Program-made: the position numbers and the translations under genes
NCBI GenBank assembly: GCA_014730175.1
Contig: WJIR01000280.1
Coordinates: 1-32,510 of the forward strand
Source of the DNA: Candidatus Zixiibacteriota bacterium
GTDB taxonomy: Bacteria; Zixibacteria; MSB-5A5; UM-FILTER-46-8
Length of the DNA: 32,510 nucleotides
Reading direction: 5' to 3'
Shown: one piece after another, positions 1 through 32,510 of the stretch
Layout: each line of letters opens with the position of its first letter
Position numbering within the stretch: position 1 is the stretch's first letter
The notes under the pieces: generated by a model
The model's input: only the letters and a program-made list of their open reading frames with translations
Database searches by the model: none
Told to the model about the DNA's origin: nothing

Positions 1-554
1 AGCTCCAGGGCTGCGGAAAATCCTACTATCGACCAGAGGAAGGGAATGATCCATATATACCAGCGAAGGAGACCTCTTACTTGGAGAAATATACCGAATG
101 TAAATATGGTTAAAGGGCATGGAGTGAGGGGAAAAAAGGGAGATGCCGGGAATCTGTGACCAATGGTGAAACTTAGAATTGGATATATCAACATCGAGTA
201 AAAAATAAAAATGAATCCAATGATATTTGAAATATCGATTTTGAAACCGAATTGGAGCTGCCCCCTGAGACTCTCAATTAATATAATTATACCGTGGACT
301 ACAAATAAGGCGCCGAAAAACGGAGCTAACTGATTAATCCGGGAGAAAAACAAGTGATGATAAACGATTCCCGTCCAGAGCCAGAATACTGATAGCATGA
401 TACCGGTGAACGGATGAGACCAGGATTTTTCTTTATATATGGCATATATCGATGTAATCGCCGCAATGTAACCAATGATATGCATATACCAGATGGTTTG
501 ATTATACGCTTCGAATACCCCGAGAAATGATTTTGTTGAGAAGGGTATATCCAT
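1..554 (-). CDS. DUF6064 family membrane protein (partial, C-terminus off window)
   Basis: Translating the minus strand from the ATG at 554 gives an uninterrupted frame to the window edge, at least 184 residues. It begins MDIPFSTKSFLGVFEAYNQT and alternates hydrophobic segments with short loops. Landmarks typical of DUF6064 are an F-x(2)-YN-x(2)-IW motif near the start, a FWLWTGIVYHHLFF stretch near residues 60-75, and GHRFPASPFF followed by PCPLTIFTFGIFL near residues 130-155. About five to six membrane segments are visible. The function of the family is unknown; it is an inner-membrane protein. The real end lies beyond base 1. A TTG 36 bases upstream in the same frame is an alternative start, but MDIPF fits the family N-terminus better. 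Family recognition is from memory of its conserved motifs. Confidence 0.8.
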   Translation of the reverse strand, partial: MDIPFSTKSFLGVFEAYNQTIWYMHIIGYIAAITSIYAIYKEKSWSHPFTGIMLSVFWLWTGIVYHHLFFSRINQLAPFFGALFVVHGIIILIESLRGQLQFGFKIDISNIIGFIFIFYSMLIYPILSFTIGHRFPASPFFPLTPCPLTIFTFGIFLQVRGLLRWYIWIIPFLWSIVGFSAALE

Positions 555-633
555 ATCGGGAAATGTAATAGCTTCCAGGCATCCAGTCAAGGATGATTTA
601 CTCAGGATATGAGTTCAGTGTAAAAAGAGTTAT

Positions 634-1020
634 CTAAATCCATCCCCGTTTTGTATACAATTCGTATCCTTTCTCCAGGGCATCTCTTATTTGGCTTTCC
701 AGATTTTCATCGAGATATTTAATATGGAAACAGGATTTCCCTTTGAGTAGTTTCAGCAGTTCGGGATGGAAAACATCCTTTAGCGAGGCGTCAGCATAAA
801 TCGGCATGTAATAGAAACCGACATACTTACTCTGGATTATCAGTCCGGCAAAGTAAACCTCCTTGCGTTTCCGACCGGCTATCTCGATATCTTTGAATGA
901 CCAGAGATCATACTTGTTATCCAGATCCATTTTGGGCTCTAATGGATTCTCATATTCCTTGAGAATCTCTTTCAGTCTTTGAAAAATCTTAGTGAGTTCA
1001 CGTTCCATTACTAAAGTCAT
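634..1020 (-). CDS. Small DUF1801-like protein
   Basis: A 128-residue soluble protein with no signal peptide or membrane segment. The middle reads KYVGFYYMPIYAD and the end ELLKLLKGKSCFHIKYLD, then YELYTKRGWI. This resembles the family in which a conserved YVxFxxMPVY strand is followed by KKRMQGKSCFNF and a terminal GFxxYxxxGWI, usually annotated as DUF1801 or hypothetical (a YdhG-like alpha/beta fold). Function is unknown. The annotated ATG at 1020 has AGGA directly against it, which is too close for a ribosome site; the second ATG (M5, at 1008) sits 12 bases after the same AGGA and may be the true start. It lies 79 bases upstream of the DUF6064 gene on the same strand and could be cotranscribed with it. 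Confidence 0.6.
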   Translation of the reverse strand: MTLVMERELTKIFQRLKEILKEYENPLEPKMDLDNKYDLWSFKDIEIAGRKRKEVYFAGLIIQSKYVGFYYMPIYADASLKDVFHPELLKLLKGKSCFHIKYLDENLESQIRDALEKGYELYTKRGWI

Positions 1021-1054
1021 TCCTGAAATTGAGTATTGCTATGCACTAATTCGC

Positions 1055-1220
1055 TAATACGGATAATTCAATAATATTGTTAACCGGTAGCTGAAGGCTT
1101 GTCCTTCGGGAGTCCAATAGAAGTAGATTATTTGCGAATTGGAATTGAAGATTAAAAGGAAACGCCGGAAGCACGAGGCTTCCGCTACCGATTACGAATT
1201 TAATGAACAATCCAGGCTAA
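1055..1220. repeat. MITE/REP-like palindromic repeat, copy A
   Basis: First copy of an element also found at 14235-14401 and 26718-26882. The left end reads TAATACGGATAATTCA and the right end, read backwards, TTAGCCTGGATTGTTCA, giving imperfect terminal inverted repeats. Inside are a left hairpin arm (GGTAGCTGAAGGCTTGT, then CCTTCGG, 1086-1109) and a right arm (CCGGAAGCACGAGGCTTCCG, then CTACC, 1165-1189). The two arms are inverted versions of one another. There is no ORF inside. The rest of the gap, 1221-1284, shows nothing recognisable. Confidence 0.75.
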
Positions 1221-1284
1221 TAAACTTCAGCATATCGACGGGAGTTCCATACCGAAAAACTTAAAATCCATCCATCGAAAAGAG

Positions 1285-1313
1285 TTGGAATTACGCCTCT
1301 GTGTTGCTAATAT
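1285..1313 (+). promoter_or_regulatory. Candidate promoter giving a leaderless transcript
   Basis: TTGGAA (1285-1290) and TAATAT (1308-1313) are separated by 17 bases and each matches the sigma-70 hexamers at 4 of 6 positions. The A of the ATG at 1320 lies 7 bases past the -10 box, about where transcription would begin, and no Shine-Dalgarno sequence precedes it. The run of TA repeats makes the exact -10 uncertain. Confidence 0.35.
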
Positions 1314-1319
1314 ATATAT

Positions 1320-2201
1320 ATGTCAGATAAGATAATGATAACAGGCGCCGCAGGATTTTTGGGATATCATCTTACTTTTCTGCTGAGTGACGACTATACA
1401 GTTGCGGGAACGTTCCACGAAAAAATGACTTCTGTTGTACCCGTACAGCTTTACAAAGTTGATATAACCGATCCGGAGTCCGTCGAAAGCTGTGTAGATA
1501 TCTTCAAGCCCGATTATCTGGTGCATGCGGCGGCATGCGCCGATGTGGATTGGTGCGAGAAGAATCCCGAAGAAGCCATGCGCGTAAATCGGGATGGCAG
1601 CGCCCATGTCGCTGAGATATGCGTAAAACATTCCATACCTTTAATACTGATTTCCACCGATTTGGTTTTTGACGGTAAAAAAGGTGATTATATTGAGAAA
1701 GATGATCCTAATCCGATTAATCTCTACGGTAAGAGCAAGTTAGCGGGAGAACGAAGAGTTCTTGATATATCCGGTGATAACATTGTATTCAGGGTTGCCC
1801 TCCTTTTCGGACCCGATTCGCCTTTTAAAAAAGGTTATATTGTCGGTACTATGGAAAAAATCCGCAATGGAGAGAAAGCGTACTTTTTTAAAGATCAGTA
1901 CAGAACACCGCTTTACACCGCCGATGTCGCTTCTGCTATCGATCATGTTGTCCAACGAAAACCTTCGGGCGGCGTTTACCACCTCTCGGGACCGGATAAA
2001 TTAAACAGGTATGAATTCGGATTGAAAATGCAGGAAGCGTATGGATTTAAAGATGAATTTCTCATTCCTGCATTAATGGAGGATTTACCGGAGTTAATGC
2101 CCCGACCAAAAGATGTGAGTTTGAATCATAAAAAAGCCTCATCGGCGTTCGGATTTGATCCTACCGATGTCGAAGTTGCCCTGCGGTCAATAATCGCTTA
2201 G
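1320..2201 (+). CDS. RmlD-like SDR sugar-nucleotide reductase
   Basis: A 293-residue extended short-chain dehydrogenase of the RmlD (dTDP-4-dehydrorhamnose reductase) substrate-binding family. It has the nucleotide-binding motif ITGAAGFLG (residues 7-15), the family signature HAAACADVDWCEKNPEEA (69-86), STDLVFDG (112-119) with the active-site Thr/Asp, and the catalytic YGKSK (Tyr136, Lys140). Length is normal. RmlD reduces the 4-keto sugar in dTDP-L-rhamnose synthesis, but no rmlA, rmlB or rmlC lies nearby, so the substrate may be another nucleotide sugar. It is convergent with the next gene, only 12 bases apart. No ribosome binding site is visible before the ATG, and the second ATG (M6) has none either, which fits leaderless translation. 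Confidence 0.85.
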   Translation: MSDKIMITGAAGFLGYHLTFLLSDDYTVAGTFHEKMTSVVPVQLYKVDITDPESVESCVDIFKPDYLVHAAACADVDWCEKNPEEAMRVNRDGSAHVAEICVKHSIPLILISTDLVFDGKKGDYIEKDDPNPINLYGKSKLAGERRVLDISGDNIVFRVALLFGPDSPFKKGYIVGTMEKIRNGEKAYFFKDQYRTPLYTADVASAIDHVVQRKPSGGVYHLSGPDKLNRYEFGLKMQEAYGFKDEFLIPALMEDLPELMPRPKDVSLNHKKASSAFGFDPTDVEVALRSIIA

Positions 2202-2213
2202 AAGGTTCCTACC

Positions 2214-4016
2214 CTACTTTATAAGGGTCATTTTCTTAATAATAGATTTATCGCCTGCCTGCAAACGGTAATAATAAATTCCGGAAGCGTAATTTGATGC
2301 GTCAAAACCAATCGAGTATTCCCCGCTACTCTGGAATCTATCAATCAAGGTTGCGATTTCTTGCCCTTTGATATTGTAAACTATGAGCTGAACATTGGCG
2401 GGTTTGGACAATGAGTATCCTATACTCGTACTGGCATTAAATGGATTGGGATAATTCTGCTGGAGAGTAACCTCCTCCGGTATATTAATCTCACCGTATT
2501 CTACAACGTCAGTGTACGAAATTACATCTGAATTGTCTGTTAGCAGCGCGGAATAGCTTGTATCCGCCCCCACGGCATTTACCCGCAGGACTCCAAAAAA
2601 CATTATAGTCTCGCCGATCTCTATCCAATCGATATTAACATTCGCCGCACTCGGGCAGAAACCGAGGCAGCTCCCGCTGCCATCGTCAATTCGGATGCGA
2701 TCTCCATCAGTGTCGTTGGATAACTCGGTCACCTCACCGAACGTCCTGATCCTGCTGCCCTCATAATCAAAGTCATTCACGCTACCGGTTGGATAGTATC
2801 TTCCGAATGGTAAGTCATTATCCGTTGAAATTATCTCATAATTCGAAATATTCTGAATCAATGTCACCCCTTCGTATTCACCTACAATTCCTGACACTTT
2901 TACCCGGTAACTTCGCTGGAAATCCTCAATCAATCCCAGATCGAACAGGTTAATACCCATACCGGAGCTATCCTGTATATAAGCATCCGTTGAGTAGGGA
3001 TTTAATATGCCGGTTCCGATTGTGATAACTCCTTCAATAGTCACCGGTCTATCTTGATAATTATCGTAATCGGTTTGTATATCGGAAATCGGTATCGATT
3101 CATCGCTGCCGATATAATAGAAATCCCCGTTAACAGTATAATTATTCTGACCCGGAGTACGAATTACTATATGGTCATCGACCGGATTGCCCTCGCCATC
3201 CGCTGTCTGATAAACTATCGAAGTTGCCAGCAGCCGCTGCATTGTCTCTGTGTGAGGATGTCCATACCCATTTTGCCCTACCGATATAACCGACACTTCG
3301 GGATCTGTGGTATTCAGGAAAAACTGGTTGGAACTGGCATAAGAGCCGTGATGATTAACCCGATAAATCTCGACATCCCCAACCTCGGGCGCTACCGATG
3401 TTTCAATATCGGTATAGGTTCCATTGGTGAGCCCGGATAGGTCGCCGCCAACAAAGAATTGGAAATCATCGTAGTCGATTACCAGAGAAACGCTAAAATC
3501 ATTTTCGTTGTTCGGACCATTATCGGGAGGGCAACCCGCATCTCTGTAAGGTTCATTCAGAACTTCATTCCCGTTAACAGACACCACTTTCGCCTCAACT
3601 CCCCCGCCTAAATCAAGAATTTGCCCATCGACAATTGTGTGACGTATATCCTCAACCGATGGCTCGTAGTAGTTTTCATAACTCCAAGAACAATAATCCC
3701 ATCCGCGATCATAGACTTTCGATACGGATATATCGCTCGCCTCGATAATGGCATTAACGCCTCCTATATGGTCAGCATGATAGTGCGTGGTAATTATATA
3801 TTCGAGATGGCTGATATTGTAGTTTCTCAGATAGTTAAGCACAATCCATTGACTGGATGGCGGTCCGCTATCCACCATAATATTCATCCCGGACGGAGAC
3901 TGAATTAGAGTGCAATCGCCCTGGCCAATGTTTAAGCAGTGAATAACCAGCTCATTTGCATAAATCGGCAAGTTTGAAAGTATAAAAATAATTAAGAGAA
4001 TAATACATTTACGCAT
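2214..4016 (-). CDS. Secreted ComEC-type metallo-beta-lactamase-fold protein with OB-like domains and T9SS sorting domain
   Basis: A 600-residue exported protein. Residues 1-20 are a signal peptide. Residues 22-300 form a metallo-beta-lactamase fold with the metal motif THYHADH (His78, His80, Asp82, His83), a GGDLSG loop with Asp192 and NHHGS at 221-225, the arrangement of the ComEC/Rec2 hydrolase domain. Residues about 315-395 and 410-505 are two OB-like modules (VTIEGVIT..AYIQDSSG and IRTFGEVT..IRIDDGSG), as in YhcR-type extracellular nucleases. Residues 518-600 are the C-terminal sorting domain, starting at QQNYPNPFNAST and ending KKMTLIK. The inference is a secreted, surface-bound phosphodiesterase or nuclease; the substrate is not shown. 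The ribosome site is weak (GCGAG, then the ATG). It lacks the ComEC membrane channel. Confidence 0.85.
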   Translation of the reverse strand: MRKCIILLIIFILSNLPIYANELVIHCLNIGQGDCTLIQSPSGMNIMVDSGPPSSQWIVLNYLRNYNISHLEYIITTHYHADHIGGVNAIIEASDISVSKVYDRGWDYCSWSYENYYEPSVEDIRHTIVDGQILDLGGGVEAKVVSVNGNEVLNEPYRDAGCPPDNGPNNENDFSVSLVIDYDDFQFFVGGDLSGLTNGTYTDIETSVAPEVGDVEIYRVNHHGSYASSNQFFLNTTDPEVSVISVGQNGYGHPHTETMQRLLATSIVYQTADGEGNPVDDHIVIRTPGQNNYTVNGDFYYIGSDESIPISDIQTDYDNYQDRPVTIEGVITIGTGILNPYSTDAYIQDSSGMGINLFDLGLIEDFQRSYRVKVSGIVGEYEGVTLIQNISNYEIISTDNDLPFGRYYPTGSVNDFDYEGSRIRTFGEVTELSNDTDGDRIRIDDGSGSCLGFCPSAANVNIDWIEIGETIMFFGVLRVNAVGADTSYSALLTDNSDVISYTDVVEYGEINIPEEVTLQQNYPNPFNASTSIGYSLSKPANVQLIVYNIKGQEIATLIDRFQSSGEYSIGFDASNYASGIYYYRLQAGDKSIIKKMTLIK

Positions 4017-4135
4017 ACTGGACTCGCTTTAAGTCTTTAGAACAATAATACTGCGTGCCAGGTTCCTTACAAATAAGATAAGAAATATTAGAAATGTGTA
4101 AAGGATTAAATGCAAATACAGGGGATTAAACCCTA

Positions 4136-4627
4136 CTAATTCAGCTGAGCCAGAACCTCTAAAACTTCACTATTATCAGGGACCTTAGCGATGTCATGAA
4201 TATCGACGTATCTGATAATTCCGCTTTTGTCTATAACGAAGATTCCCCGTTTGGCGTAACCATATTCAGTAAGGAGCCCATACTTTCGAGCAACCTCTCC
4301 GTGCGGGTAATAGTCCGAAAGCAAAGGGAAGTTTAGTCCTCCGAAAGTTTTAGACCAGGCTTTATGGCAATCAATCGAATCCACCGAAATCCCCATTACC
4401 ACTGCATCCTGCCGAGCGAACTTATCCATGTCCTTTTTATAATTAGGAATTTGCACCGAACATACCGGTGTAAAGTCTCCGGGATAGAACGCTAAAACAA
4501 CGTTATATTTCCCCCTGAAACTCGAGAGAGTAAACGGATCTCCATTTTGATCCGGAAGTGTAAAATCGGGAGCCGTATCGCCTACTGACGGGACGACTGA
4601 GTTTTTTTTCAAAGTTTCGTTGTTCAT
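4136..4627 (-). CDS. Peroxiredoxin (AhpC/TSA family)
   Basis: A 163-residue thioredoxin-fold peroxidase that reduces hydrogen peroxide and organic hydroperoxides in the cytoplasm. The start is [14 protein letters not shown], followed by the active-site segment [12 protein letters not shown] (48-59) with peroxidatic Cys56 in the expected P-x(3)-T-x(2)-C context. [13 protein letters not shown] carries a second cysteine, Cys87, and [18 protein letters not shown] is the usual later motif. There is no cysteine at the BCP-type position a few residues after Cys56, nor a C-terminal one, so it is either a 1-Cys enzyme or uses Cys87 in an unusual way. It follows the rubrerythrin-like gene by 22 bases, suggesting a peroxide-defence operon. 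No clear Shine-Dalgarno is seen, so translation may depend on the upstream gene. Confidence 0.92.
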
Positions 4628-4649
4628 ATTACCATTTGGTTTTTACAAA

Positions 4650-5147
4650 TTAGTGTTCAAATTGACCGCTCGATCCGGCGGCGAACCAATCCAGACCGGC
4701 CAATGCGGTTTTTTCCGCGGTCAGTAGATTGAAATGCCCATCCTCTTCCTCTGCCAACCGGCGGAAAACCGCTTTTACTGATTCATCCTCGGTAGATTTC
4801 TCGCCTTCATCGTAATAATCCCTGCTGGCAGCTTCCGCTTCGATAGCTATATCCAGAAGGTCGGGAACACTTATATCATCGGATATCCTGGTGCCTTTCA
4901 GTGCTTTTTCAAAGATACCGATCCCTTTGGGAGGGATGTTGCTTGGTTTGGAATTAAATATATCCTCATATATTTTCTCAAGCACTTGCTTATGTATAAT
5001 TTCGTCGTCGCCGAGATTCTGGATTTTCTTACGGGTTTCCTCCCGTGTAACTTTGCTGGCAAAACCCCTGTAGAAACGCTCGCCGTTAATTTCGGTAGCG
5101 ATTCCTATCTTTAATATCTCAGCAATTTTATCTTTCTTTTCGGACAT
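4650..5147 (-). CDS. Rubrerythrin-like ferritin-family diiron protein
   Basis: A 165-residue four-helix ferritin-like protein. Candidate diiron ligands are in the usual spacing: Glu19 in EINGERFY, Glu49 and His52 in DEIIH, Glu103 or Glu105 in AIEAEAASRDYY, and Glu135 and His138 in EEEDGH. The C-terminal rubredoxin domain of classical rubrerythrin (two CxxC pairs) is absent, so electrons must come from another protein. The likely role is reduction of hydrogen peroxide or iron handling under low oxygen, consistent with the peroxiredoxin gene immediately downstream. A strong GGAGG lies 6 bases before the ATG at 5147. It is divergent from the repeat protein at 5378. Confidence 0.88.
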   Translation of the reverse strand: MSEKKDKIAEILKIGIATEINGERFYRGFASKVTREETRKKIQNLGDDEIIHKQVLEKIYEDIFNSKPSNIPPKGIGIFEKALKGTRISDDISVPDLLDIAIEAEAASRDYYDEGEKSTEDESVKAVFRRLAEEEDGHFNLLTAEKTALAGLDWFAAGSSGQFEH

Positions 5148-5335
5148 TTATCCTCCAGTGGTAGTGTATCGAAAAATCGGAATATGAAATTTAATCAATA
5201 ATTCAGATTTTGCAAATATTTTCTTGTTGATTTTGATGCGTATCATCGTGAGCAATTGGCGGTATCCACTATCCATAAAATCAATCGAGTACATGCCTAT
5301 TATCTTTTTGATTTAGTTCTTGCATATAACAGCAG

Positions 5336-5341
5336 TATAAT
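5336..5341 (+). promoter_or_regulatory. Candidate -10 box for the repeat-protein gene
   Basis: A perfect TATAAT stands 36 bases before the ATG at 5378. No convincing -35 hexamer lies 16-18 bases upstream (TTAGTT at 5313-5318 is the best), so this is only a partial call. Confidence 0.3.
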
Positions 5342-5377
5342 AAATTATTTCATAAATAATAAGCCTGAGGAGAGTCG

Positions 5378-7552
5378 ATGTTTCGAATTATATTATCAAT
5401 GATAGTGTTTATTCTGTTACCGATCTGCGGTTTTGCCCAGGATGATTTGCTCGAAAACGCCTTAGATAGCCTTCAACTGGAAAAATCCGATCTCGGTTAC
5501 CGCCCTAAAGGATACTGGAATCGTTACCCCAACAAGGATCTAATTCCGTATAAAATGCCCCATTTTGATGACTTACTTGCCGAACCGTTGATGGGGTATC
5601 AATTTACGGTTTCCATGGGCAACGTTATAGAGGATTATCTTGAGCCTGAATTTATGGAGGACAAACGGTTTTCGTTACACAGAATAGTCTATCTTTTGGG
5701 AGTGGACAGGAAAATCGGCGGTTTCCGGAATTACTCCACCAATCTAATGGCTGACACCAAAGTCGATTCAACGCAGCCGGTTATCGATGCGCTGCAGAGG
5801 ATTTTTGCTTACAAAAATAAACAAATGCAATTTTACGCTTTTGGCAACAAGTCCTCTTATGATCTTGTGGAGGAAGCTAATGAGCAGCTTATTGATATAC
5901 ATCCCCGGATTCAGATCGAAGTAGCCAAAATAATGCTGAATATACTTGACGCTGTTAAGTGGAGAGACCGCGCCCTGCGCAATGTACCGAGGCAATTGCT
6001 TGAGGATATTTTCGACGCCCTCGATTTCGCTGAGTCGCAGGGCGATGGAACCATTTATTATCCACAATTCGATGATGTTGCCGCTGTTTTGGATGAACAG
6101 TCATTGTACTATTCTTGCATGAAAGCGGCGCAAACCGCCGAGAGCGGAAGAAGAGCTCTGACTGACCTTTATGAGGATGAGTATCTGAATTTCTCTAAGG
6201 TAGATTTCGACTTCGACACTCCAATCGGCAGGATGGTTATAACCGGCGCGAAGAAAAATGAACACAGTTATGATGATTGCTGCCTCCTGATTGACTTCGA
6301 TGGCAACGATACCTACCACGGATGCATTGCCGCTACCCAGAATTCAAGGATTCCAATATCTATCGCTGTTGACTTTGACGGGAAAGATAGATATATCAAT
6401 GAAAAAGAATTACTCCCAACGCAAGGGGCGGGAATTTTCGGCTGCGGCATTCTTATCGATGTTAACGGTGATGACTATTACGAAAGTAGGAAAATATCAC
6501 AAGGCTTTGGACTTTTCGGGGTTGGTTTGCTTCTTGACGAGGAAGGCAATGACGAATTTAGAATGGAATCCTCAGGCCAGGGCTGCGGATACTTCGGTTG
6601 CGGCTTTCATCTCGATGTAGAGGGCGATGATGAATTCTACCTTTACGGCGATGGTCAGGGATTCGGCGGCGTTGGTGGAGGAGTCGGCGTGCTGGGTAAT
6701 CGCGAAGGCGATGACCATTACGTGGCAGAGCCCTCCGCGGATGTGGTAGATCGCGGCGACTATCATTCCGAACATAAGATTAACGTCTCCAATGCCCAGG
6801 GAATGGGCGCCGGGCGGCGAGGGGACGGCACCGATGGTCATAGTTGGTCGGGCGGTTTAGGCGCCATCATAGATATATATGGCGACGACAAGTATGAAGC
6901 CGGCAACTTCTCATTGGGCTGCGGATACTGGTACGGTACCGGGGTGGTTTACGATAAGGAGGGCGACGACCTTTATCGCTCGGTTTATTTCACGCAAGCT
7001 TCGGGAGCGCATTACTGTATTGGAATCATGATCGATGAATCCGGTAATGACCGCCATGAACTTTGGGAAACCTCCGGCGCGGCTTTATCATTCGGATGGG
7101 ATTATACCAACTCATTGCTTGTTGACAAAGGAGGTAATGATTACTACGAAGGTAAGATTATCTCCATAGCCTGCGCCGAAATTCGTTCCAATTCATTCTT
7201 TTTTGAGATGGGCGGTAACGATACTTATAAATTCGGTAAGGGGGCGCTGGGAATGGGCGCATCGGATTATCGGGATGATTATCAATATCCCAACAGGTAC
7301 TCCCCTTATAATTACTTCACGAAGTCAATTGGAATTTTCCTCGATTTCGGCGGCGAAGATAGATACCTCGATTGGGATGTCAAAATGGACGATGCGGAGA
7401 TTTCGGAAACATATAAAAATAACTTTACCTGGTATAATCCTCCATTGGATGATGTCAAATACGGATGGGGCAATTATGGGATAGGTATTGATACCGAGGA
7501 AGGAACAATCCCTGAATTATATTTTTTTAAAAACAAACCTGAGGAAGAATGA
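5378..7552 (+). CDS. Exported protein with about twelve GxDxY repeats (predicted beta-solenoid)
   Basis: A 724-residue protein with a signal peptide (residues 1-20, ending CGFAQ). Residues 25-290 are a helical domain with no motif I recognise. From about residue 300 to 670 a motif of the form [DE]-x-x-G-[ND]-D-x-[YF] recurs roughly every 30-40 residues: FDGNDTY, FDGKDRY, VNGDDYY, EEGNDEF, VEGDDEF, REGDDHY, IYGDDKY, KEGDDLY, ESGNDRH, KGGNDYY, MGGNDTY and FGGEDRY. Between them are glycine-rich turns such as QGFGLFGVGLLLD and GCGYFGCGF. The pattern recalls calcium-binding RTX turns but with one turn per 30-odd residues rather than nine. A stacked beta-solenoid with surface metal sites is my inference. 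There is no sorting domain at the C-terminus. TGAGGAGA four bases before the ATG sets the start. Function is unknown. Confidence 0.85.
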   Translation: MFRIILSMIVFILLPICGFAQDDLLENALDSLQLEKSDLGYRPKGYWNRYPNKDLIPYKMPHFDDLLAEPLMGYQFTVSMGNVIEDYLEPEFMEDKRFSLHRIVYLLGVDRKIGGFRNYSTNLMADTKVDSTQPVIDALQRIFAYKNKQMQFYAFGNKSSYDLVEEANEQLIDIHPRIQIEVAKIMLNILDAVKWRDRALRNVPRQLLEDIFDALDFAESQGDGTIYYPQFDDVAAVLDEQSLYYSCMKAAQTAESGRRALTDLYEDEYLNFSKVDFDFDTPIGRMVITGAKKNEHSYDDCCLLIDFDGNDTYHGCIAATQNSRIPISIAVDFDGKDRYINEKELLPTQGAGIFGCGILIDVNGDDYYESRKISQGFGLFGVGLLLDEEGNDEFRMESSGQGCGYFGCGFHLDVEGDDEFYLYGDGQGFGGVGGGVGVLGNREGDDHYVAEPSADVVDRGDYHSEHKINVSNAQGMGAGRRGDGTDGHSWSGGLGAIIDIYGDDKYEAGNFSLGCGYWYGTGVVYDKEGDDLYRSVYFTQASGAHYCIGIMIDESGNDRHELWETSGAALSFGWDYTNSLLVDKGGNDYYEGKIISIACAEIRSNSFFFEMGGNDTYKFGKGALGMGASDYRDDYQYPNRYSPYNYFTKSIGIFLDFGGEDRYLDWDVKMDDAEISETYKNNFTWYNPPLDDVKYGWGNYGIGIDTEEGTIPELYFFKNKPEEE

Positions 7553-7631
7553 GCGCGGGTCCCGCGGTGGTGGCTTTATGGAGCTAAGGTAAATATAATC
7601 CACTCCGCCGGTCAGCGCTCCAGCGCCGTAG

Positions 7632-7675
7632 GTCGGGTTCCGGAATTCGGCGGTAGCCGAATGGAGAAACCCGAC
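7632..7675. repeat. Double hairpin with nested stems
   Basis: The outer stem GTCGGGTT (7632-7639) pairs with AACCCGAC (7668-7675). Inside it, TTCGGC (7646-7651) pairs with GCCGAA (7656-7661) around the loop GGTA. Confidence 0.8.
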
Positions 7676-7713
7676 ACCGTACTGAAGGCTTGTCTTTCGG
7701 GAAACATCGGGAG

Positions 7714-7733
7714 GTCGGCAGCTTGCTGCCGAC
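7714..7733. repeat. Perfect hairpin GTCGGCAGC/GCTGCCGAC
   Basis: A nine-base perfect inverted repeat with only TT between the halves. In practice a loop of about six bases (GCTTGC) on a seven-base stem is expected. The central GCTTGC resembles the CTTG loop of the dispersed repeat arms. Confidence 0.85.
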
Positions 7734-7740
7734 ATAAATT

Positions 7741-7756
7741 CCCCTCTTGAGAGGGG
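7741..7756. repeat. Perfect palindrome CCCCTCTTGAGAGGGG
   Basis: Seven-base arms around TG, immediately before the next hairpin. Its spacing suggests it belongs to the same inserted unit as 7761-7785. Confidence 0.8.
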
Positions 7757-7760
7757 TGGA

Positions 7761-7785
7761 TTCGTCCCGCGTTCCGCGGGACGAA
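7761..7785. repeat. Hairpin TTCGTCCCGCG/CGCGGGACGAA
   Basis: An eleven-base perfect stem (7761-7771 with 7775-7785) around the three-base loop TTC. Confidence 0.85.
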
Positions 7786-7804
7786 AACGGGGTGTGTTAT
7801 AATA

Positions 7805-7836
7805 TGTGGCGTCAGGTGCGGCGAGCTGACGCCACA
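7805..7836. repeat. Hairpin repeat copy 1, TGTGGCGTCAG/CTGACGCCACA
   Basis: An eleven-base perfect stem around a ten-base loop GTGCGGCGAG. The 28 bases at 7809-7836 recur exactly at 7875-7902. Confidence 0.88.
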
Positions 7837-7845
7837 AGAGTTGTG

Positions 7846-7869
7846 CTGTCGGGTGCCATCACCCGACAG
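7846..7869. repeat. Hairpin CTGTCGGGTG/CACCCGACAG
   Basis: A ten-base perfect stem around the loop CCAT, placed between the two identical GCGTCAG hairpins. Confidence 0.88.
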
Positions 7870-7874
7870 AAAAA

Positions 7875-7902
7875 GCGTCAGGTGCGGCGAGCTGACGCCA
7901 CA
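7875..7902. repeat. Hairpin repeat copy 2, GCGTCAG/CTGACGC
   Basis: Exact second copy of 7809-7836. Here the left flank is a run of A instead of TGTG, so the stem is only seven bases and the outer CACA is unpaired. Confidence 0.88.
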
Positions 7903-7949
7903 TCTCTGTGCGTCGGCTATCGACCAAACTTCCGTTTGATTATCCCGGA

Positions 7950-8411
7950 TTAGACTTTCGTCGAAACTAACTCTGCTATTTTTTCCAGGAGGATTTTGTC
8001 CTCTTCTGTGAATGCGGCGGGGGTATGTGAATCGATATCTATTTCGCCGATTACCTCTTGTCCCTTAAACATCGGAACCACAATCTCTGATTTGGTTTCC
8101 AGGCTGCAAGCCAGATATCGAGGATCAGCATTTACATCATCGACTATGATAGTAGCTCGATCGCGCACTGCGGCTCCGCAGATACCGGAGTCCATTTCGA
8201 TGACCGTATGAGGTGATGGGGCGCCTCTGAAAGGTCCTAATTCAAGACGACCATCTTTGACCAGATAAAATCCCACCCAGTCATAATATGGAACGGAATC
8301 GATAAGCAGCTCCACTACTTTATCCATAATCAATTGCTTATCGGATTCGGAGGCGAGATAATGGTTTACCCTTTCGAGTATGAAATCGGTATCTACTACG
8401 TTTTCTCTCAT
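7950..8411 (-). CDS. GAF-domain protein, free-methionine-(R)-sulfoxide reductase-like
   Basis: A 153-residue single GAF domain matching the YebR/MsrC family along its length: DWVGFYLVKDGRLELGPFRG, then SGICGAAV, then YLACSLETKSEIVVPM and VIGEIDIDS. The family reduces free L-methionine (R)-sulfoxide using three conserved cysteines. Two are present here (Cys78 and Cys102, the latter matching the catalytic one), but the first cysteine, expected near residues 68-69 (E. coli Cys84), is replaced within SPHTVIEM. Activity with an altered disulfide route, or a ligand-sensing role, are both possible. It is the last gene of the minus-strand run, 9 bases after the URO-D-family gene. No ribosome site is clear, so it may rely on translational coupling. 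Confidence 0.8.
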   Translation of the reverse strand: MRENVVDTDFILERVNHYLASESDKQLIMDKVVELLIDSVPYYDWVGFYLVKDGRLELGPFRGAPSPHTVIEMDSGICGAAVRDRATIIVDDVNADPRYLACSLETKSEIVVPMFKGQEVIGEIDIDSHTPAAFTEEDKILLEKIAELVSTKV

Positions 8412-8420
8412 GTCATAGTA

Positions 8421-9437
8421 CTAATTGGTATGGAATTTCGTTAATTTGTATGATTCAGCCCACTCCCTTAGGGCTTTCAGGTTTTTCTCCGGGGTTTCCG
8501 GCGGAATAGAACAACTGGGGCCTAAAATCAACCTGGACGTTGGGATCTGACCCAGCTTTTCTCCGGCTTCCTTTCGAAGCTCCTCCGGTGATGCATGCTG
8601 CAGCATATCCTTAGCGCCGATACCGCCCATGATAACTTTGCCGGGGAACAACTCGTGAGCTTTGTCAAATCCGATATTGCCAGGATCCTTATCAGCATAA
8701 CTTAAGATTTGGAAAGGATAATCGGTAAAAAGCGGAAGCATGTTATTTGATTTGCATACATGGAGTACGTTGAATTTGGCGTCGCTGACGGCATTAAGTA
8801 TCTCGAGATCATAAGGCTTGCCGAATTCCAGGTACTTCTCTTCGCTCAGGTTATCCTTGGTCGCCCATTCAGTAGTAGCAAAAAATATCCCCGCTGCTCC
8901 GGTTTTCAGTATCGCTTTACAATATTCTATAAAAGTATCGGTGATATTCCGCAATGCCTGGTGAACCTTGCTGGGTATCGTTTCCATGTTATTTATCAGA
9001 ACTTCCGGTTTTGAAACCAGATCCCCCGCAATCGACAGCGGTGAAAAAACGGTTTGCAGGAAGTAAACGGAGCCGTTTAATTCCTGGCTGATCTGCTCCA
9101 ATACCTGAAGCTGTTCGGCAAGCGCTGGCGCATCGGCATTCATGGCAACTATGTTGTTCCAGTCCGAGGAGAGGTTTACCGGATAACGCACTATACGAGG
9201 TTTCCGGTACTCATCGCCGGAGTACTCTACCTCTGCTCCCCATACTTCTATATGATAGGAAGCTCGAGGATTCACTTTCATTAGATCCCAATCATACTTG
9301 CGTTGAAAATCCAGCATAGCCTGTGCTAAGCCCGATGCCGTGGTTTCTAAATGAAAGAAATGGCGCCAAAAACTTACAGGAATTCTATCCGGCTTTTCGC
9401 CACCGACTATGGTGTCTATTCTTTTTATATGATTCAT
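8421..9437 (-). CDS. URO-D / MtaA-family protein (corrinoid-type methyltransferase-like)
   Basis: A 338-residue TIM-barrel protein of the uroporphyrinogen decarboxylase superfamily. Motifs include GGEKPDRIPVSFWRHF at the N-terminus, FFATTEWATKDNLSEEKYLEF (185-205), GGIGAKDML (271-279) and GPSCSIPPETPEKNLKAL near the end. His226 and Cys228 (LHVCK) with Cys309 (GPSC) match the zinc-ligand pattern His-x-Cys...Cys of MtaA/CmuA-type methylcobalamin:thiol methyltransferases. The RQAGR signature of true HemE is absent. A role in methyl transfer is therefore more likely than heme synthesis, but no corrinoid protein is nearby and the substrate is unknown. AAAGG 8 bases before the ATG supports the start. 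It sits 122 bases after the thioesterase gene. Confidence 0.8.
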   Translation of the reverse strand: MNHIKRIDTIVGGEKPDRIPVSFWRHFFHLETTASGLAQAMLDFQRKYDWDLMKVNPRASYHIEVWGAEVEYSGDEYRKPRIVRYPVNLSSDWNNIVAMNADAPALAEQLQVLEQISQELNGSVYFLQTVFSPLSIAGDLVSKPEVLINNMETIPSKVHQALRNITDTFIEYCKAILKTGAAGIFFATTEWATKDNLSEEKYLEFGKPYDLEILNAVSDAKFNVLHVCKSNNMLPLFTDYPFQILSYADKDPGNIGFDKAHELFPGKVIMGGIGAKDMLQHASPEELRKEAGEKLGQIPTSRLILGPSCSIPPETPEKNLKALREWAESYKLTKFHTN

Positions 9438-9559
9438 AATTATAACCTTTTTCTACTACTATCGGTTGAAATTGAGCGAAGAAACAATGGAATTTGAAAA
9501 ATATCGAGTTATCTTCACAAACAGTCAGAGCCCTCCTAATGTTCCATCTCCGTAGTTGC

Positions 9560-10045
9560 TCAGAACTCCCAATCCTCAACAATTCCATGTTCATCAAGCT
9601 TAATCATTTGTTCCTTGAGTTTCTCGGGTAGTCTCAAGGGACGCTGAGTCTTATAATCAACACATACTAAAGTCAAAATGGCATAAAGAATTAACTTGTC
9701 TTTCTTTTCCGATGTAACTATATACTCCAGTTTGACCGAACTGTTCCGAAAGTCACGAGAACGACAATGCGATATGATGATTTCGTCCAATCCAACGCTT
9801 CCCATATGTCTCATATAACTATCAGCGACCAGTAATATTCTGTTGACAGACTCTAATTTCGGATATGTTAAACCGAGGGTGCGAAAATACTCAACGCGCG
9901 TATCTTCGAGTATCCTTAAATAATTGCTGTTATGCACGATTCCATAAGCATCGCAATCATATAATCGCACTCTAAACCGGGTATTGAATTGAAATTCATC
10001 CGGTTTTGGATAAATCTCAGGTAGAATAATATTACGAGTCGTCAA
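9560..10045 (-). CDS. YbgC/4-hydroxybenzoyl-CoA-type acyl-CoA thioesterase
   Basis: A hotdog-fold thioesterase, about 161 residues, that hydrolyses acyl-CoA thioesters in the cytoplasm. The signature VRLYDCDAYGIVHNSNYLRILEDTRVEYF contains the catalytic Asp before the GIVHNSNYL helix. The longest frame begins at an ATG at 10063, but a GGAGG lying inside the end of the response-regulator gene stands 6 bases before a TTG at 10045, which I take as the start; this gives a 14-base overlap with the upstream gene and translational coupling. The first 20 residues are longer than in typical YbgC. The natural substrate is not shown, and there is no tol-pal context. Confidence 0.82.
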   Translation of the reverse strand: MTTRNIILPEIYPKPDEFQFNTRFRVRLYDCDAYGIVHNSNYLRILEDTRVEYFRTLGLTYPKLESVNRILLVADSYMRHMGSVGLDEIIISHCRSRDFRNSSVKLEYIVTSEKKDKLILYAILTLVCVDYKTQRPLRLPEKLKEQMIKLDEHGIVEDWEF

Positions 10046-10403
10046 TCGTATCCTCCAGTTCATTCAAGATAGATTGAAGTTCATGGAGCTTGTACGGTTT
10101 TTCGATGACCCTGTGCACATTCAATTCTTCCTGCACTCCGTTAGCAATCATCCTGGCGATACCGGTGACCGCAACAATTGGCATTTTTAGTCCATTGGCG
10201 CGTATCATTCTGATAAACTCCCAACCGTCGATCTTGGGCAAGCCCAAGTCGGTGAAAATGATTTCTATATCTTTTCGATCACCCAGCGTTTCCAGCGCTT
10301 GTTCGGCATTCTCCGCGGTAATGGTTTTATGCCCGAGGGCTTTCAACATTAACTCCGTCGTGGATAATACCTCCTTGTTGTCATCTACTATAAGGACTTT
10401 CAA
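10032..10403 (-). CDS. Stand-alone CheY-like response regulator
   Basis: A 123-residue receiver domain and nothing else. It has all the expected residues: acidic pair Asp7-Asp8, phospho-acceptor Asp52 in FTDLGLP, Thr80 in AVTG and Lys102 in EKPY. There is no output domain, so it acts by protein contact or as a phosphate relay. It starts 11 bases after the stop of the membrane sensor-like protein, so the two are almost certainly co-expressed and probably partners. Confidence 0.92.
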   Translation of the reverse strand: MKVLIVDDNKEVLSTTELMLKALGHKTITAENAEQALETLGDRKDIEIIFTDLGLPKIDGWEFIRMIRANGLKMPIVAVTGIARMIANGVQEELNVHRVIEKPYKLHELQSILNELEDTIDDS

Positions 10404-10414
10404 TTCCTACCCTT

Positions 10415-11533
10415 TTATTCTGTGCTTATCTGCTTTTTACTTCCAAATTGTGATAGAATTTCCATTCCGGCGGATGCCGCCTGATTGATGTATGTCAGCC
10501 AAACCTTTAGATCGTCCAATTCCTTCTCTGAAAATGAACCTCCATTGCTAAACCTTTCCAGAATGTGCGAAGTGCCGCTATTTATATTCACAAAAAACTT
10601 CTTGATTCCGTTATTTAGTTCAGTGTTTGTCAACTTGCGGTTAGCCGATCCGGGTTTCTGTTCCGCTTCAATTTCAATTCGCCGTTTCAGATCGTAAATG
10701 GTTATGGCATAATTAAAAAGAAATGGGATTTCGTTCAACAATCCGTTTCTTATCGAAGAGTTACCGAAAGACTCGATGACTAAAAAGTACTTTCTTGAAA
10801 GGTTATCCGGCGCACGGTGTAAAATTGCGGATTGAGGTTTCCGTGATCTGGTTTCGGGGATACTTGAACGGATCGGTTCAGGCCAGATAAAGTCCATTTC
10901 GGCTGACGTTTTAATCTCACGTGAGGTCATCTTGACTAAAGCATTATAATATTCAGTTAGGGCGGCAAGATTATATGAGTCTTGCTTGAGGTTTATATCC
11001 GTCGAGGCATGAAACCGGAAATTATATTTTTTATCGTCAACTGATATAACCGAAAGAGATATCTCCGGTAAGTACGCTTTTAATTTTAGAAGCGCATCAT
11101 TAAGGAAGTTTTCCGCATCCTCTACAGCGATTTCCGAAAAATCCAAATTATTCTTCGCTTCGGATGTTGTGGCTACCTGATTAGTTTCATCAGTTTTTTG
11201 GTGGTTTTCAAGAGATTTAAGATTTCTTCTGACGATACTGTTTTCCTTCATTGCGAGATGTAACGCGGTTGATAGGATTAAAAATATGCCAATCGCGAAA
11301 AAGAGTATTTCTCCAATATCAGCGGCGGCGTTTATATTTGGATCGGCTAACATCGATTCGGGAATCAGACCGATAACGCCTGCCGATACTATTAGCAGAC
11401 TTCCTATTACGATTTCCCACCTTTTTATCGCTTTCCAATTTTCGGAAATAAAGGAACGAATGAAAAGTATGACAAAAAACAGGGGGATGACTATCAGGGC
11501 TATGCTCTTCATTAAGTTACTGCCATCGATCAT
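10415..11533 (-). CDS. Membrane sensor-like protein with HisKA-like tail but no ATPase domain
   Basis: A 372-residue protein with three N-terminal membrane helices (beginning MKSIALIVIP, WEIVIGSLLI and IGEILFFAIG), a polar linker, a GAF-like alpha/beta region (about 125-280) and a helical C-terminus. The tail NSGTSHILERF...WLTYINQAASAGMEILSQF resembles the HisKA hairpin of sensor kinases (AHDFNN...AxxLTRQLL), with His322 where the phosphorylated histidine would be, but the H-box is degenerate. The protein then stops, with no HATPase N or G boxes. The frame is open to an ATG at 11557, but the ATG at 11533 overlaps the miaB stop as ATGA, so I chose that. The receiver gene follows. The role is unknown; the HisKA likeness is my reading and is tentative. 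Confidence 0.75.
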   Translation of the reverse strand: MIDGSNLMKSIALIVIPLFFVILFIRSFISENWKAIKRWEIVIGSLLIVSAGVIGLIPESMLADPNINAAADIGEILFFAIGIFLILSTALHLAMKENSIVRRNLKSLENHQKTDETNQVATTSEAKNNLDFSEIAVEDAENFLNDALLKLKAYLPEISLSVISVDDKKYNFRFHASTDINLKQDSYNLAALTEYYNALVKMTSREIKTSAEMDFIWPEPIRSSIPETRSRKPQSAILHRAPDNLSRKYFLVIESFGNSSIRNGLLNEIPFLFNYAITIYDLKRRIEIEAEQKPGSANRKLTNTELNNGIKKFFVNINSGTSHILERFSNGGSFSEKELDDLKVWLTYINQAASAGMEILSQFGSKKQISTE

Positions 11534-12858
11534 AACTGCTCTGCGGTTAAAGTCCAACTATCCGCTTGGTTTATTTTAACATTAATTATGTCACCAACTT
11601 TGAGGTTTCGCGAATTTTTCACAACAACGGTTCGCCCTCCGCGATCCTTCCCTTTGAGTTCGGAACTGTCCTTTTTCGACTTTCCATCGATTAAAACCTC
11701 GGACAGGTTTCCGAGCAGGCGTTGATTGCTCTGTCTGGCGCAATTCTGCTGGAGTCTGATGAGCTTATTAAGACGCTTAATCCTAACTTCATCGGTAAGA
11801 TAATCCTCAATCTTTGCCGCTGCTGTTCCCGGGCGGTTGGAATAACGGAACATGAAGGCGGCGTCGAAGCCGATCTCCTCCACAGCCCTGAGGGTCATTT
11901 CGAACTCCTCTTCGGTCTCGGTGGGGAAACCTGCGATCAGATCGGTGGTTAAGCAGAGATCGGGCATAAGGTCTCGAGCAATGTCAATCGAGTCTTTGTA
12001 CTGTCTTAAACTGTATCCGCGATTCATTAGCGATAAAATCCTATCAGAACCGGATTGCAAAGGTAAGTGCAAATGCTCGCAAACTGCCGGTATTTCCGCC
12101 ATTACAGCGAACAGTTTTTCGCTAACATCCTTAGGATGGGAAGTGGTGAACCGAATTCGTTTCAGTCCCTCGATTTCGCCTGCCATTCGTAGCAGATCGG
12201 CGAAATCCGTATCTCCTTCGCGATAGGCATTAACATTCTGCCCCAAAAATGTTATCTCCATAACTCCATGAGATACAAGGGCTTTAACCTCCCCCATTAT
12301 ATCTTTTGATTTTCTGTTCCCTACCGGTCCCCTGACATGCGGCACGATGCAGTAGGAGCAGAAATTCTCGCATCCCCGGGAAATTGCCACGAATGCGCTT
12401 ATATCTTTGGCTCCGGAGATAATTGACGGATTGAAAAGCTCGCGCAATTCCTTCGAGCTCTCTGCTAAGGATGTGTAGACTTTCTCGCTGCTGAAGCCAT
12501 TGTAAACCAGGTCAGGCAGCATATAAAGATAATCGGGGCCCAAAACAAAGTCGATCTCCGGACAGGATTCTACCAGGTATTCTCCCACTCGCTGCGCCAT
12601 GCATCCGATAACGATTAGTTTTATGTCCGGTTTTTGCTGCTTTATAGCAGCCGAATTTCGAATATGCGCCAATGCGCGTTGTTCTGCCTTTTCGCGTACC
12701 GAACAGGTATTATAGATGATTAAATTCGATCTCGAAGGTTCCCCGGTTTTCTTCCAACCTTTGGAGACAAGTAAATCGGTGAGGAGATCAGAATCATATT
12801 CATTCATCTGACAGCCGAATGTTCGTAAGTGAAAAAGCTTTTCCTGTCCGTCAACCAT
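11530..12858 (-). CDS. miaB: tRNA-2-methylthio-N6-dimethylallyladenosine synthase MiaB
   Basis: A 442-residue radical-SAM methylthiotransferase that adds the 2-methylthio group to i6A37 of tRNAs. The N-terminal domain has Cys16 (FGCQMNEYDS), Cys52 (YNTCSVREKAEQ) and Cys86 (IGCMAQR), which bind the auxiliary cluster. The radical-SAM motif is RGCENFCSYCIVPHVRG (Cys163, Cys167, Cys170). A C-terminal TRAM domain follows (about 375-440). GCQMNE and NTCSVRE separate it from MtaB. Its ATG overlaps the end of mtaB by 8 bases and no Shine-Dalgarno is evident, which indicates translational coupling. Length is normal for the family. Confidence 0.96.
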   Translation of the reverse strand: MVDGQEKLFHLRTFGCQMNEYDSDLLTDLLVSKGWKKTGEPSRSNLIIYNTCSVREKAEQRALAHIRNSAAIKQQKPDIKLIVIGCMAQRVGEYLVESCPEIDFVLGPDYLYMLPDLVYNGFSSEKVYTSLAESSKELRELFNPSIISGAKDISAFVAISRGCENFCSYCIVPHVRGPVGNRKSKDIMGEVKALVSHGVMEITFLGQNVNAYREGDTDFADLLRMAGEIEGLKRIRFTTSHPKDVSEKLFAVMAEIPAVCEHLHLPLQSGSDRILSLMNRGYSLRQYKDSIDIARDLMPDLCLTTDLIAGFPTETEEEFEMTLRAVEEIGFDAAFMFRYSNRPGTAAAKIEDYLTDEVRIKRLNKLIRLQQNCARQSNQRLLGNLSEVLIDGKSKKDSSELKGKDRGGRTVVVKNSRNLKVGDIINVKINQADSWTLTAEQL

Positions 12859-14176
12859 CGATTTTTTCGCTTATCAAATATTGATACTTGCCGTTGCCGG
12901 CATGTTCCAGATACCGGACTTTGACAATTGAACCATGAATATCATTTTTACCGGGCAATATCGCTCTAAGATAATTATCGCTTATTCCGGTATTCATTCC
13001 GGTTTTGCGATGTAATCTCGACTCTACAACAATTTCCCCGGTTTGTCCAATATTACTTTTCAGTTTTTTACTGAGAAGTTCGGAGCTGAGTTCTCTTAAT
13101 TGCTTACTCCTTTGAGATTTAGCTACCGGCGTCACTTTACCGCTCATCCCTGATGCAATTGTGGCAGGCCTATCCGAATAAGAGAAGACATGCAAATAAC
13201 CGAATCCACAACTTTCGGCTAAATCATAACTAAGCTTGAAATCCCTTTCTGTCTCACCGGGAAATCCCACGATAAAATCAGCGCCTAAGTTTATACCGGG
13301 CAGAGCCTTAGATAGCAACTCGGTTTTTTTCTTGATTTTCTGCGCTTTATAACCGCGTCTCATCGATCTCAAAATTTCATCAGACCCGGACTGCACCGGT
13401 ATATGTATATGACGGCACAAGCGGGATTGTTCGATGAGAGTATCAATCAGTTCATCGGTTATCTCATTCGGTTCCAGAGAGGAAAATCGAATGCGGGGGC
13501 CATTGCCCGAGAGGATATCCCGCAGCAGGTGATGAAATCTAAAATCATTGTAATTATAACGTCCTATATGAACGCCGGTTAAAACCACTTCTTTATAACC
13601 GCTATTCTCGAGTCTTTCGATTTCTTTATAGATCTCTTCCGGCCTGCGGCTGATTTCGCTGCCACGAGCCCGCGGAACAATGCAATAAGCGCAGTTCGAA
13701 TTACAGCCATCCTGAATCTTAATGAAGGCTCGGGAGAAGCCTTTCATACCGGTTATCGCTCTACCCCAGCGTTCGGTTTCCGATGTCTCCTGTTGCGAAA
13801 TTGCAGTATCTACCTTCTTCCCGATTAGCTCCATGACACGTTCGTAGATATAGGATTTCTCCTGTGTACCCACTACTAAATCGATGTCCGGGTTGCTGTC
13901 GAACCTCACGCCGTCAACCTCCGCATAACATCCGGTAAATACAACAACAGGTTTATTAGAGGAGTTTTCGTTCCTGCGACGAATAGCTCGCGAAAGAGCC
14001 TGCCGGCTGGAGTAATCCGCCCTACCTGTTACGGTACAAGAGTTTATGATATATATATCCGCCTGCGAGTCGAACTTCACCCACCGGAAACCGTTAGCGA
14101 GAAACGGTTCGGCTATTGACTGCGAATCGTACTGGTTGAGTTTACATCCGATTGTTTTAATTGCCAGTTTATTCAT
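12851..14176 (-). CDS. mtaB: tRNA threonylcarbamoyladenosine methylthiotransferase MtaB
   Basis: A radical-SAM methylthiotransferase, 441 residues from the start chosen here, that converts t6A37 to ms2t6A in tRNA. It has the auxiliary-cluster cysteines Cys11 (IGCKLNQYDSQ), Cys47 (NSCTVTGRAD) and Cys83 (TGCYAE), and the radical-SAM motif DGCNSNCAYCIVPRARG (Cys158, Cys162, Cys165). GCKLNQ and NSCTVT are MtaB hallmarks. The frame is open to an ATG at 14224, but the ATG at 14176 has GAGGA 6 bases before it and begins at MNKLAIKTIGCKLN, the family N-terminus. It is first in the seven-gene minus-strand run; a possible promoter lies just upstream. Confidence 0.95.
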   Translation of the reverse strand: MNKLAIKTIGCKLNQYDSQSIAEPFLANGFRWVKFDSQADIYIINSCTVTGRADYSSRQALSRAIRRRNENSSNKPVVVFTGCYAEVDGVRFDSNPDIDLVVGTQEKSYIYERVMELIGKKVDTAISQQETSETERWGRAITGMKGFSRAFIKIQDGCNSNCAYCIVPRARGSEISRRPEEIYKEIERLENSGYKEVVLTGVHIGRYNYNDFRFHHLLRDILSGNGPRIRFSSLEPNEITDELIDTLIEQSRLCRHIHIPVQSGSDEILRSMRRGYKAQKIKKKTELLSKALPGINLGADFIVGFPGETERDFKLSYDLAESCGFGYLHVFSYSDRPATIASGMSGKVTPVAKSQRSKQLRELSSELLSKKLKSNIGQTGEIVVESRLHRKTGMNTGISDNYLRAILPGKNDIHGSIVKVRYLEHAGNGKYQYLISEKIDG

Positions 14177-14196
14177 AATGATTCCTCTTGTCAGGA

Positions 14197-14224
14197 AAGT
14201 TAAGGTGTTAGGCAATATTGTCAA
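14197..14224 (-). promoter_or_regulatory. Candidate promoter for the mtaB-miaB operon
   Basis: On the minus strand a perfect TTGACA (14219-14224) is followed after 16 bases by TAACTT (14197-14202), a weak -10. The TTGACAAT block is shared with two other minus-strand promoters in the window. It lies just upstream of the chosen mtaB start. Confidence 0.45.
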
Positions 14225-14234
14225 GCGAATTCCA

Positions 14235-14401
14235 TTAACCCGGATAATTCATAAAAAACATTAATTCGTAGCCGAAGGCTTGTCCTTCGGTAGCTCAAGT
14301 GAATTAGAATATTTACAGAATCTAATTGAAAACTCCAAAGAAATGCCGGAAGCGCAAGGCTTCCGCTACCGGTGACCAAATATATGAATAATACAGGTTA
14401 G
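14235..14401. repeat. MITE/REP-like palindromic repeat, copy B (best preserved)
   Basis: The terminal inverted repeats are TTAACCCGGATAATTCATA at the left and TATGAATAATACAGGTTAG at the right. The left hairpin CCGAAGG-CTTGT-CCTTCGG is at 14272-14290 and the right hairpin CGGAAGC-GCAAG-GCTTCCG at 14347-14365, flanked by GTAGC and GCTACC which also pair. Read on the same strand, the two arms share GTAGC and the CTTG loop but differ at stem positions in a compensatory way. There is no ORF. Confidence 0.85.
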
Positions 14402-14556
14402 GAAAGTTCCGTCTCCGATATGGTACGTTTAATGAAAAATCGGGATTAGAGACTAAACCGATTCCCGAAAACTCCGACTATTTATAAGGATAGTATAAGA
14501 ACGCAATAGACTCTTACTAAGAAAATAAATCATCTTTAATTCATCGGGAGGAGAAT

Positions 14557-16191
14557 ATGAGTAAAGTAATCTTGATCACGGCGACGCTGGGTTTGGTATT
14601 TGCCGGTAGCGTATGGGCTTCGTCCCCGGGAGATACGGTGGGTACTACTTACTATGATATGCAGAACGAGATTTCAGCCGGTAGCCGCATTGTGGTGGAC
14701 TCCGAAGGCGGGTATCATATAGTGTGGATGAAAGCGAACGCAGCCTATGATAACCGAGCGGTCTACTACAATTTTATTGATGAATCCGGAAGTAAGCAGC
14801 TCGGGGACGGGACTTCCGTGAGTTCTACGTCAGGAGCCGGTTTTCCTTCGGTTGATGTCCTCAGCAGCGGGAAAGCGGTGGTTGCATATCATAATTCCAA
14901 CAATAATGATGTGAATTTTGCCAAAGATGGGGCTCGTGGAACCGGGCTATTCACTTTAGTCGATGTTCCGGACACGTATCCTGCCCATGAAACAGCATAC
15001 TGGCCTAAGATGGCGGTGGACGGCAATGGTAGAATTCATGTTCTGTCGACCGTCAATTTCGGAATGACCAACTGGTGGACTCCGTTTATTTATACATATT
15101 CGACCGATAACGGATCCAACTGGGAGGATGTGGCGCTTGTGGATACACTTTTGATGCAGTCTCCGCATCCGGTATGTTCCCGAACAGGCGGAAAAACAGC
15201 ATTTGTATACGGACGTCCCAGAGATATAGAAGCCGATCTCGATTGGTATGATGCTGATATGTACTATATTGAATCCGCCGATGGATCCACCTGGGATTTC
15301 AGCAGCAGAGTCAACGTAACCAATTATCAAAACGATGATACCTACAGGGTATGGACTGATTGGGATGGAATGTATGACAATGATGATAACCTCCATATTA
15401 TCTGGAGCGCAATTGTCTATGATTATGATACGGGCAATGCATCAACCGACTCTTGCGTATTATTCCACTGGTCCTCAGCGACAGGTATCGATACGGTGGC
15501 GACCGCTTTGGAGGTCGCATATCCATCGTACTGGGATTTAGCCATAGCCAAAGTTAATCTCGGCATAGACGCCAATGATAATCTATTTGCCCTATGGACC
15601 AGATACAGCGCTTCGGACACTTCCGATGATGGTTACTCCAATGGAGACCTTTACTTCGCCTATTCAACCGACAACGGAGACAGCTGGTCTTCTGCGACTA
15701 ATATCACCGACAGTCAGACCCCGGGGTGTGCGGCAGGCGATTGCGATTCGGATCATTGGGCAAGCATGGCTGAGGTTGTCGATGAATACCTTCATATAAT
15801 GTACATCCACGACACTGACGCCGGCGCGGCAGCCGGTTCCAACGAGGGTGACACAACAGCTTGCCAGGTACTGTATTATCCGCAACCGAATCCGATATGG
15901 GTCGGTATAGATGAGGATGAGCCGATTGTAGATTACGAACTCCGGTTGAGAAACTACCCCAATCCGTTTAATAACTCGACTATATTCGAATTCCCGATGA
16001 CACGGGAGGCGGAATTATCGATATACAATATTAGAGGAGAGTTGGTATTTGAGGCGGATGCTTCTAAGAAATCCAGCATTGCCTGGGATTCCGAAAATCA
16101 AGGAGGCAAATCCCTGGCAAGTGGGGTATATTTCGCAAGGTTCACCACCAAAGACTACGCTCTTAACAGGCGAATTGTGATGGTCAAGTAA
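14557..16191 (+). CDS. Secreted sialidase-like propeller protein with T9SS sorting domain
   Basis: A 544-residue exported protein. Residues 1-21 are a signal peptide (ending VWA). The body has repeated strands with Asp-box motifs STDNGSNWED (about 182-192) and STDNGDSWSSA (about 370-380), plus IVVDSEGGYHIVWM and MAVDGNGRIHVLS, typical of BNR/sialidase-like beta-propellers. The catalytic arginine triad of sialidases is not evident, so it is more likely a binding or structural propeller. A sorting domain follows from about residue 465 (LRNYPNPFNNSTIF) to the end (NRRIVMVK). A strong GGGAGGAG lies 4 bases before the ATG. A good terminator follows, so it is probably monocistronic. Confidence 0.85.
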   Translation: MSKVILITATLGLVFAGSVWASSPGDTVGTTYYDMQNEISAGSRIVVDSEGGYHIVWMKANAAYDNRAVYYNFIDESGSKQLGDGTSVSSTSGAGFPSVDVLSSGKAVVAYHNSNNNDVNFAKDGARGTGLFTLVDVPDTYPAHETAYWPKMAVDGNGRIHVLSTVNFGMTNWWTPFIYTYSTDNGSNWEDVALVDTLLMQSPHPVCSRTGGKTAFVYGRPRDIEADLDWYDADMYYIESADGSTWDFSSRVNVTNYQNDDTYRVWTDWDGMYDNDDNLHIIWSAIVYDYDTGNASTDSCVLFHWSSATGIDTVATALEVAYPSYWDLAIAKVNLGIDANDNLFALWTRYSASDTSDDGYSNGDLYFAYSTDNGDSWSSATNITDSQTPGCAAGDCDSDHWASMAEVVDEYLHIMYIHDTDAGAAAGSNEGDTTACQVLYYPQPNPIWVGIDEDEPIVDYELRLRNYPNPFNNSTIFEFPMTREAELSIYNIRGELVFEADASKKSSIAWDSENQGGKSLASGVYFARFTTKDYALNRRIVMVK

Positions 16192-16215
16192 AATACCTGT
16201 AATTATACTTACTTG

Positions 16216-16245
16216 AAACCCCGCGGGATTTCCGCGGGGTTTTTT
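16216..16245 (+). terminator. Rho-independent terminator
   Basis: The stem AAACCCCGCGG (16216-16226) pairs with CCGCGGGGTTT (16232-16242) around GATTT and runs into TTTTTT, 25 bases after the stop of the propeller-like gene. Confidence 0.95.
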
Positions 16246-16497
16246 AATGAATTATGCAAATTTGTCGATTTGAATTATGGAACATCAAAATATAGCAAAC
16301 TGTTTGTTTTACGAAGTAAGCATCCGACCAAATAGTTACAAAAATCACTTGACTTTTATATGTGAGAATTTCATTTTATAAAATTGGTTGATTAAGGTGA
16401 AAGCAGCTAAGATAATGAAAGTCAGGTACTGCCGTAATCATTTTAACATTTGAAAATAATAGAGAAATAATAATATTCCTTACGAAGGAGGTTTGCC
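16246..16497. other. Upstream region of the TonB-receptor operon
   Basis: An AT-rich 252-base stretch with no gene. TTGACT at 16349-16354 could be a -35 box, but the matching -10 at 17 bases is poor (CATTTT), so the promoter is not pinned down. AAGGAGGT at 16485-16492 is the ribosome site of the receptor gene. Confidence 0.5.
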
Positions 16498-19400
16498 ATG
16501 GGAATCCCGTTGGGGACAAAAAGTAAGGTTATATGCCTGTTTCTTTGTCTCTTACTAACCAGTGTTCTTGGGAACTCTGTTTATGGGGCAGTAACCGGTC
16601 AGATAACCGGAACCGTAACCGATAAGGAGACCGGCGAGCCCTTGCCCGGTGTTACCGTACTGATCAAGGGAACTCAGATCGGAGCGCCAACTGATTTTGA
16701 TGGAAACTATCGAATTCAGAACGTGCCGCCCGGTGAGTATGAGTTGGTAGCCACATTGGTAGGTTACGCGCCGCTGACTTATACCGAGGTGCAGGTTAGT
16801 ATCGACAAGACAACAACGATCGATTTCGAGTTAACCACCGAGGCTCTCGAGATGGAAGAGGTTAAGGTGGTTGCAAAGCGTAAACCGATTGAGCAGCGAG
16901 TTACATCCAATGAGGATGCTATTGGTGCTAAGGAGCTGGATGTTATTCCGGTGAAGGACACTAAGGGTATCCTGGCAACTCAGGTCGGTTTCGTTAAGAG
17001 AGGAACGCAATTACATGCCCGGGGTGGTCGCGCCGGCGAGGTGGTTTTCCGGGTGGACGGAGTTGATACCAACGACCCATTAGGTGTGAACTCCCCGCGT
17101 ACATCAGACACGCGTGTTCAAGACCAATCGGGAAGATCGCTTGAGAAAGCCGAATCACCATATTTAAGTATGGATGTCTCATCGAGTGATATCGCTGAGA
17201 TTTCCATTATCAAAGCCGGTTGGCCGGCTGAATATGGTAATCTCCAGTCGGGTTTGATCAACCTCGCTACTAAAGAGGGCGATGCCAGGTTCACCCGCGG
17301 AGAGATTGAGTACATTACCGATGATTTCGGATCCGAGACGCTCAACAGGTATTCGTTTAATTCCGATCGTCTGGATGCGAGTTTGTCCGGCCCTGTTCCT
17401 CTGGTTCAGGATGTCTTATTTCCCAAGTTGGGTTTGGAATTCCCCGGCGAGAGTTTTGCATATTATGCCTCAATATCGGTGGATAAGAGCGATACTTACA
17501 CCTCTTATTCCGAGTACGCTCCTCCGGGACTAAAACCTGATTGGGGAAGAGAGGAGAAGGTATGGGATGTTTTCCGATTGGATATTCCTAATCGGCAGTA
17601 CAATGCATATAAGACCAGTTTGAAATTTACATATAAGATTGATGCGGCGCGTAAGCTGAATCTTAGTTATAAAAGGGACTGGAGCGATTTTATAGACTGG
17701 GATTGGGATTGGAAATATACTCCGGAAACCGCGCCCCGTCAGGAAACCTGGTCGGAATTGTATCAGATCTATTTCACCGATAAACCGGGCTGGATAAAGA
17801 ATACATTTTATGAATTTCAGGTTTCGAAATACACCATCGCGGCAACGAGGAAACCAGGTGGTTTGACTCCCGGCGACTTTTTGTTTTTTGACGAATACGA
17901 GGAGTTTGAGCCGGCAGATGATACGAACAAGAACGGGCAGTGGGATCCTGCGGAGCCGTACATAGATACCAATGGGAACGGCGAGTACGATTTCGGCGAA
18001 CCTTTTTCCGATCTGGATGGCGACGGTATCTGGGATGATGCGGAAAACTTCACCGACACGAATGACAACGGCGTTTTCGATCCGGATAGAGCATCGATTG
18101 TCGAGCCCGACGATCCGGAACCCTTTATCGATGGCGACATAATTATTGGAGAACCATATATAGACATAAACCGCAACCATATTTATGATGAAGGCGTGGA
18201 TATATTTACCGCAGCCGATGATTTGAACGGCAACGGTAAGTATGATGGGCCTAACGATCCCTGGACTCCGGGTGTACCGTACCAGGATCTCAACAGGAAC
18301 GGTGAGTATGATCCTCCCGACCAGATTTATAACCCGGGAGAGCCGTATACGGACATGAATAACAACGGTAGATGGGACGGAACCGATTTGTTCTTCGATT
18401 ACGGTTTCGACCGTCGTGCTACCTACAGTCATCGTCGTTCCGACATCTATACCATTAAGTTGGACGTTACCACTGCGCCAAATCAGCATCACGATATGAA
18501 AACCGGGTTCGAGTATAAGTTCGTCAAGATGCGTATGGCGGACCTTCGCTATCCATGGGCTCCTTACGTTGGACCTCCCGATGAGGGCGAACCATGGAGC
18601 GAACGAGGCATTTTCCGTGATTTTTACTGGAGAACCCCCAAGCAGGGAGCGCTCTATATTCAGGATAACATGAGTTACGGCGAAATGTTTTTTAACATCG
18701 GATTCAGATGGGATTATTTCCTGCAAGCTGACGAGGTGCATGCCATAGAATCTGAGGAGGGCGTCTATTACGGTGAAGAAGAAGTCCAGGAAAACCGGAA
18801 TAAATTCTCACCGAGACTGGGCGTATCATATCCGATATCCGATAAGGCGAAGGTTTACTTCAACTACGGCCATGCTTATCAGTTACCGGAGTACTATAGG
18901 TTCTATGCCAGAGCGACACAGAATATCGGTTCGGGCGCATTGCCGATCGTGGGTAATACCAATTTGGATTATTCCAAGACTGTGCAGTATGAGTTAGGAA
19001 TCGAATATCTAATAACGAACGCTTATAAGCTTAAAGTATCCGGTTTCTACAAAGACCAGTATGGTTTGATAAACGTGATCGAGGGTATAGGAAGACTGGC
19101 GGCTGACCGTTATGGTAACCTCGATTATGCCCGCGCCAGAGGATTCGAGCTGGAGCTATCCAAGGATATCGGAGACTATCTTACCTGGGGCGGTAAATAT
19201 GAGTATTCTTGGGCTTTCGGAAAGGCATCCAGCGGAACCGCCGATTATTACTTGAGAGCCGACAACCAGCAGATTCCTCTTAAGGAATCGCGACTTGACT
19301 GGGATATCCGACATCAGGCGACTATAGACGCAACCCTGCGTGTCCGAGAAGACGATCACCCGGTGGTGGCGGGAATTAAGTTGCCCGATGCCTGGGGCGC

Positions 19401-19761
19401 CAGCGTGATATGGCAGGTGAATTCCGGATTACCGTTCAGCCCATCGGCTGCTTATCCCGGGATTGTCTTGATCGGTAATCAGGATCCGCCGGCTAATTCG
19501 GAAACGATGCCGGCATATTCCAATGTCGACCTCAGGTTGTATAAAGACTTCAGGGTCAGCAAGCTTGATTTGACATACAGCATCTGGATTACGAATCTAT
19601 TCAATAAGAAAAACGTTTCTAACGTCCATTCCGATACCGGTCGACCGGACACATCGAGACTGGCGGATCGTGTTATCGTAACAGGAACAGATCATGACGC
19701 CAATCCGGCAAACTGGTATCCGGGCAGGAATGTTAAAATGGGTTTGATAGTAAGGTTTTAA
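16498..19761 (+). CDS. TonB-dependent receptor with CarboxypepD_reg domain and acidic calcium-site-like insert
   Basis: A 1087-residue outer-membrane receptor. After a signal peptide (1-31) comes a CarboxypepD_reg domain (about 33-118: GQITGTVTDKETGEPLPGVT ... TIDFELT), a plug (about 120-260, with RGGRAGEVVFRVDGVDTNDP and GWPAEYGNLQSGLINLATK) and a barrel ending MGLIVRF with the expected terminal Phe. Residues about 475-635 are an inserted string of DxNxNGxYDxGEP-like units (DTNGNGEYDFGEP, DLDGDGIWDD, DTNDNGVFDP, DLNGNGKYDG, DLNRNGEYDP, DMNNNGRWDG), which look like dockerin/EF-hand calcium loops and probably form an extracellular loop. The ribosome site AAGGAGGT, 5 bases before the ATG, is near-ideal. 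It is first of a four-gene operon; the substrate is unknown. Confidence 0.93.
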   Translation: MGIPLGTKSKVICLFLCLLLTSVLGNSVYGAVTGQITGTVTDKETGEPLPGVTVLIKGTQIGAPTDFDGNYRIQNVPPGEYELVATLVGYAPLTYTEVQVSIDKTTTIDFELTTEALEMEEVKVVAKRKPIEQRVTSNEDAIGAKELDVIPVKDTKGILATQVGFVKRGTQLHARGGRAGEVVFRVDGVDTNDPLGVNSPRTSDTRVQDQSGRSLEKAESPYLSMDVSSSDIAEISIIKAGWPAEYGNLQSGLINLATKEGDARFTRGEIEYITDDFGSETLNRYSFNSDRLDASLSGPVPLVQDVLFPKLGLEFPGESFAYYASISVDKSDTYTSYSEYAPPGLKPDWGREEKVWDVFRLDIPNRQYNAYKTSLKFTYKIDAARKLNLSYKRDWSDFIDWDWDWKYTPETAPRQETWSELYQIYFTDKPGWIKNTFYEFQVSKYTIAATRKPGGLTPGDFLFFDEYEEFEPADDTNKNGQWDPAEPYIDTNGNGEYDFGEPFSDLDGDGIWDDAENFTDTNDNGVFDPDRASIVEPDDPEPFIDGDIIIGEPYIDINRNHIYDEGVDIFTAADDLNGNGKYDGPNDPWTPGVPYQDLNRNGEYDPPDQIYNPGEPYTDMNNNGRWDGTDLFFDYGFDRRATYSHRRSDIYTIKLDVTTAPNQHHDMKTGFEYKFVKMRMADLRYPWAPYVGPPDEGEPWSERGIFRDFYWRTPKQGALYIQDNMSYGEMFFNIGFRWDYFLQADEVHAIESEEGVYYGEEEVQENRNKFSPRLGVSYPISDKAKVYFNYGHAYQLPEYYRFYARATQNIGSGALPIVGNTNLDYSKTVQYELGIEYLITNAYKLKVSGFYKDQYGLINVIEGIGRLAADRYGNLDYARARGFELELSKDIGDYLTWGGKYEYSWAFGKASSGTADYYLRADNQQIPLKESRLDWDIRHQATIDATLRVREDDHPVVAGIKLPDAWGASVIWQVNSGLPFSPSAAYPGIVLIGNQDPPANSETMPAYSNVDLRLYKDFRVSKLDLTYSIWITNLFNKKNVSNVHSDTGRPDTSRLADRVIVTGTDHDANPANWYPGRNVKMGLIVRF

Positions 19762-19771
19762 AGATAGGTGA

Positions 19772-19802
19772 AATGATGGGCTCCTTGCCGGAGCTCATCA
19801 TT
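19772..19802 (+). promoter_or_regulatory. Intercistronic hairpin between receptor and next gene
   Basis: AATGATGGGCTCC (19772-19784) pairs fully with GGAGCTCATCATT (19790-19802), with one G-U pair, around TTGCC. No T-run follows, so it is unlikely to be a strong terminator. It may protect the receptor mRNA 3' end or lower expression of the downstream genes. Confidence 0.75.
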
Positions 19803-19832
19803 CGAGTTCCGATGAAGTTAGGGAGATAATAT

Positions 19833-22490
19833 ATGAGTTTCGTAAGAAGAAAATATCTAAAGCCAGCTTACCTTGCGCTGCCGCTTCTTCTTATGGCGAT
19901 TGTGCTTACTGCCGGGGACGGCTATGGTAGGACTATGCCTAAAGACAGAGGTTTTAAACTGCAGAAACCGGCTTTGGATGTACCGAACACTACAAATGTA
20001 ACCCACAGGATTTCCAATATCTGGTTCACTGTAACCAACTGGGGTTATTTGGGCAGCGCTCAGGATCCCAATATCCTTGACTGCGAAACGGGAGAACCGG
20101 CGCCTTCGTGTCAGTTCCCGGCCGGTTCGCATCTGGAGTATCTCTTCCAGGGAGCCATCTGGATCGGCGCTATCGTTGACGGAGATACGCTGGTCTCGTG
20201 TGGAACGGATGGCTGGTGGGATACGCACGAATTCTTCCCGGATAAATTCGGTGGGGGCGAAGCGGATTGCTCTACGGATTCAACCGGAGCAATCTGGTTG
20301 GGTTCAACCAGACCGGCTACCGCTTATCCTCGCAAGTTGCCCGAGGGGAGTGAAGACTGTTACCCTTGCACGATTTCCGTTGAGAATTCTATTTCCGAAG
20401 AGGATTTCATAGCTTATTACGCCGATACCAATGTTACATTTGCTGAAGTTGACCCAATAGACCAGAGGCCGCTAAGACCGATCGGTTTGGAAATCGAGCA
20501 AAAAAGCTACTCCTGGTCGTACGAATACGCCGAGGATTTCATCATATTCGATTTCAAAATAACAAACATCTCTGATTCACCCATTGAAGATATGTGGATT
20601 GCATTCCATATCGACGCAGATGTTCATCATGAAAGCAACGGATTTTCCGGAGCTCAGGATGATATGACAGGTTTTCTTGAAGTGGCAAAACCGATCGAGA
20701 ACATCGATCCCCTGGATATTAATACCGCCTATATTATGGATAACGACGGCGATCCGTCTGAGGACTGGGCATGGGATTATGAATCGGTTAGAGGTGTCAC
20801 CGGAGTTAGAGTAGTAAGAACACCGGGAGATGTGGAGATTGGCTTTAACTGGTGGATTTCCAACATCAATTCACAGTTTGACTGGGGACCGCAAAGACTT
20901 GAGAATTACTCCGGAACCTACCCGGGTGGCGGAAGAGGAACTCCGGGAGGTGATCCTGCGCGGTATAGAGCTATATCAAACAACGAATTTGACTATGACC
21001 AGGCATTCGCTGCCATAAACTACTCGGCTGACGGTTGGATTAATCCGCTTGGATCGGCTATTGCGAAGGATCTGGCTAACGGGTATGATACGCGTTATAC
21101 TTATTCCTTCGGTCCGTTCGACCAGATACTTCCCGGGGATTCACTGCTATTAACGGCAGCTTATGTTGCCGGTGAAGATTTGCATGCCAATCCCAGGGAC
21201 TTCAATAATCTATTCTTGGGCAATGAGGAAAATGAAGAGGATATCCAAACCTTCATAAATTCATTGGATTTCAGCGATTTCGCGCTTAATGCCACCTGGG
21301 CGGAATGGGTGTATGACAATCCCGGCGTGGATACTGATGAGGACGGTTATGCCGGTGAATTTATTTTGGTCAGCGGGGATACAATTTGGATAGAGGGCGA
21401 TGGCGTTCCCGATTTCGCCGGTCCTCCGCCGCCTCCTTCGCCGGAACTAACATTCGACACATATTTGAACAGAGTCGATCTACGCTGGGATGGCGAGATT
21501 TCCGAGTACACACCAGATGCGTTCGGCAACGGCCTGGATTTCGAAGGCTACAAAGTGTACCGGTCAAGAACCTCCGTTTTAAACGATTTTGTTCTTCTCG
21601 GTTCTTTTGATCGAATAGATTACGACCGGTATATCTGGGATGATCTGGACGGTAAAATGGAGCTGAGTAAAGACAAGCCATGGTCACTGGAGGAGCTATT
21701 GGAATACGCGAATGCGGATAGCCCGTTACCGGGCGACACTTTCGAATTCGATAATGGAATGAAAATTCACCGTAACTTTGCGGTCGCTCATCAGCCGCCG
21801 TATACTCCCACCAGAGTTCCGACCATCAACGGTAATCCGGTCTTCCGTCCCCATGCTGAGAACACCGGATGTTACGAAGATAGTACATACGGTCAGGACA
21901 CCGATGGGGATGGCGTTACTGATGACGAACTGACTATTCGTTCAGAAATACTCGACAGCACGATCGTTGTTACCGATAGTAGCGGCACCAAGAATATCCA
22001 TTATTATACCTATGCACTTGATGGAGTGCTGCCAAGCGTAGCGTACTTTTACTCGGTGACAGCCTTCGATGTTGGCGACCCGCGTACACAACTCGCTCCG
22101 CTGGAGGGTTCGAAAGCGGTCAATATGAGAGCCGCTTATGCGATCGATGATTTCGATAAAGTAACCGAGGATGTTTATGTTTATCCAAATCCTTATGTTC
22201 TGGACGGATCATACCGCGAAGAAGGATGGGAGGACTTAAACGAGGATCCCGCTTATTCTCAGAGGATATACTTTGCGAACCTGCCCGGCAAGTGCACTAT
22301 CAGGATATTTACGCTCGATGGAGATTTGGTTGATCAGATACCTTTCGATCCGCAACCGGGAGTTGACCAACCGATCACGAGCTGGGATCTGATTTCCAGG
22401 AATACTCAGTCGATAGTTTCAGGTATATATTTGTTCAGTGTCGATTCGGAGGAGGGGCGTCAGATCGGGAAGTTCGTGATAATCAAATAA
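19833..22490 (+). CDS. Large secreted protein with T9SS-type C-terminal domain
   Basis: An 885-residue exported protein. The N-terminus has basic residues then a hydrophobic stretch (PAYLALPLLLMAIVLTAG), a signal peptide ending near residue 32. The body is rich in aromatic and acidic residues, with no enzyme motif I recognise. A fibronectin-like stretch (about 545-600: PPPPSPELTFDTYLNRVDLRW...GYKVYRS) and a DTDGDGVTDDE calcium-like loop (about 690) are present. The C-terminus contains VYVYPNPYVLDGS (about 783) and ends SGIYLFSVDSEEGRQIG plus KFVIIK, a sorting domain of the FlgD-Ig-like type with YPNPY in place of NYPNPFN. GGGAGA before the ATG supports the start. It is second in the receptor operon, suggesting it is a surface partner of the receptor. 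Confidence 0.82.
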   Translation: MSFVRRKYLKPAYLALPLLLMAIVLTAGDGYGRTMPKDRGFKLQKPALDVPNTTNVTHRISNIWFTVTNWGYLGSAQDPNILDCETGEPAPSCQFPAGSHLEYLFQGAIWIGAIVDGDTLVSCGTDGWWDTHEFFPDKFGGGEADCSTDSTGAIWLGSTRPATAYPRKLPEGSEDCYPCTISVENSISEEDFIAYYADTNVTFAEVDPIDQRPLRPIGLEIEQKSYSWSYEYAEDFIIFDFKITNISDSPIEDMWIAFHIDADVHHESNGFSGAQDDMTGFLEVAKPIENIDPLDINTAYIMDNDGDPSEDWAWDYESVRGVTGVRVVRTPGDVEIGFNWWISNINSQFDWGPQRLENYSGTYPGGGRGTPGGDPARYRAISNNEFDYDQAFAAINYSADGWINPLGSAIAKDLANGYDTRYTYSFGPFDQILPGDSLLLTAAYVAGEDLHANPRDFNNLFLGNEENEEDIQTFINSLDFSDFALNATWAEWVYDNPGVDTDEDGYAGEFILVSGDTIWIEGDGVPDFAGPPPPPSPELTFDTYLNRVDLRWDGEISEYTPDAFGNGLDFEGYKVYRSRTSVLNDFVLLGSFDRIDYDRYIWDDLDGKMELSKDKPWSLEELLEYANADSPLPGDTFEFDNGMKIHRNFAVAHQPPYTPTRVPTINGNPVFRPHAENTGCYEDSTYGQDTDGDGVTDDELTIRSEILDSTIVVTDSSGTKNIHYYTYALDGVLPSVAYFYSVTAFDVGDPRTQLAPLEGSKAVNMRAAYAIDDFDKVTEDVYVYPNPYVLDGSYREEGWEDLNEDPAYSQRIYFANLPGKCTIRIFTLDGDLVDQIPFDPQPGVDQPITSWDLISRNTQSIVSGIYLFSVDSEEGRQIGKFVIIK

Positions 22491-22538
22491 AAACTCTGGA
22501 GATATAGGTTGCAAAATTTAGATAAAAAGGAGAACGCT

Positions 22539-23489
22539 ATGAGATTAATAACGGTAGTTGCCCTTGCCGTACTTCTCTTACCTACGCTTGCTTTCGGACA
22601 GGCAAAGGTTGGTACAGCCGGCGCACAGTTTTTGGAGGTAGGTGTGTCAGCGCGTGCTATGGGTTTGGGCGAAGCCGTCATTGCAAGTATAGATGACGCC
22701 TCCGCTCTCTATTATAATCCGGCGGCGATAGCTGAGTTCGATCGATACAAAGCTATGTTTACTCATATACAATATCCAGCCGAGATTAACTATGAATTCG
22801 CCGGATTGACCATGCCGGTTGACTATCTTATGGGAAACATCGGATTGTCATTCTACATGCTTTCTACCGATGACATGCCTGTTACTACCTATAAGCATCC
22901 CACCGGAAACGGTCAAACGTTTCAAGCAAAGGATTACGCTTTCGGTTTAACTTATGCCTCGGCGCTCACTCAGCATTTCAGCATAGGTTTCACCGTAAAA
23001 TATTTAGCAGAATTATATCATACATACAAAGCGGACGGATGGGGCGCTGATGTTGGAACTTATTACAACACGGGTTTCCGCAATCTTAAAATATGCATGA
23101 TATTGAAGAATTTCGGACCTGATTTGAAATTCATCGAGGAAGAGTATCCTCTTCCTATCGACTTCAAATTCGGCACGGCGATTGATTTAATTCAGGGTCC
23201 TGCTCACCGGATTATCTTCTCTGCGGAATTGAGCCATCCGAATGATAATCTGGAAAAATACGCTGCCGGTTTAGAGTACTGGTTTAATGATTTGGTAGCC
23301 TTGCGTATCGGAAAGAAGTATAATCAGGACTATTACGATGATCTATCGGCATTTTCCTCGGAAGGAATGACTTTCGGAGGCGGATTGAAATCCGATATAT
23401 CTAACTTCACTGTGCTCGTAGACTATGGTTATCAGGATTTTGGCTATCTTGATGAAACCCATAGATTCTCACTTGGTTTGGAATTTTAA
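22539..23489 (+). CDS. PorV/PorQ-family outer-membrane protein
   Basis: A 316-residue outer-membrane barrel with signal peptide MRLITVVALAVLLLPTLAFG. The mature start is typical of the PorV/PorQ (UPF0164-like) family: GTAGAQFLEVGVSARAMGLG, then EAVIASIDDASALYYNPAAIA. In T9SS, PorV is an outer-membrane shuttle for sorting-domain substrates, while PorQ and related proteins have less clear roles. The protein ends in alternating strands with FSLGLEF and a C-terminal Phe. The open frame reaches a TTG at 22509, but AAGGAG 6 bases before the ATG at 22539 and the signal peptide fix the start there. It lies 48 bases after the secreted protein, in the same operon. It may serve the proteins of this operon specifically rather than be the cell's general PorV. 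Confidence 0.88.
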   Translation: MRLITVVALAVLLLPTLAFGQAKVGTAGAQFLEVGVSARAMGLGEAVIASIDDASALYYNPAAIAEFDRYKAMFTHIQYPAEINYEFAGLTMPVDYLMGNIGLSFYMLSTDDMPVTTYKHPTGNGQTFQAKDYAFGLTYASALTQHFSIGFTVKYLAELYHTYKADGWGADVGTYYNTGFRNLKICMILKNFGPDLKFIEEEYPLPIDFKFGTAIDLIQGPAHRIIFSAELSHPNDNLEKYAAGLEYWFNDLVALRIGKKYNQDYYDDLSAFSSEGMTFGGGLKSDISNFTVLVDYGYQDFGYLDETHRFSLGLEF

Positions 23490-23514
23490 CGATTTACCGG
23501 AGGTAAAATAGAGG

Positions 23515-25296
23515 ATGAAATTGCACCGAATTTATTTATTCATTCCGTTAGTGCTTATAGCCGCCGGGTTGTATTTTGGCGGATGCTCGGAGTTAGATCT
23601 CCAAGGATCCCTTGAAACTAATACCCCTCCGGTGGTTGCATTTACTAACATTCCCAATGACTCATCTCGGTATTCCTACAACCCGAATTTAACCTGGTAT
23701 GGAACCGATAAGGATGGTACGATAGAAGCATTCTATTATACTGTTTTAATGAAGCCTGATAATGTTAGTGACTTTCCCGAGGAATTTGCCGACTCCGCAA
23801 CTATGCCGCCTGATGATTCATGGACAATGGTGGAAACGTCTAACGATACGGTTAGCTTAAGCGCCCCCGTCGATCCAGATGAGTACGATAGTCTGTACAT
23901 ATTCATCACGGCAATGGACGATGATAGCGCATATTCCGAGATTAAGTTTAAACTGTTCTACAGAAATAATCACGCTCCGGATACTTATTTGGAGTCTGAT
24001 CTGGATAGAATCTGGTATACCTATCCTTATCTAACTGATTATTACAAAGGTATCCCGATCGAATGGTCCGGAAGCGATTCCCTGGATTTCCCGGATCAGG
24101 AACAACCCGCATTTGAATACCATTGGCAGCTATTCGGTCCGTTCGACACCCTCGAAAACGACCCTGCTTACATTACTATGGATATGCTACATCCGGATAG
24201 CGTTTACGAAGCATACGATTCAACCATTAATGAAATGGTTCGCTGGGAATCATACGATACCTTAAATAACGACGTATGGGTTAACGATGAGGACCTTACT
24301 CTTTATAACCTGCGAACAGGCCATTATATCTTTTGGGTAATGGCAAGGGACGATGCTTCCGTTATCGACAGCGTCTATCTTAAGGAAGATGGAAGCTTCC
24401 AATCCATGGCTGTATTTCATGTATTGCAGCCATATTGGAATTCCGGAAATGATTCCTTGAAGAAGATACTGGTATTTGACCATTCAGCATATGGCACTTT
24501 GCCGGGTGAATGGGGAGACGGTGACAGCGTCCAGACATTTTACATGAATATGTTTGCCGAATTGGGACTTGATAATGAGGATATTACCTGGAGAGGAGGG
24601 TTGAACTCAAATTCTGCCGCTCCTCCGGATGTAGCCGAACTGGTAAAACATGAGATGTTATTGGTTCTAAACGAGGATTGGTTCTCCCGAGTAAGTGATT
24701 CCTCCGTTGTCTGGTATATAGAGTATCTGAATGTTACCGGTAAAGTCTTTGTAATGGGTAGGCATTCCTTCTGTACACTGACAAGAGGCAGTATAGCTCC
24801 CCTGACAGAAGTAATATTCGGTTTCGATAACGGAGATAACTTAGCAGGTAATTATGCTGCTGACTATTTCGATCTCTACAGCGCAACCTACCCGGGCTTC
24901 ACTGTCGGAGAGTACAATCAGGAGTTAACAGGCGCTATCAGCGTGCACCCCGATTTTCCTGAATTGAGTATTGATACACTTAAGGCAATCGAGGTTGCCG
25001 AGGGATGGTACGAGGAGAATAACACTTATCTCCCCGCTGTTGAAATAATGGCGAGAGGCGGAGATTCGGAGACGATTTATAACTTCGAATCCTATCAACC
25101 GCAGATTTCTGCGTACCATGGCTGGCCTATTGCCACCAGAGCTTTGATAACCATGGGAGGAACGACCGTGGACGGAATGTCGGAAAGGACAGCATTCCAG
25201 ACCTCGTATTTCTCCTTCCCATTATTCTATGTTGAATATGAAGGTGCAGTTGAGGCGATGGGAGAAATGCTTGAATGGTATGGAATATTGGAATAA
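23515..25296 (+). CDS. Predicted surface lipoprotein with Ig-like domains
   Basis: A 593-residue protein with a lipoprotein signal peptide: hydrophobic IYLFIPLVLIAAGLYFGG followed by Cys24 (GGCSELD). Residues about 38-155 form an Ig/fibronectin-like module (PPVVAFTNIPND ... WYGTDKDGTIEAFYYTV). The middle (about 160-310) is a second such region. From about 318 the segment KKILVFDHSAYG ... LVKHEMLLVLNEDW suggests an alpha/beta (flavodoxin or amidotransferase-like) domain, without a catalytic Cys-His pair that I can identify. It is the last gene of the receptor operon, 25 bases after the PorV-like gene. By analogy with SusD-type partners it could be an accessory of the receptor, but it has no SusD sequence motifs. 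GGAGG precedes the ATG. Confidence 0.8.
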   Translation: MKLHRIYLFIPLVLIAAGLYFGGCSELDLQGSLETNTPPVVAFTNIPNDSSRYSYNPNLTWYGTDKDGTIEAFYYTVLMKPDNVSDFPEEFADSATMPPDDSWTMVETSNDTVSLSAPVDPDEYDSLYIFITAMDDDSAYSEIKFKLFYRNNHAPDTYLESDLDRIWYTYPYLTDYYKGIPIEWSGSDSLDFPDQEQPAFEYHWQLFGPFDTLENDPAYITMDMLHPDSVYEAYDSTINEMVRWESYDTLNNDVWVNDEDLTLYNLRTGHYIFWVMARDDASVIDSVYLKEDGSFQSMAVFHVLQPYWNSGNDSLKKILVFDHSAYGTLPGEWGDGDSVQTFYMNMFAELGLDNEDITWRGGLNSNSAAPPDVAELVKHEMLLVLNEDWFSRVSDSSVVWYIEYLNVTGKVFVMGRHSFCTLTRGSIAPLTEVIFGFDNGDNLAGNYAADYFDLYSATYPGFTVGEYNQELTGAISVHPDFPELSIDTLKAIEVAEGWYEENNTYLPAVEIMARGGDSETIYNFESYQPQISAYHGWPIATRALITMGGTTVDGMSERTAFQTSYFSFPLFYVEYEGAVEAMGEMLEWYGILE

Positions 25297-25353
25297 TAAA
25301 TAGAAATTCTGATACAACCTGGTAATGGTGTATCCATCACCATGATTCTTAAA

Positions 25354-25387
25354 ATAGAGGAGGTTTAATAGCTTAAACCTCCTCTAT
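25354..25387 (+). terminator. Long hairpin, probable terminator of the receptor operon
   Basis: ATAGAGGAGGTTTAA (25354-25368) and TTAAACCTCCTCTAT (25373-25387) form a perfect 15-base stem around TAGC, followed by CATTTTG. The T-run is short. It lies only 24 bases before the next gene, so it could also control that gene. A smaller six-base hairpin (ATGGTG/CACCAT) precedes it at 25325-25343. Confidence 0.7.
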
Positions 25388-25411
25388 CATTTTGAATTAC
25401 CGGAGACGGGA

Positions 25412-26635
25412 ATGAAAAAGAAAATAATATCCCTCTCAGCAGCCAGAAAATTGGCTATTCACTCTCAACTACTCGATAGTAAAGCGAAACTTCCAAAAGG
25501 AAAACAAGGGGTAGCGCAGCTTATAGAGAGACTTGGCTATGTACAGATAGACACCATATCGGTGGTCGAACGCTCTCATAATCATACTATCTGGACCCGT
25601 TGCCCGGATTACACTAATGAGATGCTGCACGAACTTCAAGCAAATGATCGAAGGATTTTCGAATATTGGGGGCATGCAGCATCATACCTGCCGATGTCCG
25701 ACTATCGTTACTATCTTCCCAGAATGCGTTATGCTTCTGATCCGAATGAGAAGTGGGAAAAACAGAGGATGGAAAAATACGGCCATCTGATGAGACCGGT
25801 GTTTGAGGAAATAAAGAAGAACGGCCCTATGAGTTCAAGGGATTTTGAAGAAAAACCGGGAAGAAAACGGGGTGGATGGTGGGACTGGCGGCCAACCAAA
25901 GTTGCGCTGGAACTTCTCTTTTGGCGCGGTGAGATCATGGTTACAGAGCGTCGTAATTTTCAAAAAGTATACGACCTGACTGAACGGGTGTTGCCGGAAT
26001 GGGTGGATACTACCTATCCTGATGACGAGGAATTAGGACGGTTTCTGGTGAAACGAGCGCTTACTTCTTACGGAATCGCACAGGAAAGGGAAATTAGAGA
26101 TCATTTACATACACCGAACAAAGAACTGATTCACAAAACGTTATCTGAGATGCTGAGTTCAGGGGAGGTTATTACGGTAGAAGTAAAGGGATTTGCGGAC
26201 TGTACTTACTTTACCTTGCCCGAGATTGTTACCAACCTCAATGAACTAAAAAGACCGGCGGCAAAAGTCCACATTCTGTCACCGTTCGATAATTTGATCA
26301 TCCAGCGAGACCGCATCAACACGTTATTTGGTTTCGATTACGCTCTGGAATGCTATACTCCGTCGGATAAACGGGTCTATGGTTATTTCACGCTCCCCAT
26401 TCTCTGGAAAGACAAGCTCGTAGGAAGGCTTGATCCGAAAGCTGAACGAAAAAGCAAAACTTTTGCTATCCGGAACCTGGTCTTTGAACCCGGCTTCGAC
26501 GATTATGACCGATTCCTGCAGAAATTTGTTAGGAAGCTGAGTGAATTAGCCAGGTTTAATTCTTGCGGAGATATTCGTATCGATAGGGTTTCACCAAAAT
26601 CGGTAAAGCGCAAAATAGATAAACTACTTGAGTAA
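25412..26635 (+). CDS. ycaQ: YcaQ-like winged-helix (HTH_42) protein, possible DNA crosslink glycosylase
   Basis: A 407-residue cytoplasmic protein of the HTH_42/DUF1006 family. The signature YVQIDTISVVERSHNHTIW (residues 43-61) carries the QxD motif (Gln45, Asp47) that in AlkZ/YcaQ enzymes takes part in base excision. RRIFEYWGHAASYLPMSDYR (80-99) and LSPFDNLIIQRDR (about 290-302) are further family landmarks. E. coli YcaQ unhooks interstrand crosslinks and removes bulky alkylated bases; other family members are uncharacterised. This protein is close to the usual length of about 400 residues. GGAGACGGGA before the ATG supports the start. It stands alone, in a region bounded by a hairpin and a repeat. 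Confidence 0.85.
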   Translation: MKKKIISLSAARKLAIHSQLLDSKAKLPKGKQGVAQLIERLGYVQIDTISVVERSHNHTIWTRCPDYTNEMLHELQANDRRIFEYWGHAASYLPMSDYRYYLPRMRYASDPNEKWEKQRMEKYGHLMRPVFEEIKKNGPMSSRDFEEKPGRKRGGWWDWRPTKVALELLFWRGEIMVTERRNFQKVYDLTERVLPEWVDTTYPDDEELGRFLVKRALTSYGIAQEREIRDHLHTPNKELIHKTLSEMLSSGEVITVEVKGFADCTYFTLPEIVTNLNELKRPAAKVHILSPFDNLIIQRDRINTLFGFDYALECYTPSDKRVYGYFTLPILWKDKLVGRLDPKAERKSKTFAIRNLVFEPGFDDYDRFLQKFVRKLSELARFNSCGDIRIDRVSPKSVKRKIDKLLE

Positions 26636-26649
26636 CCAGCATTAATGTT

Positions 26650-26717
26650 GCGCCGGATAGTTCACAAAGAAGCATAAATCGGTAACCGAGGACTTGTCCT
26701 ATGGTAGCTCAAGTGAA
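26650..26717. repeat. Truncated MITE/REP-like repeat, left arm
   Basis: Starts GCGCCGGATAGTTCA, has a degraded hairpin arm (GGTAACCGAGGACTTGTCCT, 26691-26710), then GGTAGCTCAAGTGAATTA as in copy B, where it is interrupted by the left end of copy C. Confidence 0.75.
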
Positions 26718-26882
26718 TTAACCCGGATAATTCATAAAAACCACGAATCCGTAGCCGAAGGCTTGTCCTTCGCGGATTTACAACAACAAACAGTTTACAG
26801 CCTGGAATTCGGGGTCCAGAAAAGAGCCGGAAGCACAAGGCTTCCGCTACCAGTGACTAAATTTATGAATAATACAGGTTAA
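26718..26882. repeat. MITE/REP-like palindromic repeat, copy C
   Basis: Complete element with left end TTAACCCGGATAATTCATA (identical to copy B), a left hairpin arm GTAGCCGAAGGCTTGTCCTT (26751-26770), a right arm CGGAAGCACAAGGCTTCCG (26828-26846) and right end TATGAATAATACAGGTTAA. The middle differs completely from copies A and B. Confidence 0.85.
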
Positions 26883-27045
26883 GAGTCCGAGGTTTTGTTA
26901 ATGCGAACGGGGATTTAAGGAAATAACTTCAATCAGGATTGTTATGAACCATTAAGGGTTAAGAACTTGTAGTCTTGACCCGCTGAGCTAAATCGGTTAT
27001 CAGCAAATTTTGGGTTACATGATTTATAACGATTCCGGCGCAAAT

Positions 27046-27076
27046 AAAAAAGCTGCTCGAGATGAGCAGCTTTTTT
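27046..27076. terminator. Bidirectional Rho-independent terminator
   Basis: AAAAAAGCTGCTC, loop GAGAT, GAGCAGCTTTTTT. It lies 20 bases beyond the stop of the minus-strand gene at 27096, which it most likely ends, and could stop plus-strand transcription too. Confidence 0.93.
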
Positions 27077-27095
27077 AATAAACCGTATAAATATC

Positions 27096-27884
27096 CTATT
27101 TAACCAAAGTCATCCGTTTTGTAGTTGCGAATTCATCGCCAACCAATCTGTAGAAATATACACCTGTAGCAACCGGATTACCATTTTCATTCAAGCCATC
27201 CCATACTACTTGATGCGGTCCTACCGTGTTGAATCCATCAACCAGGGTTCTAACCTTCCTACCCAGGATATCATAAATATCCAAGCGAACATCTCCGGCT
27301 TTCGGAGTAGTATATTCGATTGTGGTTTGCGCGTTGAAAGGATTCGGGAAGTTCTGGTCCATTTCAAATTTAGATGCAACTATTTCTTCGTTGGTTTCGA
27401 AACACGTCCTCCAGTAGAAATCAGCATCTCCGCAGTCATATTCCTTTGACTTACCCAGATAGACAAATGAAAAGTTGAGATAACTAGAGTCAACGGCTAT
27501 CGGTTCCTGGTTCCATTGATAATCTCCAACGACCACCCAATACTCATAAACGCCGCGATCAAGACAACCGGGGATCCGCTGGTCAACCTGCCAGCATATT
27601 AGTGTATCCTCAGCGCCGATGTAGAAACTACCGCCATTGATAGGTCCCCAATACAAACCATTAGGGAATTTCACCATTGCCCATGCGTCAACCCAAGCTG
27701 GTTCAGCAGTGTGATTAACCATTACCGCATTGAATTGAAACCATCCGCCCCAATACCCGAAAATAATCGGGGGATCGACAGGCCAGATTTCAACTTCATA
27801 ATCCTGTGCGTTTGCCGATTGACTGAATCCTAATACGGTAATCACTGCGATAAGAAATACAAAAAGGGTTGCTTTTTTTACCAT
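27096..27884 (-). CDS. Small secreted protein with T9SS sorting domain
   Basis: 262 residues. The signal peptide is MVKKATLFVFLIAVITVLGF followed by SQSANA. One beta-sandwich domain (about 38-145, GGWFQFNAVMVNHTAEPAWV ... GVYEYWVVVGDY) has a sequence pattern shared with the neighbouring gene at 28062. A sorting domain runs from about residue 178 (MDQNFPNPFNAQTTI) to KRMTLVK. No enzyme motif is seen. The frame is open to 27938, but the ATG at 27884 follows GGAGGT by 5 bases and starts a proper signal peptide. A consensus sigma-70 promoter lies about 100 bases upstream and a terminator follows, so this is a single-gene transcript that may be strongly expressed. Confidence 0.85.
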   Translation of the reverse strand: MVKKATLFVFLIAVITVLGFSQSANAQDYEVEIWPVDPPIIFGYWGGWFQFNAVMVNHTAEPAWVDAWAMVKFPNGLYWGPINGGSFYIGAEDTLICWQVDQRIPGCLDRGVYEYWVVVGDYQWNQEPIAVDSSYLNFSFVYLGKSKEYDCGDADFYWRTCFETNEEIVASKFEMDQNFPNPFNAQTTIEYTTPKAGDVRLDIYDILGRKVRTLVDGFNTVGPHQVVWDGLNENGNPVATGVYFYRLVGDEFATTKRMTLVK

Positions 27885-27980
27885 AAAAAACCTCCGAATA
27901 TAATAATAATTGTTATCTTCCACATTCAGTAAGCTCATTTCTTAGTGAAACCAATGAAGAAAACCACTTGCTTCATTTTC

Positions 27981-28009
27981 ATTATAAAGGGTTCGAATCC
28001 AATTGTCAA
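27981..28009 (-). promoter_or_regulatory. Consensus sigma-70 promoter
   Basis: On the minus strand TTGACA (28004-28009) and TATAAT (27981-27986) are both perfect and separated by exactly 17 bases. It drives the secreted-protein gene starting at 27884, leaving a leader of about 90 bases. Confidence 0.85.
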
Positions 28010-28061
28010 GGCATTTCTTAAATCTTCCTAAAAAATTATTATTACTTAAAATCGGCGGAGG

Positions 28062-29456
28062 TTATTTCTGAAGCACTAATTTCTTAACAGCTATTTTATT
28101 GTTAGCCTTAATCTTACAGAAATAAATTCCGCTGGAGGCTTCCTGCTCTTGATTTGTCATTCCTGACCAAACAACCGATATATTACCGGAGTTTTGAAAT
28201 CCGTTCATCAAATTGGCGATTCTCTGTCCCCGAATGTTAAAGATGTCTATTTGTACATTCCCGGGTTCAGCCAACTGAAACGAAATCTGTGTGGTTGCAT
28301 TGAACGGATTGGGATATGCGTTGAATGTTGTTATCGACTCGGGAACTGAACCTACCGCTCTTGCGGGTTCTTCCGCCTTCTGGAATTCAAACATATCCCA
28401 GGCATAAGCGATATCGGGATAGGTTCCTATATAAGAATAAAACTTATAGTCACCAGCGGGAGCATGGCCGGGAACGTACTGGCTTATCTCAACATATTTC
28501 TGAGATTCCAGCGGCTCCATGTGGACTTCCCATGATTTAAGAGTTTCTTCTCTTTCACCATCCGGGAATTCCACAACAGTCCAGACATTGAAATCCCTGG
28601 TCATTTCCGTCCGGTTTTTCACATATCCCTGCCAGGTTACAGTGCCGCCTTCGGGAGGAATGATGTAGTCCCCGGGGGGAAGAGTCATATCAACATCTGC
28701 CTCAGCATCCTGGAAATTCCTGAGATATATCTTCTGTCCCTGCAAAACTTCTTTGGTGTCCTGGTCCTGAACAAAGACAGCAAATCCCGTGTATCGTTTG
28801 GGTATAAAAGTCGGTAAGCTGAAAGCTCTGTGATATGTTAAGGTGTCTCCCTCGTCAATTGATAAGGGTTTACCGCTGGCATTGGGTAGAAAATCAAAGA
28901 CTGTTTTATTATGCCAATTAAGACCATAATAATCTTCATAATAAGCGCTGTCACGGAATGCTACCGCGTGTAACCTAAGATTGCCATCCGGAATCGGTCC
29001 GGTTGCTATGATGTCAATATCAAGAACCCCGGTCCGCTCTTCAACTAAGTAATATCCTCCTAAGTTTATCTCGAGATCAGCAGGTACTCCGAATCTCTCA
29101 AGAAGCATATCCTCCCAAAGCCACCAGGTGTTCTCCCCAAGCTCGCCATCAAATGCGGTCTGGGGTAGAAATCCAACCATGTAATATGCGATTTTTACTT
29201 CCAGTTCTTCCGGGATATAATTATAGAACGGATCCTCGTCATCCGGAAAGCCTGTATGGTATCTAATTAGAACCATTTGATCCGAATGCTCTTCGTAAAG
29301 GGTGTCGCATAAAAGATCCGCCTGATAAGAAGAATGGCAACGGGTGTTAGTAAATAGCTCTTGTACAACGATTCTTTCAGTCGCGGATGCGGGAATCACC
29401 ATCATAATCCCTAAAAGCAACGTAATCACGAAAACCTTAAGCAGTTGATTTGACAT
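28062..29456 (-). CDS. Secreted Omp28-like protein with T9SS sorting domain
   Basis: A 464-residue exported protein. The signal peptide ends at PASA (about 25). Residues 27-240 resemble the Omp28/thioredoxin-like fold (ERIVVQELFTNTRCHSS ... MVLIRYHTGFPDDEDPFYN ... YYMVGFLPQTAFDG), but the usual CxxC is lost: Cys40 is followed by HSS, with another cysteine at Cys50. Residues about 270-365 form a beta-sandwich module like that in the neighbouring gene. The sorting domain begins at about 383 (FNAYPNPFNATTQI) and ends KKLVLQK. GGAGGT lies 9 bases before the ATG. Thiol redox activity is doubtful without CxxC. The role is unknown; Omp28-type proteins are surface proteins of FCB bacteria. Confidence 0.82.
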   Translation of the reverse strand: MSNQLLKVFVITLLLGIMMVIPASATERIVVQELFTNTRCHSSYQADLLCDTLYEEHSDQMVLIRYHTGFPDDEDPFYNYIPEELEVKIAYYMVGFLPQTAFDGELGENTWWLWEDMLLERFGVPADLEINLGGYYLVEERTGVLDIDIIATGPIPDGNLRLHAVAFRDSAYYEDYYGLNWHNKTVFDFLPNASGKPLSIDEGDTLTYHRAFSLPTFIPKRYTGFAVFVQDQDTKEVLQGQKIYLRNFQDAEADVDMTLPPGDYIIPPEGGTVTWQGYVKNRTEMTRDFNVWTVVEFPDGEREETLKSWEVHMEPLESQKYVEISQYVPGHAPAGDYKFYSYIGTYPDIAYAWDMFEFQKAEEPARAVGSVPESITTFNAYPNPFNATTQISFQLAEPGNVQIDIFNIRGQRIANLMNGFQNSGNISVVWSGMTNQEQEASSGIYFCKIKANNKIAVKKLVLQK

Positions 29457-29554
29457 AGAAACACTACCTCCTTTAATTATATTTACTGATAATCATTCCA
29501 AAGCCATGGAATATATAATATGATGGTAAAGAACAGCCCCTGACTTGCAGCATA

Positions 29555-29583
29555 GATATAACTATTCTCCTGTTAATTGTCAA
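29555..29583 (-). promoter_or_regulatory. Probable sigma-70 promoter
   Basis: On the minus strand a perfect TTGACA (29578-29583) is followed after 17 bases by TATATC (29555-29560). It precedes the Omp28-like gene by about 100 bases. The block CCTTGACAATT is shared with the promoter at 27981-28009. Confidence 0.65.
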
Positions 29584-29627
29584 GGACTAAATGGATAAAA
29601 ATGCCTGCTTGAAATATCAATCTTCGG

Positions 29628-31658
29628 TTAGTTGTAGAAATCCCAGCTTATCCCCCACCAGTTATACCCACCCAAAACCGGATTTAAGCCCATTGAATAA
29701 TAAATCTGATCAAATATATTGTCGCCATTATAGTAAAAGGTGAGGTCCTTATAACTTACTGCGATACTGGTGTTTACAACCCAATAGTAATCCTCATAGG
29801 TTGTTGTTAATCCGGGAATATACCTATCTGAAGTGAATTCAGCTTCCATACCGGCTTTTATTATAAAATTCTCAATAAGTATCTCTCGTCTCAAGTATCC
29901 TCCGGCATAAAGCCTTAGCTTGGGTATGAAAAAATTCTCCGTTCCATCATCATAAGCAATATCAGAATATCTAAAACCGATATCGCCATGAAATAGATCT
30001 AAAAAGCTGTTGATTTTTAGGTTGGAGTATATGGAGAGCATATCATAGTCAGTTGATTTGGGCGATAAAACAATATCAAATTCCGATTGGGAATACCCAT
30101 ATCGTATCATATCCTCGCAGGAAGCGAAAGAGATACCCGATTTAATAGCGAATAGGTTGGAGCTTGCTACGAAGCCCGCTTCCATCCTATCGCGATATCC
30201 TATAGTCAAGTTGGGATTTCCGGTTTCAATATAATCGTAACCTGCGATATCAAAATTGGAAGGGTAACTGCTCGGTTGCCAGTAGAGCGTATGAAGATCC
30301 GGATAAACAGTCTGCCGCGCCCCGACAATGTACCATCGCAGTTCTTTGTATAACTTGAGGTTTATACCAACTGAGCCGGAGACTTTCCCTTCATAATCAT
30401 CGGCGGCATCAAAGCGTACTAATCCCATGATACTGAGACCGTCGCTCATGTTATAGATATCACCTAACGCAACCGAACCCCTGGAGGTTTCCGGATTGCC
30501 TATATATGGCGCTCTCATCTTCTCATACCAGCTTTTCAGGCTGGCAAAGAAAATGTTATCATTCTTATGAAGTTCATAATCGGAGGAGAACCCGGCGATA
30601 GTGTTTATGGTTCTATAATAAAGGTCCAACGTGGGGTCAACCGCTGTATGCGGACGTCGATTAATAAAGGTTTTGAGAGTAATTCTTGAGGAGTCGGTCA
30701 CAGAAAAATATGTTTTGGCTGCCAGCGAAATCAAATCCCGGCTGAAATGAGCATTCTGAGAATAGAAATAATCGAAAACAGTATATTCGCCACGAGCTCG
30801 ATAACGATAGCCGGATAAGATTATGGGAAGATTCATAAACCTGACTCCAACTTTAAGCCCATAATAAATGGCATGATATTCCGAGCGGGGGAGGTATCCG
30901 TTTGATGTGGATAAACCGAAAAAAGCCTTAAAGTTGCTTTTGAATGGTCCCCGACGCTTTAACTCCATACCGGTCCTGTGATGTCCCGCGGCGGCTCGTA
31001 ATACGGTTACATTGCTCTCGGCGGGATATGTGGTGTCAGGCTCGGTGTCGATTTCCGTTAGTCGTATATCGATTGTCTCCATGCCTCCATTAAACCCGGA
31101 TGCAATAACCGGCGCGCCATCAAGGATGGCAACCTGATCGATTCCCTCAGTGGGGAATGAGTTGAGATCGGGACCCCGGAAGTGCGGTAGTCCCCAATAT
31201 GTCTCCGGCGTTATTCCGCCATTGAAATTAAGATAAGGATTAGAAGACGGATTACCATAAAGATATACGGACCTCGCCTGCCCCGGCGGTCCAACTATTA
31301 CCGGCAGGAATGAGGAGCCTACCAGTATATTACTGAACTCGCGCGGCGGTACAATTAGAGAATCCGGATAAATCCTTCGGGTAAAAGAAAAACAATCCTC
31401 CAATCGGATTAAAAAAGCCGGCTTGATAGGCACCTGCTCTTCAGTGATCTCGGAGATGGATACGCTGTCTTCTGCCGTTTCTGCGGTATCCTCGTCGATA
31501 GTACCAAGAGAATCTATCCCCGTGGTGTCGGTTCTTGTCGAATCCACCCGGGCTGTATCAGGTTGAAATGGATCGGTATTTATGCCTTCTTCTGCATAAG
31601 GAATACTTTGGAGAGATATTAGTAGTAAGCAAAATGTTAGAGGTACAAAACGTATCAA
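29628..31658 (-). CDS. TonB-dependent-receptor-like outer-membrane barrel
   Basis: A 676-residue protein with a signal peptide (1-22) and a Thr/Asp/Glu-rich linker (about 25-75). A plug-like region follows (about 105-200: FSNILVGSSFLPVIVGPPGQ ... IDQVAILDGAPVIASGFNGG plus METIDIRL). The rest is alternating aromatic strands of a barrel ending WGISWDFYN. It is shorter than most receptors and has no CarboxypepD_reg domain, and I cannot point to a clear TonB box. It starts 12 bases after the ECF S-component gene on the same strand, so the two are probably an outer- and inner-membrane pair for uptake of one small molecule. The substrate is not readable from sequence. Confidence 0.75.
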   Translation of the reverse strand: MIRFVPLTFCLLLISLQSIPYAEEGINTDPFQPDTARVDSTRTDTTGIDSLGTIDEDTAETAEDSVSISEITEEQVPIKPAFLIRLEDCFSFTRRIYPDSLIVPPREFSNILVGSSFLPVIVGPPGQARSVYLYGNPSSNPYLNFNGGITPETYWGLPHFRGPDLNSFPTEGIDQVAILDGAPVIASGFNGGMETIDIRLTEIDTEPDTTYPAESNVTVLRAAAGHHRTGMELKRRGPFKSNFKAFFGLSTSNGYLPRSEYHAIYYGLKVGVRFMNLPIILSGYRYRARGEYTVFDYFYSQNAHFSRDLISLAAKTYFSVTDSSRITLKTFINRRPHTAVDPTLDLYYRTINTIAGFSSDYELHKNDNIFFASLKSWYEKMRAPYIGNPETSRGSVALGDIYNMSDGLSIMGLVRFDAADDYEGKVSGSVGINLKLYKELRWYIVGARQTVYPDLHTLYWQPSSYPSNFDIAGYDYIETGNPNLTIGYRDRMEAGFVASSNLFAIKSGISFASCEDMIRYGYSQSEFDIVLSPKSTDYDMLSIYSNLKINSFLDLFHGDIGFRYSDIAYDDGTENFFIPKLRLYAGGYLRREILIENFIIKAGMEAEFTSDRYIPGLTTTYEDYYWVVNTSIAVSYKDLTFYYNGDNIFDQIYYSMGLNPVLGGYNWWGISWDFYN

Positions 31659-31670
31659 ATGAGTCTATCC

Positions 31671-32192
31671 TTAGAGTTTTTTCTCTAAAGGGATAATTAA
31701 GGGAAAAAGGATTACAAATACAACAACATTTGAACCGATATTGAGCAACATCGCCGGGATAGCAACGATAAATGCTTCCTTGAACGCGCCAAAAAGATAC
31801 GCTCCCGATGCCGTGACCACTATATTATAAAAAACCGACAGAATCAATCCTACCGCGCCTGCCTTTAGCATCTGCATAGACCTCTTAGTTCCAAAAAATC
31901 CTATTGCCTTAAAATATCCTCCCGCAGCCCCGACTACCGACATGGCGATAACCTGAGTTGCCAGCAATGGAAGCGGCGGAAACATCCCCAAATTGTAAGG
32001 ATTAAAGATGCTATATATCGCCGCCGCTACTCCTCCGGCTAACGCTCCACCGCGCATACCGAGGAAATACCCGGCTGAGAAAATTACCAGATTAAACAGC
32101 TTAACCTGAGGAATAGCTATGAGAGCATAGTTCAGAGCCACCGCCAGAGCGGCGAATAAACCTGTTAGTGTGATTTTTGTCAGCGGTCTCAA
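31671..32192 (-). CDS. ECF-type transporter S component
   Basis: A 173-residue integral membrane protein with about six hydrophobic helices, starting LTKITLTGLFAALAVALNYA and containing the glycine-rich AGYFLGMRGGALAGGVAAAI segment seen in substrate-binding (S) components of energy-coupling factor vitamin and micronutrient importers. The vitamin cannot be assigned; pairing with an outer-membrane barrel would suit a bulky substrate such as a cobalamin-type compound, but that is inference. The ATPase and T subunits are not in the window. The predicted start is TTG at 32192 with no Shine-Dalgarno. The frame is continuous with the upstream gene, whose stop codon lies 15 bases earlier, so reinitiation after that stop is likely. 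Confidence 0.8.
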   Translation of the reverse strand: MRPLTKITLTGLFAALAVALNYALIAIPQVKLFNLVIFSAGYFLGMRGGALAGGVAAAIYSIFNPYNLGMFPPLPLLATQVIAMSVVGAAGGYFKAIGFFGTKRSMQMLKAGAVGLILSVFYNIVVTASGAYLFGAFKEAFIVAIPAMLLNIGSNVVVFVILFPLIIPLEKKL

Positions 32193-32207
32193 AAGAGGGC
32201 CAGTGAT

Positions 32208-32510
32208 TTACCTGATCACCACTAATTTCTTTGCTTCCGAAACATCTGTATCGGTGTAAAAATGATAGATATAAACACCCGCGGCAACAAGTTTACCCTC
32301 CTCGTTGCGTCCATCCCAGTATAATCCATCCGTTGCTTCATAGAATCCCGGTGGAAGCTTTTCCGAACCATCCGGTTTCAGTTCTTTAACCAACTCCCCG
32401 GCGATGGTGTAGATCTTAATTGCTGGTTTTGCAGGTCTGGTTAATTCAAATCTAAAATAAGTAGGGTCGCTACTGCTGCTCAAATCGAGCGGATTGGGAT
32501 AGTTGTTATG
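32208..32510 (-). CDS. C-terminal end of a secreted T9SS-type protein (partial)
   Basis: The frame is open to the window edge, giving the last 100 residues of a longer protein. It begins HNNYPNPLDLSSSSDPTYFR and continues as a FlgD-Ig-like sorting domain (IKIYTIAGELVKEL ... YWDGRNEEGKLVAAGVYIYH) ending KKLVVIR. The NYPNP landmark shows that the true start is outside the window and that an internal TTG is not the start. It is cotranscribed with the ECF S component 15 bases downstream. Nothing can be said of its N-terminal function. Confidence 0.85.
   Translation of the reverse strand, partial: HNNYPNPLDLSSSSDPTYFRFELTRPAKPAIKIYTIAGELVKELKPDGSEKLPPGFYEATDGLYWDGRNEEGKLVAAGVYIYHFYTDTDVSEAKKLVVIR

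Follow-up and report, generated by a model that had tools for sequence, protein, structure and literature searches.

A high-copy MITE with IS1380-like ends that encloses a head-to-head pair of REP hairpins in a Candidatus Zixiibacteriota genome

The repeat at the centre of this analysis lies near the middle of the window (the whole 32,510-nucleotide stretch analysed, contig WJIR01000280.1 of a Candidatus Zixiibacteriota draft assembly) and belongs to a family of at least 149 copies. We read it, with a probability of about 0.86, as a non-autonomous IS1380-type MITE that carries a head-to-head pair of REP hairpins as cargo, spread in several waves and has since undergone neutral decay. An earlier note, made from the window alone, had described three copies with terminal inverted repeats (TIRs), two hairpin arms in each and an isolated arm elsewhere, and all of these are present in the sequence (Table 1). 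The elements it had marked out are real, but its bounds took in the 4-bp target duplications on either side. The isolated arm that it placed at 7679-7701 likewise exists, but not as a part of the MITE family: it is a solitary REP amid a mosaic of hairpin modules, where it is followed by ggaaacatcgggaggtcgg, as in similar form in two further solitary copies. In copy 2 the GTAG of the right REP faces outward, giving a head-to-head pair with the left REP. Copy 3 lies at the break of an older, truncated left half, which the earlier note had overlooked. Elsewhere in the window, the stretches 2214-4016, 14557-16191, 16498-25296 and 27096-29456 encode several secreted proteins that end in YPNPFNA-type sorting tails, along with a TonB-like receptor rich in D-x-N-x-D repeats, a set that hints at a bacterium of the FCB type.

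Table 1. MITE copies, their parts and related repeats in the window.
Feature	Position	Strand	Remarks
Copy 1 target duplication CTAA/CTAA	1054-1057 and 1217-1220		
MITE copy 1, diverged	1058-1216	+	Covariance-model match 1058-1216, E 7.2e-24
Intergenic mosaic of other hairpin modules	7556-7905		Contains the solitary REP
Solitary REP, left-arm type, GTACTGAAGGCTTGTCTTTCGG...	7679-7702	+	Not a MITE remnant
Copy 2 left target duplication TTAA	14235-14238		Partner TTAG, 3/4 bases the same
MITE copy 2, subfamily A	14239-14397	+	Body 159 bp; covariance-model match 14239-14397, E 1.6e-29
Copy 2 left TIR CCCGGATAATTCATAAA	14239-14255	+	IS1380-like end
Copy 2 left REP, GTAG + CCGAAGG-CTTGT-CCTTCGG hairpin	14268-14290	+	Pattern match and folding
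Copy 2 right REP, GTAG + CGGAAGC-CTTGC-GCTTCCG hairpin	14347-14369	-	
Copy 2 right TIR	14381-14397	-	Reads CCTGTATTATTCATATA on the - strand
Copy 2 right target duplication TTAG	14398-14401		
Further MITE copy, older, left half only (truncated)	~26652-26717	+	26667-26720 aligned, 81% identical
Copy 3 target duplication TTAA/TTAA	26718-26721 and 26879-26882		
MITE copy 3	26722-26878	+	Covariance-model match

A covariance model built from 28 curated copies gave 150 matches in the 3.59-Mb draft genome, 149 of them at E < 1e-13 and almost all spanning the whole element, which refutes the possibility, raised in the earlier note, that only these three copies exist. With at most one mismatch allowed, the TIR pattern matched the genome 253 times (reversed-pattern control, 0), a genome BLAST with the element gave at least 43 matches, and 115 distinct full-length copies were extracted from stretches fetched around the matches. 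The length is 156-160 bp in 100 of the 115, and longer copies fall into discrete classes, one of 175-178 bp and, in other extractions, also classes of 190 and 196 bp. From the left, the element consists of an NTAN site, the TIR CCCGGATAATTCATAAA, about 12 bp, the GTAG + CCGAAGG-CTTGT-CCTTCGG hairpin and a spacer of about 55 bp, followed by the CGGAAGC-GCAAG-GCTTCCG hairpin with CTAC, about 11 bp, the inverse TIR and a second NTAN; the TIRs are 17 bp long and near-perfect. Several subfamilies emerged from clustering, with differences chiefly in the spacer and flanks. A long open frame spans the element in none of the 27 copies that have 500 bp or more of flank on each side. The family is short and non-coding, with TIRs, a target duplication and many copies, as a MITE should be, and at some 150 copies the view of it as a multi-copy MITE family without an ORF is borne out.

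A mini-hairpin of 19-20 bp, CACGCCAGAGGCGCATAAAC, sits at one fixed point of the REP loop, directly ahead of CTTG, in either orientation and in the left as well as the right arm (eleven loci in one orientation, four in the opposite one, and a further locus with the insertion in the left arm). It yields the 177-bp class and, when doubled, the 196-bp class, and looks like a site-specific insertion into hairpin loops. At three loci, extra tandem 31-bp REP units (GTAGCCGAAGGCTTGTCCTTCGGGATCATCG) lie directly at the MITE left arm.

The search for target-site duplications that the earlier note had proposed revealed a 4-bp NTAN duplication, identical on both sides in 57 of 114 copies (shuffled mean 16.4, maximum 28). 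Left/right agreement past these 4 bp is at background level only. The commonest sites are CTAA, TTAA, TTAG, ATAG and CTAT, and duplications that are not identical, as in half of the copies, reflect either decay or recombination. Nearly every target has TA at its centre, as would be expected of an IS630/Tc1-type MITE (like Correia/NEMIS or RUP) that duplicates only these 2 bp, the adjacent bases agreeing by chance. However, the outer two NTAN positions match as well, in 86 and 91 of the 114 copies as opposed to about 47 by shuffling, and the element ends match IS1380 loci, so that we hold this origin to be highly unlikely. An IS630/TA-type MITE was rejected as the duplication is 4 bp and not TA only.

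IS1380 elements begin in CC and duplicate 4-5 bp of their target (ISfinder), and the data from G027 and other relatives agree with this. The IS1380 transposase profile PF13701 matched in 8 of the 39 genomes searched, and the majority of IS1380 loci in those relatives carry ends of the MITE type. One G027 locus holds a 1507-bp IS1380 element, its transposase frame broken, that begins with CCCGGATATTTCACCAA, ends with CCCGGATATTTCATGAG and is bounded on both sides by ctag, and in further G027 copies ctag, ttag, ctac or ctaa precedes CCCGGATATTTCA. In G031, ctaa followed by CCCGAATAATTCACAAA (ctaaCCCGAATAATTCACAAA) is located about 130 bp upstream of a 375-codon IS1380 frame (PF13701 E 2.4e-108), and in G037, ttaa followed by CCTGCATCATTCATAAG (ttaaCCTGCATCATTCATAAG) is located about 215 bp beyond a C-terminal (3') transposase remnant. 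At the IS1380 loci of G006 and G026 no end of this type was seen. IS1380 loci with such ends are thus on record for three relatives, with the 4-bp duplication (ctag/ctag) in G027. The likeness between the TIR and the relatives' IS ends covers about 17 bp only, with 2-3 mismatches. The exact TIR pattern is present in 4 of the 133 genomes of the class (125 matches in the own genome, 21 in G031, 6 in G037 and a stray one in G123), and the own genome, G031 and G037 all have IS1380 matches. By its sequence, the shell can be classed as an IS1380-type MITE and not as a RAYT product, because the same ends and the same type of duplication flank IS1380 (PF13701) genes in relatives. Mobilisation would be by an IS1380 transposase in trans, since this is established MITE behaviour.

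The own genome contains a single IS1380 remnant, of 58 N-terminal codons (E 3.8e-9; 51% identical to the G031 protein). An end-like TCCGGATTATTTATGAG precedes its ATG by about 100 bp. The left end of a B-type MITE (TTAGCCCGTATAATTCATACA...) abuts this remnant (locus L031, 1510-1795, on contig C289), where the frame stops about 50 codons in, which gives the impression that a MITE landed in the transposase gene of its own family. Neither an intact IS1380 transposase nor an autonomous partner was found in the own assembly, a 94%-complete draft from which a multi-copy IS may be missing. Because the transposase is represented in the assembly only by the N-terminal remnant, the MITE family is probably immobile now, barring an intact transposase copy lost in assembly. 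The TIR is absent from the three genomes of the same taxonomic family, and as none of the close genomes offers an empty site, no insertion event is seen directly.

The arms are REP-like, as the earlier note had proposed, each with a short palindrome beside a GTAG tag, and they form an inverted, head-to-head pair. Two inverted GTAG-tagged hairpins with GTAG outside make up the 'head-head dimer' of Di Nocera et al. (PMC3733652), and the arm pair of the MITE resembles the REPIN (Bertels and Rainey 2011, PMC3116915). The arm pattern with at most two mismatches has 399 matches in the genome and none in the control. About 30 of the 100 exact arm matches listed have no shell around them; nearly all of these are of the left-arm type, and such shell-free REPs sit among other hairpin modules in intergenic mosaics. 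At several loci the two kinds of sequence are joined: MITE halves run through the REP directly into a mosaic at four loci, and at a fifth in the reverse order. These chimeras joined at the REP, together with the extra tandem REP units, therefore indicate that sequence is exchanged between the arms of the MITE and solitary REPs, probably by recombination. The mosaics themselves (that of the window and loci L150-L178) hold eight or more kinds of hairpin module set head to tail, often at draft contig ends, and include GTAGGTCGGGTT..AACCCGAC, GTGCTGTCGGGT..ACCCGACAGC, GTGCGGTCAGG..CCTGACCGC, GTGGCATGCTTAGCTC..GATAAGCATG, GTCGGCAGCTTGCTGCCGAC and others. One solitary REP, on contig C146, has a hybrid stem, GTAGCCGAAGCCTTGCGCTTCGG, with one pair left-arm-like and one right-arm-like, and is a possible intermediate between the left and right arm types.

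Such an arrangement raises the alternative that a RAYT, a single-strand HUH transposase, moves the entire element as a REPIN, the outer inverted repeats being only hitchhiking flanks; a transposase of the RAYT kind had also been suggested in the earlier note. The GTAG hairpins do stand head to head as in REPINs (PMC3116915, PMC3733652), the genome has three RAYT genes (REP_Tyr_transpos, NF047646; L032, L033 and L034, on contigs C141, C64 and C95), and between subfamilies the arms (4-6% difference) are better conserved than the spacer (25%), with the TIRs at 10%. However, the copies are bounded by the TIR and not by GTAG, and their ends and 4-bp duplications fit IS1380-type DDE elements. Moreover, when six head-to-head dimers were picked by arm match alone, with the TIRs disregarded, all six turned out to lie inside shells, some of them with decayed TIRs, and none of the six was a pair without a TIR shell, standing as a unit of its own. 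Our search of the RAYT loci found an arm REP beside none of the three genes: L032 has GTAGGTCGGGTT...AACCCGAC hairpins on either side, L033 is flanked by GTGGCATGCTTA hairpins, and both kinds are mosaic modules; the flanks of L034 were assigned to none of the listed modules. L032 and L033 with these hairpins are RAYT-REP pairs in their own right. The TIRs and target duplications largely refute a RAYT-moved REPIN, which we consider improbable, and with the RAYT flanks they led to the rejection of RAYT as mobiliser of the shell.

The left stem (CCGAAGG/CCTTCGG) and the right stem (CGGAAGC/GCTTCCG) differ in two matched pairs, as the earlier note had pointed out. This difference is present in essentially all copies and is therefore one old, fixed difference and not many events. 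The further claim, that compensatory changes maintain the hairpin and not the sequence, does not survive the comparison of many copies. In 100 copies the stems have 127 one-sided changes, 44 of which leave a G-T pair, versus 2 two-sided paired changes, where 3.1 two-sided changes are expected if the sides are independent; the first 60 copies had 70 one-sided changes versus one two-sided change. Similarly, no two-sided change was found in either arm helix in the 28 curated copies, and paired cells were not above shuffles. The excess of paired changes across many copies on which the earlier note had let its claim depend is absent, and the claim falls with it.

These counts also bear on the idea that structural selection keeps the hairpins in every copy, as a transcribed terminator, an mRNA-stabilising hairpin or a protein-binding site. 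The arms form 7-bp hairpins and the whole-element fold has a z of -2.48, features that such selection would explain along with the two matched pairs and the lack of open frames spanning the copies. Yet two-sided stem changes do not exceed expectation, the window has no Rfam match, and private changes within subfamilies are as frequent in the arms (2.2%) as in the TIRs (2.7%) and the spacer and flanks (2.5%; arms versus spacer P = 0.29). We therefore regard selection on the structure of each copy as very unlikely. Because private changes are equally frequent in TIRs, spacer and arms, copies decay neutrally after insertion. The low arm change between subfamilies indicates either that arms and ends were kept in spreading elements or that arms were homogenised with solitary REPs.

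A history of the family as an IS1380-type MITE with REP cargo can be proposed from these data. A head-to-head pair of GTAG REPs, about 55 bp apart, would have been taken up early, ahead of the family's expansion, and then have travelled with it as cargo. The near-perfect 17-bp TIRs (CCYGKATWATTCATAAA) would be the cutting sites of an IS1380-family DDE transposase supplied in trans, and the MITE would insert at 4-bp NTAN sites, which are duplicated in the process. The REPs also occur singly, among the hairpins of intergenic mosaics, and these solitary units exchange sequence with the MITE arms at the REP, probably through homologous recombination. The family would have expanded in several waves, with neutral decay of every copy thereafter. 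A more far-reaching version, which we offer tentatively and think doubtful, treats the element as the product of two systems, with a REP pair that was formerly a RAYT-type single-strand substrate built into an IS1380-type MITE, and with the REPs as docking points for hairpin modules; the modules in question are the tandem 31-bp REP units, the 19-bp loop mini-hairpins and whole mosaics.

Several known systems share parts of this design. Elements of the IS1380 family (PF13701; the 1507-bp G027 element and the G031 copy) have comparable ends (CCCGGATATTTCA.../CCCGAATAATTCACAAA, against CCCGGATAATTCATAAA in the MITE) and the 4-bp NTAN duplication, whereas the MITE lacks a transposase gene and has only about 17 terminal bases in common with them. 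REPINs, head-head GTAG dimers and BIMEs (PMC3116915, PMC3733652) have inverted hairpins with GTAG outside and a spacer, are intergenic and of high copy number, and occur in genomes with a RAYT; the pair described here differs in being enclosed in a shell of TIRs and target duplications, with dimers seen in shells only and no RAYT flanked by the arm REP. Pseudomonas REPIN spacers show compensatory changes, unlike the MITE hairpins. The bacterial MITEs RUP, NEMIS/Correia, ERIC, Nezha and EFAR (PMC3733652) are also non-coding, 70-300 bp long and equipped with TIRs that a transposase recognises, but the present family has IS1380-type ends, a 4-bp duplication and a REP pair whose REP also makes up a free-standing repeat family. 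A further case is that of the GTCATTGC-type shells at four loci of G031, with the same TIR and NTAN duplication (ATAG/ATAG in one of them), which differ in holding an unrelated hairpin repeat (GTCATTGCGAG..GCAATGAC) that is also found solo in G031. Because these shells hold a different repeat, and G031 also has minimal shells of 61-64 bp, we suggest that shells of the IS1380 MITE type repeatedly carry REP-like cargo.

In open-licence full text we found no IS1380 MITE, and in open-licence papers no REP pair inside a MITE. The combination of TIR and arm is not known outside its own lineage, because a GTDB-wide scan for it, from which records of the own genome were perhaps left out, found nothing convincing elsewhere, its one match being a stray in Achromobacter.

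The family thus documents a high-copy IS1380-type MITE, as classed by its ends and duplications. It also holds a warning: when the two arms of a single element differ in matched pairs, this is not evidence of covariation, and here the many-copy test shows neutral decay instead. If the two-system version is true, shells of IS1380 MITEs may act as vehicles for REP-like repeats in general, because the shell in G031, from another family of the class, independently holds a different hairpin repeat. Overall, the family is a clear example of how REP hairpins can travel within a different transposon, and bears on the dispersal of REPs and BIMEs where a matching RAYT is not found.

Follow-up and report, generated by a model that had tools for sequence, protein, structure and literature searches.

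A conserved four-gene locus joining a TonB-dependent receptor, a type IX-tailed protein, a PorV-family barrel and a lipoprotein suggests an undescribed core surface complex in Zixibacteria

The window, a 32,510-nucleotide stretch of DNA from a Candidatus Zixiibacteriota bacterium, contains a quartet of adjacent genes for a TonB-dependent receptor (TBDT), a secreted protein with a diverged type IX secretion system (T9SS) tail, a PorV-family outer-membrane barrel and a predicted lipoprotein. That these genes form a conserved unit is well supported, and the conservation of the quartet suggests a core surface complex. No description of the unit was found in the open-access full-text literature.

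Gene order and conservation of the quartet

The quartet consists of four same-strand open reading frames in the order TBDT, SORT, PorV, LIPO, separated by gaps of 71, 18 and 25 bp, which confirms the order given by the sequence-only reading. SORT and LIPO are labels coined in this analysis, and the other family names are those of the libraries. The features are:

16498..19761, + strand: TBDT (TonB-dependent receptor), 1087 aa; carboxypeptidase-regulatory-like N-terminal extension, plug-like region and barrel
17863..18417, + strand: TBDT insert with repeated DxNxNGxxD calcium-loop-like motifs, receptor aa 456-640
19833..22490, + strand: SORT, secreted protein, 885 aa; modelled GH-like beta-sandwich (~aa 50-530), beta-rich (FN3-like) region and T9SS tail
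22170..22487, + strand: SORT C-terminal domain (CTD), a diverged T9SS sorting domain (YPNPY...GDLV...RNxQ...SGIY...GKFVIIK)
22509..23489, + strand: PorV-family outer-membrane barrel, 326 aa from TTG; likely start ATG 22539
23515..25296, + strand: LIPO, predicted lipoprotein, 593 aa; Cys24; two Ig/FN3-like domains at ~aa 35-305
24451..25293, + strand: LIPO C-terminal ThuA/GATase/GIFT-like domain, aa 313-593

The ATG at 22539, which comes with a signal peptide, looks a better start for PorV than the TTG at 22509. At 25354-25387, 3' of LIPO, a pattern scan found a hairpin of 15 bp whose T tail is weak. A second, GC-rich hairpin with a T run behind it, seen by eye between the upstream gene and TBDT, is absent from the list of that scan. 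The promoter scan was at chance level (18 found, 17.6 expected).

Synteny among Zixibacteria was assessed in 53 of 58 relatives (G000 included) in which LIPO was located by single-sequence search, the five without LIPO being left out; the four families were placed by profile on all six frames of each LIPO locus. PorV immediately precedes LIPO at all 39 loci with at least 1.2 kb of upstream sequence, and a linked TBDT lies upstream of the PorV-LIPO pair at all 33 loci with at least 8 kb. SORT is found between TBDT and PorV at 21 of these 33 loci. It is not there at the other 12, eight of which belong to one family and one of which has SORT 6.4 kb away.

In the window's phylum a LIPO profile matched 130 of 132 genomes at E 0.001 (128 of 132 at E 1e-10), including 78/78 of good quality, both misses being incomplete genomes. 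In a second phylum it matched 38/39 genomes (26/27 of good quality), and at E 1e-10 it matched 24 of 254 genomes labelled only 'same domain'. The five strongest genomes under that label all carry the four families at one locus; two have the exact order, in two an additional lipoprotein separates TBDT from SORT (and in one of these further genes precede LIPO), and one has PorV after LIPO. Two of the five, G138 and G286, belong to the second phylum and the other three are placed only as 'same domain'. A synteny set of 36 further second-phylum genomes gave 25 loci with at least 9 kb upstream, of which 21 carry TBDT, SORT, PorV and LIPO in order and four carry SORT, PorV and LIPO. Of the 36, 32 have both SORT and PorV, and in 27 of these 32 SORT lies at most 500 bp before PorV. 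From this placement, the position of SORT between TBDT and PorV is probably ancestral and the 12 absences in Zixibacteria probably a later change. The four families thus lie together in two phyla and in three further genomes, and the gene order is not unique to this contig, a possibility that the sequence-only reading had entertained.

The genes around the quartet are not retained. Homologues of the AlkZ-like and MiaB-like flanking genes (the latter a label assigned here) are each found at 0/51 related loci, and the upstream BNR-type sorting protein at 8/51. Because these neighbours vary while the quartet persists, the unit exceeds what chance would give. The proteins also share a history (Mantel r 0.86-0.95, with 0/2000 permutations as high), as measured over 27 loci for TBDT, PorV and LIPO and 17 for all four, the SORT of locus L125, 6.4 kb away, being left out. 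The proposal that the genes form one conserved unit is borne out by the 39/39 PorV-LIPO pairs, the 33/33 linked receptors and the 21/25 complete second-phylum loci.

Properties of the four proteins

The receptor matches the Pfam profiles for the TBDT barrel (PF00593, E 1e-29) and for PF13715 (E 1.8e-24), and 20 aligned sequences show 35-79% identity to it. It scores 80.6 bits with the SusC/RagA profile TIGR04056, far under the cut-off of 368. A search for SusD (PF07980), positive in a Bacteroides control, found none in the window's own genome, in 19 of 20 genomes or in any of the 18 of good quality; one of the 20 has it. The distinction from SusCD units drawn in the sequence-only reading holds on both counts. 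PF25183, which we take to be an Oar-linked family, matches the receptor weakly.

The insert at aa 456-640 contains five to nine DxNxNGxxD motifs in 20/20 aligned sequences and is the best-conserved stretch of the receptor, with 26% of its columns at least 90% conserved against 12-20% in other regions. At least three such loops are present in 12/12 receptor frames longer than 1000 aa from outside the window's phylum, against 3/56 unrelated long proteins; the receptor paralogue from a cluster on contig 1 of the own genome has none of the motifs. The outer loops of receptors are usually their most variable parts, and the conservation of this sequence therefore suggests that it meets an unvarying partner or serves a structural purpose. 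The insert would bind calcium and lie on the extracellular side.

The quartet barrel passes the PorV-family profile NF033709 (E 5e-61, 207 bits, cut-off 90). It remains below the cut-offs of the PorV equivalog NF033710 (T9SS_OM_PorV; 65.3 bits, cut-off 250) and the PorQ equivalog (108.2 bits, cut-off 220), and its ortholog profile finds the solved PorV structure 6h3i at E 8.9e-22. It shares 43-80% identity with 36 quartet PorVs elsewhere, and 34% over its full length with the best paralogue in its own genome. That genome has 20 PorV-family places, nine of them over the cut-off, so the barrel is not the only PorV-like gene. Comparison with the general PorV locus, proposed in the sequence-only reading, showed the quartet PorV to be separate from the PorV that adjoins PorU on contig 192, with which it is 26% identical. 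A second, different TBDT-PorV-lipoprotein cluster is present on contig 1. The PorP/SprF family (TIGR03519) gave no match in the own genome and was equally silent in the control, hence this is no proof of absence.

The body of SORT has no match in Pfam, NCBIfam or PDB sequence searches. Its structure model (pLDDT 75.8) contains a sandwich whose fold matches (VIA), at Z 17-19, fall in the N-terminal regions of GH94 and GH116 enzymes and of a dextran dextrinase, the last scoring best (Z 19.1, 262 aligned residues, r.m.s.d. 3.2). SORT models as a glycosidase-type beta-sandwich that lacks the catalytic domain of those enzymes, followed by a beta-rich middle and a diverged tail. For both SORT and LIPO the fold matches concern modelled domains of common types, which counts against reading an uptake complex from them. 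The description of SORT as a sorting-domain protein stands in that it has a T9SS tail, although this tail reaches only 15.7 bits with TIGR04183, below the curated cut-off of 23. Among SORT members, 11/21 match TIGR04183 at E up to 0.1. Of the curated models, those for the tails of PorZ (T9SS_PorZ, E 4e-4) and PorU come closest.

A tail profile was trained on 14 linked SORTs. Its median score is 122 bits on 13 held-out linked SORTs and 131 bits on 98 unlinked ones, against 15 and 20 bits, respectively, with an ordinary-tail profile. Twenty-two held-out ordinary T9SS tails behave in the opposite way, scoring higher with the ordinary-tail profile than with the SORT-tail profile. The 43 'ordinary' tails were chosen by a pattern requiring SG-Y, and their SG[IL]Y frequency is thus by construction. 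The SORT tail is its own diverged class of T9SS tail, new here. Of the 168 matches scoring at least 25 bits with the tail model, 166 are SORT proteins, so the class test does not tell a signal class apart from the shared ancestry of entire SORT proteins. The likeness to PorZ and PorU tails had raised the idea of an uncleaved anchor, as those tails stay unremoved according to part of one source (PMC11285876); this is weakened, as the ordinary sorting proteins of the window match the same PorZ and PorU models.

The linked members cluster on a tree built from 125 SORTs, with 7 changes where 24.7 would be expected, and a single supported group contains 82 of the unlinked ones. The set excludes partial, short, long and low-scoring SORTs and 16 duplicates, and one row (L106) contains masked residues. 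Neither TBDT nor PorV is adjacent in 98 of the 125, some of which lie at contig ends and are counted as unlinked. SORT matches per genome have a median of 18 where SORT has left the locus and 8 where it is kept; these are counts of matches, no genome had more than 16 candidates scored, and related genomes are not independent. By record title, the best 80 of 395 SORT relatives are nearly all from Zixibacteria; the exceptions include a single 'Ignavibacterium sp.' isolate and a few records from the FCB group and GN15. SprA exceeds its cut-off in 19/20 genomes and PorU in 17/20, the own genome being positive for both, and SORT would be exported by the T9SS.

LIPO has a lipobox in which Cys24 is invariant (24/24), and no match in Pfam, NCBIfam or PDB sequence searches. 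The structure model (pLDDT 82.1) shows two Ig/FN3-like domains followed by a ThuA/GATase-like domain, the latter resembling (VIA) the IFT52 N-terminal domain (Z 14.0) and the ThuA-like 4jqs (Z 13.3). Superimposing the model on chain 8aa2_G of the levan utilisome, taken by its length to be the glycan-binding lipoprotein, gives Z 11.0 over 206 residues. By model and folds, LIPO thus has an SGBP-lev-like architecture of two Ig-like domains and a ThuA-like domain on a predicted lipid anchor, and this resemblance of the modelled protein to a glycan-binding lipoprotein is new here. As neither Cys nor His is invariant in the ThuA-like domain, it is probably not an enzyme. The near-invariant tryptophans W61, W103, W184 and W588 lie outside the domain or at its very end, and its conserved alignment columns revealed no aromatic binding site. 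Two acidic residues within six positions after the Cys, the rule for surface lipoproteins, occur inconsistently, in 8 of 45 lipobox orthologs. The lack of an aromatic site, and of support from this rule for surface exposure of LIPO, speak against an uptake complex.

A proposed uptake complex and its alternatives

The likeliest reading, to which we give about an even chance, is that the quartet forms one outer-membrane complex, similar to a SusCD utilisome and made partly of type IX secretion components, that carries out TonB-driven uptake. In such a complex SORT would cross the outer membrane via the SprA translocon, which is present in the genome, and would be received through its diverged C-terminal domain by the quartet PorV, acting as a carrier or anchor that holds it at the surface beside the receptor. 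SORT and LIPO would capture the ligand and pass it to the receptor for import with TonB energy, and the repeat insert may provide a calcium-stiffened docking platform. The reading is supported by the conserved unit with its near-universal presence and shared history, the occurrence of SprA (19/20) and PorU (17/20), the LIPO domain order, the SORT fold, the lack of SusD and the CTD class. The gene unit, the protein families, the distinct SORT tail, the conserved insert and the lack of SusD are established here; the ligand, the contacts between the products, their surface position and the direction of transport are inferred. Because the quartet is near-universal and kept at a single locus, it more probably imports a substance required by almost every member than a single specialised polysaccharide.

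PorV may plausibly deliver or anchor SORT, as the sequence-only reading proposed. At 27/32 second-phylum loci SORT precedes PorV by no more than 500 bp, and at 21/33 in Zixibacteria the two are adjacent, which favours the link; against it, PorV and LIPO stay with TBDT at the 12/33 loci without SORT, and neither TBDT nor PorV adjoins 98/125 SORT relatives. A secretion pair alone, in which PorV is the shuttle for SORT-type tails (as SprF is for type B tails) and TBDT and LIPO are an unrelated importer in the same operon, would account for this adjacency and for a tail class of its own, and in F. johnsoniae one orphan shuttle serves several unlinked cargoes (PMC12618676). The receptor, however, remains linked to PorV-LIPO at 33/33 loci even where SORT is missing, and we consider the pair improbable. 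A bolder and doubtful reading adds the SORT tail to type A/PorV and type B/SprF as a third class of T9SS cargo, for which the quartet PorV would be a dedicated shuttle. The quartet would be a hybrid TonB/T9SS machine belonging to the core outer membrane in two phyla or more, in which one energised system positions a surface protein for the transporter of another.

The strongest rival to the uptake complex, because the barrel and LIPO are an unbroken pair and the locus is near-universal, is a platform for envelope assembly, although on balance we find it unlikely. The PorV-like barrel (FadL superfamily) and LIPO would act like BamG-BamH and, together with the receptor, help to mature surface proteins such as the SORT family, and SORT would be a client instead of a partner in ligand capture. 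The pair holds at 39/39 loci and persists without SORT, the quartet is inherited vertically, and genomes with no SORT at the locus contain more SORT matches (median 18, compared with 8 in the others); BamG is itself a FadL homologue that binds the lipoprotein BamH (PMC12578637, in part). Near-universality also fits this role. On the PorV- and PorQ-type profiles applied, however, the barrel looks PorV-family rather than BamG-like, the receptor architecture is ordinary, and at loci outside the window's phylum SORT is still found between TBDT and PorV. It is very unlikely that the receptor instead moves a protein outwards, like Oar of Myxococcus (precedent in part of PMC6434023). The N-terminal extension and length are those of Oar-type receptors and PF25183 matches weakly, but SORT has a T9SS tail in a genome with a T9SS and nothing links the receptor to export. 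We give equally little credence to there being no complex, with gene order kept merely because these groups preserve old gene order: vertical inheritance alone would yield the Mantel correlation, whereas the flanking AlkZ-like and MiaB-like genes do not persist (0/51) and the unit persists across phyla, with all four genes kept even where others are inserted.

Relationship to known systems

New here are the SORT tail class, the conserved calcium-loop-like insert of the receptor and the resemblance of LIPO to SGBP-lev. If the uptake complex is real, it would be a core surface complex common to two whole phyla that links TonB import with type IX secretion and accounts for TBDT function in lineages without SusD. 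It would also offer a clean single-locus target for the surface biology of Zixibacteria, and raises the question of whether one PorV serves every T9SS cargo or PorV paralogues represent separate routes.

The quartet shares with the SusCD/levan utilisome (SusC, SusD, GH and SGBP) a TBDT with a carboxypeptidase-like extension and a lipoprotein, and the modelled domain order of LIPO is that of SGBP-lev, described in part of PMC7618045 as two Ig-like domains and then a ThuA-like domain. It differs in that neither the locus nor the own genome has SusD, a T9SS-tailed protein and a PorV barrel standing in its place, and in that a single near-universal locus takes the place of many substrate-specific loci. 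The T9SS attachment complex PorU-PorV/PorQ-PorZ similarly combines a secreted C-terminal-domain protein with a PorV/PorQ-family barrel, and the quartet resembles the cargo-barrel pairing of PorQ-PorZ (PMC5562754, in part); the quartet, however, is at a separate locus with a TBDT and a lipoprotein. In SprB-SprF and other type B cargo/PorP shuttle pairs the cargo gene is likewise followed directly by its barrel gene, and portions of two sources (PMC12618676, PMC9143113) describe cognate barrel and cargo, with one shuttle able to serve several unlinked cargoes. There the barrel is of the PorP/SprF family, whereas the quartet barrel is of the PorV family and the SORT tail is a diverged relative of type A. 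BamG-BamH of the Bacteroidota BAM complex also places a FadL-type barrel beside a surface lipoprotein scaffold, but the quartet links a TBDT and a T9SS-tailed protein. Finally, Oar/PopC of Myxococcus xanthus likewise combines a long TBDT that has an N-terminal extension with a secreted protein, although the PopC route has no need of a T9SS.

Sorting proteins and insertions around the quartet

Other genes in the window for proteins with a sorting tail include the two below, the first of them upstream of the quartet formed by the TonB-dependent receptor (TBDT), the secreted sorting protein SORT, the PorV-family barrel and the lipoprotein LIPO:

Window 14557-16191: BNR-type sorting protein
Window 28065-29456: sorting protein that matches Omp28-related selenoproteins below the threshold (E 2.8e-7)

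Relatives of the BNR-type protein occur at 8 of the 51 related loci, one of which (L115) has three in succession.

In the second phylum the TBDT and SORT are separated by an additional lipoprotein of ~650-675 aa, located as follows:

L259 1938-3878: additional lipoprotein
L260 6220-8244: additional lipoprotein

Gaps of ~2.1 kb in L270-L303 were taken for the same gene. Many second-phylum loci also have ~5 kb inserted next to PorV; in L259 this stretch encodes a sorting protein of 1312 aa together with a 202-aa ORF. SORT paralogs also occur in tandem, with as many as five genes in an array and neither a TBDT nor a PorV close by (L203, L214, L191 and others).

PorV-family proteins elsewhere in the genome

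Other PorV-family arrangements in the bacterium's own genome include:

L029 (contig 1) 2298-12050: second cluster
L035 (contig 211) 6491-8362: PorV-family barrel and TPR-type repeats in a single 624-aa protein
L031 (contig 192) 6757-9384: PorV adjoining PorU

The L029 cluster comprises a partial SORT relative, a 676-aa sorting protein, a 477-aa lipoprotein, a 923-aa TBDT that lacks the repeat insert, a PorV and an NHL lipoprotein. In L035 the gene immediately before that of the PorV-TPR protein encodes a sorting protein whose length is at least 1543 aa.

The PorU-linked PorV

The PorV of L031 has counterparts in L246-L249 and L251-L257, and at all 12 of these complete loci it is 859-1053 aa long. 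Downstream of it, at 12 of 12 PorU loci reaching far enough (the same set), comes an M6-like inactivated metalloprotease homologue with a sorting tail. Close to the N-terminus the barrel is interrupted by a long insert, within which a regulator-type β-propeller is present in the own genome and in five of the six others scanned; some inserts also contain LysM. The matches of the insert to PorZ are weak. The PorU-linked long PorV looks like a natural PorV-PorZ-like fusion.
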